A stretch of DNA of 64,000 bases from an uncultured Roseovarius sp. (lineage in GTDB: Bacteria; Pseudomonadota; Alphaproteobacteria; Rhodobacterales; Rhodobacteraceae): assembly GCA_947496175.1 (NCBI GenBank), contig CANMBU010000003.1, forward strand, positions 372,001 through 436,000, given 5' to 3'. Below, in pieces: positions 1-64,000 of the stretch. A program made the translations under genes and the position numbers. Within the stretch, counting starts at the first letter, position 1, and each line of letters begins with the position of its first letter. The notes under the pieces were generated by a model. The model worked only from the letters and a program-made list of their open reading frames with translations. It was not told the DNA's origin and searched no databases.

Positions 1-2
1 CT

Positions 3-860
3 GTTGCACGGTCTGAGAGTCTGTCAGGCGCCGGGCGTGCGCTCAAACTTGATCCTGCCACAGTGGGACGGCGCATTGGCAGGCTGGAGCATGTCTACAG
101 CACGCCGCTTTTTGCCAAATCACCCACCGGATACGCGCTCACGGACGCAGGCCAACGGCTTATGGCCCATGCCAGCCGCGCCGAGCTTGCCATGCAGGAC
201 GCCTCAGAAGAACTTGCCGGACAAGCCGGGGGTCTGTCAGGTCAAATCCGCATTGGCGCACCTGACGGTGTGGCGAATTTCCTCTTGCCGCAGGTCTGTG
301 CATCCATCGCCGCCGAGAACCCCGAGCTGGAGGTTCAGATCGTCGCACAACCGCGGGTCTTCAGCCTGACGCGGCGCGAGGCGGACATGGTTGTGGCCGT
401 CAGCCCGCCCACAGCCGGACGGCTCAGCGTGCAGAAAATCATCGATTATAGCCTTCATCTGGCGGCCTCTGGTGCCTATTTGCGTCAAGCGCCAGCCATC
501 ACTGCGTTAAGCGATCTCAAGGCGCATCGCATGGTGGGGTATATCCCGGACATGATCTTCGACAAGGAATTGGATTACCTGCATGAAACCGGTATCGAGC
601 GTGTCGCTTTGGCCTCAAACTCTGTGTCGGTGCAAATGAACTGGATCAAGCAAGGCGGCGGCGTTGGCATTGTGCATGACTTTGCACGCGCCTGGTTTGA
701 TGACGTTATCACGGTCCTTCCAGAGGTATTTTCCCTGACGCGCAGCTTCTATCTTGTGCGGCACGAAGATGATCGCAGGCTTGAGCGGATGAACCGGTTT
801 GCCGAGGCGCTCAGCACCGGCATTCGGCATGAGGTGGCGCGTCTTGAGGCTAAAACTTGA
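3..860 (+). CDS. LysR-family transcriptional regulator, 5' end cut by window edge
   Basis: The reading frame is open from the first bases of the window, so the ORF-track start at 63 (a GTG inside the helix-turn-helix) is not the true start. The visible part begins in the winged-helix DNA-binding region (ATVGRRIGRLE, then TPLFAKSPTGYALTDAG, the classic LysR recognition-helix and wing pattern). A linker helix and a substrate-binding domain of about 200 residues follow. Roughly the first 15-20 residues are missing. The effector and target genes cannot be told from this sequence. The next gene starts 58 bases downstream on the same strand but has its own ribosome binding site. Family assignment is firm; function is open. 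Confidence 0.88.
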   Translation, partial: VARSESLSGAGRALKLDPATVGRRIGRLEHVYSTPLFAKSPTGYALTDAGQRLMAHASRAELAMQDASEELAGQAGGLSGQIRIGAPDGVANFLLPQVCASIAAENPELEVQIVAQPRVFSLTRREADMVVAVSPPTAGRLSVQKIIDYSLHLAASGAYLRQAPAITALSDLKAHRMVGYIPDMIFDKELDYLHETGIERVALASNSVSVQMNWIKQGGGVGIVHDFARAWFDDVITVLPEVFSLTRSFYLVRHEDDRRLERMNRFAEALSTGIRHEVARLEAKT

Positions 861-918
861 CAGAATTCTGCGTCTAAGAGACGCTGAACACAGAAATTTT
901 CAGGAAGAGGGACCTAAA

Positions 919-1353
919 ATGATTGTCCAACAGATTTTGCAGTCCAAAGGCAATGATGCTGTGATCACCATCACGCCGCGGACAAATGTCGCTGACGCGG
1001 CAGCACTTTTGTCCGAGCACCGCATCGGTGGTCTGGTTGTTTCAGGCGACGGCAAATCCGCGGATGGCATCCTGTCGGAACGAGACATCGTGCGCGCGCT
1101 TGCCTTAAAGGGCGGTGGGTGCCTGAATGATCATGTCTCAGACCTGATGACCCCTGATCCGGTGTGTTGTTCGCGTCAGGACAGCGCCGATCACGTGCTT
1201 GGCCGCATGACCGAGGGACGTTTTCGCCATATGCCGGTGGTCGAAGACGGCGCATTGGTTGGCATCGTGACAATCGGCGACGTGGTCAAGGCCCGCCTGC
1301 AAGAGCTTTCCATGGAGAAAGAGGCGCTGGAAAGCATGGTGATGGGGCACTGA
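919..1353 (+). CDS. CBS-domain pair protein
   Basis: This is a 144-residue protein made of two CBS domains and almost nothing else. The first covers about residues 8-60 (ITPRTNVADAAALLSEHRIGGL) and ends in DGILSERDIVRAL. The second covers about residues 72-130 (VSDLMTPDPVCC to GIVTIGDVVKARL). Such pairs bind adenine nucleotides and act as energy sensors or subunits of larger enzymes; the partner is unknown here. The ORF track starts at 799, but that extension overlaps the LysR gene. The ATG at 919 is preceded by a good ribosome binding site (GAAGAGGGA), so it was chosen. Stand-alone CBS pairs of this size are common in alphaproteobacteria. Confidence 0.88.
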   Translation: MIVQQILQSKGNDAVITITPRTNVADAAALLSEHRIGGLVVSGDGKSADGILSERDIVRALALKGGGCLNDHVSDLMTPDPVCCSRQDSADHVLGRMTEGRFRHMPVVEDGALVGIVTIGDVVKARLQELSMEKEALESMVMGH

Positions 1354-1477
1354 CGCGCAAATGACGCACGGTCTCTGATTTCACTGTTTCACAAATACTC
1401 AATTCGGCGCTCGACGCTTGCAATCACCCCGGTCCTGGTGTTGCTTGCTCGGGCAATTGATGAAAGAGGCCTCTGTC

Positions 1478-1978
1478 ATGCGCATTGGTTTGTACCCTGG
1501 CACATTTGACCCAATCACGTTGGGCCATACCGATATCATCGCACGCGCTGCAACCCTTGTGGACCGGCTTGTCATCGGTGTGGCGATCAATCGGGACAAG
1601 GGGCCACTCTTTACGCTCGAAGAACGCGTGGCCATGGTCGAGGCAGAATGCGCAGGGATTTGCGATGAGACCGGTGTCGAGATCGTCGCCCATCCTTTTG
1701 AAAACCTGCTCATTGACTGCGCCCGTGATGTGGGGGCCAGTATGATCATTCGGGGTCTGCGCGCGGTGGCGGATTTCGAGTATGAATTCCAGATGGTGGG
1801 TATGAACCGGGCGATGGATGACCGTATTGAGACGGTTTTCCTGATGGCGGATGCCCGGCGTCAGGCGATTGCCAGCAAGCTGGTCAAGGAAATCGCGCGG
1901 CTGGGGGGGGATGTGTCCAAATTTGTGCCGCCTGAAGTCAATACAGCTTTGACCGCAAAGTACGACGCCAAGCGGTAA
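1478..1978 (+). CDS. coaD: phosphopantetheine adenylyltransferase
   Basis: CoaD transfers AMP from ATP to 4'-phosphopantetheine, giving dephospho-CoA, the penultimate step of coenzyme A synthesis in the cytoplasm. The 166-residue length is normal for the family. The nucleotidyltransferase signature GTFDPITLGH lies at residues 8-17. The second nucleotide-binding stretch appears as IASKLVKEIARLGGDVS near the C-terminus, and IIRGLRAVADFEYE is the typical substrate-site segment. The ORF-track start at 1418 adds 20 residues the family lacks, so the ATG at 1478 was chosen. It converges with the outer-membrane protein gene, with only 6 bases between the stops. Confidence 0.95.
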   Translation: MRIGLYPGTFDPITLGHTDIIARAATLVDRLVIGVAINRDKGPLFTLEERVAMVEAECAGICDETGVEIVAHPFENLLIDCARDVGASMIIRGLRAVADFEYEFQMVGMNRAMDDRIETVFLMADARRQAIASKLVKEIARLGGDVSKFVPPEVNTALTAKYDAKR

Positions 1979-1984
1979 GACAGC

Positions 1985-2599
1985 TTAGAATTTCTGCGTC
2001 AGCCCAAGCTTAAGAACTGTCACGCCACCAATATTCACGGTTGTCGGCCCGCCAAGCGTGTTGCTGACCTCACCAAACCGCATATACGCAGCCTCTACGC
2101 GCAGGTTCCATCCCTCTTGAAAAGGTGCCTCATAACCGACGCCGACCTGCCAGCCCGGCGTGATATCAGACACATGACCGTGCCCAGTCAGCATCTGCGT
2201 CACGCTGGCTGCACCGTATCCCAGAGTGCCATAGAACAGGCCACGCCCTGTGTCGCGACCCAGACGGGCTTTGACAAAACCATAGCTGTCAATATCCGTG
2301 CGGCAGCCCACGCAGTTGGTTTGTGTCGCGCCTTCGACTTCACTGACAGCCAGTTCAAGCTCAATACCGTAGACGGTTTTGTTTTGCTGCCAGCTGCGCC
2401 CGCCGTAAAGCCCGGCAACCATACCGTCCGTGCTGAAATTTCCAGTGCTGACCGCACCTTGGGTCCAGCGCGAGGTGCTCGCGCCATAGCCCAAAAACCC
2501 TCCGGCATACCATTCGCCGGTTTTGTCTTGAGCATGGGTTGGCAGAGGAGAAAGGGCACACACGCCCAAGACGAGGGCCGCACTCAGAAACTTCAACAT
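1985..2599 (-). CDS. outer-membrane beta-barrel protein (porin/opacity type)
   Basis: This is a 204-residue protein with a clear Sec signal peptide (MLKFLSAALVLGVCALSPLP, cleavage expected after THA-Q). The mature part is rich in alternating aromatic and glycine residues (WYAGGFLGYG, GLFYGTLGYGAASVT, WNLRVEAAYMRFGE) and ends in LGLTQKF. A C-terminal Phe after alternating hydrophobic residues is the usual outer-membrane insertion signal. The size and pattern fit a small eight-stranded barrel of the Omp25/OmpA-like group. One Cys pair (CVGC) in the middle may form a surface disulfide. It stands alone, convergent with coaD. Fold and location are likely; ligand and role are unknown. Confidence 0.8.
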   Translation of the reverse strand: MLKFLSAALVLGVCALSPLPTHAQDKTGEWYAGGFLGYGASTSRWTQGAVSTGNFSTDGMVAGLYGGRSWQQNKTVYGIELELAVSEVEGATQTNCVGCRTDIDSYGFVKARLGRDTGRGLFYGTLGYGAASVTQMLTGHGHVSDITPGWQVGVGYEAPFQEGWNLRVEAAYMRFGEVSNTLGGPTTVNIGGVTVLKLGLTQKF

Positions 2600-2781
2600 T
2601 GTAAACTCGTAAAGACTAATTCGATTTGTGATGAATTAGCATGAACCTGACCCGAGCGGTCTTGGTTTCTTAACTTTTGGTTAACACGTTGAAGGGCAGG
2701 TGGCTCCGTTTAAGACGTTTCGCGACACGCCGCGCGACCCTCAATCTTTGCACGCCTTTCGCCTTTCGCCGATGTCTCGGG

Positions 2782-3810
2782 TTAAAGGTGAGGCGCTTTA
2801 GGTGACGTCTGAGCGCCCATCACCTCAGCCACATCCAGCATCCGGTTGGAAAAGCCCCACTCATTGTCATACCAGCACAAGATGCGCCCCATGGTCCCAT
2901 CCAATATGCGGGTTTCATGTGTGTCAAACACGCAAGACAGTGGATTGTGATTAAAGTCGCGCGATACCAGCGGCTTGTCAGACACACCAAGCACCGCCCG
3001 CATGGCCCCATTGGCAGCACTGCGCACCGCCTCCTCAATGGCCTCGGGTGATAGCGGTTTCTCACTCTCAAAAGTCAGATCAATCGCTGAGACATTTGGG
3101 GTTGGGACACGAATGGCTGTGCCGTCTAGTGTCCCGGCCAGTTTGGGCAGGACCAATCCAACGGCGCGCGCCGCTCCTGTGGTGGTCGGGATGATATTCT
3201 CCGCGGCGGCACGGGCGCGGCGCGCATCCTTGTGGCCGCTATCCAGCAGGCGCTGAGAGGCGGTGTAGGAATGAATCGTGGTCACAAACCCGCGTTTGAG
3301 GCCAAAAGCATCATCCAGAACCTTGGCAATCGGCGCCAGGCAGTTCGTGGTGCAGGACGCGTTGGAGACGATGGCATCGGCTTTGGTGATGTCCGTTTCA
3401 TTGACACCGAAGACCACTGTGCGTTCGACGCCTTTGCCTGGGGCCGATATCAGGACGCGCTGTGCGCCCGCCTCAAGATGCAGAGATGCCCCCGGCCCAT
3501 CGCGGAACACGCCGGTGCATTCGAGCACGATGTCCACATCGAGCTCTTTCCAGGGCAGGGCGCCTGGATCACGTTCGCGGGTCACCTTTATTGGACCACG
3601 ACCAATATCAAAACTGTCATCCTTCAGATTTACTGCGCCGGGAAAAGGGCCATGCACCGTGTCATGTTCCAAAAGTGCCGCATTGGTCTCCAGCGGCATC
3701 AGATCGTTGACGGCCACCACCTCAAGATCGTCACGTCCACTTTCGTAAAGCGCGCGTAGAACATTGCGGCCAATCCGGCCAAATCCGTTAATGGCAAGTC
3801 GCGTGGGCAT
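2782..3810 (-). CDS. gap: glyceraldehyde-3-phosphate dehydrogenase, type I (paralogue 1)
   Basis: This enzyme of 342 residues oxidises glyceraldehyde-3-phosphate to 1,3-bisphosphoglycerate with NAD(P). The Rossmann motif INGFGRIGRN is at the N-terminus. Strand 2 ends in AVND with Asp36, the usual NAD-specific residue. The catalytic Cys153 sits in NASCTTNC, and the C-terminal WYDNEWGFS is intact. It lies downstream of the 47-residue small gene (stop 3842, gap 31 bases) and the second gap gene, all on the minus strand. Compared with paralogue 2 (4105-5106), it keeps the acidic cofactor residue, so it is probably the NAD-linked form. Whether it is a GAPDH or an erythrose-4-phosphate dehydrogenase cannot be settled by eye; the general match favours GAPDH. 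Confidence 0.92.
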   Translation of the reverse strand: MPTRLAINGFGRIGRNVLRALYESGRDDLEVVAVNDLMPLETNAALLEHDTVHGPFPGAVNLKDDSFDIGRGPIKVTRERDPGALPWKELDVDIVLECTGVFRDGPGASLHLEAGAQRVLISAPGKGVERTVVFGVNETDITKADAIVSNASCTTNCLAPIAKVLDDAFGLKRGFVTTIHSYTASQRLLDSGHKDARRARAAAENIIPTTTGAARAVGLVLPKLAGTLDGTAIRVPTPNVSAIDLTFESEKPLSPEAIEEAVRSAANGAMRAVLGVSDKPLVSRDFNHNPLSCVFDTHETRILDGTMGRILCWYDNEWGFSNRMLDVAEVMGAQTSPKAPHL

Positions 3811-3841
3811 ATGGTGCTCCTTGAGGATGAATGAGGTGACG

Positions 3842-3985
3842 TTACCGCCAGAATTTCAGCCACTCAATGAAGTCCAAGAGCTTGCGCGCAAGAAAGAAGG
3901 TGCCGGTCATGTCAAACAGGACCGCATCGACCGCAATAGCGCAAAGGACAAGCGCCCCAAGGATGAGTGCAATTTTGTTGGTCAT
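3842..3985 (-). CDS. small membrane protein, 47 residues (below ORF-track cutoff)
   Basis: An open frame not in the ORF track encodes a protein beginning MTNKIALILGALVLCAIAVD and ending in LLDFIEWLKFWR followed by TAA. One N-terminal transmembrane helix is followed by a short amphipathic, aromatic-rich tail. It sits between the two gap genes in the same orientation, after a terminator and 31 bases before the next gap start. The composition (hydrophobic helix, basic and Trp-rich end) and the tight spacing to gap argue that it is real. From memory, similar tiny proteins occur beside gap genes in Rhodobacteraceae; this was not checked. Function unknown. Confidence 0.65.
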   Translation of the reverse strand: MTNKIALILGALVLCAIAVDAVLFDMTGTFFLARKLLDFIEWLKFWR

Positions 3986-4051
3986 GCGCCTGTGTGCTCT
4001 TGTTTTGCCCAAGATATGCCCGAGGTGACGCAGCCGCGCAAGGTTTCACGC

Positions 4052-4080
4052 AAAAACCCCTGCCTTCAAATAGGCAGGGG
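4052..4080 (-). terminator. Rho-independent terminator after gap paralogue 2
   Basis: An 8-bp perfect GC-rich stem (CCCCTGCC / GGCAGGGG) with an 8-base loop is followed on the minus strand by five T residues. It lies 24 bases past the stop of the gap gene at 4105-5106 and before the small gene at 3842-3985, so it should limit read-through from one gap to the other. Confidence 0.85.
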
Positions 4081-4104
4081 CTTTTGCATTCTGTTCAGAT
4101 TGTC

Positions 4105-5106
4105 TTAGGACAGGCGCGCCATGGCGACGGCCACATCGGCCATGCGGCAGGAAAAGCCCCATTCATTGTCGTACCAGGCCAGCACGCGCACCAGACGCCC
4201 GCCTGTGACCTTGGTCTGGTCGGGGGCAAAGATTGAGCTTTCCTCAGTGTGGTTGAAGTCGATGGAAACCTTGGGTTCGGGATCATAGGCCAGAACGCCT
4301 TTCATCGGGCCTGCTGCGGCCTCAGCCACGACTTCGTTCACGTCTGCCTCAGTGACGTCTTTCTTGGCGATGAAAGTGAGGTCCACGGCAGAGACATTCG
4401 GTGTGGGCACGCGGATGGCCGAGCCGTCAAGTTTACCTTTAAGGTCCGGCAGCACTTCGCCAAGCGCCTTGGCAGCCCCGGTTGAGGTCGGGATCATCGA
4501 CATGGCCGCAGCACGGGCGCGGTAGAGATCCTTGTGGCGGCGGTCAAGCGTGGGCTGATCGCCGGTATAGGCGTGGATCGTGGTCATGATGCCGCTCTCG
4601 ATGCCGATGCCCTCATGCAGCACCTTGGCCACAGGCGCCAGACAGTTGGTGGTGCACGACCCGTTCGAGATCATTCGCTCACCGGGCTGCATATCCTGAT
4701 CATTCACACCGTAAACAACCGTGCGGTCCACGTTCTTGCCCGGCGCCGAGAGCAGAACCTTGCCCGCGCCACGCTCCAGGTGTTTCTTGGCCTTTTCGCC
4801 GTCGTTGAATTTGCCGGTACATTCCAGCACGACATCCACACCGGACCAGTCCAGCTCGTCCATGTCATAGGTCGAGAACATCTCCATCGGTCCACGGCCC
4901 AGATCCATGGTGCCATCGCCCAGAGTGATCTCATTGGGAAAGCGGCCATGCACGCTGTCATATTTCATCAGATGCGCCGCTGTCTCCAGCGGGCCTGTGG
5001 CGTTGACCTTCGCCACCTTGATGTCATTGCGAGTGCTGGCGGCGATATGGGCGAGGGTACAGCGACCGATGCGGCCAAAGCCATTGATGCCGACGGTAAT
5101 GGTCAT
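4105..5106 (-). CDS. gap: glyceraldehyde-3-phosphate dehydrogenase, type I (paralogue 2)
   Basis: This 333-residue GAPDH has INGFGRIGR at residues 7-15, catalytic Cys151 in NGSCTTNC and the C-terminal WYDNEWGFSCRM. The strand-2 segment reads KVNATGP, without the Asp that selects NAD in most family members (AVND in paralogue 1). It may therefore accept NADP or both cofactors; this is inference from one position. The ORF-track start at 5184 adds 26 residues upstream of the normal N-terminus. The ATG at 5106 follows an AGGAG site and was chosen. A strong 25-bp dyad lies 88 bases upstream (5194-5218), suggesting control by a LacI-type repressor, and a terminator follows the gene. Confidence 0.95.
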   Translation of the reverse strand: MTITVGINGFGRIGRCTLAHIAASTRNDIKVAKVNATGPLETAAHLMKYDSVHGRFPNEITLGDGTMDLGRGPMEMFSTYDMDELDWSGVDVVLECTGKFNDGEKAKKHLERGAGKVLLSAPGKNVDRTVVYGVNDQDMQPGERMISNGSCTTNCLAPVAKVLHEGIGIESGIMTTIHAYTGDQPTLDRRHKDLYRARAAAMSMIPTSTGAAKALGEVLPDLKGKLDGSAIRVPTPNVSAVDLTFIAKKDVTEADVNEVVAEAAAGPMKGVLAYDPEPKVSIDFNHTEESSIFAPDQTKVTGGRLVRVLAWYDNEWGFSCRMADVAVAMARLS

Positions 5107-5431
5107 GAACAATCTCCTGAAACGAAGGGGTTTGGCAGGCATATAGACCCAGGTTTCCCGGCCCGAAAGGTGGAAAATGCCCAAAGCCCCGGTGTTTGCG
5201 GTAACGGTTATCGCAAACTGGAGAAGTTACCCTCAAAGAGGGAAACAATGACGCCAAAAACACCGGATTTCGCCAGGAGTTTTCGACTAAAGCCTGTCGG
5301 AGACGTCAAGGCGCTGCCAAAAAGTTAACGGCTAAAAAGATACCATAAATCAATCAAATTTTTGTCTTTGTTTGCCTACATCTTCTGAAGGCACGCAGAT
5401 ATTTGTATGCGGTTTGTAGGTTTGATCTGTC
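5107..5431. other. intergenic region between gap (minus) and Hint protein gene (plus)
   Basis: These 325 bases form a divergent promoter region. They hold the 25-bp operator-like dyad at 5194-5218. A clearly AT-rich stretch follows at about 5330-5400, where the promoter of the Hint protein gene may lie. No RNA gene was recognised. The plus-strand ORF running through this region (4534-5328) is a shadow of gap. Confidence 0.6.
5194..5218 (-). promoter_or_regulatory. operator-like dyad upstream of gap (LacI-type candidate)
   Basis: Two 12-base arms, GTTTGCGGTAAC and GTTATCGCAAAC, are reverse complements with one mismatch around a single central G. The core TAAC-G-GTTA resembles sites of LacI-family sugar and central-carbon regulators in alphaproteobacteria. 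It lies about 88 bases before the gap start codon. The regulator identity is inference. Confidence 0.6.
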
Positions 5432-6463
5432 ATGGCAACTTTTGACTTTACGGTCCCAATCTACGGGTTTGACCAATGGGTTGGCGCGGACACGACCAGT
5501 ACGGTCAGCTACCCGGTTGGTACAACGTTTTCCCTAAACTCGGATGCTGCGTTGACGGTCATTGATGTCCAGGATGACGACGGGAACCCGGTTGGCTCGC
5601 CAGACAATGAATTCAGCGACGGGTTTATTGACACCCCGGGTGATGGCTCTACCCCGTCCACAGCGAACAATGACCAAGTCCTGACACAACCAGTTACAAT
5701 AAACGGCCAGAGCTTCGGCGTTGGGGACCAGGTTGAGTTGGAATTTGCCTTTACGACCACCACTGGCGAAACCTTTTGGGTCATTCGGATCAACAACATA
5801 AACGTTGGGATCAGCGGACCCTCTTTGCCAGTCCCCGGAACAACATACGAAGTTGCCAGCAGTGGAGACGGTGAGTTCACACCGGTCAGCGATGTTCCGT
5901 GTTTTGTGGATGGTGCGTTGATCCAGACCCCTAATGGCATGGTTCCCATAGAAAATCTGAAGGCGGGGGATGTCGTCACAACATTAGACCATGGAGTTCA
6001 ACCAATTAAATGGACAGGTGCGCGTCGTGTGAGCCCGCTGGACATGTTGTTTTTCCCCGATCTACGACCTATCAAGCTGTGTGCGTATGCGCTCGGCGTG
6101 CACGGTCCCGCCGAGCCGCTTTTCTTGTCACCTAATCACAGAGTGATGGTTCCAAGCACGGCGTTAGAAGTTTACTTTGCCGAGCTTGAAATGCTGGCCG
6201 CAGCAAAACATCTGGTGAATGGAACGACCATATCAGTCACGCGTCCGAAAGCGGCGTTTTGTTACCGGCATGTCATGTTGGAAAACCATGAAATCCTACT
6301 CGTGAATGGCGTGCCTTGCGAAAGCCTGTATCCCGGAGGTCAGGGCACATTCGGGGAACGGCTTCTGGAGGCAGATCTATTTGGTGGGGGGCACGCGGCG
6401 CATAGTTCGTTGGTGCGTCCGGTTTTACGGAAATATGAAGCACAGCTTTTGATTCTTGAATAG
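5432..6463 (+). CDS. Hint-domain (Hint_2) protein 1
   Basis: This is a 343-residue protein without an obvious signal peptide. Residues 1-150 are acidic, rich in Thr, Gly and Asp, and beta-strand-like, of unknown family. A Hint_2 (intein/hedgehog-like) domain starts near residue 155 with PCFVDGALIQTPNGMVPIEN and AGDVVTTLDHG. It continues with LSPNHRVMV and ends with VMLENHEILLVNG and PCESLYPG. The N-terminal Cys and the NHR and HE motifs are the usual self-processing residues. No C-extein follows, so cleavage rather than splicing would be expected. A second protein with the same C-terminal domain lies at 15689-16828. Such proteins are common in Roseobacters and are thought to be secreted or surface-bound; their role is not established. 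Confidence 0.82.
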   Translation: MATFDFTVPIYGFDQWVGADTTSTVSYPVGTTFSLNSDAALTVIDVQDDDGNPVGSPDNEFSDGFIDTPGDGSTPSTANNDQVLTQPVTINGQSFGVGDQVELEFAFTTTTGETFWVIRINNINVGISGPSLPVPGTTYEVASSGDGEFTPVSDVPCFVDGALIQTPNGMVPIENLKAGDVVTTLDHGVQPIKWTGARRVSPLDMLFFPDLRPIKLCAYALGVHGPAEPLFLSPNHRVMVPSTALEVYFAELEMLAAAKHLVNGTTISVTRPKAAFCYRHVMLENHEILLVNGVPCESLYPGGQGTFGERLLEADLFGGGHAAHSSLVRPVLRKYEAQLLILE

Positions 6464-6601
6464 CACGAGACAGAGCTTGCGCCAGATGATAGTCGAAGCA
6501 CGGAAGGTTGGCGCAATCTCAAGATGAGTCGAACCACGAAGCGAGCGCAGCGGTCCAGATCAGACTCTACACCTTTCAGCATCCCCCTCCATCACAGCGC
6601 C

Positions 6602-8617
6602 TCAGAGCAGTGACTTCACCTTCTCCGCCACTGCCTCTGGCGTAATCCCGAACTTCTCGTAAAGCACATCTGCCGGGGCAGAGGCGCCAAAGCCATGCAT
6701 GCCGACAAAGCCGGATTTCTCGCGTTTGCCGCGTTCGCCGTAAAGCCAGCGGTCCCAGCCGAAGCGGATCGCGGCCTCAACCGCCACGCGGACCGGGCCA
6801 GCGGGTAGAACCTTGCGGCGGTAGGCCTCGTCCTGCTCCTCGAAAAGCTCCCAGCAGGGCATGGAGACGACGCGCGTGCCAATCCCCTCGGCCTGCAGCA
6901 GATCGCGCGCCTTCATGGCAATCTCGACCTCAGAGCCCGTCGCCATGAGGAGCGCCTGACGTTTTCCGTCCGCATCAGCCAGTACATAGGCGCCTTGGGC
7001 GGTGAGGTTGCGCTGTTTGTGCTCGGTGCGCAGCGTCGGCAGACCTTGCCGCGTCAAGGACAGCACGGAAGGTGTTGATTTTGAAGACAAAGCCAGTTCC
7101 CAAGACTCTGCCGTCTCAACCGTGTCGCAGGGGCGGAACACAAACGTGTTGGGCGTCGCACGGCTGATCGCCAGATGCTCAACCGGTTGGTGTGTGGGGC
7201 CATCTTCGCCCAAACCAATGCTGTCATGGGTCATGACAAACACCGTGGGCACTTTCATCAATGCCGCCAGACGCATTGCGGGGCGCGCATAATCAGTGAA
7301 GCACATGAAGGTGCCGCCATAAGGCTTGATCCCGCCATGCAGGGCCATGCCGTTCATGGCCGCCGCCATGCCGTGCTCGCGGATACCGTAATGGATGTAT
7401 CGGCCTTTGCGGTTGGTGTCGTCAAACACCGTCATGTCACCGGATTTGGTGTTGTTAGACCCGGACAGATCCGCCGACCCGCCAATGGTCTCTTTCATGA
7501 TCGGATTGACCACTTCGAGCACCATTTCGCTTGATTTGCGGGTGGCGACCTTGGGGGCCTCATCTGTGATCTGCTGTTTCAGCGCCCGGATACGAGAGGA
7601 CAAGGATTTGGGTACGTCCCCGGCCATGACGCGGGCAAACTCGGCCTGACGGCGCTCGGACTGCTCCGCCAGGCGCGCAGCCCAGGCCGCATGATCCTCT
7701 GCACCGCGTTTGCCGATGGCTTCCCAATCGGATTTCACGTCGTCGGGCACTTCAAACGGTCCATAGGGCCACCCATAGGCGTCCTTGGCCGCCCGGAGTT
7801 GTTCCGGATCGGTCAGCGCACCGTGACCCTTTGAGGTATCCTGTGCGGCATGGCCGAGCGCGATGTGGGTTTTGCAGGCGATCATTGTTGGACGACGACC
7901 CGTTTTGGCTTTGGTTAGTGCCGCATCAATCGCTTCGGGATCATGCCCGTCACATTCCAACACCTGCCATCCCGAGGCACGGAAGCGTTTGACCTGATCG
8001 GTGCGGTCAGCAAGATCGACCGTTCCATCAATGGTGATGTTGTTGTTGTCCCAAAGCACAATCAGCTTGCCGAGGCCCAGACGCCCCGCAAGTCCGATGG
8101 CTTCTTGGCTGACACCTTCCATCAAACAACCGTCTCCGGCCATGACATAGGTGTAGTGATCCACCAGTTTCTTGCCAAACCGTGCCCGCAGCGCTTCCTC
8201 GGCGATGGCAAATCCAACGGAGTTTGAAATCCCCTGACCCAGCGGACCTGTTGTGGTTTCAATCCCGTCATGCAGGAAATTCTCAGGATGGCCTGCCGTG
8301 ATCGAGCCCCATTGCCGAAAGTTCTTGATCTGATCGAGCGTCATGCCCGGACTGCCGGTGAGGTAGAGCAGCGAATAGACCAGCATCGAGCCATGCCCGG
8401 CCGATAAGATAAAGCGATCCCGATCCGGCCATTGCGGCGCGCTTGCGTCGAACTTCAGGTGCTTTTCAAAGAGCACTGTGGCCACATCGGCCATGCCCAT
8501 AGGGGCACCAGAGTGTCCTGAATTTGCGGCATGCACGGCATCCAATGTAAGGGCGCGGATGGCGGTGGCTTTGTTCCAATGATCGGGGTTTGCAGAGCGC
8601 AGGGCGGCAATATCCAC
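6602..8617 (-). CDS. tkt: transketolase
   Basis: Transketolase moves two-carbon units between sugar phosphates using thiamine diphosphate, in the pentose phosphate pathway. The protein begins [20 protein letters not shown]. It has [10 protein letters not shown] (substrate-binding His) and HPENF near the N-terminus, the ThDP fold [18 protein letters not shown] with DNNNITIDG, and [13 protein letters not shown] and [16 protein letters not shown] in the middle domain. The ORF track starts at 8719. That extension does not resemble transketolase, and a GTG at 8617 follows an AAGGAAG site, giving 671 residues, the normal family length. It is grouped with the gap genes on the minus strand, which fits a central-carbon block. 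Confidence 0.95.
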
Positions 8618-8924
8618 GGGGCAGCTTCCTTTGGGGCTAGGTCCTGTTGGGCTGGTGCATATCAGCCTACTCTCAAAGATCAAGCGCATCAGGCCTGCGA
8701 TTTGCACCGGAGCGCGCATTTTACATGCCGTTTGACCAAAGCGCTTCGCCTTGAACCCGAGACACCCGCGAAAGGCAAAACGCGGACGCCAACTGAGGGT
8801 CGCGCGGCGCCTTGCGATTATCTGGGATTCAGGTTTATCGCGAAACGCTTTAGACTAACCTTCAAATGGGCACTCAAACGATTCGCGGTGAGTTTGATGC
8901 CGCATGACGACAGGGACAGAGTTT
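8618..8924. other. divergent intergenic region, tkt / coiled-coil gene
   Basis: These 307 bases separate tkt (minus) from the coiled-coil gene (plus). They should hold both promoters. They contain one copy of the dispersed palindromic element (8813-8853). No conserved RNA gene was recognised. Confidence 0.5.
8813..8853 (+). repeat. dispersed palindromic element, copy 1
   Basis: This stretch contains TGCGATTATCTG, then CAGGTTTATCGCGAAACGC and TTTAG. It aligns with the elements at 23030-23077 (read on the minus strand) and 57563-57592, and shares CGCGAAACGCTTTA with 52001-52024. See the finding on dispersed repeats. Confidence 0.6.
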
Positions 8925-9422
8925 ATGAGCGAAATCGAAGAGTATCAGCGCAGGATCAGTGCCGCGTTGGATCGTATCGGCCGGCAACTTGATGCGCGCA
9001 ACGAGGCCGATGATGCACAAACGGTTGCGGAGCTGCAACAAGCTCTGGACGATGAAAAACTTGCGAACGAACAGCTCGAAGAACGCGTCAAAGCATTGAA
9101 AGACAGCAAGGAAGCCATGGCAACGGAGATTGACGACGTGCGCGCGCAAAGCTCGCAAGCTCTGGCCAAACTGGATCGGCAGTTGCAATCCTTGCGTCAG
9201 GCCAATGAGCAATTGAGACAAAACAACACTGCCCTAAGAATTGCCAATTCCGAAGGGGTTGGGGAGGCGCATCTGATAAACAAATCGATGATGGCTGAGT
9301 TGGAAAGTCTGCGTGCCAGCCGGGAGGCCGACCGTGCCGAGACCGATGCCGTGATGGCCGAACTTCAAGCTTTGATAGATAGCGCCTCGGATGCTGGCGC
9401 AAATGAGCAGGAGAATGCCTGA
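8925..9422 (+). CDS. coiled-coil protein of unknown function upstream of zapA
   Basis: This is a 165-residue, strongly charged, almost wholly alpha-helical protein (IEEYQRRISAALDRI, ELQQALDDEKLANEQLEERV, LDRQLQSLRQANEQLRQN). Heptad patterning predicts a long coiled coil over about residues 20-125. No catalytic motif or membrane segment is seen. The ORF-track start at 8904 gives MTTGTEF first; the ATG at 8925 follows GACAGGGACAG and fits better. The stop overlaps the start of zapA by one base (TGATG), so the two are translationally coupled. A helper role in Z-ring assembly or cell division is an inference from this coupling only. Confidence 0.78.
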   Translation: MSEIEEYQRRISAALDRIGRQLDARNEADDAQTVAELQQALDDEKLANEQLEERVKALKDSKEAMATEIDDVRAQSSQALAKLDRQLQSLRQANEQLRQNNTALRIANSEGVGEAHLINKSMMAELESLRASREADRAETDAVMAELQALIDSASDAGANEQENA

Positions 9423-9808
9423 TGCCGGAAGTTGATGTGGAAATCGGTGGCCGCAAGTTTGAAGTCGCCTGTCAGGAAGGCGAAGAGCATTACCTGCGTG
9501 CGGCGGCGGCGATGCTGGATGAAGAGGCCAGTCTATTAACGGCGCAGATCGGGCGTATTCCAGAAGCGCGTATGTTGCTGATGGCGGGATTGATGCTGGC
9601 CGACAAAACCGCAGGGGTTCAGGACAAGCTGCGTGAATCCGAGGACAAAATGACCGAGAAAGAGGCAGAGCTTGACCAATTGCGTAATGCCCAACCCGGC
9701 GAGGTGCAGCGCATTGAGGTGCCTGTGGTTCCCCGCCCGGCGCTGGATGCGCTGGATGCTCTGGCGAGGCGGGCAGAAGCTTTGGCGGAGCGCGCCGAAT
9801 CTGCTTGA
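9422..9808 (+). CDS. zapA: cell division protein ZapA
   Basis: ZapA binds FtsZ filaments and promotes their bundling at mid-cell. The 128-residue product shows the N-terminal ZapA core (VDVEIGGRKFEVACQEGEE, YLRAAAAMLDEEA, MLLMAGLMLADKT) and a helical tail that probably mediates dimers and tetramers. The C-terminal extension after about residue 85, with the Pro-rich VPVVPRPALDALDAL, is longer than in E. coli ZapA, as in other Rhodobacterales. It is coupled to the upstream coiled-coil gene and followed by a strong terminator. The minus-strand malate thiokinase genes converge on it. Confidence 0.85.
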   Translation: MPEVDVEIGGRKFEVACQEGEEHYLRAAAAMLDEEASLLTAQIGRIPEARMLLMAGLMLADKTAGVQDKLRESEDKMTEKEAELDQLRNAQPGEVQRIEVPVVPRPALDALDALARRAEALAERAESA

Positions 9809-9838
9809 AGTAACGCCTTTAAGCTATTGAGAAAAAAG

Positions 9839-9873
9839 AAACTCCGGTGCAACTAAAGCACCGGAGTTTTTTT
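9839..9873. terminator. bidirectional terminator between zapA and mtkB
   Basis: A stem of at least 11 bp (AACTCCGGTGC / GCACCGGAGTT) with a 7-base loop is followed by seven T on the plus strand. It is preceded by an A-rich run, which gives a T tract on the minus strand. It lies between the convergent stops at 9808 and 9895 and can serve both. Confidence 0.92.
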
Positions 9874-9894
9874 GACAGTGGCGGCAGGAAGAGG

Positions 9895-10776
9895 TTACGC
9901 CACCATCTTTTCGACCGCATCCCCGAAAGAGGATGGTGTGGGGACAATTGTCACACCGGCCTCTTGCAGAATGTCGACTTTTTCTTGTGCGGATTCCCCA
10001 AAGGCGGACACGATGGCACCGGCGTGGCCCATACGCCGCCCTTTGGGAGCCGAAAGACCCGCAATATAGGCCGCGACCGGTTTGCTCATGTGATCCCGGA
10101 TGTATTCGGCGGCCTCGGCCTCTTGCGGGCCACCAATCTCACCGACCAGAACAACTGCGTCTGTGTCCGGGTCCGCTTCGAACAGCTCAAGTATGTCCTT
10201 GAAGCTTGACCCGTTGATCGGGTCTCCGCCGATGCCGATGGAGGATGACACGCCAATGCCGCGCTCACTCATCTGGCTGGCCGCCTCATAGCCCAGCGTG
10301 CCAGAGCGCCCGACGATGCCCACACGGCCCGGCTTGTAGATATGCGGGGGCATCAGACCGGCAAAACCTTCGCCAGGTGTGATGATGCCCGCACAGTTGG
10401 GTCCGATGAGGCGCATGCGCTTTTCTTCCTTATAGCGGCGCATGTAGCGTTTGACGTGGATCATGTCCTGCGCCGGGATGCCGTCTGCGATGCAGACACA
10501 GGTTTGGATACCCGCGTCCGCGGCTTCCATGATGCTGTCTGCTGCAAAGGGCGGGGGCACAAAGCTCACCACCAGATCCGCACCGGTTTCGGCCACAGCC
10601 CCTTTGACAGTGTTGAAGACCGGCAGACCAAGATGCTTGGTGCCGCCTTTGCCCGGGGTGACACCCCCTACAACATTGGTGCCGCGGTTGATCATATCCT
10701 GAGTGTGAAAACTTCCGATGCGGCCGGTGATGCCGGTGACAAGAACCTTGGTGTCTTTGTTGATGAGAATAGCCAT
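9895..10776 (-). CDS. mtkB: malate-CoA ligase (malate thiokinase) beta-type subunit, SucD-like
   Basis: This 293-residue SucD-type subunit has the CoA-binding Rossmann start ([20 protein letters not shown]). It has the active-site His region [11 protein letters not shown], where a phosphohistidine forms during ligase turnover. With MtkA it would convert malate, ATP and CoA to malyl-CoA, the step of the serine cycle before cleavage to glyoxylate and acetyl-CoA. The alternative is plain succinyl-CoA ligase. The neighbours (hydroxypyruvate reductase, serine-glyoxylate aminotransferase) and the resemblance to remembered methylotroph MtkB favour malate. The start MAILINKD (10776) overlaps the mtkA stop by one base, replacing the longer ORF-track start. 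Confidence 0.85.
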
Positions 10777-11960
10777 CAGCTTGCCTCCGCCATTTGAGTT
10801 GCGCGCCATGCTGAGACAACTTTGTCAGCCGCTTCTGCCAGCGAGTTTGCTGTTTCGATGTTCAGACCACTCTCTGAGAGCAGCTTGAGACCTTCTTCGA
10901 CATTTGTGCCCGACAGACGTACCACCAGAGGCATTTTCAGATCGAGTTCCTTGACCGCGAGGATCACACCTTCGGCGATCCAGTCGCAGCGGTTGATGCC
11001 CGCGAAGATGTTCACGAGGATGGCTTCGACATTGGGGTCATTGAGCACCGCCTTGAAGGATTTAAGAACCCGCTCAGGGCTTGCACCGCCGCCCACGTCT
11101 AGGAAGTTGGCAGGCTCACCACCGGCCATTTTGATCATGTCGAGCGTCGCCATGGCCAGGCCCGCACCATTTACGATGCAGCCAATTTCGCCTTCAAGGC
11201 CGATATAGTTCAGACCGCGATCACCGGCATAGGTTTCGCGTGGGTCTTCCTGGCTCTTGTCGCGCAGCTCGGAAATCTTGGGATGTCGGTAGAGCGCATT
11301 GGTGTCAAAGCTCACCTTGGCATCGAGCGCCACGATCTCATTGCTGGCGGTCACCACCAGCGGGTTGATCTCGACCATGTTGGCGTCCATTTCCGACATC
11401 ATCTGGTAACAGCCCATGATGGTCTTGCTTGCCTGCGCGATGAGTTGGGGTTCCAGCCCAAGGGAGAAAGCAATCTCACGTGCCTGGAAGGCCTGCATGC
11501 CCACGGCCGGGTCAACGACCGAACGAATGATCGAGTCAGGCTCTTCGGCAGAGATTTCTTCAATCTCCATCCCGCCTTCGGCAGAGGCAACCACGACCAC
11601 GCGTTCCAATTTACGGTCCATCACGAAGCCCAGGTAAATTTCCTGCCCAATATCCGTGGCTTCTTCGATGTAAAGGCGGCTGACCATTTTGCCCTGTGGG
11701 CCGGTTTGATGAGTTACGAGCTTGCGGCCGAGCATCCATTGCGCGGCATCCCAAATCTCTTCTTCGCTTTTACAGATGCGCACACCGCCTGCTTTGCCGC
11801 GGGCGCCTGAGTGGATTTGTGCTTTGACCACCCAAGAGTCGCCCGAAAGTTCGGAACAGCGATAGACAGCCTGTTCTGGGCTGTAGGCGATACCCCCGCG
11901 CGGAATATTAACTCCGAATTTGCTGAGCAGTTTCTTAGCCTGGTATTCGTGGATATCCAT
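10776..11960 (-). CDS. mtkA: malate-CoA ligase (malate thiokinase) ATP-grasp subunit, SucC-like
   Basis: This 394-residue SucC-type subunit has an ATP-grasp domain ([41 protein letters not shown]) and a CoA-ligase domain ([48 protein letters not shown]). Stretches such as KTIMGCY and [19 protein letters not shown] resemble methylotroph MtkA more than the citric-acid-cycle SucC, as far as memory allows. It forms a complex with MtkB, which is translationally coupled to it. The track gives MMDIHEYQ; the second Met matches the family start. The 5' region carries a 19-bp dyad at 12052-12070 that also occurs before the aminotransferase gene. Confidence 0.87.
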
Positions 11961-12051
11961 CAAACGGACCCTCCTTTGAGAAGTATAGTCTCAATGTGGG
12001 CCATGTCTGATGGCAGAGCTATGTCCCTGCGGGTAAGAAATTGCGCACCGC

Positions 12052-12070
12052 GGGTAGGTGCGGGCTACCC
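12052..12070 (-). promoter_or_regulatory. shared serine-cycle operator, copy upstream of mtkA
   Basis: The 19-bp sequence GGGTAGGTGCGGGCTACCC has 6-bp perfect arms (GGGTAG/CTACCC) around 7 bases. It lies about 92 bases before the mtkA start. The same outline, GGGTAGGT-N5-CTACCC, occurs at 14806-14824 before the aminotransferase gene. Confidence 0.65.
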
Positions 12071-12229
12071 ATTGAACAGGTTTCTGGATGCAATGGGATG
12101 CGGAGGTTTGGATTTTCTTATTAAAGTCATAGTGTTTTGGCTACATGCCGTTTCACAGGGAAGTGGAATTTTGCAAAACTCCACATTGGAAAACTGCAAT
12201 TTTCCATTTCCTTTGCGGCAAACACGCTT

Positions 12230-12457
12230 CTACAAAATGCGGCGTATCGGTTCGCGGTTACAAAAAATGACTAGCTGGCCGGCATTATCGACCGCTTGAA
12301 ATCCGCGACGCTCAAGTTCTCGCAGGAAAGTAGTCCGACCAACATAACGTTCGATATCTCGTACGCTCCGCCTGATCACGCTTCCATCGCGCGCGGCCTT
12401 TGCGGCAAAGATGCCTGCCATCCAATGTTCAGGCGTAATCGCGCCATTTTGTGTCAT
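12230..12457 (-). CDS. small conserved-looking protein, 75 residues, unknown function
   Basis: This 75-residue product (MTQNGAITPEHWMAGIFAAK to VIFCNREPIRRIL) is basic and compact, with pattern RRSVRDIERYVGRTTFLREL and no membrane segment. It lies between mtkA and the hydroxypyruvate reductase gene in the same orientation, 34 bases beyond the reductase stop, so it may be cotranscribed. I recall similar small Rhodobacteraceae proteins carried in databases under a doubtful phosphoribosylanthranilate isomerase label; this size is far too short for that enzyme. It could bind nucleic acid, but no motif proves it. Confidence 0.6.
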   Translation of the reverse strand: MTQNGAITPEHWMAGIFAAKAARDGSVIRRSVRDIERYVGRTTFLRELERRGFQAVDNAGQLVIFCNREPIRRIL

Positions 12458-12491
12458 GGCGCGATACTTGATCTCTTTTGTTAAGACCGAG

Positions 12492-13475
12492 TTAATCCTG
12501 GCTCGGCGTTACCAGATCCCCGGGACGCTCACCTTTCAGGAACGCTTCCAAGTTATCGATGGCGCGATGGCCCATGGCTTCGCGCGTGCCATCCGTGGCA
12601 CTTCCCAGATGCGGGGCGAGAACAATATTGTCATAGGTTAGAAAGCGCGGATCAAGCGCAGGTTCATTGTGATAGACATCCAGTCCTGCTGCAGACAGTT
12701 TACCACTGTCGAGCGCATCAAAGAGCGCATCTTCATCCACCACATCGCCGCGCGCTGAATTCACTAGGATCGCGCCAGGTTTCAAAGCGCCAAACACATC
12801 GGCGTTGATCATTTTGTAAGTATCTGCGCCACCGGGGCAGTGCAGGGATAAGAAATCGGACTGCGCCGCAACCTCTGTCATCGACCCAAGCTGTTCGGCA
12901 TTGCCATTGGCCGCCTTGATGTCGTCTGGCACATCCCACGCATCCTGAAACACCACGCGCATGCCAAACCCGTTATGCGCCCGGCGCGCCATCGCCTGAC
13001 CGATGCGGCCAAACCCGATGATGCCGATTGTGGCCCCGGTGACCTTTTTGCCGATCATGTGAGTGGGCCGCCAACCTTCCCAGCCACCAGCTCGTGTTTC
13101 ACGCTCACCTTCGCCGATACGGCGCGCGGCGGCAAACATCAGGCCCATCGCCAAGTCAGCGGTGCAATCGGTGAGCACATCAGGCGTGTTGGTGACAGCA
13201 ATGCCGTTGGCGTGCGCCGCATCGACATCAATGTGATTGAAACCTACGCCGTAATTGGCAAAGATCTTCAGCTTGCCCTTCGCGGCAGGGTAGAACGCCG
13301 CCGGGATTTTATCCGAGACAGTGGGCATGATCACGTCATAGGTCTCTGCCGCGGTCATCCACTCCTCATGGCTCATGGACGTGTCGGGGTTGCGCAGCGT
13401 CACGTCGCCAAGCCCGGCCTGCTCAAGACGGTCTTCCGCCGCCTTGGGCCAGGCCCTGGTCACCAAAATTTTCAT
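12492..13475 (-). CDS. hprA: hydroxypyruvate/glyoxylate reductase (D-2-hydroxyacid dehydrogenase)
   Basis: This 327-residue enzyme of the D-isomer-specific 2-hydroxyacid dehydrogenase family has the Rossmann motif GATIGIIGFGRIGQAMARRA near residue 150. The catalytic Arg is in VNSARGDVVDEDAL, the Glu in YHNEPALDP, and the His in VLAPHLGSAT. It reduces hydroxypyruvate to D-glycerate (or glyoxylate to glycolate) with NAD(P)H. In the serine cycle it follows the aminotransferase encoded immediately upstream (stop/start gap of 15 bases). Substrate choice between hydroxypyruvate and glyoxylate rests on the gene neighbourhood. Confidence 0.88.
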   Translation of the reverse strand: MKILVTRAWPKAAEDRLEQAGLGDVTLRNPDTSMSHEEWMTAAETYDVIMPTVSDKIPAAFYPAAKGKLKIFANYGVGFNHIDVDAAHANGIAVTNTPDVLTDCTADLAMGLMFAAARRIGEGERETRAGGWEGWRPTHMIGKKVTGATIGIIGFGRIGQAMARRAHNGFGMRVVFQDAWDVPDDIKAANGNAEQLGSMTEVAAQSDFLSLHCPGGADTYKMINADVFGALKPGAILVNSARGDVVDEDALFDALDSGKLSAAGLDVYHNEPALDPRFLTYDNIVLAPHLGSATDGTREAMGHRAIDNLEAFLKGERPGDLVTPSQD

Positions 13476-13490
13476 TTATCTTCCTGTCTT

Positions 13491-14702
13491 TCAGGCCGCT
13501 TTCACGACCGGCGCGTTCACATTAGGTGTGGTCGCACGAAATTCGGCTTGTGCCGCGGCCACGCCGGACCCTGGCTCAATTTTCGCACCGGCGTCAACCA
13601 GAGCCATTTCCGCCGCAGAAATTGCACCGCAGAGCATGACCGGGTTGAGAGAGCCCAAATGCCCGATACGGAAGGCTTTGCCCATCAGTTTGTTGAGACC
13701 TGTACCCAGCGACGTTTGGTACTTGTAATAGGCGGTCGAGATCACATCGCGTGCGTCCACACCCTCAGGAGCGTAAATCGCCGAAACGGTGTCTGAGTGC
13801 CATTCGGGGCCACGCGCCACCAATTCGCACCCGTCCCATGCGCCTACGGCTGCACGGACACCTTCTGCCAAACGCTTGTGGCGTGCCCAGATGGTCTCCA
13901 TGCCCGTATCCAGCATCAAATCAAGCGAACACCGCAGACCGCGCAGAAGTTGGGTCGCAGGCGTGTAAGGGAAATAGCCGGTATCATTCAGCTTGATCAT
14001 ATCTTCAAAGCTGAAATAGCAGCGCGCCATACCAGCATTTTCAAGAGCCTTGTTGGCCGCAAGCGCTTTCTCCGACGCACCAAGAATGCCAAGGCCAGCA
14101 GGCAGCATAAAGCCCTTCTGAGAGCCGGAGACGGCGAGATCCACGCCCCATTTGTCCATCTCAAATTCGATGGACGCGATGGAGCTAACACCATCAACAA
14201 ACAGCATCGCAGGGTGGTCAGCGGCATCAAGCGCTTTGCGTACGCCCTCTATGTCTGACGTCACGCCAGTGGCGGTTTCGTTTTGCGTGGCAAAGACTGC
14301 CTTGATCTTGTGCTCTTTGTCGGCGGCGAGCCGCGTCGCGTACTCATCAACCGGCACGCCTTTGCCCCATTCGACGTCGATCACTTCGACATCAAGGCCC
14401 AGACGCTCGGCCATATCGACCCAGAGAAGAGAAAACTGACCAAACCGCGACATCAGCACCTTGTCGCCGGCCTGCAGTGTGTTTTGAATGGCCGATTCCC
14501 AAGCACCGGTGCCGGAAGAGGGGAACACGAAAATCCGACCCGTCTCCATGCGGTAGGCCTTTTTGAGATCAGTCAGCAGACCTTGGACAAAATCCGGAAA
14601 GTCCGGAGCGCGCATGTCTTCCATGGGCAGGTTCATCGCCTGACGGACAGGCTCTGGCACATTTGTTGGCCCAGGAATGTAGAGGTGTTGATATCCGTTC
14701 AT
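13491..14702 (-). CDS. sgaA: serine-glyoxylate aminotransferase
   Basis: This 403-residue class-V aminotransferase needs pyridoxal phosphate. The Schiff-base Lys is K196 in SGSQKGFMLP; FVDGVSSIASIEFEMDKW supplies the cofactor-binding Asp, and YIPGPTNVPEPVR is the family start. It transfers the amino group of serine to glyoxylate, giving hydroxypyruvate and glycine, and feeds the reductase gene downstream. The ORF-track start at 14828 adds 42 residues unlike the family. The ATG at 14702 follows a GGAG site and was chosen. The operator-like dyad at 14806-14824 lies about 104 bases upstream. Confidence 0.92.
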   Translation of the reverse strand: MNGYQHLYIPGPTNVPEPVRQAMNLPMEDMRAPDFPDFVQGLLTDLKKAYRMETGRIFVFPSSGTGAWESAIQNTLQAGDKVLMSRFGQFSLLWVDMAERLGLDVEVIDVEWGKGVPVDEYATRLAADKEHKIKAVFATQNETATGVTSDIEGVRKALDAADHPAMLFVDGVSSIASIEFEMDKWGVDLAVSGSQKGFMLPAGLGILGASEKALAANKALENAGMARCYFSFEDMIKLNDTGYFPYTPATQLLRGLRCSLDLMLDTGMETIWARHKRLAEGVRAAVGAWDGCELVARGPEWHSDTVSAIYAPEGVDARDVISTAYYKYQTSLGTGLNKLMGKAFRIGHLGSLNPVMLCGAISAAEMALVDAGAKIEPGSGVAAAQAEFRATTPNVNAPVVKAA

Positions 14703-14805
14703 AGTCGTCGCGCTCCATAACTCAATCTCTTTGACGGACGGAGCTAACATGCAATTTTCGTCTGAAAAGAGGGTTTTTTCGTCAAAGCATCCGAAACTGC
14801 CCAAT

Positions 14806-14824
14806 GGGTAGGTAATTCCTACCC
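14806..14824 (-). promoter_or_regulatory. shared serine-cycle operator, copy upstream of sgaA
   Basis: GGGTAGGTAATTCCTACCC has 7-bp perfect arms around 5 bases. It matches the mtkA copy at all positions outside the 5-base centre. It lies in the divergent region between sgaA and a LuxR-type regulator gene. Confidence 0.7.
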
Positions 14825-14858
14825 GCAAGGGTGAGAAAAAGCCGCGGAATCCCGGTCG

Positions 14859-14874
14859 GCATACTTTTGTATGC
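14859..14874. promoter_or_regulatory. second dyad in the sgaA/luxR-type intergenic region
   Basis: GCATAC-TTTT-GTATGC is a perfect 6+6 inverted repeat 100 bases upstream of the regulator start codon and 35 bases from the GGGTAG dyad. A further half-site-like GCATACC occurs at about 14925. It may be an autoregulatory site. Confidence 0.4.
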
Positions 14875-14973
14875 GGAATTTTCTTTTGATTTCATCGGGT
14901 TCTGATGGTCTACTGTCGCAAAGCATACCATCTGAAACTGGGCAGATGGCTATTGTCGAAAGAGAGATTCGGT

Positions 14974-15639
14974 ATGAAAATTGCCCAGGATATTATGGCA
15001 TTGGCTCAAAACCCTCCCATTCCGACACAAGACTTGCCTCAAGTGATTGTGGCGGACCGTCAATTGATCGTGTGTCAGGGAATCGGGTCTCTTGTGGCGC
15101 AGATTGCCGAGGTGGAACTTGGTGAATACGCAACCGACAAGGCCAGTCTCAAGGCGTTGCTGTCGAGGACCAGGGGTAAGACAATTCTGATCTTGGGCGT
15201 GCGTCTGGCGGATGGCGATTTGACCCATGTGCTTGATATGGTGCGCAAAGATCATCCTGAGGTGATGGTTGTCGTGGTGGCCGAAGACAGCGAGTTTGCC
15301 TTCATCCGAACGGCGATCAAATCCGGCGCCAACTCGGTTTGCATGATGGGGCAGGTGCTCACCAGCCTGCCACGCATTTTGGGCAAGCTGATTGAGGGCC
15401 ATTCAATTGTGCCTACGGATATCTTGCGTAAGCTGACGTCCGAGGCAGCGGACACCCTTTCTCGGCGCGAGCATGAAATCCTCGGGCTTTTGGGCGATGG
15501 ACTGACGAATTTCCAGATTTCCGCGCGGCTGGGGCTGAGCGAGAATACGGTGAAATATTACCTCAAGGCAATTTACCAAAAGTTGGAGGTGAATTCTCGT
15601 GGGGCGGCTATCGCGAAATATGTGGCTGGAAATTACTGA
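14974..15639 (+). CDS. LuxR/FixJ-type response-regulator-like transcription factor
   Basis: This 221-residue protein has a receiver-like N-terminal domain ([52 protein letters not shown]) and a C-terminal LuxR helix-turn-helix ([20 protein letters not shown], then [17 protein letters not shown]). The position of the phosphorylated Asp appears to be replaced: the strand reads [13 protein letters not shown], without a clean Asp at its end. It may therefore act without phosphorylation. No sensor kinase lies nearby. It diverges from sgaA, and the intergenic region holds two dyads, so control of the serine-cycle genes is a reasonable inference. The start at 14974 (MKIAQDIM) is preferred over 14905 because it follows a GAGAG site. 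Confidence 0.82.
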
Positions 15640-15688
15640 GGAGACACGCACTCAAGACGTGCTGCAACTCTTTTTTTTCCGAAGAAAA

Positions 15689-16828
15689 TTAACCCGCTGC
15701 ACGCACAAGAGGTTTACCGTTTCTCATATGGCGTTCGACAAGCCGTGTTTGCCGATGTCTTGGAGGAATGATCCGGGCAGGTTGTGGCGCGTACTCCAGG
15801 TCTGCCACCTCAGGCAGAATGGACAAGATTTCGTTTCTTGCCTCGGAACCAAGAGATTTGAGCGCTTCCGGGCCTGTGAATAGGCTCTCGGTCGGCGCGC
15901 CCTCAGCAAAGATGACCTCATGGCGATCGAACAGGAGGTGGAAATACTCTACGCTCTCAACGGTGCCGTCGGGGTAAATTCCGGGCATGTCTGTTAGCCT
16001 GATGGCCGACAGAAAAACCTCTGAATTGCCAAACATACGCGCAGCGACTTTTGACCGAACGAGCATGCGGTGCTGCCGCGACACAAGGAGGTCTCTTTTG
16101 GGAAGTCCATGACCCAGGGCCCCTGCGGTGATACGCACCGGGCGCAGCTTTGGGTCCGCGCTCAATTCCTCACAACTAATGGCGCGATTGCCGATCCAAC
16201 GGATTTTCTTGGGTCCATCGCCTGATGTGAGAACAACATCACCGGGAGCCAGGTTTTGAATTGGAACCGGTCCATTTGCTGTCTCAATCAAGGTATCTCT
16301 TGTGAAACATGCAAAACCAGTCCCGTTCTCAAAAGCCCTGTAACTGTTTGTGATCCCGGACGGCAGTGTAAAGGTGCCGTTCGACAGGCTATAGCTGCCA
16401 CCCGTTACGACCGTAAAGGTGCCAAATGTGTTATCGGTTACAACCGTTCCAACGGGTAGGTTAAGCGTATCCGTTCCGCCGCCGCCACGTATGTCACCGG
16501 TGACTGTGGTGCTGCTAAAATCAAGCGTGTCATTGCCATTGCCAAGCCGAACGTTGCCAACGTCGGAGCCTTCGATGCTGACCGTGTCGGCATTGCGCCC
16601 GCTGTTGACCTGACCGGACACAGTGCTGCCTGATATTGTGATATCATCAGACCCGGCGTTGCCGCGAACATCATTGGCGATGGTGCTGTCTGTCACGGAG
16701 ATCGTGTCATCACCACCCCGCGCCGTGATGTCATCAATCGGCGTACCCTGGGGGGTGCCGTTCAGCGTGCCATCGTCGTCAGTGACGTCGATATTGTCAG
16801 CATTGCCGGTTCCGTTGATGTCGGGCAT
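15689..16828 (-). CDS. Hint-domain (Hint_2) protein 2 with beta-roll-like N-terminus
   Basis: This is a 379-residue protein. Residues 1-150 carry degenerate repeats of the type GxxDxITISGSxVSGxV and GNGNDTLDFSST, suggesting stacked beta strands like those of secreted RTX-type adhesins, without strict GGxGxDxxx copies. A Hint_2 domain follows: ACFTRDTLIETANGPVPIQN, LAPGDVVLTSGDG, VSRQHRMLV, LLFDRHEVIFAEG and PTESLFTG. The Cys at the start of Hint and the QHR and HEV motifs match protein 1. The ORF track begins at 16852 with a TTG; the ATG (MPDINGTGNADNIDV) gives the start usual for this group. It converges with the LuxR-type gene. Confidence 0.82.
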   Translation of the reverse strand: MPDINGTGNADNIDVTDDDGTLNGTPQGTPIDDITARGGDDTISVTDSTIANDVRGNAGSDDITISGSTVSGQVNSGRNADTVSIEGSDVGNVRLGNGNDTLDFSSTTVTGDIRGGGGTDTLNLPVGTVVTDNTFGTFTVVTGGSYSLSNGTFTLPSGITNSYRAFENGTGFACFTRDTLIETANGPVPIQNLAPGDVVLTSGDGPKKIRWIGNRAISCEELSADPKLRPVRITAGALGHGLPKRDLLVSRQHRMLVRSKVAARMFGNSEVFLSAIRLTDMPGIYPDGTVESVEYFHLLFDRHEVIFAEGAPTESLFTGPEALKSLGSEARNEILSILPEVADLEYAPQPARIIPPRHRQTRLVERHMRNGKPLVRAAG

Positions 16829-17163
16829 CGTGGATATCTTTACGCGAGCCAAAAACTCCGGGCGCGACAGCTTTCTTCTGTCAGGCGGGGTGTTTTGTCT
16901 GGATCACGTCCCTCTTTCGTCTTTGCTGTCAGTCTATTTTTAACCATTTACGGCTGAATTTGGTTGTTTCCTTTCGCGGAGCCCACCAAGAACAAACATA
17001 CAAAAGCGCTGTTTCACTTAGAGCAAAACAGACGCCTTTAACGAATTTAAACGCTAAGTTTGGCTGAAATTTGGCAGATCCGCATATTGCTTTTGATCTG
17101 ATGCTTTTTAGCAAGAGGACGTAAATCTAGTTCTATACCAATAAGATACGGTATGTGGTTTCC
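16829..17163. other. intergenic region, nothing recognised
   Basis: These 335 AT-richer bases lie between the substrate-binding protein gene (its 3' side) and the Hint protein 2 start. They should contain the Hint gene promoter and the end of the transporter transcript. A weak inverted repeat (GACAG-N7-CTGTC, about 16867) was noted. The 61-residue minus-strand ORF at 16929-17114 has no convincing coding character. Confidence 0.5.
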
Positions 17164-18666
17164 TTAGGACCCCTCATCCACCACATCCACTTCATGCCAC
17201 AAAATTCGGTCGCTTTTGACTGCGGGCACGTTTTTCACGCGGGGGGACAGCGCCACAAGCTGGCTGCGGTGGAAAGGGATCAAAGTGCCCGAGATTTCAG
17301 CAAGGTAATCCTGAACTTCTATGTAGGCCTGCTTGCGGTCGTAGAAATCAAGTTCAGCCTGCGCGCGTTCGAGGGCGAAGTCAAAGTTGTGATCACTCAG
17401 GTAACTTTCGTTCCATTTGGCCTCGGACGAAAACGCCTCACTCAGGGCCTGATGGGCCGGACGTTCACCCCAGCTGGTAGCGAACATGTCTTTCTTCATC
17501 CAAACTTCAGACCAATAGCCGTCAGCGGCCGCGTTGACAATTTTCACCTTTATACCGGCTTTGGCGGCCTGCTGTTGAAACACCACCGCCATAGACGACC
17601 ATATCCCATCAATGGGCGCGACATGTAGCTTTATTGTGAGCCCATCGGGATAACCAGCTTCAGCCAAAAGCGCCTTGGCTTGTTCAATGTCTTGAGGGCA
17701 GTTTTGCTCACCGCGATATTGATCATTTGGCGCCACCGGGGTGTCACAGCTGATTATGCCGCCACCATCAAGGGCCAGTTTCAGCATTTCTTCGCGATCG
17801 ACAACGAGCCGCAAAGCGCGGCGGACGCGTACATCGTCAAACGGGGCCACATCGGTCCGAAAGACCAGACCTGACCAGTTGCCAGTTGGAATATCCTGCA
17901 CCACATAGCGATCGGACCGCAGAAGCGCCCGCCGCATCAGCGGCTTGACCCCGCGTTCCATGTCGAGTTGACCGGCCAGAAACGCCTGCAGTCGGGTATT
18001 GGAGTCTGGAATACCAATAAGTTCTATGCGGTTAAGCTTGGGAGCGCCTTCCCAATAGTCTTCATTTGCCTCCAGAACCGTGATGCCGTCTGCGTCAAAT
18101 TTCGAGATTTTGAAGGGGCCTGTGCCGATCCCGGTTTTGGCGATTGTATCATCTGACCCTTCGGGGATCATACGCAGACGCGCATCCATCAACTGCAACG
18201 GCAAATCCGCAAAGGCGGCATGCAGGGTAAGCTTTACCGTGGCCGTGTCTTTTGCATGCACTGACTTAACCATCCCGATGACGGATCGGGCCGGGCTGTC
18301 ACGCTGGGGATCAAGTATGCGATTGAGCGAATAGACAACATCATCGGCATCAAAGGTTGTTCCGTCATGGAAGCGAACATCACTCCTCAAGTTCAAAGTC
18401 CAGACCGTGCCGTCCTCGTTAGTCGACCAGGATTTGGCGAGATCAGGTGAAGGACGTCCCTCAGCATTGGGTCTGATGAGCCGGTTCATGGTTTTTTCTG
18501 TGATCTGAAGCACACGGCCCTTGTCGATGGGATCAAGGTTGGACAACCCCCCGGAGCCAACATCATGCGCCATGCGCAGAACCTCTCCCGATGTGGCAGG
18601 GCTTGGCAGCAGGCCAATGATGGACAAAGACCCCACGGTTACGAGCCAGTGTGTAAACTTTTTCAT
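17164..18666 (-). CDS. ABC transporter substrate-binding protein, peptide/nickel family (SBP_bac_5)
   Basis: This 500-residue periplasmic protein has a signal peptide (MKKFTHWLVTVGSLSIIGLL, cleavage near SGE). The family pattern includes RPNAEGRPSPDLAKSWS, VWTLNLRSDVRFHDGTTFDADDVVYSLNRI, ALRLVVDREEMLKL and AKALLAEAGYPDGL. It would bind an oligopeptide or related ligand. No permease or ATPase gene lies next to it, so it is an orphan binding protein; the ligand is unknown. The start at 18666 (MKKF) is preferred over the track start because it yields a proper signal peptide. It diverges from nirS. Confidence 0.87.
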   Translation of the reverse strand: MKKFTHWLVTVGSLSIIGLLPSPATSGEVLRMAHDVGSGGLSNLDPIDKGRVLQITEKTMNRLIRPNAEGRPSPDLAKSWSTNEDGTVWTLNLRSDVRFHDGTTFDADDVVYSLNRILDPQRDSPARSVIGMVKSVHAKDTATVKLTLHAAFADLPLQLMDARLRMIPEGSDDTIAKTGIGTGPFKISKFDADGITVLEANEDYWEGAPKLNRIELIGIPDSNTRLQAFLAGQLDMERGVKPLMRRALLRSDRYVVQDIPTGNWSGLVFRTDVAPFDDVRVRRALRLVVDREEMLKLALDGGGIISCDTPVAPNDQYRGEQNCPQDIEQAKALLAEAGYPDGLTIKLHVAPIDGIWSSMAVVFQQQAAKAGIKVKIVNAAADGYWSEVWMKKDMFATSWGERPAHQALSEAFSSEAKWNESYLSDHNFDFALERAQAELDFYDRKQAYIEVQDYLAEISGTLIPFHRSQLVALSPRVKNVPAVKSDRILWHEVDVVDEGS

Positions 18667-19025
18667 AAGCACCCCCGTTTGTTGGTGCAGTGTTGCGGGT
18701 TCATCCCCAGGGATCAAGTATTTCGGCGAATTCGGATGTTCACGTTTTCGGGTAACGGGAACAAACTACGGTTAAAGTTGACCAACCGAAGGTTATCATT
18801 TCTTCGATCGAAAAGGGCAATCGCATGGAGTTGCCGAATGCTGATCCGTATTCATACTGGCGACGAGACCTTTTAAATGCCATTATTCAATACTTTAGGG
18901 ACTTTTATTAATCCTACCATTCAAGCTTAAAAATAGACCTGTCACCTCAGCCTAACAAAAGTCAAGGATGCCCGTTTGGGCGCGGCTCATAACACATGGG
19001 TCTCACCAGCAAACGGAGAGTGATC
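18667..19025. other. intergenic region upstream of nirS
   Basis: These 359 bases hold the divergent promoters of the substrate-binding protein gene and nirS. The part from about 18880 to 18960 is AT-rich, and the NNR-type box lies at 18953-18966. No RNA gene was recognised. Confidence 0.6.
18953..18966 (+). promoter_or_regulatory. NNR/Dnr/FNR-type box upstream of nirS
   Basis: CTAAC-AAAA-GTCAA has one good half (GTCAA) and one half with a T-to-C change relative to TTAAC. Its centre is about 66 bases before the nirS start codon. Five better copies lie before other denitrification promoters in this window. Confidence 0.6.
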
Positions 19026-20702
19026 ATGTTCCTTGGACGCACTTTCTCAGCTTCGGGCCGCACATTGGGTACCGGTCTTGCTATGCTGCTCGGCAGCCTG
19101 GCATTGCCTGCCGCTGCGCAGGATCCGACGCTGAGCGAAGAGGCTTTTGAAGCCTCGAAACAACTTTATTTCGAACGCTGCGCCGGCTGTCACGGCGTGC
19201 TCAGGAAAGGAGCTACGGGTAAGAACCTGGAGCCATCCTGGAAACAAGAGGCCGCGGACGGCACTGTAAAAGAAGGCGGCACGCTCAAGCTTGGCCAAGA
19301 GCGGCTTGAAAAAATCATCGCCTGGGGCACCGAAGGCGGGATGAACAACTTCTCGGACGTAATGACCGAGGAAGAAATCCGCGACATGGCAACCTACATC
19401 ATGATGGAGCCGCCGAAGCCGCCCGAGATGTCGCTTGAACAGATGATGGCGACCCGCAAGGTTTACGTCGAGCCAGAGGATTACCCTTCTGAGCCATTGC
19501 ATGGCAGGAACTGGGAAAACTTCTTTGTCGTGATCGAGCGCGATGTGGGTAAGGTGGCTGTGATTGACGGTGACACCAAAGAGGTGCTGGCGCATATTCC
19601 AACCGGGTATGCGGTGCACGTTCTCAAGGCCTCAGAACATCACAAGCTTGAAGAGCCGGAAAACCCCGGACGCTTCTGGTACACGATGGGTCGCGACGGC
19701 AAGATGACCAAGATCGACCTTTGGCAAAACCCCGAAAACATGCTCGTGGCTGAAGTGACGATTGCCTATGACGCGCGGGACGTTGCCGTATCAGGTGATG
19801 GCAAATACGTCATTGGTGGGGCTTACTGGCCGCCGCATTTCGCGATTGTTGATGCCGAAACCATGGAGCCGAAAAAGGTTGTCTCGACCCGCGGTGTCAA
19901 CGTGGACGGTGATTACGTTGAAGAGGCCCGTGTGGCGGCGATCTACACCACGCCAAATGAACCCACATGGATTGTTGCGGTGAAAGAACTCGGCCAGCTT
20001 TGGCAGGTTGACTACACCGATCTCGACAATCTGCGGATCGACAAGATTGATAGCGCGAAGTTCCTGCATGACGGGTTCTTTGACCCAACCGGTCGTTACT
20101 TCCAGATCGCCGCGAACGCGTCGAACAAGATGGTTGTTGTGGACACGCAAAACCACAAGCTTGAAGCTATGATCGACGTTGCTGCCTTGCCGCACCCTGG
20201 CCCGGGGGCGAACTGGGAGGATCCAAACTGTGGTCCTGTGGCCGGAACGACCCATCTTGGCGAGGGCACTGTGACGGTTTGGGGCAATGATCCTGAGGGC
20301 CATCCCGATAACGCCTGGAAGGTCTGCTATGAGGTGGAAACCGACGGCGCGGGCCTGTTTATCCGGACGCATCCGACTTCGGATTACATCTGGGCCGACC
20401 AGACAAAGCACCCTGAGCCGGAAATCCAGCAATCGGTGCAGGTGATCGACAAGGCCACTGGCGAGATCGTCAAGACCATTCAGATCACCGAAGAGGAAGG
20501 CAACGTGGCTGTCCACTTTGAGTTCAACCAGGATGGATCTGAGGTTTGGGTGTCCAAATGGAACCGCTCGACCTCGAAAGAGCCGAATGGTGAAATCGTG
20601 ATCTTCGATGCCAAGACGCTGGAAGAGAAAGCGCGGGTCAAAGGGCTCTTTGCGCCGACCGGCAAGTTCAACGTCTACAACCGATCAAACCACGTGACCT
20701 GA
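19026..20702 (+). CDS. nirS: cytochrome cd1 nitrite reductase
   Basis: NirS reduces nitrite to nitric oxide in the periplasm with hemes c and d1. The 558-residue protein has a signal peptide (cleavage near PAAAQD) and a heme c domain with CAGCH at residues 52-56. An eight-bladed propeller follows that holds heme d1; typical stretches are PTGYAVHVLKASEHHKLE, RDVAVSGDGKYVIGGAYWPP, LPHPGPGANW and KFNVYNRSNHVT. The ATG at 19026 follows CGGAGAG; the track start at 18996 is 30 bases too far upstream. An NNR-type box precedes it and a hairpin follows it. The heme d1 genes lie 9.5 kb downstream. Being a cd1 enzyme, it excludes the copper NirK type here. Confidence 0.97.
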   Translation: MFLGRTFSASGRTLGTGLAMLLGSLALPAAAQDPTLSEEAFEASKQLYFERCAGCHGVLRKGATGKNLEPSWKQEAADGTVKEGGTLKLGQERLEKIIAWGTEGGMNNFSDVMTEEEIRDMATYIMMEPPKPPEMSLEQMMATRKVYVEPEDYPSEPLHGRNWENFFVVIERDVGKVAVIDGDTKEVLAHIPTGYAVHVLKASEHHKLEEPENPGRFWYTMGRDGKMTKIDLWQNPENMLVAEVTIAYDARDVAVSGDGKYVIGGAYWPPHFAIVDAETMEPKKVVSTRGVNVDGDYVEEARVAAIYTTPNEPTWIVAVKELGQLWQVDYTDLDNLRIDKIDSAKFLHDGFFDPTGRYFQIAANASNKMVVVDTQNHKLEAMIDVAALPHPGPGANWEDPNCGPVAGTTHLGEGTVTVWGNDPEGHPDNAWKVCYEVETDGAGLFIRTHPTSDYIWADQTKHPEPEIQQSVQVIDKATGEIVKTIQITEEEGNVAVHFEFNQDGSEVWVSKWNRSTSKEPNGEIVIFDAKTLEEKARVKGLFAPTGKFNVYNRSNHVT

Positions 20703-20715
20703 TCATAGGGTCATC

Positions 20716-20745
20716 GAACGGGTGGGCCACAGAGCCCGCCCGTTC
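20716..20745 (+). terminator. intercistronic hairpin after nirS
   Basis: GAACGGGTGGGC and GCCCGCCCGTTC pair as a 12-bp stem with one G-T pair and a 6-base loop. It begins 14 bases past the nirS stop and ends 33 bases before the next start. There is no strong T tract, so partial termination or 3' protection of nirS mRNA is more likely than full termination. Confidence 0.55.
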
Positions 20746-20777
20746 ATCTTAAAGCAAGACATCGGAGTGTTAGTCCC

Positions 20778-22610
20778 ATGGCCGAGACCCCTGATCCCCA
20801 AGACAAACCACCGTTCTGGAAGCGCCATCTTTTCTGGGGCATGCCGCTGGCCGGCGTTGCGGGTGCATTCATCGCCGGGATTGTATTTTGGGGCGGCTTC
20901 AACACCGCCATGGAAGCGACAAACACCAAGGAATTCTGCGTCTCATGCCACGAAATGCGCGACTTTGTTTACGAAGAGTACAAGGGCACCATTCACCATG
21001 TGAACCGCTCGGGCGTAGGGGCGGCCTGTTCTGATTGTCACGTCCCCAAAGACTGGACGCACAAGGTGATCCGCAAGATCAAGGCCAGCCGGGAACTCTA
21101 CGGCAAGGTGATGGGCACCATCAACACCGAAGAGAAGTTTGAAGCCAAGCGCTTGCATCTGGCGATGAACGAATGGGAGCGGATGAAAGCCAATGACAGC
21201 CGCGAATGCCGCAACTGTCACCACTTTGATTCTATGCTGCCTGAGTTTCAAAAGCCGCGCGCGCGTCAGCAGCACCTGAACGCGATGGAAGCAGGGCAAA
21301 CCTGTATCGATTGTCACAAAGGCATTGCGCATTCCGACCTGCGCGACCGGGCGGACGAAGACTATCTGGAAGAACTGGAAGCGCCAAATCCGGATTTCAT
21401 ACGTGAGATCCCGGCCGAGTATCTGGCCTCGCTTGAGAAGATCACGGCCCAAGAGGCCGAAGTAGCGGCTGCTAAAAAGGCGGACGAGAAAGCGCAGCGC
21501 GAGACGATGATGGCACAGATCGCCGAAGCTGTTGATGCGGCGCGCGCTGATGAGCGCGCCAAGATCGAAGCAGACGGCACGCAAGCGGCCACCAGCGAAG
21601 GTGGAGAAACCGATACCGCAGCTGCCAGCGGCGGAGGCGGGACAGATGTGGCCCCTGGTGTTGATTGGGCCAATGTTGCCGCAACAGACCTGACGCTGTT
21701 CTACCCTGGACAGGCCAGCTTTGAATGGGTGCAAAACGGCAAACAGCACGGCGGGGCGCGTCCGCTGACCAAAGGCGGTGACAAATGCACCACGTGCCAC
21801 GCGGCCGAATTGGAAACCATCGGCGACAAGCTGGTGCAAGGCGCCGAGACCGAGATTGAGCCAACGCCCATCCCGGGCAAACGTGGCTTTATCAACGCAA
21901 CGCTTCAGGCCACGCATGATGCAGACACCGTCTATTTCCGCATGTCCTGGCCGGATGCCGGTCACAATCCCGCACCATTTGTGGATGGTGGCAAGATGGA
22001 TCCCGACAACCAGATCAAAGTCGCTATGATGATTGCTGGTACGGGTATTGAGATGGGCGAACAGGTCGGATGCTGGGCCTCGTGCCACGCAGATAATACC
22101 TACATGCCCTTTGACCCCGGTGCCGAGGCGATTGCCGCCAACGGTGATGTGGCGGGCCGTCTTGAGGCGACAGAAACGATCACCAAATACCTTTCCGAAA
22201 GCCGATCGGATATCGAAATTCGTGGGCGTGGTGGCAAGCCCCAAGGCGGTTGGGATCTGCTCAAGCCAGCGGAAGAAATAGCCGCTTATCTGGAAGGTGG
22301 AACGTTCCTTGATTTGCTGCGGGTCTATGCGGATGGATCATCGTCAAATGGTTATCTGCTCGAGCGCCGGGTGCAAAACGAGGGTGAAATGGCCGCCTCA
22401 GCTGTGCTTGAAGCGGGGCAATGGACGGTGACATTCTCGCGACCACTGGCGGGCGGTGCGGGCGACGTGCCACTTGAACCGGGACAGACCTACACAGTGG
22501 GCTTTGCCATTCACGATGATTTCGCCGCGGCGCGGTTCCATCATGTAACATTGGACACAAGCATGGCTCTGGACAATGCCGAAGCCCAGATCAACGTGGT
22601 GCAGCAATAG
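20778..22610 (+). CDS. fusion cytochrome: NapC/NirT-type tetraheme domain plus C-terminal heme domain
   Basis: This 610-residue protein has one N-terminal membrane anchor (about residues 20-42). Four CXXCH motifs follow (CVSCH 54-58, CSDCH 84-88, CRNCH 144-148, CIDCH 176-180) in a NapC/NirT quinol-dehydrogenase layout. A long Ala/Glu-rich linker covers about 215-290. The second domain has CTTCH at 337-341 and an unusual CWASCH (three residues between cysteines) at 431-436, with features like the heme domain of ethylbenzene-dehydrogenase-type proteins. By family analogy it would take electrons from quinol and pass them to periplasmic carriers. It sits right after nirS, so it probably feeds NirS directly or through the next gene's cupredoxin. 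The fused domain makes it twice the NirT size. The C-terminal assignment is tentative. Confidence 0.82.
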   Translation: MAETPDPQDKPPFWKRHLFWGMPLAGVAGAFIAGIVFWGGFNTAMEATNTKEFCVSCHEMRDFVYEEYKGTIHHVNRSGVGAACSDCHVPKDWTHKVIRKIKASRELYGKVMGTINTEEKFEAKRLHLAMNEWERMKANDSRECRNCHHFDSMLPEFQKPRARQQHLNAMEAGQTCIDCHKGIAHSDLRDRADEDYLEELEAPNPDFIREIPAEYLASLEKITAQEAEVAAAKKADEKAQRETMMAQIAEAVDAARADERAKIEADGTQAATSEGGETDTAAASGGGGTDVAPGVDWANVAATDLTLFYPGQASFEWVQNGKQHGGARPLTKGGDKCTTCHAAELETIGDKLVQGAETEIEPTPIPGKRGFINATLQATHDADTVYFRMSWPDAGHNPAPFVDGGKMDPDNQIKVAMMIAGTGIEMGEQVGCWASCHADNTYMPFDPGAEAIAANGDVAGRLEATETITKYLSESRSDIEIRGRGGKPQGGWDLLKPAEEIAAYLEGGTFLDLLRVYADGSSSNGYLLERRVQNEGEMAASAVLEAGQWTVTFSRPLAGGAGDVPLEPGQTYTVGFAIHDDFAAARFHHVTLDTSMALDNAEAQINVVQQ

Positions 22611-22623
22611 GGGAGAATTTTCC

Positions 22624-23031
22624 ATGCGACGGGCACTCTGTCTGACGGCTCTTTTGACACTGGCGAGTACGGGGGCGTTTGCATCAGACGCGCAGGCCGA
22701 GCTTTGTGCAGAGGCCGAAGAGCGGTATGTCGAGATGTTCGGTGCCCCGTCCGCGGAGGCCGAAGGTGTTACAGTTGTCACCATGTATAAATACAGCTTC
22801 TGCCCGCGCGAGATCACGATCCCGGTGGGCACGACCGTGCGTTGGGTCAATGTCGACAAGCGCACCAGTCACAGTGTGATCGTGAAAGGAGAGCCGGAGT
22901 CTGATCGGGCTTTTCCCGAAGACTCGATTGAATTTACCTTCCTCGTCCCTGGTGATCCTCAGAAATACCTGTGTGGCCCCCATTGGGAGACACAAGAGAT
23001 GATCGGCATGGTGACCGTGACGGGCGAGTAA
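22624..23031 (+). CDS. periplasmic cupredoxin (plastocyanin/pseudoazurin-like)
   Basis: This 135-residue protein has a signal peptide (MRRALCLTALLTLASTGAFA). The type-1 copper pattern includes His83 in TSHSV and the C-terminal loop with Cys117, His120 and Met126 or Met129 (YLCGPHWETQEMIGM). FCPREITIPVGTTVRWVN is the usual strand before the copper His. Two other cysteines (C28, C60) could form a disulfide. It starts 13 bases after the multiheme cytochrome and very probably carries electrons to NirS. Copper loop spacing (Cys-x2-His-x5-Met if Met126 is used) differs a little from plastocyanin, so the exact subclass is open. The track start 22576 is not used because GGGGAG precedes the ATG at 22624. 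Confidence 0.85.
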   Translation: MRRALCLTALLTLASTGAFASDAQAELCAEAEERYVEMFGAPSAEAEGVTVVTMYKYSFCPREITIPVGTTVRWVNVDKRTSHSVIVKGEPESDRAFPEDSIEFTFLVPGDPQKYLCGPHWETQEMIGMVTVTGE

Positions 23032-23077
23032 AGCGTTTCGCGATAACCCTGACACACAGACGATCGCGAAACGTTTT
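23030..23077 (+). repeat. dispersed palindromic element, copy 2 (full inverted repeat)
   Basis: AAAGCGTTTCGCGA and TCGCGAAACGTTTT form a 14-bp stem (one mismatch) around a 20-base loop, starting within the stop codon of the cupredoxin gene. It can act as a terminator or mRNA end. On the minus strand it aligns with the element at 8813-8853. Confidence 0.7.
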
Positions 23078-23113
23078 GGTCTGAAACAAGCAAACCACAA
23101 AATTTTTTTGGTC

Positions 23114-23127
23114 TTGAAAAAAGTCAA
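23114..23127 (+). promoter_or_regulatory. NNR/Dnr/FNR-type box upstream of the crp/fnr gene
   Basis: TTGAA-AAAA-GTCAA is a dyad of the FNR type, 112 bases before the start of the Crp/Fnr regulator, suggesting autoregulation or control by another family member. Confidence 0.6.
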
Positions 23128-23238
23128 GGACCGACGCGGTAATATGTGATTCGTTTATCGTGAAATCATCTGGAGCGCCTTGGGAGAACACCCGGTGCTA
23201 GGGCCAAAAAATAAGGCCGGGAAGGTTCGAGAGACCGA

Positions 23239-23952
23239 ATGAAATCGTTGAAGAATATCGCGCTGCGCGCTCCTGTCTTTCGGTCAATGCCGGAAGAGGA
23301 CGCCATCCGATTGCTTACGAAAGGGCGCGTCAAGGACATCGGGCGCGGTGCGTCTATCCATCTTCAAGGCGAACGCGCGCACAGCATGTTCATAGTCATT
23401 GATGGGTGGGTCAAGCTCTACCGGATGTCACCTTGCGGCAGCGAAGCGGTCGTTGCGGTCTTAACCCGCGGACAGTGCTTTGGCGAAGTCGCGGCCATCC
23501 GCGATGAGGTCTATGCGACCGGTGCGGAAGCCGTATCTGAAGCCCGTCTGCTGCAATTCGATTGTCAGGATCTGTGGAAGGCCGTGGCAACCAACCTGTC
23601 GTTTTGTCGGGCGTTGTTTTCGGTCATGATGAAAGGCAATCGTGATCTGGTAGACCAACTGGAACAGCTTAAGTCGTACACCGGCACGCAGCGCATTGCC
23701 GATTTCCTGCTGGGTCTTTGCAAAGAAGAAACCGGTGAATGCACGGTTCTTTTGCCCTATGACAAGGTGCTGATTGCAAGTTGGCTTGGTATGAAGCCTG
23801 AATCGCTGTCCCGTTCCTTTCGGCGGCTTGAGCCGCATGGTGTGAAAATTATCAAAAACCGCGCAACAATTTCCTCGGTCGAGCGCCTGATGGAATTCGC
23901 AGATGAAGACCCCTCATATTCATGGAGCCAGAAAACATGCCTGACAAACTGA
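23239..23952 (+). CDS. Crp/Fnr-family regulator of denitrification (Dnr/NnrR type)
   Basis: This 237-residue protein has a cyclic-nucleotide-binding-type beta-barrel (residues about 10-120: GASIHLQGERAHSMFIVIDGWVKLYR, GQCFGEVAAI), a dimer helix, and a C-terminal helix-turn-helix (YDKVLIASWLGMKPESLSRS, then FRRL). It lacks the N-terminal cysteine cluster of FNR, so it is unlikely to sense oxygen by an Fe-S cluster; Dnr/NnrR proteins sense NO, probably through heme. SESLSRSFRRL is a typical recognition helix for TTGAC/GTCAA half-sites. Six such boxes lie before denitrification genes in the window, which fits this protein as their activator. Its own promoter has one of them. Confidence 0.85.
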   Translation: MKSLKNIALRAPVFRSMPEEDAIRLLTKGRVKDIGRGASIHLQGERAHSMFIVIDGWVKLYRMSPCGSEAVVAVLTRGQCFGEVAAIRDEVYATGAEAVSEARLLQFDCQDLWKAVATNLSFCRALFSVMMKGNRDLVDQLEQLKSYTGTQRIADFLLGLCKEETGECTVLLPYDKVLIASWLGMKPESLSRSFRRLEPHGVKIIKNRATISSVERLMEFADEDPSYSWSQKTCLTN

Positions 23953-24518
23953 ACCAGGTGTTGCAGGCGATTGACGCTGTGAATGCAACCGATCCCAATC
24001 TTGACCCTGATGGCACTCAAATGGTGCCCGAAGCGCAGCTCTACGGTCAGCGCATGAGTGCTGAGCTTGACCGGCTGTTCGGTGATGAGGTGTCGGACGT
24101 GCTCAAGATCGCCGTGCGCGGTCAGCATATCGAGCGCTGGAAGATTTCGCGCAGCGATTATCCCGAAGGCCGGGCCGGGTATTTGACCTGGCGGCGGGAT
24201 CAGGGGCGCGCCCATGGCGAGAGGCTGGCGGGTCTCATGGTGGATGCAGGGTATGACGCGGAAAGCTGTGCACGCGTCGGTGTGCTTTTGCGCAAGGAAG
24301 GGATCAAACGCGATCCGGAAGTGCAAATGCTTGAGGACGTGATCTGCATGGTCTTTCTTAAGTTTTACTTCGCAGCCTTTGCCGAAAAGCACCCTTTCGA
24401 GAAAGTGGTCGATATCGTGGCCAAGACAGCGCGGAAACTGTCAGACGGTGCGCGAAGCCGTGTTTTGGCAGAATTTGATCTTCCCGAAGATCTCGAATTG
24501 GCGGTGCGGGCGGCCTGA
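23937..24518 (+). CDS. DUF4202-type protein
   Basis: This protein of about 193 residues (MPDKLNQVLQAIDAVNATDP onward) matches my memory of DUF4202: YGQRMSAELDRLFGDEVSDVLKIAVRGQHIERWKI, YPEGRAGYLTWRR and VICMVFLKFYFAAFAEK. The conserved His, Arg and Asp residues suggest an HD-like metal-dependent fold, but no function is known. The start at 23937 is preferred; the track gives 23922. It overlaps the end of the Crp/Fnr gene by 16 bases, so it is translationally linked to the regulator. That pairing suggests a role in denitrification or NO response. The convergent nor cluster starts 3 bases further on. Confidence 0.78.
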   Translation: MPDKLNQVLQAIDAVNATDPNLDPDGTQMVPEAQLYGQRMSAELDRLFGDEVSDVLKIAVRGQHIERWKISRSDYPEGRAGYLTWRRDQGRAHGERLAGLMVDAGYDAESCARVGVLLRKEGIKRDPEVQMLEDVICMVFLKFYFAAFAEKHPFEKVVDIVAKTARKLSDGARSRVLAEFDLPEDLELAVRAA

Positions 24519-24521
24519 CAC

Positions 24522-24776
24522 TCAAACCAACGTGCCGATGACGTAAAGCCCAAAAAGCAGCAGCGAAAATAGCCCAAGCCCAAATAGAATCCCGCCGCGC
24601 CAGACCGGCACGTCGGCCAGTTCGAGATACCACAGAAAAATCAACCAGGCCTTGGCCCAGGCAAAGATCAGGATCAAAGCCCCGCTCCAGGGCGCAGAGA
24701 GCGGGCTCAGCGCGACAATGGTGGTTACTGAGGACAGAAGGGCCAGTCCCAGCCAGGCTCGGTCCAGCGCGGTCAT
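24522..24776 (-). CDS. norF: NorF-like small membrane protein
   Basis: This 84-residue protein has three predicted membrane helices. AWAKAWLIFLWYLELADVP recalls the prokaryotic cytochrome c oxidase subunit IV motif. It is the last gene of norCBQDEF and overlaps norE by four bases (ATGA). NorF is needed for full NO reductase activity in related bacteria, but its precise task is unknown. The shorter start at 24776 (MTALDRAWLG) is chosen over the track start because of the overlap. Confidence 0.75.
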   Translation of the reverse strand: MTALDRAWLGLALLSSVTTIVALSPLSAPWSGALILIFAWAKAWLIFLWYLELADVPVWRGGILFGLGLFSLLLFGLYVIGTLV

Positions 24777-25303
24777 AGCAGATAAATCACAGGAAAGAGC
24801 AGGATCCACACCAGATCGACCATGTGCCAGAAAGCGGCGCCGGTTTGGATATGGGCAGCAACCCGAGTTTTGGCCACAAGAAGCAGAATGCCAATCCCTG
24901 CCAGAACATGCGCTGCATGAAATCCGGTCAAAAGATAGTAAAACATAAAGAAATCATGAGTTTCAAAGGTGATCTTGAGGTCGACTTTGTGCTGAAACTC
25001 CATACCTTTGAGGATGAGGAATACGACACCCAACATGGCCGCGCCAATCAAAAGGCGTCGCGCCCTGTCTGGAAATTTCATGGCAAGTGCTGCCATGTAG
25101 CCTGACGTGATCAAAACGATCGTGTTGACCCCTGCAAGGGCAGGTAAAAGCGCGGTTTGTGCGTGGGCAAAACCATCTGGATCGAAAATGCGCAAGGCGA
25201 GGAAAATGGCCAAACCCGCGCCAAAGACGGCCAGTTCGGAAAAAATCAGAACCCACATCATCAACTCGCCGGGCAGGCCCTTGGCAGCGGTTGCGGAGGT
25301 CAT
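24773..25303 (-). CDS. norE: NorE, cytochrome c oxidase subunit III family
   Basis: This 176-residue protein has five predicted membrane helices and motifs of the COX3 family (PGELMMWVLIFSELAVFGAG, HDFFMFYYLLTGFHAAHVL, FWHMVDLVWILLFPVIYLL). It lies in the nor operon after norD, overlapping its stop by four bases. Its length matches NorE of Paracoccus-type clusters. It probably assists assembly or activity of the NO reductase. Confidence 0.85.
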   Translation of the reverse strand: MTSATAAKGLPGELMMWVLIFSELAVFGAGLAIFLALRIFDPDGFAHAQTALLPALAGVNTIVLITSGYMAALAMKFPDRARRLLIGAAMLGVVFLILKGMEFQHKVDLKITFETHDFFMFYYLLTGFHAAHVLAGIGILLLVAKTRVAAHIQTGAAFWHMVDLVWILLFPVIYLL

Positions 25304-27246
25304 CCTCCACCTCCGACAAGTTGGCGATAAAGTTGCGGCAAGGCGATGGTCAGTTTGTCGGGATGTGCGATCACCGCGTAGTGGCCGGTGCCAAAGAGGC
25401 GCGGGAACCAGCTTTGGCCCTTGGGATCAATGGCTATCCCAAAGACCGCCTGACCTTGACGCCGCGCCTCGCGGATGGCCATGCGGGTGTCTTCGATGCC
25501 GTGACGTCCTTCGTAGTGGTCCAGATCGTTCGGTTTGCCATCGGTGAGCACGATCAACAGGCGTCGCGCCTGATTGCGGTTTTGCAGTTTGCTTGACACA
25601 TGACGGATCGCCGCGCCCAGCCGCGTGTAGAACCCAGGCTTGAGCGCCGCGAGGCGCCGTTCGATCAACATCCCCATGGGCGTGTCGAAATCCTTGACCT
25701 CGTTCACGTAAACCCGTTCGCGACGAAGTGACGAAAATCCGTGAATGGCCAGCGTATCTCCACAGGCCTCCAGACCCCAGGCCAGGGCGGTCAGGGCCTC
25801 TCGTTCAATATCAAGCACCGTACGTCCGGTCACGGCGCTCTCGGTCGAACGGGACGTATCGAGTAGGATGGATACCGCCAGATCGCGTGCTTCGCTTTGG
25901 GTGCGGCACCAGAGCGTGTCGCGCGGATCACCTGTGGCCTTGAGGTCGGCCCGGGCGCGCATCACCGCGTCGAGATCAAGCATATCTCCGTCCACCTGTC
26001 CGTTGATGGTGAGGGGGCGCGGACGAAACGCCTCGAACTGACGGCGCACGCGACGGATACGGCGCTGAGCTGCCGCATCGAATGGTGGAGGTTCGGCTTC
26101 TTGCTCTATGACACTCTCAAAAACGGCACAGTGGTCCTTGATGTACCGTTTTTGCCGCGTGTCCCATTCCGGATAAGTGAATTTCCCCGCGACCGCCTCG
26201 CGATTGACGTCTTCCGCTGCAAGGTCGAGATGCAGCTTGAAGCGCGTTTTGGGGGCCTTGGACACATCCGTAAGCGCGAGCTCGTCAAGGTCATCGAGCG
26301 CCTTCTTGGCCGCCTCGGGGTCATCGTCATCGACACGGCGGTTGAGATTGAGATAGTCCGCAAAGCTCAAGATCGCCTCGAACTTGTGCAGGATCAGGCT
26401 GTCTTGACGATTTGACAGATCAGACTGTTTGCGGCTGCCTTTCAGGCTTTTCTCAACAGTTTCCTGCTTGTTTTCGTTGTTTTGGCCCTGATCGGGGTCT
26501 TCGGACCGTGGCACGCGCGTGGTTTCGGGCGGGACCAGCACAGGCCAGAAAGGCACAGGTCGCATTGGCTTGTACCGGCGCGGGGCGACAAGGTCCGAAA
26601 GCATTGCATCTTGGGTCTTCAACGCGGTCCCAAGCGCCAGAACCGCCGGAGTGGGGTCGGGTGTGCCCAAGAGATGACGCAGCGTACTTTCCAAAGTGGC
26701 CTCAGCACGGGGCAGACGAGAAACGGGGCGGCGTTTGAGATAAGCTTTTGCCAATCGCCGGGCGAGGGGGATTAACCCCGGACACTGCGCTTCGGCCTCC
26801 TGAATAGCCTGCAACACAGTTGCCACGTGCCAAATGTCTGTTTGCAGTGCATCCTGACCCGCAGCCGGGAAATGCGTGGCAAAGGCGGCAATCGCGGTGG
26901 TCCAAGTGTAAGTGGCACGGTTCAGGGCCGGGTCGTCAAAGGCTGTGATCTCCGAGGGAAGGCGCAGGATTTCGCCATCAAAGCTCGACTGTTCAACCTC
27001 TTCCGCGACTGTGCCAAGCTTTCGCCGCCACGACAGGCGATGCTGCGACAAGCGACGCGGGCAGGCGCGGATTTCGACCGAAGCCGAACCGCCCAGACCG
27101 CGAAAGAGGACAGAGAGGCGACCCACCTCATCTTCCAGATAAACCGCGGCTTCAGGGGATACAGGCGGCGCATCAAAGCCGGCGGCCCAGGCGTGCCAAA
27201 GCTTGCCAACGGTTTCCTCCGGCTCCCAGGGTTCAAACCCTTCCAT
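25300..27246 (-). CDS. norD: NorD, VWA-domain assembly protein for NO reductase
   Basis: This 648-residue cytoplasmic protein has a C-terminal von Willebrand A domain. The MIDAS metal motif is DTSRST (DxSxS type), with TDGKPND as a later metal/loop motif. The middle part is acidic and of low complexity (NLNRRVDDDDPEAAKKALDD). NorD works with the AAA+ protein NorQ to insert the non-heme iron (FeB) and activate NorCB. The start at 27246 (MEGFEPWEPEE) is preferred over 27303 because the latter lies within norQ. NorQ ends 4 bases upstream, so the two are coupled. Confidence 0.9.
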   Translation of the reverse strand: MEGFEPWEPEETVGKLWHAWAAGFDAPPVSPEAAVYLEDEVGRLSVLFRGLGGSASVEIRACPRRLSQHRLSWRRKLGTVAEEVEQSSFDGEILRLPSEITAFDDPALNRATYTWTTAIAAFATHFPAAGQDALQTDIWHVATVLQAIQEAEAQCPGLIPLARRLAKAYLKRRPVSRLPRAEATLESTLRHLLGTPDPTPAVLALGTALKTQDAMLSDLVAPRRYKPMRPVPFWPVLVPPETTRVPRSEDPDQGQNNENKQETVEKSLKGSRKQSDLSNRQDSLILHKFEAILSFADYLNLNRRVDDDDPEAAKKALDDLDELALTDVSKAPKTRFKLHLDLAAEDVNREAVAGKFTYPEWDTRQKRYIKDHCAVFESVIEQEAEPPPFDAAAQRRIRRVRRQFEAFRPRPLTINGQVDGDMLDLDAVMRARADLKATGDPRDTLWCRTQSEARDLAVSILLDTSRSTESAVTGRTVLDIEREALTALAWGLEACGDTLAIHGFSSLRRERVYVNEVKDFDTPMGMLIERRLAALKPGFYTRLGAAIRHVSSKLQNRNQARRLLIVLTDGKPNDLDHYEGRHGIEDTRMAIREARRQGQAVFGIAIDPKGQSWFPRLFGTGHYAVIAHPDKLTIALPQLYRQLVGGGG

Positions 27247-27250
27247 GATG

Positions 27251-28063
27251 TTAGCCGAAGACCGCCGTGACGATGTCGCGCAGCCCTTGCTTGACGTCGT
27301 CATCGTCCGTGAGCGGCTCGATCATGGCTGTTTCAATAGCCTGTTCCACCGGTGTGCCATGCGCCATCAGCGAGGCAGCGTAGATGACCAACCGGGTGGA
27401 CACGCCTTCTTCCAGATCCTGCCCCTTGAGACCACGCAGCTTTCCGGCAAGGCGGACAAGCCCCTTGGCGCAGCTCTCGTCCAGCCCGCTTTCCTGTGTG
27501 ACAATCCGGATTTCCTGCTCTGCTGGCGGAAAATCAAAGGTCAGGGACAGGAAACGCTGTCGTGTGGAGGGTTTGAGCGTTTTCAGGATATTCTGATAGC
27601 CCGGGTTGTAGGACGCCACGAGCATGAAACCGGGGCCAGCCTCCAGCGTCTCTCCGGTGCGGTCGATGGGCAGGATGCGCCGGTCGTCCGTGAGCGGGTG
27701 CAGCACCACGGTGACGTCCTTGCGCGCCTCGACCACCTCGTCGAGGTAACAAATCGCACCCTCACGCACCGCGCGCGTGAGCGGCCCATCGGCCCAGACT
27801 GTGTCGCCGCCTTTCAAAAGATAGCGCCCGATCAGATCAGCGGCTGTCAGGTCGTCATGGCAGGCCACTGTGTAGAGCGGCCGGCCCAGCCTTGCGGCCA
27901 TATGCGCCACGAACCGGGTCTTGCCACAGCCTGTTGGGCCTTTGAGCAAGAGCGGCATCTGATGGCGATAGGCGGTCTCGAAGAGGGCGCATTCCGGCCC
28001 TTGTTCAAGATAGAAAGGGGCGTCTTGCGCCCCTTCCGCTATTGGTGTCGCGGCCACGTTCAT
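27251..28063 (-). CDS. norQ: NorQ, MoxR-type AAA+ ATPase
   Basis: This 270-residue protein has Walker [11 protein letters not shown] (about residues 42-51), Walker [15 protein letters not shown] and sensor 1 ASYNPGYQ. It belongs to the MoxR/CbbQ-NirQ-NorQ group, which pairs with VWA proteins to remodel metalloenzymes. It lies between norB (4-base overlap) and norD, the expected partner. Confidence 0.93.
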
Positions 28064-29433
28064 TCCGCCACCACCGTCGCATCTTCATCAGATGGCGTGA
28101 TGATCTCTTTGCGTGGCACTAAGATTGAGTAGATGAAGACCAAAGCCCCCAGCACCACGATCACGCCAGAGCCAAATCGCATCCAATAGAAGATGGCGAG
28201 CTGATCCTGCACATCCATGAAGTAGTCACCCTGAACCCGTTGCAGATGGGTCTGCACAGTGCCTGCAAAGGTCAGCACGAAGGTCATGAAAGTCATGCCG
28301 CCGGCCATCATCCAGAAGGACGCCATGTTCAGCACCTGATTGTACGGATCCCGGTTGAACAGGATCGGGAAGGCATAGGTAAAGATCGCCAGGTTCAGCG
28401 ACACGTAGGCGCCAAAGAAAGCCAGGTGCCCGTGCGCGGCGGTGATCTGCGTGCCGTGGGTGTAGTAGTTCACCCCGTGCAGCGTGTGCAGAAAGCCCCA
28501 GACGCCTGCGCCAAAGAAAGCCAGCGTGGCACATCCCAAGGCCCAGAGCAGGGCGGCTTTGTTCGGATGATCCCGGCGGCCCTTCCAGACCATGACAAAG
28601 GCAAAGGCCATCATCGCAAAGAAGGGCACGATCTCAAGTGAGGAGAAGATCGAACCGATCCACTGCCAGTAGCCCGGCGTGCCGATCCAGTAATAGTGGT
28701 GACCGGTGCCAAGGATGCCCGAAAAGAGCGCTGTGGCGACGATGATATAGAGCCACTTCTCCACGATCTCGCGGTCCACACCGGTGAGTTTGAGCATCAG
28801 GAAGGCCAGAATGGACGCCATCACAAGCTCCCAGGTGCCTTCGACCCAAAGGTGCACGATGTACCACCAGTATTGTTTGTCCAGTGCGAGGTTCTCAGGG
28901 TTGTAGAAGGCAAAGAGAAACAGCAAAACCAGCCCCCAGAGCCCAAGCAGCAGAACGTTGCTGATGGCCGTCTTCTTGCCCTTCAGACCTGTCATTGTGA
29001 CGTTGTAAAGGAAGAGAAGCCCGGCCACGACGATGCCAAGCTTGACCCAAACAGGCTGTTCGATGAACTCGCGGCCTTCCTTGCCCAGGAGCCAGTGCCC
29101 CTCAAAGAGGTTGAACACATAGGTAACGACCACGCCCAGTGTGCCCAGAACCAGAATGCCCAACTGCGCATAGGCCGCAGTAGTGGAGTGGATCTCTTGT
29201 TCGGTTTCTTCAGGCAGGATGAAGTAGGTCGCGCCCATAAAGCCTAAAAGCAGCCAGACAATCAAAGAATTGGTGTGTAGCATACGCACAGTGTTGAAGG
29301 GCAGAAGCTCAGAGAGCGTGTTGGGCATCACATAGATCCAACCCGCCAGCAACCCGCCCAGAACCTGGATGGCAAAGAGGGCCATGGCGACCATGAAGTA
29401 GGCCATGGCAATTTTTTGAGTTTGATATTTCAT
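28060..29433 (-). CDS. norB: nitric oxide reductase large subunit NorB
   Basis: NorB reduces two NO to N2O at a heme b3/FeB centre in the cytoplasmic membrane. The 457-residue protein has 12 predicted helices. Conserved heme and FeB ligands are visible: MLHTNS (His53), [17 protein letters not shown], and [21 protein letters not shown]. Glu-rich EGHW and WVEGTWE segments are typical of NorB rather than oxidases. It takes electrons from NorC, whose gene lies 13 bases upstream. Confidence 0.96.
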
Positions 29434-29446
29434 CTTTTGTCCCTCC

Positions 29447-29899
29447 TTAGCCCGCGTCGTTCGGGGGCCAGTCCTGCGTCTTGATTTTGTTGGTCCAAAG
29501 CAGGAATTCAGCCAGATTTCGGGTGTCTTCTTCGCTCAGGCCGAAATTAGGCATCTGCCTGCGGCCTTCGATGCCTGAGGGCTGTGAGGACATCCAACCG
29601 TCCAGAACTTCAAACGCGGCTTCGGGATCATCCAAGACCCCCCAACGTTCCATGACATTGCCCACTTCGGGTGCAAAATAGGCGCCTTCGCCAAGAAGCG
29701 TGTGACAGTTGATACAGGCGTGCCGCTCCCAGACTTTCTTGCCTTCTGCGACAGCCTCCGTGAGTTCCGCATCTGCGGTGGACGTGGTGACAATATACCG
29801 GTGCGAATGGATCGATAGCCCAACAAAGATCGCAATGAAACAGAGTGACCCACCATAAAAAATGTTTCGGGCCATGGACTTGGTCAGAACTTCGCTCAT
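29447..29899 (-). CDS. norC: nitric oxide reductase cytochrome c subunit NorC
   Basis: This 150-residue protein has one N-terminal membrane anchor (FYGGSLCFIAIFVGLSIHSH) and a single heme c motif CINCH at residues 62-66. An axial Met lies in MPNFGLSEEDTRNL. It passes electrons to NorB. The start at 29899 (MSEVLTKSM) has AGGAGCC upstream and replaces the longer track start. It begins the norCBQDEF operon, with an NNR-type box 65-78 bases upstream. Confidence 0.95.
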   Translation of the reverse strand: MSEVLTKSMARNIFYGGSLCFIAIFVGLSIHSHRYIVTTSTADAELTEAVAEGKKVWERHACINCHTLLGEGAYFAPEVGNVMERWGVLDDPEAAFEVLDGWMSSQPSGIEGRRQMPNFGLSEEDTRNLAEFLLWTNKIKTQDWPPNDAG

Positions 29900-29963
29900 C
29901 CGGGGCTCCTTTCTGTAGTGACAGGGGTTGCACAGAAAATGAGCAAGGCGCGCGGTCGGGGCC

Positions 29964-29977
29964 TTAACGAAAGTCAA
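29964..29977 (-). promoter_or_regulatory. NNR/Dnr/FNR-type box for norC
   Basis: The plus strand reads TTAAC-GAAA-GTCAA, a 14-bp dyad centred about 71 bases before the norC start codon. Confidence 0.7.
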
Positions 29978-30022
29978 GACGCGATGAGATGGATGTCATT
30001 GCAAGCGGCGTGGGCAAGTCTC

Positions 30023-30036
30023 TTAACATAAGTCAA
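30023..30036 (+). promoter_or_regulatory. NNR/Dnr/FNR-type box for the nirE operon
   Basis: TTAAC-ATAA-GTCAA lies 59 bases from the norC box and about 209 bases before the nirE start. It is the best candidate for activating the heme d1 operon. Confidence 0.7.
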
Positions 30037-30244
30037 GGAAGCTCGGAGCCGCCTCTCGCTACGCATATTAGACAAGAATTGCACGTTGGGAGGATGCCAG
30101 AGAGAACCGGGATTTCATTGCCTCAAGCACATGACAAGTTCTGCCTCGTTCTCACTGGAATCGTTTTTGTTTTTCAATGTGCGCACAGCGATGTCATCCC
30201 GCTTTGGGCGGGGCGTCTTACACAGATTTGACAAGGACATGCCA

Positions 30245-31030
30245 ATGCCAGCCGTTCGTATTCAAAGCCACGTGTATCTGATTGGCGCAGGGCCGGGCGA
30301 TCCTGATCTGTTGACGGTTAAAGCTTTGCGGCTGATCGAAACCGCGGATGTGGTGGTCTATGACAGGCTTGTCTCGCAACCCATTCTCAACCTGGTCAGT
30401 CCGGAGGCTGAGATGATTGATGTGGGAAAAGCGCCGGATCATCATCCGTTTCCGCAACCGAACATCAATTCGCTTTTGGTCTCGCTTTCGACGCGCTTTT
30501 CAAAGGTGGTTCGCCTCAAAGGAGGAGATCCTTACGTCTTTGGTCGTGGGTCGGAGGAAGCGGAAGTGTTGCGGGATGCTGGTGTGCCTTACACCGTTGT
30601 TCCTGGGATCACATCCGCACAAGGCATTGCCAGCACAACAGGTGTGCCACTGACCCATCGCGGACTGGCCACAGGCGTGCGGCTTGTGACAGGGCATTGC
30701 CGGGCCGGGCATGATCTTGATCTGGATTGGGAAGGTCTGGCCGACCCCGATACAACCTTGGTAGTTTATATGGGCCGGGGCCATGCAGCAGAGATTGCAC
30801 GCCGCTTGATGGTCGGTGGGTTGTCAGCAGAAATGCCAGTGATGCTTGTCGTCGATGGCACCCGACCGACCGAGGAACGTCATTTCACAACATTGGCCGG
30901 GTTGGGCGTAACAGCCGCCACAATCGACAAACGGCGACCTACGCTCATGGTGATTGGCCGGGTGGTTGAACTGGCCGACGATTTGGCAGTCCCTCTGGAG
31001 GCCGAGCTTGGACGGGTGGGCCATGGCTAG
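30245..31030 (+). CDS. nirE: uroporphyrinogen-III C-methyltransferase for heme d1
   Basis: This 261-residue SAM-dependent methyltransferase of the CobA/SUMT family has GAGPGDPDLLTVKALRLI at the N-terminus, VVRLKGGDPYVFGRGSEEAE, PGITSAQGIASTTGVPLTHR and LVVYMG. It methylates uroporphyrinogen III at C-2 and C-7 to precorrin-2, the first committed step to siroheme and heme d1. It opens the nir synthesis operon, so it is NirE rather than a general CobA. The start at 30245 (MPAVRIQ) is preferred, because the AAGGAC site upstream is too close to the alternative ATG at 30239. The track start at 30086 is far upstream. Confidence 0.88.
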   Translation: MPAVRIQSHVYLIGAGPGDPDLLTVKALRLIETADVVVYDRLVSQPILNLVSPEAEMIDVGKAPDHHPFPQPNINSLLVSLSTRFSKVVRLKGGDPYVFGRGSEEAEVLRDAGVPYTVVPGITSAQGIASTTGVPLTHRGLATGVRLVTGHCRAGHDLDLDWEGLADPDTTLVVYMGRGHAAEIARRLMVGGLSAEMPVMLVVDGTRPTEERHFTTLAGLGVTAATIDKRRPTLMVIGRVVELADDLAVPLEAELGRVGHG

Positions 31031-31340
31031 GCTTGCTTGGGTGTTTCTTATGACATGTGGGCTTGCCGCAGCGGCGTTGGCCAACACGAAAACGGATCGC
31101 GCCCCGGCCGAGCTGGAACGACTGGTGCTTCAGGATTGCGGATCCTGTCATGGGTTGACGCTCAAGGGTGGTTTAGGTCGACCAATCACACCTGAGGTGA
31201 TGCAGCATTTCGACCGTGAGGATCTGCGCGACATCATCCTGGATGGCATTCCGGGCACTGCGATGCCCCCCTGGCGGCAGGTCATGACCGAAAGCGAGGC
31301 GATGTGGATCGCCGACTACCTGCAAGGACGAGAGCGATGA
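31023..31340 (+). CDS. nirC: NirC-like monoheme cytochrome c (c55x)
   Basis: This 105-residue protein has a signal peptide (MARLAWVFLMTCGLAAAALA) and one heme motif CGSCH at residues 39-43 (LVLQDCGSCHGLTLKGGLG). A Met is available in AMPPW for the sixth ligand. Small cytochromes of this type occur in nir operons and may donate electrons to NirS or to d1-heme maturation. It overlaps the nirE stop by 8 bases. The name is given by size and position. Confidence 0.82.
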   Translation: MARLAWVFLMTCGLAAAALANTKTDRAPAELERLVLQDCGSCHGLTLKGGLGRPITPEVMQHFDREDLRDIILDGIPGTAMPPWRQVMTESEAMWIADYLQGRER

Positions 31341-32485
31341 AGGTGTTTCTGAATGTTCTTTTTGTCCTGATGGGTGGCCTTGTGGCTGCCCAAGAGCGCG
31401 TTGTCGCCACCGGTGATCTGGGAGTTGTCGTTGAACGCGCCACCGGATCGGTTTTAATCGTGGATCAGTCCGAGATGGGTACAGTTGCGCGGGTCGAAGG
31501 GTTCGGTGATCTCAGCCATGCCAGCGTCGTCTTTTCACCTGATCAGCAGTTTGCCTATGTGTTTGGCCGCGACGGGGGGCTGACCAAGCTCGATCTTGTC
31601 ACACAAAGCATCGCCAACCGCGTCATCCAGGCGGGCAATTCCATTGGCGGCGCCATCTCGGATGATGGGGCGCTGATTGCGGTATCGAATTATGAACCGG
31701 GTGGCGTGAAAATCTTCGACGCCGAAACATTGGACCTTGTGGCTAATCTGCCCACCGGCTCCAAAACCATCGGGTTGGTCGATGCGCCGGGGCGCAAGTT
31801 TGTGTTTTCGCTCTGGGATGCCGGTGAGACATGGATTGCCGATCTCTCTGGCGACGAGATGCAGGTTGAGAAATTCGGCAATGTCGGTGTCAATCCTTAT
31901 GACGCCCTGATTACCGCCAATGGCCGCCGTTACATTGTCGGCCTGTTTGGCGAGGACGGGCTGACGGCGTTTGATCTGTGGGACGACACACCTCAGCCGC
32001 AAAAAATCCTTGCGGATTACGGGAAGGGTCAACAAGACCTGCCGGTGTACAAGATGCCACATCTGGAAGGTTGGGCATTGGCCGGGGATCGCTTTGTGCT
32101 TCCCGCTGTGGGGCATCATCAGGTGCTTTGGGTCAATTCCGCAAACCTGAAAGAGATCGGGCGCACCGACACCCATGGCCAGCCCATTTTTGCCGTCGCG
32201 CGCCCGGATGGCCGGCATGTCTGGGTGAATTATGCCCATCCCAACAATGACACGGTCGAAGTCATCGACAGCCTGACCGGCGAGGTCATTCAGACGCTCA
32301 CACCAGGGCCTGCCGTGCTGCATATGGAATTCACACCGCGCGGGCATCAGGTGTGGCTTTCCGTGCGTGATGCGAACCGCATCGACGTCTATGACACGCG
32401 CACATTCGAGAAGCTTGGCGAAATCCCCGCCGACACGCCTTCGGGCATATTTTTCACTGCAAGAGCGCACAAGATCGGGCTCTAG
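31337..32485 (+). CDS. nirF: NirF, heme d1 biosynthesis propeller protein
   Basis: This 382-residue protein has an N-terminal signal peptide (MKVFLNVLFVLMGGLVAA), no CXXCH and a beta-propeller like the d1 domain of NirS (LTKLDLVTQSIANRVIQAGN, SPDQQFAYVFGRDGG, VWVNYAHPNNDTVEVID). NirF binds d1-type tetrapyrroles and acts in late heme d1 synthesis; a dehydrogenase role has been proposed. It overlaps the nirC stop by four bases. No lipobox Cys is visible, so it is probably soluble in the periplasm. Confidence 0.9.
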   Translation: MKVFLNVLFVLMGGLVAAQERVVATGDLGVVVERATGSVLIVDQSEMGTVARVEGFGDLSHASVVFSPDQQFAYVFGRDGGLTKLDLVTQSIANRVIQAGNSIGGAISDDGALIAVSNYEPGGVKIFDAETLDLVANLPTGSKTIGLVDAPGRKFVFSLWDAGETWIADLSGDEMQVEKFGNVGVNPYDALITANGRRYIVGLFGEDGLTAFDLWDDTPQPQKILADYGKGQQDLPVYKMPHLEGWALAGDRFVLPAVGHHQVLWVNSANLKEIGRTDTHGQPIFAVARPDGRHVWVNYAHPNNDTVEVIDSLTGEVIQTLTPGPAVLHMEFTPRGHQVWLSVRDANRIDVYDTRTFEKLGEIPADTPSGIFFTARAHKIGL

Positions 32486-32495
32486 GAGGCTCTGA

Positions 32496-33476
32496 ATGGA
32501 TCTCGACGATCTGGATTGGAAACTGATGAACGATTGGCAACGCGCCTTGCCGCTGGTGCCGCGCCCGTTTCAGATCATCGCCGATGACCTCAAAACTCAG
32601 GAAAGCGATGTCATTCGTCGGCTCAAGTCGCTGCTTGATGTGGGCGCAATCAGCCGGGTTGGCGGCACGTGTCGCCCCAACACACTCGCGGCAAGTACAC
32701 TGGCCGCTATAGCGGCGCCTCTGGGGTACATCGAAGAGACCGCCGAAATCATCAACTCAGTCGAAGGTGTGAACCATTCCTATGAGCGCGAGAATGAGTG
32801 GAACATCTGGTTCGTGGCCACTGGGCCAACGCGGGCTTTTGTGGATGACGCTTTGGCACAAATCGCGGTGCGTACCGGATTGCGTGTCCTGGACCTGCGT
32901 CTGATTCGCCCATTCAATGTCGATCTCGGTTTTGCACTGGATGGCAAAGGCCAGATGCCCGCGCCACAGCCAGTAGATGACAGCGTGCCCCTGCGAGAGG
33001 GGGATCGCGCGGTGATGCAAGCCCTTTCTGAAGGATTGGAACCTGTGGAACGGCCCTTTGCCGTTCTGGCCAAAACTCTGGGTCGCGAAGAGGCAGATGT
33101 ATTGAGCCGGGTGCGCTCTCTCGCACAGGCCGGGATCCTGAGCCGGATTGGCTTAATTGTGCGCCACCGTCCGCTGGGATGGCGGTCAAACGCGATGTGC
33201 GTTTTCGATGTGCCCGAACATGAGATCCTTGAGAAAGGCGCTGCCCTGACCAAAGTACCCGGTGTGACGCTCTGTTACGAACGCAGGCCCGCACCCGATG
33301 TTTGGCCTTACACGCTCTACTGCATGATCCACGGTCGCAGCCGGGCCGAAACACTCGATGTTCTATCATTGGCACGGGTGCGCGCAGGTCTCACAGGCTA
33401 TCCCTACAAAGTTCTCTTCAGCTCCCGATGCTTCAAACAAACTGGTGCGCTGATCGACAGGAAGGAAAACGCATGA
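32496..33476 (+). CDS. nirDL: NirDL, fused siroheme decarboxylase subunits
   Basis: This 326-residue protein has two AsnC/Lrp-like modules in tandem. Module 1 (about 1-160) carries SYERENEWNIWFVATG. Module 2 (about 165-320) carries CYERRPAPDVWPYTLYCMIHG. NirDLGH together decarboxylate siroheme to 12,18-didecarboxysiroheme in heme d1 synthesis. Here D and L are one protein while G and H are separate, an arrangement seen in several bacteria. It begins 10 bases after nirF and overlaps nirG by four bases. Confidence 0.9.
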   Translation: MDLDDLDWKLMNDWQRALPLVPRPFQIIADDLKTQESDVIRRLKSLLDVGAISRVGGTCRPNTLAASTLAAIAAPLGYIEETAEIINSVEGVNHSYERENEWNIWFVATGPTRAFVDDALAQIAVRTGLRVLDLRLIRPFNVDLGFALDGKGQMPAPQPVDDSVPLREGDRAVMQALSEGLEPVERPFAVLAKTLGREEADVLSRVRSLAQAGILSRIGLIVRHRPLGWRSNAMCVFDVPEHEILEKGAALTKVPGVTLCYERRPAPDVWPYTLYCMIHGRSRAETLDVLSLARVRAGLTGYPYKVLFSSRCFKQTGALIDRKENA

Positions 33477-33922
33477 CTCTAGACGACATAGATCGCCAGA
33501 TCATCAACACGCTGCAAGGGGGCTTTCCGCTGTCTTCTCGTCCCTATGCAGAGTTCGCACAGACGCTTGACCTTAGCGAAGACGCGTTGATCGCGCGCCT
33601 TTCTGCGATGAAAGACGCAGGTGTGATCACCCGGTTTGGCCCTTTTCTGGATGCCGCTGCGATGGGTGGCGCGTTTTGCTTGTGTGCCATTGCAGCGCCT
33701 GAAGATCAGTTTGAAACTGTGACCGAGGCGGTGAATGCGTTCCCCGAAGTAGCGCACAATTACAAGCGCACGCATCGGCTGAATATGTGGTTCGTGCTGG
33801 CCACCGAAACCGAATCCGGGATTACGGAGGCCGCCGATGCCATCGAAGTGGCTACTGGCCTCACCGTGTTCCGCTTCCCCAAGCTAAAGGAGTTCTTCGT
33901 GGGCTTCCGGGTGGCAGCATGA
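33473..33922 (+). CDS. nirG: NirG, siroheme decarboxylase subunit
   Basis: This 149-residue AsnC-like protein has an N-terminal winged helix (DDIDRQIINTLQGGFPLSSRPY) and a RAM-type domain with HNYKRTHRLNMWFVLATE. That motif matches the first module of NirDL (SYERENEWNIWFV). The start at 33473 overlaps the nirDL stop by 4 bases (ATGA); the long track start is rejected. It acts with NirH and NirDL on siroheme. Confidence 0.88.
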   Translation: MTLDDIDRQIINTLQGGFPLSSRPYAEFAQTLDLSEDALIARLSAMKDAGVITRFGPFLDAAAMGGAFCLCAIAAPEDQFETVTEAVNAFPEVAHNYKRTHRLNMWFVLATETESGITEAADAIEVATGLTVFRFPKLKEFFVGFRVAA

Positions 33923-34407
33923 GCCTGAGTGTCGAAGACCGCCGTTTGATTGCCGCCTGTCAAGGCGGGTTGCCTTTCGTGCTTGCACCCTATGCCGCGA
34001 TTGCCAAAGATCTTGGCGTGGCCGAGACAGAGGTGATCGACCGCCTTGGTGCGCTCAAGGCGCGCGGAGTTATCCGTCGCATCGGTATTGCGCCGAACCA
34101 CTACAAGCTCGGCATGACGGCCAACGGCATGTCCGTGTGGGACGTTGACGACAGCATCGCCGAAGAGATCGGTCCGCTTGTGGGGGCCATGGAGGAGGTC
34201 ACGCATTGCTACCTGCGCCCGCGTGCCTTGCCCGACTGGCCCTACAACCTCTTTGCCATGGTGCACGGCAGCAACCGTGATGAGGTTGAGGAAAAACGAG
34301 GCCGGATTGCCGAATTGCTCGGCGACGCCTGCCGCGCGTCCGACATTCTCTATTCCACCGAAATCCTGAAGAAAACGGGCCTGCGCCTGAAGAAAGGAGC
34401 CGCCTGA
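33919..34407 (+). CDS. nirH: NirH, siroheme decarboxylase subunit
   Basis: This 162-residue AsnC-like protein has [20 protein letters not shown] and [21 protein letters not shown]. That motif matches the second module of NirDL (CYERRPAPDVWPYTLYCMIHG). It overlaps nirG by 4 bases and abuts nirJ (TGATG). The pairing pattern suggests the genes arose by doubling of a D-L pair. Confidence 0.88.
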
Positions 34408-35618
34408 TGTTCCGATTGTCGCAATATATGGAGCAATTGATCACACCGACACCCGTGCGTCAGAGACGCGACGACGTGCGCCCTGTGGTGATCTGGAACC
34501 TGACGCGGCGATGCAATCTGAAATGCCGCCACTGTTACACGACGTCTGCGGACGTGCCGTTTCCCGGAGAGCTGAGCACAGAGAAAGTCATCGAGGTTCT
34601 CGATGATCTGGCCGGGTTCAAACTTCCCGCGCTGATCCTGTCCGGCGGTGAGCCTCTGTCGCGCCCCGATTTCTTTGAGATTGCGGCCTATGCACGCAAG
34701 CGGTTCCGGTATCTGGCGCTTTCAACCAATGGCACCAGGATTGAAGGCGAGGTGGCACAGAAGGTTGCCGAGATCGGTTTCAACTATGTGGGTATTTCCA
34801 TTGATGGTGTGGGCAAAACCAATGACTGGTTCCGCGGCAAAGAGGGGGCCTTTGAAGAGGCTCTGACCGGTGTTCAAAACTGCAAAGAGCTTGGTATCAA
34901 GGTTGGTCTGCGGTTTACACCCACAGATGAAAACGCCGAACAACTCTCTGAAATTCTTGATCTCTGCGAGGCGGAAGGCATCGACAAGTTCTACATGTCC
35001 CATCTGGTCTATGCCGGGCGGGGTAACAAAAACCGCGGTGAGGATGCCGGGCATATCCGGGCGCGCAACGCTGTGAACCTGCTGATTGACCGAGCCTGGC
35101 GCGCGTTGAAAGAGGGACGGCACTTTGAGGTTGTGACCGGCAACAATGACGCCGATGCCGTGCTGTTCCTCAATTGGGTGCGAGACAACTTTGCCGAAGA
35201 GCAGGCAGAGCATGTTGAAAAGCACCTGGTGGCCTGGGGCGGCAATTCCTCGGGTGTGGGCGTGGCCAATATCGACCCCACCGGCAAGGTGCACCCCGAT
35301 ACCTATTGGTCCGACTACACGATCGGCAATGTCAAACAGACGCCGTTCACGGAACTCTGGACCGGCAATGATGAAATGCTGGCGCTTTTGCGCACGCGAC
35401 CCCGCCCCTTGGAAGGGCGCTGTGGCGCTTGTGCGCACAAGGATGTTTGCGGTGGCAACACCCGTATTCGCGCCTTGCAGTTGACCGGCAACCCGTGGGC
35501 GGAGGATCCGGCCTGTTATCTCAACGACGCCGAGATTGGTGTCGATGCGGACATGCCACGTCTGGAAGTGACCACGTTCAAAGGGAAAAAATATGATCCG
35601 CAGCATCGTTTTTACTAG
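34407..35618 (+). CDS. nirJ: NirJ, radical SAM enzyme of heme d1 synthesis
   Basis: This 403-residue radical SAM protein has the [4Fe-4S] motif CNLKCRHC at residues 36-43 and a C-terminal SPASM-like cluster region ([15 protein letters not shown]). It also has the glycine motif LSGGEPLSR. NirJ removes two propionate side chains from the didecarboxysiroheme precursor, giving the dioxo-type ring of heme d1. Its length and motifs match the family. It overlaps the next gene by 26 bases. Confidence 0.93.
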
Positions 35619-37128
35619 CGTTTTCAGCGCTTTGGGCAGTGTTGTTGCAGCGGCAGAGCCCGAGGTCCTCTTTGCCACCCATTGCGCGGTGTGTCACGGC
35701 GATGACCGGTTGGGCGGGCTTGGTCCGGCGCTTATCCCCGAAAGCCTGCGCCGGTTGAAGGGCGACAAGCTTGAGGCGGTGATCACACATGGTCGGGATG
35801 CCACGCAGATGCCCGCCTTTGGGGATCAGCTCTCGACCAAGGATATCGCGACACTGGCCGCGTTCCTGCATGAACCTCTGCCTGAAATCCCGGTCTGGGA
35901 TGCGGCAAAGATTGAAAGCACGCTTGTTCAAAATGAGGACTACATCGCACCCGCCGGGCCAGAGCACAAAGCTGATCCACTGAACCTGTTTGTCGTGGTG
36001 GAAACTGGCGATCACCACATCAGCGTTCTGGATGGTGACACGTTGGAGGTGTTGAATCGCCTGCCCACGCCTCTGGCCGTGCATGGTGGCCCGAAATTCA
36101 GCCCTGATGGCCGATATGTTTTTGTGATGTCCCGCGATGGCTGGGTGCAAAAGGTTGATCTTTGGAACATGTCCGAGGTCGCGCGCGTGCGCGCTGGTGT
36201 GAATAGCCGCAACATCGCGATGAGCGGCGATGGTAAATGGCTGGCTGTCGCGAATTACCTGCCGATGACGCTGACCATCCTGTCGACCGAAGATCTGAGC
36301 GTCGCCGAGGTCAAGGATATTGTCGGCAAGAACGGCGAGGCCAGTCGCGTCTCTGCGGTTTATCAGGCCCCACCAAGAGAAAGCTTCGTTCTGGCGCTCA
36401 AGGATGTGCCCGAGATTTGGGAAGTTTTCTATGGGGAAGACCCGCCATTCTATGGCTTTGTGCATGACTTCCGTGACGAAGGGCCCTTGGGCTATGACGA
36501 GTCGTTCCCGGTGCGGCAGATCACGTTGCCTGATGTGCTCGACGATTTCTTCTTCAGCCAGGACTATGAATACGTCATGGGCGCGTCGCGGGACGGGCAG
36601 GGCGGTCAGGTGGTTGATCTGGTGATTGGTCACAAGATTGCCGATCTCGATCTGCCCGGTATGCCGCATTTGGGCTCTGGCATCACGTGGGAACGAGACG
36701 GCACCACGGTCATGGCCACGCCGCATCTGCGCGATGGGGTATTGTCGGTCATTGACATGGAAACCTGGGAAACGGTGGATCAGATCACCACTGAAGGCCC
36801 CGGTTTCTTTCTCAGAAGCCATGTGAATTCGAACTACCTGTGGGCAGATGTGTTCTTTGGCCCCAACCGTGACGTGATGCACGTGATCGACAAGCAAAGT
36901 CTGGAGATCGTGAAAACCCTGCGCCCCGCGCCGGGTAAAACCGCGGCGCATGTGGAGTTTGACAGATACGGCAAATACGTGCTGGTCAGCCTGTGGGACG
37001 AGGACGGCGCGGTGATTGTCTATGACGCAGCAACGCTGGAGGAAATCAAGCGGCTGCCAATGGTGAAACCATCAGGAAAATACAATGTATTCAACAAGAT
37101 TACCTTTTCTGCCGGGACAAGCCACTGA
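35593..37128 (+). CDS. nirN: NirN, cytochrome cd1-like dihydro-heme d1 dehydrogenase
   Basis: This 511-residue protein has a signal peptide, one heme motif CAVCH at residues 31-35 and a d1-type propeller ([55 protein letters not shown]). NirN introduces the last double bond, turning dihydro-heme d1 into heme d1, and is shorter than NirS. It begins inside the nirJ 3' end, showing tight coupling. The propeller ends in [14 protein letters not shown], close to NirS (GKFNVYNRSNHVT). Confidence 0.92.
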
Positions 37129-37819
37129 GCTTTTGATCGTTTCGCATGGCTCGCCCTCTGATCCCGAACCGCAAGAGCGTTTTGTGCGCCGCCTTGCCAC
37201 ACGCGTGGGTGCGCGGACGGGAGCGGACGTGCGCGGCACGACACTGGCCAAACCCGGCGCGCTGGAGGCTGCCGTTTCAGGGTTTCGCGCTCCGATGGTC
37301 TTTCCGCAGTTCATGACCGATGGCTGGTTTGTCTCAACGAATTTGCAAAACCGGCTGGCCAAGGCGGGGCTGACGGCGTGGACGACGCTGACACCTTTGG
37401 GGTTAAACGCAAAGCTGCCGGATCTGGCGCTGCGCAGGGTGCGAACCGAAATCTCTACGCTGGGACTGCCCGAGCAGGACACCACACTTGTGGTGGCGGC
37501 TCACGGCTCTCCATCTGATCCGCGTCCGGCAAGGGCGACAGAGGCCTTTGTGTCAGTTTTGAAAACAGACGGCGCGTTTCACGATGTGCGCGTGGGCTAT
37601 GTCGATGAAGACCCCTCATTGGAAGAGGCCGCCTCCGTCGATGGTCCGGCGATCGTCCTGCCGTTTTTTGCAGCACGGGCTGGGCATGTTCTGGAGGACC
37701 TGCCAGAAGCGCTGGACGCGGCGGGCTTCACCGGTCCAGTTCTGCCGCCCATCGGAGCGTGGGACGAAATCCCATTCCTCATTGCCGCGCTTTTGCAACG
37801 TCAAAAGGCCGCTGCATGA
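37085..37819 (+). CDS. two-domain CbiX/SirB-type sirohydrochlorin chelatase
   Basis: This 244-residue protein has two CbiX-like repeats. Each begins with the same motif: LLIVSHGSPSDPEP near the start and LVVAAHGSPSDPRP near residue 140. CbiX-type chelatases insert iron or cobalt into sirohydrochlorin. In a nir operon this should be the iron step from precorrin-2-derived sirohydrochlorin to siroheme, ahead of NirDLGH. It overlaps nirN by 44 bases. A separate precorrin-2 dehydrogenase is not encoded in the window and would have to come from elsewhere, perhaps CysG. The metal choice is inferred. Confidence 0.82.
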   Translation: MYSTRLPFLPGQATELLIVSHGSPSDPEPQERFVRRLATRVGARTGADVRGTTLAKPGALEAAVSGFRAPMVFPQFMTDGWFVSTNLQNRLAKAGLTAWTTLTPLGLNAKLPDLALRRVRTEISTLGLPEQDTTLVVAAHGSPSDPRPARATEAFVSVLKTDGAFHDVRVGYVDEDPSLEEAASVDGPAIVLPFFAARAGHVLEDLPEALDAAGFTGPVLPPIGAWDEIPFLIAALLQRQKAAA

Positions 37820-38043
37820 GTGACGCCCGTTGGCCCATCTGGAAGCTGAGCATTCTGCTTTACCCCTTTGCCGCCGGGGCCGTCGCAATCAATCTCTTTT
37901 TGCTCTTCCTGATGCTGCAAGCCATTGGCGTGACGGCAATTTCACCGGAAACCTCGGTTATGGGCGGCATCATCCTTGGTGTGCCTGCGGCTTGGGCTTC
38001 GGGCAAATGGGCGCGGCATTTGATGGATGAAGCGGACTCTTGA
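37816..38043 (+). CDS. small two-helix membrane protein in the nir operon
   Basis: This 75-residue protein (MSDARWPIWKLSILLYPFAA onward) has two predicted membrane helices separated by a short loop with GVTAISPETS, and ends in KWARHLMDEADS. It overlaps the chelatase stop by 4 bases (ATGA), so it is in the same operon. I do not recognise the family. Its start at 37816 is preferred over the track's 37759 because of that overlap. It may relate to heme d1 handling or export; no motif proves it. Confidence 0.7.
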   Translation: MSDARWPIWKLSILLYPFAAGAVAINLFLLFLMLQAIGVTAISPETSVMGGIILGVPAAWASGKWARHLMDEADS

Positions 38044-38053
38044 CCTTGGTTAA
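38040..38053 (+). promoter_or_regulatory. NNR/Dnr/FNR-type box upstream of hemA
   Basis: TTGAC-CTTG-GTTAA overlaps the stop codon of the preceding small gene and is centred about 66 bases before the hemA start. The same 14 bases occur upstream of nosR at 47847-47860. Confidence 0.75.
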
Positions 38054-38112
38054 GGTCTGCAGCGTGTGCAGATGGTTTTCTGAGTTCAAATAAGTCAGCC
38101 TGGAGAGCCATC

Positions 38113-39327
38113 ATGGATTACGACCGTTTCTTTACCACCGCGTTGGATGATCTTCGGGCATCAGGCAATTACCGCATTTTCGCCGAGCTGGAACGCCCTG
38201 TAGAGGACGCACCGCAAGCTATTCAGCATGTTGAAGGGCAGACCCGCCCCGTGACAGTGTGGTGCTCCAACGATTATCTCGGCATGGGCAAAAGCCCCCT
38301 GGTGCGCGAAACCATTGCCAAAACGGTGATGGAAGACGGCGCCGGCGCCGGAGGCACGCGCAATATCTCGGGCACGGCGCATCTGCATGTTGAGCTGGAA
38401 AAAACACTCGCGGAACTGCACGGCAAGGAAGCCGCGCTTTTGTTCACATCCGGGTATGTGTCCAACTGGGCCAGTCTTTCAACGCTCGGATCAAAACTGC
38501 CCGACTGCACGATCCTGTCGGATGCCAAGAACCATGCCTCGATGATCGAAGGCATCCGCCATTCCAAGGCGCGCAAGGTGATATGGGAGCATAACGATCC
38601 CGAAGACCTCAATCGCAAGCTCGCGGCCCTTCCCAAGGAGAGCGCCAAAATCGTGGCGTTTGAAAGCGTCTATTCCATGGATGGTGACATCTCTCCGATG
38701 GCTGAAATTCTGGATGTGGCCGAGGCGCATGGGGCGATGACATACTTGGATGAAGTGCATGCCGTTGGGCTCTATGGTCCGCGTGGGGGTGGCATTGCGG
38801 ACCGCGAAGGTCTGGCGCATCGGGTGACAGTGATTGAGGGCACATTGGCAAAAGCCTTCGGTGTTCTCGGTGGATACGTGGCGGCCTCGGCTGCTCTTTG
38901 CGACTTCATTCGGAGTTTCGCCAGCGGGTTCATTTTCACGACTGCACTTCCACCTGCCTTGGCGGCGGGCGCGAATGCCAGTGTGCGCCACCTGATGGAA
39001 TCAGACATGGAGCGGATGCGTCAGCGGAGGAATGTTGCGCGTCTGCGTGCACGCCTGGACCAGCAACGCATTCCGCATATGCAAAACCCAAGCCACATTG
39101 TGCCAGTGATGGTGGGCGACCCGTTTAAAGCCAAGTTCCTGAGTGATACACTGTTAGAGCAGTACCAGATCTACGTGCAGCCGATCAATTATCCCACGGT
39201 GGCCAAAGGCACCGAGCGGCTGCGGATCACGCCATCGCCCCTGCACACCGAGGCCGATATTGATCATCTGGCAAATGCGCTCTCAGAGCTTTGGGCGCAA
39301 TGCGCACTCAGTCGCGCGGTGGCTTAA
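38113..39327 (+). CDS. hemA: 5-aminolevulinate synthase
   Basis: This 404-residue PLP enzyme condenses succinyl-CoA and glycine to 5-aminolevulinate (Shemin route), the first step of tetrapyrrole synthesis. The motifs include [43 protein letters not shown] and the Schiff-base Lys247 in EGTLAKAFG. Length is close to the Rhodobacter HemA. It has its own NNR-type box, so it looks like a copy dedicated to low-oxygen or denitrifying conditions; Rhodobacter and relatives commonly have two ALAS genes. It converges with nosX, with 8 bases between stops. Confidence 0.95.
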
Positions 39328-39335
39328 GACGCACT

Positions 39336-40256
39336 TCAGGCGCGGTAGACAATTTTGCAATCTGCGAAGGTCGCCATAGCGGCGGCATGATCTGCCGGTG
39401 GCAGAACCGAGAGCGCGGTGGACAGCCCATCCGCCAACGCTGCGGTTGGTGCCGTTACGGACACAACCTCAAGTGCTTTTGGATTTGCCCCGGTGCTGGG
39501 GTCAAAGATATGTCCAGACGCGCCGACTTGCGTCCCAAATGGCGCTGACGTCGCCAAAGCACGGTCGCTGAGTGTGACTCGGGTTGCAATCTCACCCGAC
39601 GGCGCCTGAATCCCGGCGCGCCATGGCCGACCATCAACGGCATGACCCTGCGCGCGCAACTCGCCCATATCGACCAGTACATTGCTCAGGTCATGCGACC
39701 TCAAAAGATCCGCAACCCGGTCTGTGACATACCCTTGGGCAATTCCGTTGAGAGTCAGAGCCGCACCGTCACGGCGAAGGCTCACTTGGCCGGTGTCAAA
39801 TTCGACACCGGCCCAGCCCACCTTGGACCGCGCCACATCCAATTCTTCCTGTGATGGCTGGCGCCCCTCATTCGTGGCCTGTGCGGTCACGTCAAAGATG
39901 GGCTGTACGGTTGGGTCAAAGGCACCCTGGCTGGTTTTGTGCAAATGATCGGAGAGCGCCAAGACTGTCAGAAAATCCGGAGGTGGGGTTGCGAGAACCC
40001 CATCACGGTTGAGTTGGGAAAGCATAGAGGCAGGGCGATACAGGCTAAAGATGCCCTCAAGCCGCCCAAGCTCGGCTTCCACGGCAGCAAAGATGGGACG
40101 CGCTTCGTCGGCCGTTACGCCTACCAACCGCAACGAGGCTGGAGCGCCAAGTGCAATACCACGCCAGCTCGCGCCTGGTGCAGCATGAGCAGGCAAGGCG
40201 GCACAGCTACACGCGGCGGCTGACATGGACAGAAAACGTCGGCGGGAGCAGCTCAT
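39336..40256 (-). CDS. nosX: NosX, ApbE-type FMN transferase with Tat signal
   Basis: This 306-residue protein has a twin-arginine signal (SCSRRRFLSMSAAACSCAAL). It belongs to the ApbE family, with GAFDPTVQPIFD, TLNGIAQGYVTDRV, VLVDMGELRAQG, HIFDPSTGANP and ADGLSTALSVL. ApbE proteins attach FMN covalently to flavoproteins; NosX is thought to flavinylate NosR. It ends the nosRZDFYLX operon and overlaps nosL by 4 bases. Confidence 0.92.
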   Translation of the reverse strand: MSCSRRRFLSMSAAACSCAALPAHAAPGASWRGIALGAPASLRLVGVTADEARPIFAAVEAELGRLEGIFSLYRPASMLSQLNRDGVLATPPPDFLTVLALSDHLHKTSQGAFDPTVQPIFDVTAQATNEGRQPSQEELDVARSKVGWAGVEFDTGQVSLRRDGAALTLNGIAQGYVTDRVADLLRSHDLSNVLVDMGELRAQGHAVDGRPWRAGIQAPSGEIATRVTLSDRALATSAPFGTQVGASGHIFDPSTGANPKALEVVSVTAPTAALADGLSTALSVLPPADHAAAMATFADCKIVYRA

Positions 40257-40777
40257 GACGTTGGCTCCGTCAATGGGATATCGGGATCAACCGGGCCGAT
40301 GACAACCTCGTCGGGGATCTCTTCCAGCGACACAATGCGCCCACCATACTGCGCGACAAAGGCTTCGGCCTTGGCCTCTTCCGCGAAAGGCACCACCTCA
40401 GGCGCGCCCATTCCTCCGCGAATACCGCCTTCGATCACGAACACAGCGGTGTCCGCAACGGTCCAATTGTCGATGCCTGGTGTTTGCCAGTCACTGGCCA
40501 CGCCCATATCGCTGACATAGGTGACAATGACGCGGCGATCGCGCTCGGGGCTTTTGAGAAAGGCCATCGCGTCACGCACCTGCGCAAAGAAGAGCGGCGC
40601 TGGCATGCCTTCGAGATGGATTTGCGCCTTGGGGCCGCCATGTTCCAGCACGCTCATCTGACAAAAATAACTGACCGCCTCGACGCTCATGTCGATCGGT
40701 TGCGGGATTTCGGCGATCTCTTCCTTGCAGGCCCCAAGACAGGCCAGAGCGGCAAGAGTGAGGACAGTCCGTTTCAT
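40253..40777 (-). CDS. nosL: NosL, copper chaperone lipoprotein
   Basis: This 174-residue lipoprotein has a signal peptide ending in a lipobox (LACLGAC-K). It binds Cu(I) and helps build the CuZ/CuA centres of NosZ. The conserved Cys/Met site appears as YFCQMSVLEHGGPKAQI, and VIVTYVSDMG is the usual later strand. The start at 40777 overlaps the nosY stop (ATGA) and is chosen over the track start at 40930. Confidence 0.9.
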   Translation of the reverse strand: MKRTVLTLAALACLGACKEEIAEIPQPIDMSVEAVSYFCQMSVLEHGGPKAQIHLEGMPAPLFFAQVRDAMAFLKSPERDRRVIVTYVSDMGVASDWQTPGIDNWTVADTAVFVIEGGIRGGMGAPEVVPFAEEAKAEAFVAQYGGRIVSLEEIPDEVVIGPVDPDIPLTEPTS

Positions 40778-41604
40778 GGTTCCAACCTCCGAAAGGCAAA
40801 ACGCGCGGCAAAAAAGGCCATCACAGGCCAGAGCACAAGCGACACAGGCGCGGCCCATTTGGGCAGGCTGTCGGCGACACCCGACATGCCGGCAGCCATG
40901 GCAACCCCTTCGGCCCCGGCGATGTTCCAAAGCCGGAAGGCATCAGCCGGGTTCGCCGTCATTACCCAGGGAAAAATATGCCGCGTGAACATGCCATCGC
41001 CATCAATCACCACACTGGCCAAAAGGGCCAGATCATAGAGCACAACAAATACAAGCCAAAGTGCTGCGGCCATCCCGGCGGCCGCAGCAGAGCTGCTTGC
41101 CAGTGAGGACACGAGGTATCCCAGAGCAATAAAGACCGCACCCAGTATCACGGACGTGGCCATCAAGCGTAAAAGAGCCATCAAGCTCTCAGCACTGACA
41201 CCGCCCGCAATGGCAGCTGCAACTCCGGCAACGCCAAAGCCAACGACGCAGGCAATCGTAAGTGCGGTCAGATGCGCCAGAGCTTTGCCCGCCAGGATTT
41301 CCGCCCGGCTGGCCGGGTAAGAGAGCAAAAGACCAAGGGATCCGCGGTCTGCTTCGCCAACCACGGCATCAAAGGACATCAAAAGCGCCAGAAGCGGGAT
41401 CAGGTAGACCGCAAGCGTTGTCATTGATGTGACTGACACCGTCAGCATATCGACACCCAAAGTGCCGGTTGGTGCGCTTCCGGCAAAGGTGAGAGCGAGG
41501 GCAAAGGCCACCATGATCAGCGTGGCCATCACCAGCCACCGATTGCGCCGTAAGATCAGGCTCTCGGCACGGGTGATCGCAGTGACGCGGGCGAGGGTGC
41601 TCAT
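40774..41604 (-). CDS. nosY: NosY, ABC-type membrane permease
   Basis: This 276-residue membrane protein has six predicted helices (NRWLVMATLIMVAFALALTFAG, LAVYLIPLLALLMSF, HLTALTIACVVGFGVAGVAAA). SFDAVVGEADRGSLGLLLSYP is a typical ABC-2 cytoplasmic loop. NosY with the ATPase NosF and the periplasmic NosD forms the transporter needed for NosZ maturation. It overlaps both neighbours by 4 bases. Confidence 0.9.
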   Translation of the reverse strand: MSTLARVTAITRAESLILRRNRWLVMATLIMVAFALALTFAGSAPTGTLGVDMLTVSVTSMTTLAVYLIPLLALLMSFDAVVGEADRGSLGLLLSYPASRAEILAGKALAHLTALTIACVVGFGVAGVAAAIAGGVSAESLMALLRLMATSVILGAVFIALGYLVSSLASSSAAAAGMAAALWLVFVVLYDLALLASVVIDGDGMFTRHIFPWVMTANPADAFRLWNIAGAEGVAMAAGMSGVADSLPKWAAPVSLVLWPVMAFFAARFAFRRLEP

Positions 41605-42494
41605 GACAGCCTCCCGGAGTAATAGCGATAAAGTTCTTCAAGACCGGGTGGCGTGATGTCGATATCCGCAACATCAGTACCGCCTTCAAAAAGCGCTTGC
41701 AGCGTGCCCATCTTCTGATCCGGGCCACAATGGATTTCCACCGATGTGCCATTGATCCGCGCGCCACCGGTTTGCGCGGCAATACGGTCAGCGACCAGCG
41801 TTTCACTGGCGCGCACACGCACAGTCGTGTGCAATCCGGCTGTGGCGGCAAGATTGGCAAGCGTGTCATCGGCCACAAGCTCTCCCTTGCGCAGAATGGC
41901 GATGCGGTCGGTCCTCGCCTCAACCTCTGTCAGGGCGTGGCTTGCGATGAGAACGGCGGTGCCTTGTGCGGCCAATTCGTCGATTATGGCGTAAAGGTCG
42001 TAACGTGACACCGGGTCCAGTCCGCTGGTGGGTTCATCAAGCAGGGCCAGTCGCGGCTGACCGATTAAAACCTGCGCCAAACCAAGACGTTGGCGCATAC
42101 CTTTGGAGTATGTTTTGACCCGTGCATCCGCCGCTTCACTCAGGCCGACGCGGTCCAGCAGCGCACCGCTGTCCAAACCTTTGTGACCGGATAAAGCGCC
42201 AAACATATTGAGGATCTCACGCCCGGTCAGAGCGTTGGGAAACGCCACGGCCTCGGGCAGGTAAGCAACATCGGCGCGCGCCTGCGTACTGCCCGGTGCA
42301 TGGCCGCAAATCTCAATCTTGCCTTCAGAAAGGGCTGTGAGACCCAGAATGATCTTGATCAGCGTCGATTTGCCCGCGCCGTTATGCCCCAAAAGGGCAA
42401 TTCGCGCGCCGTCCTCCACATCCAGCGATACAGAAGACAAAACAGGGGTCTTGCCTCTGAATTTTGTGACTTCGCGGCAGGATAAAACCGTCAT
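41601..42494 (-). CDS. nosF: NosF, ABC-type ATPase
   Basis: This 297-residue ATPase has Walker A GHNGAGKST, the signature region YSKGMRQRLGLAQ and Walker B LALLDEPTSGLDP. It powers NosY and works with NosD. The gene overlaps both nosD and nosY. Confidence 0.93.
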   Translation of the reverse strand: MTVLSCREVTKFRGKTPVLSSVSLDVEDGARIALLGHNGAGKSTLIKIILGLTALSEGKIEICGHAPGSTQARADVAYLPEAVAFPNALTGREILNMFGALSGHKGLDSGALLDRVGLSEAADARVKTYSKGMRQRLGLAQVLIGQPRLALLDEPTSGLDPVSRYDLYAIIDELAAQGTAVLIASHALTEVEARTDRIAILRKGELVADDTLANLAATAGLHTTVRVRASETLVADRIAAQTGGARINGTSVEIHCGPDQKMGTLQALFEGGTDVADIDITPPGLEELYRYYSGRLS

Positions 42495-43747
42495 GATCCA
42501 CCCCCTTCCAAGTCTTCGGGGACTGCAATTTCAATCGGTTTCATCAAAGCATGGCTGTCGATCACCCCACCCGGCAATAGCGATGGGAAGGCTGATTGAG
42601 ACCAGCGTACAAGTTGAACCGCAGGTGAGCCAAGCAACAGTTTGGCCGAAGGTTGGGTCCAGAGCACATGATCCATGCTGTCATTTGGCCGGTAGGGCAC
42701 ATCGGCCACGCCATTTGCATCAAGGTCATAGGCCGCAAAGTCGGACCAATAGTTGCCGCGCCCATCCTCCGACCATTCATCCCATTTGGTGGAGACGTAT
42801 TTGACTTGTGTCCGGTTGCCGATAAAGGCGTTGCCGACAATGCGATTGCGGTCGGAGCCGGCAGTAAAGTGAATACCGATATCGCAGCCCTCAAACCGGT
42901 TGTCTTCGAATTCATTCTTGTGGCTGTTGTAGAGGAAGGCGCATTTTTCCGGGCCACCTCGCACGAGGTTGCCAGTGATCTCGCTGCTGTTGGCGTAGTT
43001 GAGCATCACGCCATGATCGCGGTCGTTGATCGAGATGTTGTCTGTGACCTTTACACGGGTGGAAAACATCACCGCATAACCCAGGTGATTGCCAATCGAG
43101 ACATTGCCCGACACCTCGCTGTCATCGGCATACATGTAATGCACCCCAAAGCGCAGGTCGCGGAACCTGTTGTTGGTGAAGGTATTTTTCTTCGATGAAT
43201 TTACGAAGATCCCGTCGCGCCCCCAGCGGATATCATTGCCATCCACAACTGCCCCCGGTGCGTTCCAGACATAAATGCCATTGCCCCGCCGGTTCATTTG
43301 GTCGTGCTGTTGGCCTTCGATCACGTTGCCGGTGACACGGGAATTTTTCGCCCCATGAATGTCGACACCGTAAAGATTGCCCTTGAGCACATTGTCCTCG
43401 ACCACTGCGCCATGGGCGGTCTTGCTCAGTTGAACACCGCTGTCGATGCCATCATGGCTGTCGCCAGAGCCGGTGATGGTCAGCCCCCGAATGGTCACGT
43501 CCTCGGCTGTGACTGTAATCACCGATCCTTCACCGCCGCCGTCGATATGCACGCCGTCTGTGCCAATCAGCGTTAATGATTTATCAAGCACAACTGGCCC
43601 GGTATAGTTGCCCGGCGCAAGCCGTAAAGTGTCACCGGGTTCAGCCCGTGCCAGAGCACCGGCCAGCCCACCCGGAGAGACCTCAATCTTCCCCGCCGCA
43701 AGTGGCAGAGGAGCAAGGGCCATACATATGACCGCCAGCGCGCGCAT
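42491..43747 (-). CDS. nosD: NosD, periplasmic beta-helix protein
   Basis: This 418-residue protein has a signal peptide ([19 protein letters not shown]) and long parallel beta-helix repeats of the pectate-lyase/CASH type (VEDNVLKGNLYGVDIHGAKN, GIYVWNAPGAVVDGNDI, NHLGYAVMFSTRVKVTDNIS). NosD receives material from NosFY and helps assemble the CuZ centre of NosZ. The start at 43747 overlaps the nosZ stop by one base (TGATG) and replaces the track start. Confidence 0.93.
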   Translation of the reverse strand: MRALAVICMALAPLPLAAGKIEVSPGGLAGALARAEPGDTLRLAPGNYTGPVVLDKSLTLIGTDGVHIDGGGEGSVITVTAEDVTIRGLTITGSGDSHDGIDSGVQLSKTAHGAVVEDNVLKGNLYGVDIHGAKNSRVTGNVIEGQQHDQMNRRGNGIYVWNAPGAVVDGNDIRWGRDGIFVNSSKKNTFTNNRFRDLRFGVHYMYADDSEVSGNVSIGNHLGYAVMFSTRVKVTDNISINDRDHGVMLNYANSSEITGNLVRGGPEKCAFLYNSHKNEFEDNRFEGCDIGIHFTAGSDRNRIVGNAFIGNRTQVKYVSTKWDEWSEDGRGNYWSDFAAYDLDANGVADVPYRPNDSMDHVLWTQPSAKLLLGSPAVQLVRWSQSAFPSLLPGGVIDSHALMKPIEIAVPEDLEGGGS

Positions 43748-45642
43748 CAGGTCGCGCGCGGTTCCACGAGCATGCGGCCCCGCATTTCCATGTGCAGCGC
43801 ATGGCAGAACCACTGGCAATAGAACCAGTGCACGCCTGGGCGTTCCGCGGTGAAGGTGACCGAGGCAGTGGCCTGCGGCGCGACCTCCATCGCGATGCCG
43901 TAATTGGCCAGACAGAAGCCGTGGGTCACATCGTCGATATCATCAAGGTTTGTGACATAGATCGTAACCTCATCGCCCTGTTTGACGGTGAACTTCTCTA
44001 TCGAGAAGGAGGGCGCGATCGAGATCATGTAGACCCGCACCTTGTTGCCATCCCTGATTGGTTCATCGGCACCGTCCTCAAGCGTGATGCCATCGGCCTC
44101 GGCCTGAATACGGGCGTCTTCCCATGTCGGGTCGTTGCGATCCCAAAGATTGACCGGGTTCACGATATCCCGACGGACGATGATGCTGTCATGCGGCTCG
44201 GCAAAGGTCGGGCCATCGTGCACCAAGGTCATGCCACCATCCGAGATATCCATGAGCTGTTCATTCTCAGGCTTGAGCGGTCCGACATTTAGGAACCGGT
44301 CCTTCGAGAACTTGTTCATCGAGATCAGCAACTTGCCATCGGCTTCTTTGGTTTCGCCCATAGAAGTTGAGTTGTGGCCCGGCTGGTAGTGCACATCGAT
44401 CTTTTCGACAATCGGGTCTTCTCCCGCCAGCGCCTTGTCGATGTTCCACTTGACCACCTGGCTGTCGAGGAAGAGCGTGGTAAAGCAGTTGCCTTGCCCG
44501 TCAAAAGCGGTGTGAAGCGGCCCGAGACCCAGTTCCGGTTCGGCCACGATACAGTCGCGCGGATCAATGGCGTCGGCAAAGAGATCATCCAGCTTGGTGA
44601 CATCCATCACCGATACGGTGGGCGACAGTTTCCCGTTGATCATCACGTGCTTACCATCAGGCGCCGTGTTGATGCCATGCGGTGAGTTCGGGATCGGGAT
44701 GTAGCGGGTATAGTTCTTGTTCGACCCTTTCCGGCCATCAAGCACTTTGACACCGTTCAGTTCCTGATAGTCCCCGGCAGCAACACCAGCCTCGATTTCC
44801 TTGATGTTGAAGACCACCACGTGATCAAGTTCGTTCTCGGTCATCTCGGCAAGGGTCATGCCCATTTCCGAGTTGTAGGAGGTCGAGAAGGCGTATTTGC
44901 CCTGATAGTCGCAATCGGTGTTATCGAGGTTGCCCGACACCATCACCTGCCAGGCGATCTCCATCGTATCACCATCAATGGCGGTGTAGATGTTCACATA
45001 TTGTGACGGATCATCAAGGATTTGACCGTCATTGACGAGCGGTGCCTCATGTTCTCCATTGGCAAAGACATAACCTGTGCGCGGGAATTTTTGTGGCCGC
45101 AGCCCGTGGATGTCATGCGCGTTCGGGATCTCGATGATCTTGTCGCATTTCATCACGTCGCAGCGCACCCGCGCCACGCGCGTGTTGGCCTTGTCGTTCA
45201 TAAAGAGATAGCGCCCGTCATAGGTGCCGTCGGTGAAGGACATATGCGGGTGGTGCAGATCGCCATTGTCATAGGTGACCTTGCCTTGCGTCGCGAGGAA
45301 GGCCTTGGTTTCTTCTGTCAGACCTTCGGTCAGAACCTTCAGGCTTTCGTTGGTCTGACCCCAGCCGGTGGCTGAACAGCGGTTGAACACAGGCACGCGC
45401 ATGAATTCCCGCATCGAAGGCACCCCGAGGATGCGCAACTCACCGGTCTGGCCTGACGACCAGAAGCCGTAATATTCGTCGAGTTCGCCCGGGGCCAGAT
45501 GCGCGCCCTCAGCGGCGCGAGCCTGGCTTGTACTGGACAAAAGGCCGCTTCCCATGCCTGTGGCGGCGACCACAGCGCCTGTCGCGGTCGCGCCAAGCAG
45601 GCCGCGTCGCGAGACGTTTAGTTTTGGAGTTTGGTCTGACAT
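43747..45642 (-). CDS. nosZ: nitrous-oxide reductase (Tat-exported, clade I)
   Basis: NosZ reduces N2O to N2 in the periplasm using CuA and CuZ centres. The 631-residue protein has a Tat signal ([20 protein letters not shown]), a seven-bladed propeller with conserved His segments ([61 protein letters not shown]), and a C-terminal cupredoxin with the CuA motif [12 protein letters not shown]. The Tat signal and clustering with nosR and nosX place it in clade I. Expression is probably driven from the nosR promoter with its NNR-type box. Confidence 0.97.
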
Positions 45643-45670
45643 AGCTTTCTTCTCCTTCTGGATGCGCGGG

Positions 45671-47812
45671 CTATTCGGCCGCGGCTTTTTTGACGAGGGC
45701 GTCGGGCACTTTGCCCACGGCCGCCCGGCGTTTGAGCGTCTTGATCACCTGAGGGCACTTGGCCTCGGACTGGTAGAGAACCTGACAATGCAGGCAGTTG
45801 ACGCATTCATTGGGGTTGATCTCCCCGGTTGGGTGGATGGCATCGACCGGACATTCATTGGCGCAGGTGTGGCAGGGCGACCCGCACATCTGATAGCGTT
45901 TGAGCCAGTCGAACATGCGCATACGCGCCGGGATCGCCAGTGCAGCGCCCAGCGGACACAGGTAACGACAGTAGAATCGTTCGATAAACAGCCCGGCAAT
46001 GAGCAGGGCCACGGCAAAGACCACGAAAGGCCAGTCTCGTACGAATTTCAGGATGATCGCCGTTTTGAAGGGCTCGATCTCGGCCAGTTGCTCGGCAATC
46101 TGGATTGAGGCCAGCGATATGCCAAAAAGCCCAAGGAAAATCATGTATTTCGCCGCCCAAAGCCGTTCATGCAGCCCCCAGGGCAATTCGATCTGCGGGA
46201 TTTTGACAAGACGTCCCAAGCGATTGGTCAGCTCTTGCAGCGCGCCAAAGGGGCAAAGCCATCCGCAATAGGCTCCGCGCCCCCAGAACAGAAGCGCGGC
46301 GGCGACAGCGAACCATTGGATGAATACCAGCGGGTCGAGAAAGAAGGCATCCCAGGTAAATCCACTGCGCAGCGACCCGGCCAGCGCCATAAGGTTCACG
46401 ACACTCAGCTGCGCATTCATCATCCAGCCCAGCCACACAAGCGTGAAGGTCAAAAACCCCATGCGGAACCAGAAATAGGCGCGTGCATGCCGCGTTGCCT
46501 GCATCTGAAAGAAAAACACGCCTGTGAGCACCGCAAGCATCACGCCAAGGATGGCAATATCCACGGTCTTGTCGCGCCAGATGCGTTGCCAAAGCTCGGC
46601 CTTGGCCTCGGCCTCTGATTGCACATCCGCATGGTCCACCGAGGGTGTGACGGCGGGCAGGAGATAGCTCTCGGGTAAATCATAGGCCAGATCAAAGGTT
46701 AGAAAGGTTTTGTCCACGGCTCCAACGGCGCGTTGTGCGAGCAGTTGGATGCGAAACGGTTCCGTTGGATCAAATCCGATATCTGCGGGGATCTTGAAGA
46801 GATCCAATTCTGTAAAGCTGGGCGCATCCGGCGTGCCCAGGTTCAGAACGCGCTTGTGCTGCTTGTCGAAGAAACGGGCCGACACATCGCCCTGGATAAG
46901 TTGGAACCGGTCAAAAATGCCGCCGCGCACATAGCCCGACCCTTTGAAAGAATAACGTCCGCGGCCCAGCAGAATAATCGCCTGCTCTCCGGGTTCCAGC
47001 CATTCCACCAGGTTGGCATATTCACGATCTCCAAGCAGGCTTTGGCCAATGGTCGGGACGCTGACAAGGGCTGCGTACATGTCGATATAGGTCTCATCCT
47101 CCGTACCTTTTTCGGGCCGCGCGATGGCACGTTCATCGCCTGTTGCCGCGAAGGCGGCGTTGATCTGGCCAATATCCAGCGTGAGGCGACGGATGGATCC
47201 ATCGCCGGAAAGTGTGGTCCAGTCGCGCGTCTCTGCCGCGCTCATATCAATCTCTCGTGGCGGCCCGGTTGGAGTTTCTGTCGCCAATCCGCCTAGGCCC
47301 AGGGCCCGGGCGACTTTCAGACCGCCGCGCACCAGAGAGTCGTCGATGACCATGACGGTGACTGTGGCCCCGGAGATGATATCGAGATCATGCGCAGATC
47401 CGCCCGCGGCGGCCTCGGCTTTGAGGTCAAGTCCCGCATAGCTTTCGGTCAATGCGCGCATCTTGCTGTCTGGAATGCCGATCAGTACGATAGGCTCTGA
47501 GTGCTCTACCAACTTCGCGCCGGTGACGATGCCATCGGCGTCCACTGCTGCTGCGACATGGATGGGTTTGCCCGAATAACCAGTGGTGCCCACAAAATCG
47601 GATGTGATGAAGACCCAGGCAACGGTTTCACCATCTTTCAGAACAGGGGCCACAGGCACATCTTCGCGTAGCGGGCCAAAGCCTGTGGCCCCTTCAACAA
47701 AGTCGTTTGGATTCAGGTCTGGAAGAAAACGGGGCAGTTCCTCGGCAACCGCAGCAACGGTCAGCAAGACTAAGGCCAAGGCGCCACGCGCAATGAGACT
47801 CAACATACCCAT
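45671..47812 (-). CDS. nosR: NosR, membrane FMN/iron-sulfur protein
   Basis: This 713-residue protein begins with a signal/anchor and a periplasmic FMN-binding domain (about residues 90-180; the covalent-FMN motif is around [18 protein letters not shown]). Several membrane helices follow ([10 protein letters not shown] onward). The cytoplasmic end has [13 protein letters not shown] and [11 protein letters not shown] (polyferredoxin type) and two [4Fe-4S] clusters ([31 protein letters not shown]). NosR supplies electrons from quinol to NosZ. It starts the nos operon; an NNR-type box lies about 41 bases before the start. Met1 or the Met at 47806 could be used. Confidence 0.93.
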
Positions 47813-47846
47813 AGGGGAATTTACGGGTGAGTAATCGTTTCTGGCC

Positions 47847-47860
47847 TTGACCTTGGTTAA
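47847..47860 (-). promoter_or_regulatory. NNR/Dnr/FNR-type box upstream of nosR
   Basis: TTGAC-CTTG-GTTAA, identical to the hemA box over 14 bases, is centred about 41 bases before the nosR start codon. Confidence 0.75.
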
Positions 47861-47871
47861 GTAGCATGTAA

Positions 47872-47885
47872 CTCAATTAATTGAG
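47872..47885 (-). promoter_or_regulatory. perfect AT-rich palindrome upstream of nosR
   Basis: CTCAATTAATTGAG is a perfect 14-bp palindrome 12 bases upstream (relative to nosR) of the NNR-type box. It could be a site for another regulator or part of the promoter; this cannot be decided here. Confidence 0.35.
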
Positions 47886-47943
47886 AAAAAGCGTAATAAT
47901 GTTTTTAAAACAGTTTATTAAGCGATTTACTTAATCTGGTCGA

Positions 47944-49164
47944 CTAGAGTGATGTTGGACTCTTTGATGCCCTTTGCGTGACCCTTGGCCGAAGCAATCT
48001 AGAGCCATAGAGACAAACAAACCCCAAAAAAGACAAACACCAAAAACCGGCAGCTGCGTTTTGCATCGCTGACGGATCGTCACTGAAGGCAGCTAAAGTG
48101 CGTAGACACACGGCGCAAAAGAGAGCCAGGTAGAGGCATATCGTGCCGGATCCAGCGTGCAGACCACCTCCTGTGTGCCCCAAAGTGGCACGGGTCATGA
48201 CCGCAAGGGTCATCATCCCGATTGCCCCAATCATCCAGATATGCTGTGTGCTGGCCAAATGCTCTGTCGCGCCACCTAAAATAACCCCGGCATGCACCAA
48301 GGCGCCTACTGGAATGAAAAGGTAAGACAGATGCAACACCCAAACCAAGGCTTCTGGCCCTGTGCGATGCCCTTGCCATCGCGCCAATCGGATCAGGTGC
48401 AAGATACCTGCAACGGCAAGCAAAACGCCGGTCATTTTGGTATCCGGCCAGATCACCCAAACCAGCAACGACACCAAAAGCGCCAGAAGAGCCAGCTTGT
48501 CGTATGCCTGCATCGGCGGAGCGGGCAGGTGATCATTGCCGACCTTGACCAGCCAGTTACGGGTAAAAGACGGCACCACGCGCCCGCCGACGACCGCAAC
48601 AAGCATCAAAGCCGTCGCAAGCCCAAGCCGCAGACCGGGGCCACTTGCAGCATACCCATCAAGGGCCTCGAAGTGGAACATCGCATTGGCCACAAGAAAG
48701 GCCAGCAAAAGGCTCAGGATAATGAGGTTTTTCCAATTCTTACCGGCAAAAATCTCGCGCGCGGCGACAAGCGACAGAGCCAACGGAAAGGCAAGATCAA
48801 GCAGCACAGCGGCCGAGGCAGGCAGCAGCTCAGATATCGCCATTGCGATGCGCCCAATCAGCCATAATCCGGCCAAGGCGACCAAGGACCACCCCATGAC
48901 CGGCAATCGCCCGGTCCAGTTTGGCACTGCCGTCAGCAAGAATCCCGCGATCACTGCGCCGAGATAGCCAAAGAGCACCTCATGCGCATGCCAACTCACG
49001 ATGTCATAACGAATTGGCAGCTGCAGCCGACCCCCGAGCATGGCGACCCATGCCAGCATAGACAGAACAGCCCAGACAGCAGCACCTAGAAAGAAGGGTC
49101 GGAACCCGAAACTAAAGAGTGCGGGTCCCGTCCAGGCGCGCACCCTTTGCTGCGTTGTGGTCAT
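47944..49164 (-). CDS. nnrS: NnrS family heme/copper membrane protein
   Basis: This 406-residue integral membrane protein has about 12 helices. NnrS motifs include FSFGFRPFFLGAAVWAVLSM, RYDIVSWHAHEVLFGYLGAV, VAVVGGRVVPSFTRNWL and MMTLAVMTRATLGHTG. NnrS contains heme and copper and helps cells tolerate nitric oxide; it is linked to NNR-type regulation in Rhodobacter and relatives. No NNR-type box was seen in its upstream 100 bases, so its control is unclear. Confidence 0.92.
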   Translation of the reverse strand: MTTTQQRVRAWTGPALFSFGFRPFFLGAAVWAVLSMLAWVAMLGGRLQLPIRYDIVSWHAHEVLFGYLGAVIAGFLLTAVPNWTGRLPVMGWSLVALAGLWLIGRIAMAISELLPASAAVLLDLAFPLALSLVAAREIFAGKNWKNLIILSLLLAFLVANAMFHFEALDGYAASGPGLRLGLATALMLVAVVGGRVVPSFTRNWLVKVGNDHLPAPPMQAYDKLALLALLVSLLVWVIWPDTKMTGVLLAVAGILHLIRLARWQGHRTGPEALVWVLHLSYLFIPVGALVHAGVILGGATEHLASTQHIWMIGAIGMMTLAVMTRATLGHTGGGLHAGSGTICLYLALFCAVCLRTLAAFSDDPSAMQNAAAGFWCLSFLGFVCLYGSRLLRPRVTQRASKSPTSL

Positions 49165-49539
49165 GGCCGGACTTCACCTTTGATTAGACAGTGGCACCTT
49201 ATGCGATTTTCGTACTTCTTGTCGCTGGCCGGACCGATTTTGTCGGCAGTTTATTACTTGTCCTGTTGATCACTAAGGTCTTTTTTTATTCACTGCGTCG
49301 ACCGATTTGCATACCTCCCAGCTACGCTTTAACAAGTCGTCGACTTTTTGCAATGCATAGTCGATTTCTTCTTCGTAAATGGGGTCTGCACATATTTCCT
49401 TGTTTTAGAAGTAAACGTTCTTCAATTACGATTTCGATTGTGAGTTTCGTATCGCGTTACACCAAATGTTGCCCTGGGCAAATGTTGCGCGGGACAAAAA
49501 ATATATCTGAAGTTTAAATATTAAATTTGTTAAGATTTT
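49165..49539. other. AT-rich intergenic stretch, nnrS to tRNA-Asn
   Basis: These 375 bases are noticeably AT-richer than the rest, especially 49241-49540. A 108-residue plus-strand ORF (49191-49517) is rich in Ser, Arg and Cys without domain-like pattern, and is probably not a gene. It holds the nnrS promoter. Nothing else was recognised. Confidence 0.5.
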
Positions 49540-49614
49540 TGGCTCCGGCGGTAGGGATCGAACCTACGACCAATTGATTAACAGTCAACTGCTCTACCGC
49601 TGAGCTACGCCGGA
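49540..49614 (-). tRNA. tRNA-Asn (anticodon GUU)
   Basis: On the minus strand the sequence folds as a standard cloverleaf: acceptor TCCGGCG / CGCCGGA, D-arm GCTCAGCGGTAGAGC, anticodon loop CTGTTAA with GTT, T-arm GGTTCGATCC, and an encoded CCA end. The 75-base length and features agree with tRNA-Asn. Its 3' end faces the denitrification island. Confidence 0.95.
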
Positions 49615-49696
49615 CCAACGAGCGGGATATAGCAATCTGGATTCTGCGCGTCCAGAGGGATTGTGACAAATTTTTCTCGGCGCGTCTGTAACGACC

Positions 49697-50599
49697 TCAG
49701 GTCAGGGTGAAGATGGCATCGCGCGTCAGCTCGCCCGTCGGCTGTACGGAGTTTTTACCATGAAGGTCAATAAGATGCGCCAGCACGTTGCGCTCGGCAG
49801 CGGGCAAGAGGGCTTGCGGCGTGTCGGTGTAAATTTGTCGTGTCAGCGTCTCTGCGGTGGCGGGGGCTGTGCTCAGTGCTGTCAGGATCGACGCTTCCCG
49901 CTCATTCCTGTGGGCGATGAGCCAGTCGATCCGCGTGGCGGGATCGGTGATCGGGGCGCCGTGACCGGCATGCAGAACACGCGCGTTTATGCTTCTTAAC
50001 CTGCGGCAGGAGGCCATGAAATCGGTCAGATCCCCATCGGGCGGCGCGACCAGAGAGCTGGCCCAGCCCATGACCAGATCCCCGCTGAAGACCACATCGC
50101 CCATGGCAAAGCACAGGTGATTGCCCAGATGCCCCGGCGTCCAGAGCGCGGTCAGGGACCAGTCGGGGCCCTCCACTTGCGCGCCATCCTCCAACGCAAT
50201 ATCGGGCGCAAAATCAGAATCCACGCCTTCACCGGCATCCGCCAACCCGGCTGCAGCAAGGCTTTGCATGACGGCACTACGCCCGGCGCGGGACGGCCCA
50301 AACGCGTGAACCTTGGCCCCGGTTTCGCGTGCCAGGGCCGGGGACAGGGGAGAATGATCAAGGTGGCTATGGGTGACAAAGATATGCGTGATACGCTGAT
50401 CCGGAGCAAGGGCCGTGAGAATGGCCGTCAGGTGGCTTTCATCCGCAGGTCCGGGGTCTATCACCGCCACATCGGTTGCGCCGATAAGATAGGTGTTCGT
50501 CCCCCGAAAGGTCATAGGTGACGGGTTAGGCGCCAGAATACGCCGGACGCCATCGCCAAGCTCTGCGACCACACCCGGTGTGGGATCAAATTCGTTCAT
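49697..50599 (-). CDS. MBL-fold metallo-hydrolase
   Basis: This 300-residue protein has the metallo-beta-lactamase metal motif THSHLDHS (HxHxDH), further His ligands in WTPGHLGNHLC and HAGHGAP, and Asp in VFSGDLVMG. A C-terminal region of about 80 residues has a winged-helix-like look (ERNVLAHLIDLHGKNSVQ). The size and order resemble LACTB2-type hydrolases, which cleave RNA or small thioesters. No substrate can be named. It diverges from the histidine kinase gene. Confidence 0.85.
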   Translation of the reverse strand: MNEFDPTPGVVAELGDGVRRILAPNPSPMTFRGTNTYLIGATDVAVIDPGPADESHLTAILTALAPDQRITHIFVTHSHLDHSPLSPALARETGAKVHAFGPSRAGRSAVMQSLAAAGLADAGEGVDSDFAPDIALEDGAQVEGPDWSLTALWTPGHLGNHLCFAMGDVVFSGDLVMGWASSLVAPPDGDLTDFMASCRRLRSINARVLHAGHGAPITDPATRIDWLIAHRNEREASILTALSTAPATAETLTRQIYTDTPQALLPAAERNVLAHLIDLHGKNSVQPTGELTRDAIFTLT

Positions 50600-50645
50600 G
50601 CTGATCGCTCTTTCCGTCTGCTCTGCCTGCCGCTACGTTTAGCGC

Positions 50646-51950
50646 ATGTCGTTCCGCTGGCTCAAACGCTATATGCCCCGCAGCTTGTATGGCCGGGCCT
50701 TTCTTATCCTGCTTTTGCCGGTGATCACACTGATGCTTGTCGTCTCTGTTATTTTCATCCAGCGCCATTTTGAGGGTGTGACCAACCAGATGACGCGCAC
50801 CGCAAGCCGCGAAGTGCGTGTGCTGCTCAACAGTGGTGAAACCGCACAAGAGATCGCACAAAGTGGCGTGGCAGCAACGCTTCAGGTTATGGTGGAGGAT
50901 GTAGCGATGGCCGAACTGCCGCTCCAGAACACCCGGCGCTGGTACGATTTTACCGGGGCGTTTGTGATACGAGAGTTCACCCAATTGCTGCCATCGGTCA
51001 AAGCGATTGAATTGCCGAATGAAAAGGATGTGAATCTCTATTTCCAGAACGGCACAGATGCGTTCCGCCTGACCTTTGACCGTCGGCGGGTGTCAGCCTC
51101 CAATCCGCATCAGCTTTTGGTCAATATGGTGGTGTTTTCGGGCATCATGACGGTCATCGCTTATTTTTACCTGCGCAATCAACTGCGTCCCATCACGCGG
51201 CTGGCCTCCGCGTCAGAAGCATTTGGCCGAGGGCGGCATGTCGAATATCGCCCGGCGGGGTCTGTCGAGGTGCGCGCAGCGGGGCATGCGTTTCTGGACA
51301 TGCGCGCGCGCATTGAGAGGCAGATTGAGCAGCGCACGATGATGCTCTCGGGTGTCAGTCACGATCTGCGCACACCCATTACCCGGCTGAAGCTCGCGCT
51401 CAGTATGATGGATGAGACCGAGCGCGCTCCGCTGGAACGCGACGTGAAAGACATGGAACGGCTGATCACGGAATTTCTAGATTTCGCCCAGGGCGCGCAG
51501 GAGGGTGAGCCGGAACCAGTTGATCCACACGCGTTGGTTCTGGATGTGGTTGGCGGGTTTCAGAGAGAAGGCAAGGACGTCACATTGGCGCAATCAGAAG
51601 GGGAGGGTGATGTGCCATTGCGCCCCGGCGGCATCCGAAGGGCGGTGGAGAACCTCGTCGGCAACGCAGTACGCTACGGCAAGAAAGCAGAAATTTCAGT
51701 TCAGATCACGGATCGCGCGCTGCGCATCCGGATTGAGGATGATGGGCCAGGCATCCCCGAGGACCGGCGCGAAGAGGCGCTCAAACCATTTGCCCGCCTG
51801 GTCGAGGCGCGCAATCAGAACCTTGGAACTGGTGTCGGGCTTGGCTTGTCGATTGCCATGGACATCGCACGCGCCCATGGCGGAACCCTGAGGCTTGGCG
51901 AAAGCAAGGCCTTGGGTGGATTGCAGGCGGATATCGTGATCGGGCGGTGA
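50646..51950 (+). CDS. EnvZ-like sensor histidine kinase
   Basis: This 434-residue membrane kinase has helix 1 (RAFLILLLPVITLMLVVSVIF), a periplasmic domain of about 90 residues and helix 2 (LLVNMVVFSGIMTVIAYFYL). A HAMP linker (LRPITRLASASEAFGRG), the H-box SHDLRTPITRLKLALS (phosphorylated His) and an ATPase domain with NLVGNAVRYG, DDGPGIPE and GVGLGLSIA follow. It resembles the EnvZ/OmpR class. No response regulator gene lies next to it in the window, so the partner is elsewhere. The signal sensed is unknown. Confidence 0.92.
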   Translation: MSFRWLKRYMPRSLYGRAFLILLLPVITLMLVVSVIFIQRHFEGVTNQMTRTASREVRVLLNSGETAQEIAQSGVAATLQVMVEDVAMAELPLQNTRRWYDFTGAFVIREFTQLLPSVKAIELPNEKDVNLYFQNGTDAFRLTFDRRRVSASNPHQLLVNMVVFSGIMTVIAYFYLRNQLRPITRLASASEAFGRGRHVEYRPAGSVEVRAAGHAFLDMRARIERQIEQRTMMLSGVSHDLRTPITRLKLALSMMDETERAPLERDVKDMERLITEFLDFAQGAQEGEPEPVDPHALVLDVVGGFQREGKDVTLAQSEGEGDVPLRPGGIRRAVENLVGNAVRYGKKAEISVQITDRALRIRIEDDGPGIPEDRREEALKPFARLVEARNQNLGTGVGLGLSIAMDIARAHGGTLRLGESKALGGLQADIVIGR

Positions 51951-52000
51951 GGGAGTGGATTTGTCAAAAATTCCAGCCCAGAAAACGCCTCTATTCAAAT

Positions 52001-52024
52001 GTTTCGCACGCGAAACGCTTTAAC
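52001..52024 (+). repeat. short palindrome related to the dispersed element, copy 3
   Basis: GTTTCGC-AC-GCGAAAC is an inverted repeat followed by GCTTTAAC. It shares CGCGAAACGCTTTA with copy 1. It lies between the convergent kinase and glutaredoxin genes and could act as a terminator. Confidence 0.5.
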
Positions 52025-52048
52025 AAACTGTCAATCGTTTCACGCCAG

Positions 52049-52318
52049 TCACCGCTGCCAGAACCGCTTCTTTTTGGGCTTTTGCGCTTTGAGATGTTTC
52101 TTTAGATCGGTGTACCCCCCGATCTTGACGCCGTCGATGAAGACAAGCGGTGTGGTGGTGATGTGATGCTTGTCCTTGAACTTGTCCGTTGCCGCCCGTG
52201 TGCGCAGGATGTGTTCTTCGATGTCAAAACCATTACTGCGCAGAAGATCACGCGCCGCGGTACCATAGCCGCAGGTGTAGTTAGGAAGCTCCATCCGGTA
52301 GAGGGTCGCTTTTGGCAT
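52049..52318 (-). CDS. glutaredoxin-like protein, CGYG type
   Basis: This is an 89-residue thioredoxin-fold protein. The active-site loop reads NYTCGYGTAARDLL, so only the first Cys is present (CGYG). The cis-Pro segment TTTPLVFIDGVKIGGYTDL is the usual glutathione-binding stretch. It would be a monothiol-type glutaredoxin with a basic C-terminal tail (KPKKKRFWQR). Met at 52318 was chosen because the AAGG site lies too close to the ATG at 52327. Role is unknown; possible substrates are oxidised protein thiols or Fe-S proteins. Confidence 0.8.
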   Translation of the reverse strand: MPKATLYRMELPNYTCGYGTAARDLLRSNGFDIEEHILRTRAATDKFKDKHHITTTPLVFIDGVKIGGYTDLKKHLKAQKPKKKRFWQR

Positions 52319-52411
52319 TTTGGTCATCCTTGTTCTTGTGGCGGATTAGGACTGCGCAAGGCAAGCGCGCAAGGGGCGGCGGATCACGATTGCGTAAAGT
52401 GCAGTGAAAGA

Positions 52412-52488
52412 TGGTAGGCCCGGAGGGACTCGAACCCCCAACCAAAGCGTTATGAGCGCTCTGCTCTAACCAATTGAGCTACAGGCCC
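52412..52488 (-). tRNA. tRNA with CAU anticodon (tRNA-Ile2 or elongator tRNA-Met)
   Basis: The minus strand folds as GGGCCTG acceptor, D-arm GCTCAATTGGTTAGAGC, anticodon stem-loop GAGCGCTCATAACGCT (CAT), T-arm GGGGGTTCGAGTCCC, and an encoded CCA. The 77-base length is normal. It lacks the initiator features. Lysidine-modified Ile2 and elongator Met cannot be separated by eye. Confidence 0.92.
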
Positions 52489-52596
52489 GACCTGGGATCG
52501 TCCTAGGCGGGCAGACGTGGAGCGTCAAGGCTTTGTGATTGCGCGGGCCAGCATGATGGTCTAACCGAACACCGCAGGACCAAAGCGGAGCGGGCC

Positions 52597-53643
52597 ATGA
52601 GCGACGGCAAAAAAGGCATCACCTATGCGGATGCGGGTGTGGATATCGACGCAGGCAACGCGCTTGTCGACCGGATCAAGCCTGCGGCCAAGCGTACGAC
52701 ACGCTCTGGTGTAATGGCCGGGCTTGGCGGGTTTGGCGCGCTTTTTGATCTTAAAGCCGCCGGGTACAACGACCCCATTCTTGTGGCCGCCACAGATGGG
52801 GTGGGCACCAAGCTGCGCATCGCAATTGATACAGGCAATGTGGACGGTGTGGGCATTGATCTGGTGGCGATGTGCGTCAATGACCTTGTATGCCAAGGGG
52901 CAGAACCGCTCTTCTTTCTTGATTATTTTGCAACCGGCAAACTGGATACCGGGAGTGCTGCGCGTATTATCGAAGGAATCGCGGAGGGCTGTGTCCGCTC
53001 GGGCTGTGCGCTGATCGGTGGCGAAACAGCGGAGATGCCGGGCATGTACCCGGACGGCGATTTTGATCTGGCAGGCTTTGCCGTGGGCGCGATGGAGCGC
53101 GGTGCTGATTTGCCTGCCGGGGTGGTTGAGGGCGATGTGCTTCTTGGGCTGACCTCGGACGGGGTGCATTCCAATGGCTATTCATTGGTGCGCAAACTGG
53201 TGGAGGTCTCTGGCCTTGGCTGGGATGCGGAGTGTCCTTGGGACAAAGGCACGCTTGGAGCATCCCTTCTGACGCCGACGCGGCTTTATGTGAAAGAGGC
53301 GCTGGCAGCGGTGCGTGCTGGCGGTGTGCATGCTTTGGCGCATATCACCGGTGGCGGACTGACCGAGAATATCCCGCGGGTTCTGCCGGACGGTATGATG
53401 GCGCAGATTGATCTTGGATCCTATGAACTTGCCCCCGTTTTCAAATGGCTTCAGGCAACAGGCGGCATGGCGGAAGCCGAAATGCTCAAGACCTTTAACT
53501 GCGGCATTGGCATGGTTCTGGCCGTGGCTGAAGACCGGGCCAGGTCTTTGACAGCGCTTCTTGAAGGTGAGGGGGAGACTGTTGTCCACCTGGGCCGCGT
53601 CACTGCGGGGCAGGGCGTGTCTTACACCGGTACGCTGTCTTGA
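52597..53643 (+). CDS. purM: phosphoribosylformylglycinamidine cyclo-ligase (AIR synthetase)
   Basis: This 348-residue enzyme closes the imidazole ring in purine synthesis (FGAM to AIR) with ATP. Motifs include [67 protein letters not shown] and [15 protein letters not shown]. It is followed by purN, which overlaps it by 4 bases. Confidence 0.96.
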
Positions 53644-54233
53644 GCAAACGCGTGGCGATCCTGTTTTCCGGTGGCGGCTCCAACATGGTGGCGCTGATTG
53701 AAAGCATGGTCGGCGATCACCCCGCAAGACCTGTGGTGGCAGTGTCCAACAATGCACAAGCTGCGGGATTGACCAAGGCGCAGACACTCGGTGTGGCCAC
53801 AGATGTGGTGGACCACCGTCCCTTCAAGGGCGACCGGGATGCCTTTGAGGCCGTACTCAACGAAACGCTGGCTGCACATGCGCCAGACATTATTTGCTTT
53901 GCTGGCTTCATGCGGATCTTCACCGAACGTTTCATTTCCCGCTGGGCAGGGCAGATGATCAACATTCACCCTTCGCTCTTACCGAAATACAAAGGCCTCA
54001 ACACCCATGCGCGCGCTTTGGAGGCCGGAGAGACCGAAGCCGGGTGCAGCGTACATGAGGTGCGTCTGGAGCTAGATGACGGACCGCTGTTGGGGCAGGC
54101 GCGGGTCCCGGTTCTTTCGGGCGACACGCCCGACACGTTGGCGGCGCGTGTGCTGGAGCAAGAGCATAATCTGTACCCTGCCGTATTGAAACGTTTCGCA
54201 GAAGGTGACAAAACACCCGTGCTTTTGCCATGA
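53640..54233 (+). CDS. purN: phosphoribosylglycinamide formyltransferase
   Basis: This 197-residue enzyme transfers formyl from 10-formyl-THF to GAR. Active-site motifs are [26 protein letters not shown] and [21 protein letters not shown] with the catalytic Asn/His, and [17 protein letters not shown] with the Asp. It starts with TTG overlapping the purM stop (TTGA), which fixes the start. Confidence 0.96.
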
Positions 54234-54323
54234 ATTCTGGCGTTTTCATTTTGGCGTGCCTGCCCTATACCGGATTAAGGCACCGGGCCTGATAAAACCA
54301 ACAAGAGACAAGACCCGCTGAAT

Positions 54324-55484
54324 ATGAAGACAATCACCACCACCGATGAGCTGTCCGAATTTTGCAAACGCGCTCAGGATGTGGATTACGTGACAGTCGA
54401 CACTGAATTCCTTCGCGAACGTAGTTATTATTCCAAACTGTGCCTCATCCAACTGGCCTTGCCGGGGCGCAGTGATGACGACGCTGTTCTGGTCGACCCC
54501 ATCGAGGGTGTGTCCATGTCGCTAGAGCCGCTCTATGAACTTTTTCGCGCGCCGAATGTAGTGAAGGTGTTCCACGCGGCCCGTCAGGATCTGGAAATTT
54601 TCCATGTGGATGGCGGGCTGATCCCTGCGCCATTGTTTGACACCCAGGTTGCGGCGATGGTCTGTGGTTTTGGGGAACAGGTGGGCTATGAAACGCTGGT
54701 GAGGCGCATCCCCAAACAATCGCTCGATAAAACCTCGCGCTTCACGGACTGGTCACGGCGTCCGCTTACCAGCGCGCAGAAGAAATACGCCCTCGCGGAC
54801 GTCACACATTTGCGGCAGATCTACGAACACTTGTCGGCCAAACTGTCCGAGACAGGACGCGACAAATGGGTGGCAGAGGAGATGGAGGTTCTGACAAACC
54901 CCGAAACCTATATCACCCGCCCCGAAGATGCCTGGCTGCGCGTGAAAACACGTAACGTCTCTGGACGGTTCTTGGCCATTGTCCGCGAACTGGCACGGTT
55001 TCGCGAAGAATATGCGCAGACGCGCAATGTACCACGCAATCGTGTTTTCAAGGATGATGCGCTGGTTGAGCTTGCGTCAACCAAACCCGGATCACACAAA
55101 GACCTGTCACGCGCGCGGCTGTTGTTGCGCGAAGCGCGTCGAGGAGACATTGCGGATGGTATCCTCAAAGCCGTTGAGACCGGTCTCGCCTGTGCCAATG
55201 ATGACCTGCCCAAACCGGACCGGTCCCGTGATAAGCTTCAGGTCAACCCAGCTTTGGCGGACCTTCTGCGCGTATTGCTCAAGGCCAAGACCGAGGAATA
55301 TGCGGTCGCGTCCAAACTGATCGCCTCTGCCGCTGATCTTGATGCGATATCAGCGGGTGAACGTGATGTACCCGCACTGGGCGGGTGGCGTTATGATGTA
55401 TTTGGAGCGGATGCGCTTCGGCTTTGCAATGGAGAAGTCGCTTTGGGCGCCAAAGGCGGCACAATCCGCACGGTTGATCTTTGA
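54324..55484 (+). CDS. rnd: ribonuclease D
   Basis: This 386-residue 3'-5' exoribonuclease of the DEDD family trims tRNA and stable RNA 3' ends. VTVDTEFLRERSYYSKLC supplies the first DE, KVFHAARQDLEIF the second, and LADVTHLRQIYEHL the last Asp/His. A C-terminal HRDC-like region follows (about residues 205-300). Length matches the family. Confidence 0.94.
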   Translation: MKTITTTDELSEFCKRAQDVDYVTVDTEFLRERSYYSKLCLIQLALPGRSDDDAVLVDPIEGVSMSLEPLYELFRAPNVVKVFHAARQDLEIFHVDGGLIPAPLFDTQVAAMVCGFGEQVGYETLVRRIPKQSLDKTSRFTDWSRRPLTSAQKKYALADVTHLRQIYEHLSAKLSETGRDKWVAEEMEVLTNPETYITRPEDAWLRVKTRNVSGRFLAIVRELARFREEYAQTRNVPRNRVFKDDALVELASTKPGSHKDLSRARLLLREARRGDIADGILKAVETGLACANDDLPKPDRSRDKLQVNPALADLLRVLLKAKTEEYAVASKLIASAADLDAISAGERDVPALGGWRYDVFGADALRLCNGEVALGAKGGTIRTVDL

Positions 55485-55497
55485 ACGTTGTAAGGTC

Positions 55498-56094
55498 CTA
55501 ACGACGCGTCGATAACACGTTGCGTTCGGCTGAGACACGAATTTCACGCACGTCTTCCAAGAGCGCGTTGCCGATAAATGCGCCGGCTTTCACCTCGCGG
55601 GTGCGTTGCGTGCCAACACGCGTTTGAACAGGCTGGACCGCGTTCAACGTATATTCCAGCACGCCATCCACCGGACCATCAAGATTGACCCGCAAAAGAC
55701 GCACGTCGAACGCCCCTTCGCGGTTGGGCAGACCTGTAACACGAACAATCGCACCCGAGGGCGTGCGTTCCACAACGAGGTCGGTCACTTCGTCCACAAG
55801 CGTGCCTTGATACTGCACTTGCGCGTTGCGACGGCGAAAAAGACCGGTGCGCTGAACAGTGGTGACATTGCGCCGGACCAATTGATTCCCGCCTCGTGTG
55901 TCAATCAGCGGGTTGTTCGTCTGACGGTCGTCTGGTGCAATCGTTGTTGGGGTTTGCGCGCGCGTTTCCACAACCGCCGATCTGCTGTTGCCAAACCAGT
56001 TGGACGGGTTGGCCCGCGACTCGCGCCACGCGCTGCAACTGGACAGGACCAGAGTGCCAATCAAGAGAACAGAAACTACGCCGCGCATCATCAC
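55498..56094 (-). CDS. outer-membrane lipoprotein-like protein of unknown function
   Basis: This 198-residue protein has a lipoprotein signal peptide (VVSVLLIGTLVLSSC). The mature part is hydrophilic, without motifs I recognise. It has Arg-rich stretches (RTGLFRRRNAQVQYQG) and beta-type pattern (VTDLVVERTPSGAIVRVTGL). It converges with rnd. Three possible starts (MMMRG) lie in a row; the middle or last is equally likely. The role may be envelope-related. Confidence 0.72.
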   Translation of the reverse strand: MMMRGVVSVLLIGTLVLSSCSAWRESRANPSNWFGNSRSAVVETRAQTPTTIAPDDRQTNNPLIDTRGGNQLVRRNVTTVQRTGLFRRRNAQVQYQGTLVDEVTDLVVERTPSGAIVRVTGLPNREGAFDVRLLRVNLDGPVDGVLEYTLNAVQPVQTRVGTQRTREVKAGAFIGNALLEDVREIRVSAERNVLSTRR

Positions 56095-56262
56095 CGCCTT
56101 TATTCACCTGTTACCCGAGTACCCGATCCTCTGCGGCTTGAAAAGATGCAAGCGCGCGAAGTTTGTCTGCGGTTCGGGCCAGACAATGGAATGAATTCAC
56201 TCTGGACGTCCTTGGACACTGCGCCTACCTGTGGATCAGCATAAACCAAAAGGATCAGGCGC

Positions 56263-56673
56263 GTGGCAAGCGAAGCGTTTGAAGCAATAGTCGAAGATTT
56301 CGAATTTCTCGAAGAATGGGAAGATCGTTATCGCTATGTGATTGAGCAGGGTAAGGCAATGGACCCATTGGAGGACGCACTGAAAGTGACGGCCACCAAG
56401 GTGGATGGCTGCGCCAGTCAGGTATGGTTGCATCCACAGGTCACAGGCGGCACGTTTCGCTTTGATGGCGACAGCGATGCGATGATCGTGCGCGGACTGA
56501 TTGCTGTGCTCAGAGCACTTTATAACGATATGGCTGTGCGCGATGTGCCTCAGGTGGACGCTCATGGCCAGTTGGCGCGGCTGGGCTTGAATGATCATCT
56601 GTCGGCACAGCGCTCAAACGGCTTGCGCGCAATGATCGAGAGGATCAGGGCCGTCGCTTCAGAAGCGGCGTGA
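56263..56673 (+). CDS. sufE: SufE-type cysteine desulfurase accessory protein
   Basis: This 136-residue protein has the SufE layout: FEAIVEDFEFLEEWEDRYRYVIEQGK, the sulfur-accepting Cys in VDGCASQVWL, and LGLNDHLSAQRSNGLRAMIERI near the end. It accepts persulfide sulfur from SufS for Fe-S cluster assembly. It starts with GTG at 56263 after an AAGGATC site. Confidence 0.92.
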   Translation: MASEAFEAIVEDFEFLEEWEDRYRYVIEQGKAMDPLEDALKVTATKVDGCASQVWLHPQVTGGTFRFDGDSDAMIVRGLIAVLRALYNDMAVRDVPQVDAHGQLARLGLNDHLSAQRSNGLRAMIERIRAVASEAA

Positions 56674-56752
56674 ACTCAGGGCGGTGTCATGAACGCTGCG
56701 AACTAGGAGCCAATCCTTGGTGCTCTTTGAGGCGTTTTCAGCAAATCAAAGC

Positions 56753-57388
56753 TTAGGCTTGAGATTTCAGCGCCTTGGCCAGATCTCCGTAGCCAGTGAA
56801 TCGGTACTCATAATCCAGACCCAGTCGATTGGCGCAGTCTTCGGCCTTGGCGCGCAGGGCAGGGTCCTCCACTTGTGCCTGATAGACCAGTTTGGTGTAG
56901 TTGCCAAAAAGCATATCGCGTAGCTCTGGATGCCGATCGAGCCCCATTGGTTTCCATACGAATGCATCGAATTGTTTGACCAGAAAATCCGTTAGGTAAA
57001 AGGCAGTGATTTCGTCACGCTTGGCAAAATCATCATTGCCTTCGAAGAAGGAGTAGCAATGCGGGCCAGCGACCATTTCCACACCAAGTTCTTCACATTT
57101 CTTCTGCAACAGCCCACCTGTGCCGCAATCGGCGTAAACAACAAAGATGCGCTCATAGCGGTTGCGATGTTTTCGAACGGTGTCTTCCACTGCGTCTGTG
57201 ATTTTGTCCGGGTAAAGGTGGTATTTCGCAGGCAGGCACTGGAGAACCATGTGATCCCAGCCATTGGTCTCTTTGAGCGCAAGAATTTCGCGCGCCAAGG
57301 CACCGCAGGCGATGAGCAGAATCTGACCTCTGCTGCTTTCGGAAAAGCCGTATTCGGTTAGCGTTTTGTCGTCAGGCACTTTGGTCAT
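56753..57388 (-). CDS. DUF1638-type protein
   Basis: This is a 211-residue protein with motifs I recall from DUF1638: ILLIACGALAREILAL, LQCLPAKYHLYPDKI, IFVVYADCGTGGLLQKKCEEL, AGPHCYSFFEG and LTDFLVKQFD. The fixed Cys and His residues suggest metal or cofactor binding. In Rhodobacterales and methanogens it often travels with corrinoid methyltransferases, and a corrinoid protein gene lies 1.3 kb downstream here. Function is not established. Confidence 0.8.
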   Translation of the reverse strand: MTKVPDDKTLTEYGFSESSRGQILLIACGALAREILALKETNGWDHMVLQCLPAKYHLYPDKITDAVEDTVRKHRNRYERIFVVYADCGTGGLLQKKCEELGVEMVAGPHCYSFFEGNDDFAKRDEITAFYLTDFLVKQFDAFVWKPMGLDRHPELRDMLFGNYTKLVYQAQVEDPALRAKAEDCANRLGLDYEYRFTGYGDLAKALKSQA

Positions 57389-57562
57389 TCACGTACCTCA
57401 TGCGGATCATAGTTGCCGATGTTGCCAGCTTGCAACTGACACCTTAGGACCGCGCGCTCAGTTACGCCAATTCGGGATTATCGAGCGACTTTAAAGTATT
57501 TCGACGTCAACCTGAGATATCAGCGATAGGCGAAGCGCGTGCAACGATTAGGCGTCGCGCTG

Positions 57563-57592
57563 CGTTTCGCGATTATCTGTGAGCCAGGTTTG
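57563..57592 (+). repeat. dispersed palindromic element, copy 4 (half)
   Basis: CGTTTCGCGATTATCTGTG and CAGGTTT are the left half of the element in copies 1 and 2. Here it overlaps the last codons of the PAP2 gene. Confidence 0.45.
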
Positions 57593-58547
57593 GTTCGAAC
57601 CGCTTCAGTTTGACTGGTTTTGCACCAAATACGCCTCGATATTGTGGGCGTTGTGCAAGCAGAACAACGGCCGCGATAGCGAACAAAGCGCCGGCGAATA
57701 TGTCCACAAAGTAATGCCCGCCAAACACCGGCGTCGATGCAATCATGGTGATCGAATAGAGCGACATCGGCCAAAACATCCACGTGCGGAAAAAGCAAAT
57801 CGCCAGAAGAACACCGGAGGCTGTGTGATATGATGGAAAAGTCACCAAACCAGGCAAACCGACGGGACTGATCAAAACGCTAACCTGAGAGTCGCGCAAC
57901 ATATCGAAATATGGGATATGATACACACCCGGCGGCTCTGGGAAGTTCGTGTAGGCTGACGGATCAAGAATATAGCGGTCCACGGCTGCCATGGCCGGGA
58001 ACAGGGCACCGACCAGAACGCATATAACGGCCGTGTAAAAGAAGACGTCCATATAAAATCGGGTGCGTTGCCAGTCGCCGGAGAAAATCAGGGCTGTCAT
58101 GCCCAGCAGCCCGACCATAGACAGCCACACATAGGCTTGATCCAACAGCGAAATCAACATGGGGCGCCCGTGAACCCATTCAAAATACGCAACCCAGTTG
58201 AACCCTAGGCTTTCGTCCCATCCGGCCAGCAGGTCGTCCTGGAAAGGGACCGGGATCATCATCGTCAGATGGTTGAGCGGAGGGACCACAACGGAGATAC
58301 AGCACATGAACAGCATACCTTCGCAGAAGGCTTGCAGTTTTGGCACCAGCGGAGATCGAATTTTGCCGCGTTGCGACACCTTCAGCAGACAAATCCAGAA
58401 TCCGCCAAACGTGAGCGCCAGCTTTACATAGAGCCCAAGGCCGACAAACGAGAGCGTCGCACGCGTTGCCCAAAAGGCCACGAGATTCACCACCAGGATG
58501 GCCAAAACGCTCAACCAGAGCCATTTACTCGTAATAAGAAGAGGCAT
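57573..58547 (-). CDS. PAP2-family membrane phosphatase/transferase
   Basis: This 324-residue protein has several membrane helices. Late motifs are PSYHTASGVLLAICFFRTW (PSxH type) and FGGHYFVDIFAGALFA (GxHYxxDxxxG). These belong to the PAP2/inositolphosphotransferase group acting on lipid phosphates. It might act on lipid A, phosphatidyl lipids or sphingolipid-like molecules; the substrate is unknown. The C-terminus is encoded partly by a dispersed repeat. Confidence 0.85.
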   Translation of the reverse strand: MPLLITSKWLWLSVLAILVVNLVAFWATRATLSFVGLGLYVKLALTFGGFWICLLKVSQRGKIRSPLVPKLQAFCEGMLFMCCISVVVPPLNHLTMMIPVPFQDDLLAGWDESLGFNWVAYFEWVHGRPMLISLLDQAYVWLSMVGLLGMTALIFSGDWQRTRFYMDVFFYTAVICVLVGALFPAMAAVDRYILDPSAYTNFPEPPGVYHIPYFDMLRDSQVSVLISPVGLPGLVTFPSYHTASGVLLAICFFRTWMFWPMSLYSITMIASTPVFGGHYFVDIFAGALFAIAAVVLLAQRPQYRGVFGAKPVKLKRFEPNLAHR

Positions 58548-58706
58548 TCAGCCGATCCGGACCCATTTCGTGACGAACCTGATTTTTTCAGAAAACTATG
58601 TCGAAAATTGGGGTCGGGCATGGCGAGTTTTTGCGCCTTGCGACTGCAAACAAAGAAGCGAGGCCCAAACAGACCTCGCTTAACTGTAATTGACCAGTGT
58701 AACGGC

Positions 58707-59411
<705 letters not shown>

Positions 59412-59594
59412 TGGCTTTATCCTTGGGGCTCGGGCGCAAGCGTGCGCGCATGTATACTGACTGAGCATTCACCGAAAGTTTCCAAATTCACTGTTCGAAT
59501 TGCGACATAGGTGGCCCTTTCCCCGACTTCTAACGCAGATTTGCCTCGGCTATGTGTGAAAACTTTCGAAGAGATATATGAGTTTATTGCATAT

Positions 59595-59609
59595 GTTCCT
59601 CATTTGTTC
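59595..59609 (+). promoter_or_regulatory. candidate LexA/SOS box (GTTC-N7-GTTC)
   Basis: GTTCCTCATTTGTTC is the exact GTTC-N7-GTTC direct repeat described for LexA in alphaproteobacteria. It lies 13 bases before the start of the radical SAM gene. It could occur by chance. Confidence 0.45.
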
Positions 59610-59621
59610 CAAAATCACACC

Positions 59622-60713
59622 ATGCAGGAAAAATCTCTCTCATACGACCCGACTTTGCGCCGTGCAGGGCGTGGGGCCGTGAGCAATACAGCCGGGCGCT
59701 ATGAAACACATGAAAGACCATATGAAGCGGATGGCTGGAATATGGACGACGAGGTTCGCCCATTGCGTACAGAGGTCAGTGTGGAATGTCCGCGAAAGGC
59801 CATTACCTACAATCGTTCACCTGATTTGCCCTTCGACCGGTCAATCAACCCTTACCGCGGGTGTGAGCATGGGTGCATCTATTGCTTTGCGCGGCCCACG
59901 CATGCCTGGCTAGGTTTGTCAGCCGGTCTGGATTTTGAAACCTGATTGGTGGCGCGTCCCGAGACACCGCGGGTTTTGGCACAGGAGTTACGAAAACAGT
60001 CCTATCAGGTCGCGCCTATCGCCATTGGGACCAACACGGACCCCTATCAACCGATTGAAAAGACGCATGAAATCATGCGTGCCTGCCTTCAGGTTCTGTC
60101 CGATTTCAACCATCCGGTCGCGATCGTCACCAAGGGAAGTTTGATTGAACGCGATATCGACATCCTGTCGGATATGGCCACGCGCGGGCTGGTGAAAGTT
60201 GGCATATCCGTGACAACGCTCGATGCGGAGATGTCGCGGAAATTGGAGCCGCGTGCGCCTGCGCCGAAGCGGCGATTGAGAATGATTTCTCGATTGGCCG
60301 AAGCCGGCATTCCTGTGCGGATTATGACCTCGCCAATCATTCCCGGGCTGACCTGCCACGAGATTGAGCCATTGCTGGCTGCCGGGGCCAAGGCGGGGGC
60401 GACGGCGGCGACATGGGTGATGCTGCGGCTACCCTTGGAGGTGTCTGCGCTCTTTCGCGAATGGCTGGATGCGCATGTGCCGGACCGTGCAAAGCGGGTT
60501 ATGGGCCTGGTGCGCGAGATGCATGGCGGTCAGGATTACGCCGCGGATTGGGGGCGCCGAATGCGCGGGCAGGGGGCCTATGCCGACATCATTGCGCAAA
60601 GGTTCAAGCTGGCCAGCGCCCGTTTGGGCCTGGATCAGGAGATGTCCGCGTTGCGCTGCGATCTGTTTCGACCGCCGCCCAGACCCGGTGATCAGCTTTC
60701 ATTGTTTGAATGA
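59622..60713 (+). pseudogene. PA0069-type radical SAM protein, interrupted by one in-frame TGA
   Basis: Two ORF-track entries (59511-59945 and 59946-60713) are in the same frame and form one gene of about 363 residues. The first ends [10 protein letters not shown] and the second continues LVARPETPRVLAQELRK, which together read as one family sequence. The only break is TGA at 59943-59945, where I expect an Arg codon. A CGA-to-TGA change would explain it. The radical SAM motif CEHGCIYC (residues 81-88) is intact, and GTNTDPYQPIE follows the break. These proteins resemble DNA-repair photolyase-like enzymes (Rv2578c/PA0069). It may be a recent pseudogene, a sequencing error, or a recoding event; selenocysteine is unlikely. 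The start at 59622 fits the family. Confidence 0.82.
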
Positions 60714-60780
60714 GATGGGCGGCATGAGATCGTCGGAAACGGGTGCCACCGCAGGTTTGGTTCACCTCAGCAGGACTTCC

Positions 60781-61800
60781 TTAGGCGCGCCTGCGGCGTC
60801 TGCGCCGGTCTCTCTCAGGGGCGCCTGCGCCCTCTTCGGTGCCGTCCACGGCAGAGGAAAACGGGCCAATCGCGTCGGCAATCGCATCTAGCGTGGGCCG
60901 TTCACCTCGTGGGCGGCTTTCAAGGGCATCCCGCATCAATGCCAGATGCTCGGCTTGGGTGCCGCAACACCCCCCAATGATCGTCGCACCGGCATCGCGG
61001 GCAAGAACCGCATACTCAGCCATCAATTCGGGGGTGCCGTCATAGTGGATGTGACCGTCAACATATTTAGGAATGCCCGCATTGCCTTTCGCGATCACGG
61101 GCCGGTTGCTTCCTTGCGCGGCAAAGCCGAGGACCGTTCGCAAAAGGTCAGACGCGCCGACACCGCAGTTTGCACCATAGGCCAAGGGGGCGTTTGGCAA
61201 TTTATCCACCAGTTTGGCCATATCGGCCGATGTCAGCCCCATCATGGTGCGTCCGGCAGTGTCAAAACTCATCGTGCCGCACCAGGGGATGTCAGCCAGA
61301 GCAAACGCCTCGGCGGCGGCTTTGTATTCCTCAGGCGCTGAGATGGTTTCGAGCCAGAGCACATCTGCGCCGCCCTCTTTCAGCCCATCCGCCTGTTCAT
61401 GGAAAATCTCCACAGCAAGCTCGTGCGTGAGGCTGCCCATGGGGGCCATGATTTCACCGGTGGGGCCAACCGAGCCTGCAACCACAACTTTGCGGTCTTG
61501 ACGATCAACAACCTCACGGCCGATTTCGGCGGAGATACGCGAAAGCTCATGCGCGCGCTTTTCCGCGCTGTGCAGCTTCAGGCGCGCGGCGTTGCCGCCA
61601 AAGGAGTTGGTGAGGAACAGGTCCGATCCCGCATCCACCGCCAGTTTGTAAAGTTTCTCGATCCGGTCGGGGTGCTCAACATTCCACATCTCCGGCGCGT
61701 CGCCCGAGCTGAGCCCCATGTTGAACAGGTTGGTGCCAGTGGCACCATCGGCAAGGATCCAGTCCCGCTCGGTCAGCATCGCGCTCAGGGCGTTGGTCAT
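60781..61800 (-). CDS. bmt: betaine-homocysteine S-methyltransferase family protein
   Basis: This 339-residue protein of the homocysteine methyltransferase family has LADGATGTNLF at the start and FLTNSFGGNAARL. The zinc-binding cysteines are in GANCGVG and IIGGCCGT. It should move a methyl group from betaine, or another donor, to homocysteine, giving methionine. The C-terminal tail is Arg-rich (RDRRRRRRRA), unusual for the family. It lies near the corrinoid protein gene, so it could instead take methyl from a corrinoid partner. The donor cannot be told from sequence alone. Confidence 0.87.
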   Translation of the reverse strand: MTNALSAMLTERDWILADGATGTNLFNMGLSSGDAPEMWNVEHPDRIEKLYKLAVDAGSDLFLTNSFGGNAARLKLHSAEKRAHELSRISAEIGREVVDRQDRKVVVAGSVGPTGEIMAPMGSLTHELAVEIFHEQADGLKEGGADVLWLETISAPEEYKAAAEAFALADIPWCGTMSFDTAGRTMMGLTSADMAKLVDKLPNAPLAYGANCGVGASDLLRTVLGFAAQGSNRPVIAKGNAGIPKYVDGHIHYDGTPELMAEYAVLARDAGATIIGGCCGTQAEHLALMRDALESRPRGERPTLDAIADAIGPFSSAVDGTEEGAGAPERDRRRRRRRA

Positions 61801-61833
61801 AATGTCGCTTCCGTTGTGATGCCATGGGATGTC

Positions 61834-63693
61834 TCACACCCCTCGCGCGCGCGCAAATTCATTATTTTCATGATGATTGTGAGCCAGATTGCGATTGGGG
61901 CGGCGGACGGCGCGCAACAGATCACCCAGACCAATGGCAAGCTGAACCCAGCTTGGGGCCAGCGCATAGCGCGGTGAGCGTTTAGGATTGAAGCTTTTTT
62001 TGAACTGGGACAAGCCGGTGGAGCATCCCGACTTGGCGGCCAACCACGCGATCAAACCCCGCTCTGGCGGCAGTGCGGCCAGACAAAATCGCGGCACACC
62101 AGCCTCATTGGCAGCAGCAATAGCCGCGGTGATCAGCGCATGCATGGTACCATCCGGGACCGGCGCATTGGCCCGCATCAGGTCCAGACACCACTCATCC
62201 GTACTGACGTGAAAGCTGGCAAAGGCCACAACACGGCCCTTGAGACGTGCAAGAAAAACATCTTGATGACTAAGGTATTCGGGACAAAACTGTCCCATTG
62301 TCATACCGCGCGCCCGACCTTGACGCGCCTGCCAATCAGCGTCGACTTGCGCCAGCTCTTTCCACGGCAGGGCCGTCCCGCGCTCGATTGAGAGGCCTGC
62401 CTGTTCTGCCTGACGTAGTTTGCGCCGCAACTGTCGATACGCGCGACCCTCGGTCTGAAACTCTGACGGTTTGAGCACCAGATCATCCGCCACATGCAAC
62501 GCCCGCCATCCAGACTTTGTCGCAACAGCCGTCATGCGGCCATCGGCTTTGTAAACTATGGGAAAAAGCATTTCCCGGTGCGCTTGCTTTTTCAAGGTTG
62601 CAAGCGCCGCTTCGGGGGCTCCGCCAAGAGCTGCGAACAGCAGACACAGACTTTGCCCTGGGCGCAACACGGGCAGGCTGACATGACGCGATGCGATAAC
62701 ACCAGCGTCCGCTTGCCGGCACAGGCCAATTTCGGCGCGGGGCGCTTTCCTGAGGTCGCGTTCGTGCAGGTTGCGTCGGCAAATGTCGGAATGCGCCAAT
62801 GGCGCAAACGGGCGCAGCAGCAGCAAAGCGGCCAGGCTGAAGGGTATTGCATAGTAGATCAGACGAAATGCGACGATGCCGCAAAGTAATTCAGCCTGAG
62901 GAATGCCCGGAAGAGCCGCCAGCAACACAAGCTCAAACGGCCCCACACCGCCGGGCGTGCCGCTCAGCAGGGCCGCGCCAAGCGCCAACATATAGGCAGG
63001 CATAAGCGCAAGAAGCGGCAACGCGGTGTCAGAAGGCATAAGACACCACAGAGCCACCCCTGCACAAAAAGTGTCGATCAGGGTGAGACTGGCAATACCC
63101 CCGAGCATTCGCAGGCTCGGGCCCCGGAGAATGGCGCGTCCAAGTCTGAATGTTGGATAAAGAAAGCAGAGTAACCCAAAGCTACAAAACAAAAATAAGC
63201 AAAACAAACCTTGATGAAATGACAGGACATCTGATGGGAACAAAACCCCTATCAGGCCAAGGCACAGCACCAAACCCAACAGAAAACTCACCGCCACGCC
63301 CGTGGCGATTTTTGTAGCCTGAGCCAGCGACAGGTCGGGCACCAGACGCCATCGCACCAAGGCGCCGCTCAGAACCCCAAGGCCGATGGTTTGACCGATC
63401 GCAATGGCCGCAGCACCGCTGGCGCAGGCCTGACGAGGGCTGCAATCGGTGCGTAAATGCCGGTGCAGGATCAAATCGTAGCGACCCAATGCCCAAAAGC
63501 TCACAGCTGTGGCCAATCCGGCCGATATCCATTGTGCCGATGTCAGGTTCGCCAGAGCAGTCCCAAGGCCCGCAAAGGTGTCTGATGAAATTTGGCCTTG
63601 CAGTATCCAAAGGCACAAAGCGCCGACGGCAAGTGGCATGACATGGCGCAGGAAACTTGTTGCGGGTGCCTTGCCCCCGACCAGTGTGAACAT
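61834..63693 (-). CDS. MprF-like lipid flippase/aminoacyl-transferase
   Basis: This is a 619-residue protein. The N-terminal half (about 1-300) has eight or more membrane helices of the LPG synthase/UPF0104 type (WISAGLATAVSFWALGRYDL, GQTIGLGVLSGALVRWRLV, LLSGTPGGVGPFELVLLAAL). The C-terminal half is a DUF2156-type (GNAT-fold) domain (YRQLRRKLRQAEQAGLSIER, FCPEYLSHQDVFLARLKGRV, VSTDEWCLDLMRANAPVPDG). In MprF such a domain transfers Lys or Ala from aminoacyl-tRNA to phosphatidylglycerol, changing surface charge. The amino acid or acyl group used here is unknown. Confidence 0.84.
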   Translation of the reverse strand: MFTLVGGKAPATSFLRHVMPLAVGALCLWILQGQISSDTFAGLGTALANLTSAQWISAGLATAVSFWALGRYDLILHRHLRTDCSPRQACASGAAAIAIGQTIGLGVLSGALVRWRLVPDLSLAQATKIATGVAVSFLLGLVLCLGLIGVLFPSDVLSFHQGLFCLFLFCSFGLLCFLYPTFRLGRAILRGPSLRMLGGIASLTLIDTFCAGVALWCLMPSDTALPLLALMPAYMLALGAALLSGTPGGVGPFELVLLAALPGIPQAELLCGIVAFRLIYYAIPFSLAALLLLRPFAPLAHSDICRRNLHERDLRKAPRAEIGLCRQADAGVIASRHVSLPVLRPGQSLCLLFAALGGAPEAALATLKKQAHREMLFPIVYKADGRMTAVATKSGWRALHVADDLVLKPSEFQTEGRAYRQLRRKLRQAEQAGLSIERGTALPWKELAQVDADWQARQGRARGMTMGQFCPEYLSHQDVFLARLKGRVVAFASFHVSTDEWCLDLMRANAPVPDGTMHALITAAIAAANEAGVPRFCLAALPPERGLIAWLAAKSGCSTGLSQFKKSFNPKRSPRYALAPSWVQLAIGLGDLLRAVRRPNRNLAHNHHENNEFARARGV

Positions 63694-63776
63694 GCAACCT
63701 CCAGACGGATGAATTTCAACCGTGCCTTGGTGCCATGTTCGGGCTTTCAGCCGCCTTAACGTTTAAAATACGCATG

Positions 63777-63808
63777 AAAAAAGGCGCGTTCTGATCAGAC
63801 GCGCCTTT
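63777..63808 (-). terminator. terminator of the DUF1476 gene
   Basis: AAGGCGCGT / ACGCGCCTT forms a 9-bp stem with a 9-base loop. On the minus strand it is followed by a T run. It lies 22 bases after the stop of the partial DUF1476 gene. Confidence 0.8.
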
Positions 63809-63829
63809 CATCTGCAGGTGGAACGAATG

Positions 63830-64000
63830 TCAGATCTCGCTCATAATCTGGTCCTGGGCGACACGCACCATTTCCTCGATCTTGGCTCGCACGGTGTCCG
63901 CATCGGCCAGATCGCCCAGATCACCAGCCACTTTGCGCACGACATCCTCATAACCGGCCTCTTCAAAATCAGCCAGAACCACCTCTTTGGCATAGGCCTG
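63830..64000 (-). CDS. DUF1476 protein (ATP synthase zeta-type inhibitor), 5' end cut by window edge
   Basis: The minus strand is open from the window end through 56 codons to TGA. It reads QAYAKEVVLADFEEAGYED, then GDLADADTVRAKIEEMVRVA, and ends QIMSEI. This pattern matches the C-terminal half of DUF1476 proteins, the zeta inhibitor subunits of alphaproteobacterial F1-ATPase. About the first half of the protein lies beyond the window. It is below the track cutoff because it is partial. A terminator follows it. Confidence 0.88.
   Translation of the reverse strand, partial: QAYAKEVVLADFEEAGYEDVVRKVAGDLGDLADADTVRAKIEEMVRVAQDQIMSEI

Follow-up and report, generated by a model that had tools for sequence, protein, structure and literature searches.

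The gap2 locus and its upstream dyad

The window, a 64-kb stretch (64,000 nucleotides) of DNA from an uncultured Roseovarius sp., carries two neighbouring gap genes, gap1 and gap2, the second of which is followed by a terminator-like hairpin (Table 1). The hairpin suggests separate transcription of gap2 and gap1. Upstream, gap2 faces a divergent gene at 5432-6463, which lies between gap2 and a transketolase gene and encodes a 343-aa protein with no NCBIfam match, recognised by eye as a Hint-domain protein. A serine-cycle-like set, also recognised by eye, is located at 9895-14828, and holds two succinyl/malate-CoA ligase-like genes together with one hydroxypyruvate reductase-like and one serine-glyoxylate aminotransferase-like gene.

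The NAD-selective Asp is absent from Gap2, as claimed in the initial annotation: VNATG takes the place of VND in the adjacent Gap1 and of ND in 3doc, a relative of solved structure. Given this replacement, Gap2 may plausibly have lost its selectivity for NAD and accept NADP in a biosynthetic role, and it can plausibly be regarded as a gluconeogenic, GapB-type GAPDH.

Between gap2 and the divergent gene, ~100 bp 5' of the gap2 ATG (5106), the DNA reads GTTTGCGGTAAC-G-GTTATCGCAAAC, confirming the 25-bp dyad with one arm mismatch and a central G that had been described there. Its 12-nt arms flank a 1-nt loop, with 11 of 12 arm pairs complementary (92%). It is the single 12+1+12 dyad with at most one mismatch in the window, where first-order Markov sequence would yield 0.22 per 64 kb, so that the symmetry by itself is a mild surprise at most. 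The dyad is raised above chance by its position before gap2, its retention in the closest three species, and a 21-bp core with no second copy in the genome at up to 3 mismatches. The bases upstream of the dyad diverge in those three species, and an alignment of the window's small clade with a single less close relative shows almost no variation in the dyad and poor conservation upstream of it. Absence from close relatives, named beforehand as the outcome that would count against the site, was thus not what we found. The shorter sequence TAACNGTTA alone occurs at 4 places in the genome, with no central-carbon gene among those seen at the other three. Scanning the dyad region for promoters and terminators gave no match.

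Table 1 Features of the gap2 locus (window coordinates).
Feature	Position	Strand	Basis
gap2, type I glyceraldehyde-3-phosphate dehydrogenase, likely regulated gene	4105..5106	-	NCBIfam TIGR01534, 403.6 bits vs cut-off 367.2
Terminator-like hairpin after gap2	4057..4080	-	Symmetric stem (listed on + by the tool); TTTTTG follows on the - strand
Putative -10 box TATATG	5140..5145	-	54 bp from proximal operator centre
Putative -35 region CTTTC	5165..5169	-	Fixed 19 bp from TATA across the genus
Composite dyad, two predicted operators 13 bp centre to centre	5194..5218	.	Symmetry, motif, matrix score
Predicted proximal operator GTTACCGCAAAC (gap2 strand)	5194..5205	-	Centre 93 bp before ATG; matrix 16.9
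Predicted second operator GTTTGCGATAAC (gap2 strand)	5207..5218	-	Centre 106 bp before ATG; matrix 16.9

Predicted even operators and a candidate regulator

Upstream of gap2 orthologs from ~35 Rhodobacteraceae genomes we found an even, CG-centred palindrome, GTTWNCGNWAAC, mostly in one to four copies. Both arms of the dyad match it without mismatch; on the gap2 strand the dyad reads GTTTGCGATAAC, one base, GTTACCGCAAAC. It is highly probable that these are two abutting, even, CG-centred operators, of which the 25-bp dyad is the composite. A scoring matrix was trained on promoters of the same genus, from which the window and the three relatives closest to it had been excluded. By this matrix the two arms take the top two places of the window, followed by a next best score of 12.0. 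Scores this high are rare, since only the dyad reaches 15 within the 64 kb. None of the 15 best sites of the window lies upstream of gap1.

At least one site was present in 73 of 74 gap2 promoters of the genus (window included), and in those 73 the proximal site is always there; chance sites at the same threshold amount to ~5 per 100,000 bases in shuffled promoters. A pair at exactly 13 bp occurs in 39 of the 74 and none occurs at 12 or 14 bp, the 13-bp pair having been gained or lost at least 12 times on a quick single-gene tree of gap2. Many genus promoters have a further site 41-42 bp upstream of the proximal operator. In other genera, sites were found in 32 of 33 promoters of gap2 orthologs, and most genera have the same even sites spaced 19, 23 or 30 bp apart.

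Single sites of the same kind stand before other central-carbon genes, in line with the earlier proposal that a LacI-type site serves to control central carbon metabolism. The motif scores 19.8 at ~43 bp before the start codon of pykA, 15.0 at ~117 bp before the start of pycA, and 17.0 before the gene of a LacI-family regulator itself. Upstream of pckA (G000:C1:492196-493587) are two identical operators, TGGTTGCGCTAACG, scoring 16.7 each and 22 bp apart (L214:1254-1289), which is the other preferred LacI-family spacing. The search proposed at the outset, for the dyad near pyc, pck, fbp and edd, gave a different result: the dyad itself is not near pyc or pck, no edd passes the cut-off, and no class I fbp was found. 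No site was found at zwf, a published target that is present in the genome.

Two further single matches lie just before a SulP-like transporter gene (L129:1501-1514, score 17.4) and a class V aminotransferase-like gene (L208:501-514, score 17.0), and are either further targets or chance. We do not claim them as targets, because the degenerate 14-mer pattern with one mismatch showed no genome-wide excess (24 occurrences vs 36 for the reversed control). As a separate observation, the best Edd match reached 227 vs a family cut-off of 708 bits and is probably a related dehydratase; with these Edd and class I FBPase gaps despite the presence of zwf, the sugar pathway of the strain may be unusual.

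A LacI-family regulon named GapR (RSP_1663) was predicted in all 13 Rhodobacteraceae studied by Ravcheev 2014 (PMC4052901), the available text of which lists as predicted targets gapB, pckA, pycA and pykA, and the regulator itself in five genomes. The present system is like it in family, even palindrome and these targets plus the regulator gene, as far as that text describes them, and differs in the missing zwf site and in having no edd that passes the cut-off. GapR was later named CceR, with gluconate-6-phosphate given as effector in a later study, and deletion of cceR in Paracoccus lowered gluconeogenic enzymes and raised glycolytic ones. According to papers that cite it, a 2015 mBio article by Imam reportedly deals with the GapR/CceR regulon of Rhodobacteraceae.

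The genome encodes three LacI-type HTH proteins. One of them (G000:C4:110828-111844) can be called GntR-like, although its best NCBIfam match, at 286 bits, stays under the cut-off of 400 for that model; it is 35% identical to E. coli GntR, and is present in 36 of 36 near-complete genomes of the genus at an identity of at least 79%. Of the 19 orthologs with a readable upstream region, 16 carry the motif ahead of the regulator gene at an almost constant position. Matching this candidate to GapR by motif and targets, we consider the dyad very probably a double operator for a LacI-family, GntR-like CceR; the GntR-like NCBIfam match fits a sensor of 6-phosphogluconate. The LacI proteins L086 and L088 may be alternative candidates.

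Promoter spacing and mode of control

Downstream of the proximal site, the arrangement CTTTC, 19 bp, TATA was found by simple search in 63 promoters of the genus, and all 73 were placed by matrix. The distance from operator centre to -10 falls into classes of 42-43 (3 promoters), 53-55 (43), 64-66 (23), 75 (2) and 86 bp (2), with no intermediate distances among the 73. The spacing class changed at least 10 times on the gap2 tree. Ten independent changes, all within one base of whole turns, would be improbable, roughly 0.29 to the tenth power by our own estimate if they are independent. Distances of 54-56 bp were found in all 16 promoters of other genera with a clear match. Whole-turn steps upstream of a core promoter are a mark of a regulator that has to face RNA polymerase. 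Because the operator spacing steps by whole helix turns, activation is the most likely mode for gap2, and it appears fairly likely that the regulator activates gap2 from one face of the DNA, with the start site putative.

Repression of gap2 through the same CceR double operator is unlikely. LacI-family regulators are mostly repressors, and several glycolytic genes are repressed by CceR according to the literature; however, the sites in the dyad are located entirely upstream of the putative promoter, in helical phase with it. The pykA site, in contrast to those of gap2, is near the start codon, a position that suits repression.

The initial annotation had read TAAC-G-GTTA as the core of a single operator. 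A lone odd-centred 25-bp operator with a TAAC-N-GTTA core, to which one dimer of a different regulator would bind, would account for the near-perfect odd symmetry in the window's clade and for two relatives (L202 and L205) that keep the inner halves despite a degraded outer half in the upstream site; odd palindromes are used by ~4% of LacI regulators in the 2014 survey, as given in its available text (PMC4052901). The long symmetry is, however, confined to that small clade, where the proximal site is GTTACCGCAAAC and the usual form is GTTATCGCTAAC. The odd dyad is not conserved as a whole: in 34 of the 73 genus promoters the proximal even site persists without a 13-bp partner, which makes the even site the unit. 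With the outer halves conserved too, and with even sites 19, 23 or 30 bp apart in most genera, we regard the single odd operator as quite improbable, and TAAC-G-GTTA as the predicted junction of two abutting even operators with CG centres.

That the site serves the divergent Hint-domain gene and not gap2 is very improbable: it does lie in the shared intergenic stretch, ~220 bp from the start at 5432, but sites stay before gap2 in many species with different farther-upstream sequence, and the spacing between them and the gap2 promoter is under constraint.

We return to a 13-bp double operator through which CceR would activate gap2 for gluconeogenesis, an explanation that is probable as a whole. 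In this mechanism, effector-free CceR would bind upstream of the gap2 promoter, centred at ~-66, and would touch RNA polymerase from a fixed helix face, activating gap2 for gluconeogenesis. Sugar catabolism would raise the effector, 6-phosphogluconate according to the literature, and CceR would let go. The second operator, 13 bp upstream, could give higher occupancy or offer an alternative, overlapping register. A tentative further idea is that the 13-bp pair forms a composite element of its own kind, at which two CceR dimers would bind at once or alternate, activating from a fixed face.

Relation to other LacI-family systems

The available text of the 2014 survey gives LacI-family site spacing peaks at 13, 22 and 32 bp, reports overlapping pairs at ~13 bp before 110 operons, with functional proof for GntR at gntKU, and offers no satisfying structural explanation for the 13-bp arrangement (PMC4052901). 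The E. coli gntKU promoter contains GTTACCGATAAC-A-GTTACCCGTAAC, in which a 13-bp spacing again separates two operators; layout and half-sites are those of the window pair, and the regulator is related. The two differ in setting: in gntKU a local repressor controls an operon for gluconate utilisation, whereas gap2 is a central-metabolic gene for which activation is likely. The window pair would be a new example of this 13-bp LacI-family class, under a GntR-like regulator. The double-operator kind is already known; the window pair and the helical phasing are not described in the available portions of the literature examined, and the accessible text of the 2014 survey makes no mention of such a pair at gapB (PMC4052901).

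Two other systems control similar pathways. Cra/FruR of enterobacteria is likewise a dual regulator of the LacI family, a repressor of glycolysis and an activator of gluconeogenesis, but it is another regulator with another effector, described as non-orthologous to the alphaproteobacterial ones. PckR of Rhizobiales provides LacI-family control of the same pathways, but is not orthologous and has a different motif.

The analysis turns a puzzling dyad into a testable part of a known global switch with which marine Rhodobacteraceae alternate between using sugars and gluconeogenesis, and adds a well-sampled case to the 13-bp overlapping LacI-family operators. The helical phasing offers natural evidence for an activator role in a member of a mainly repressor-type family. 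The natural promoter series, with spacings near 43, 54, 65, 75 and 86 bp and with or without the pair, would allow direct dissection of the arrangement.
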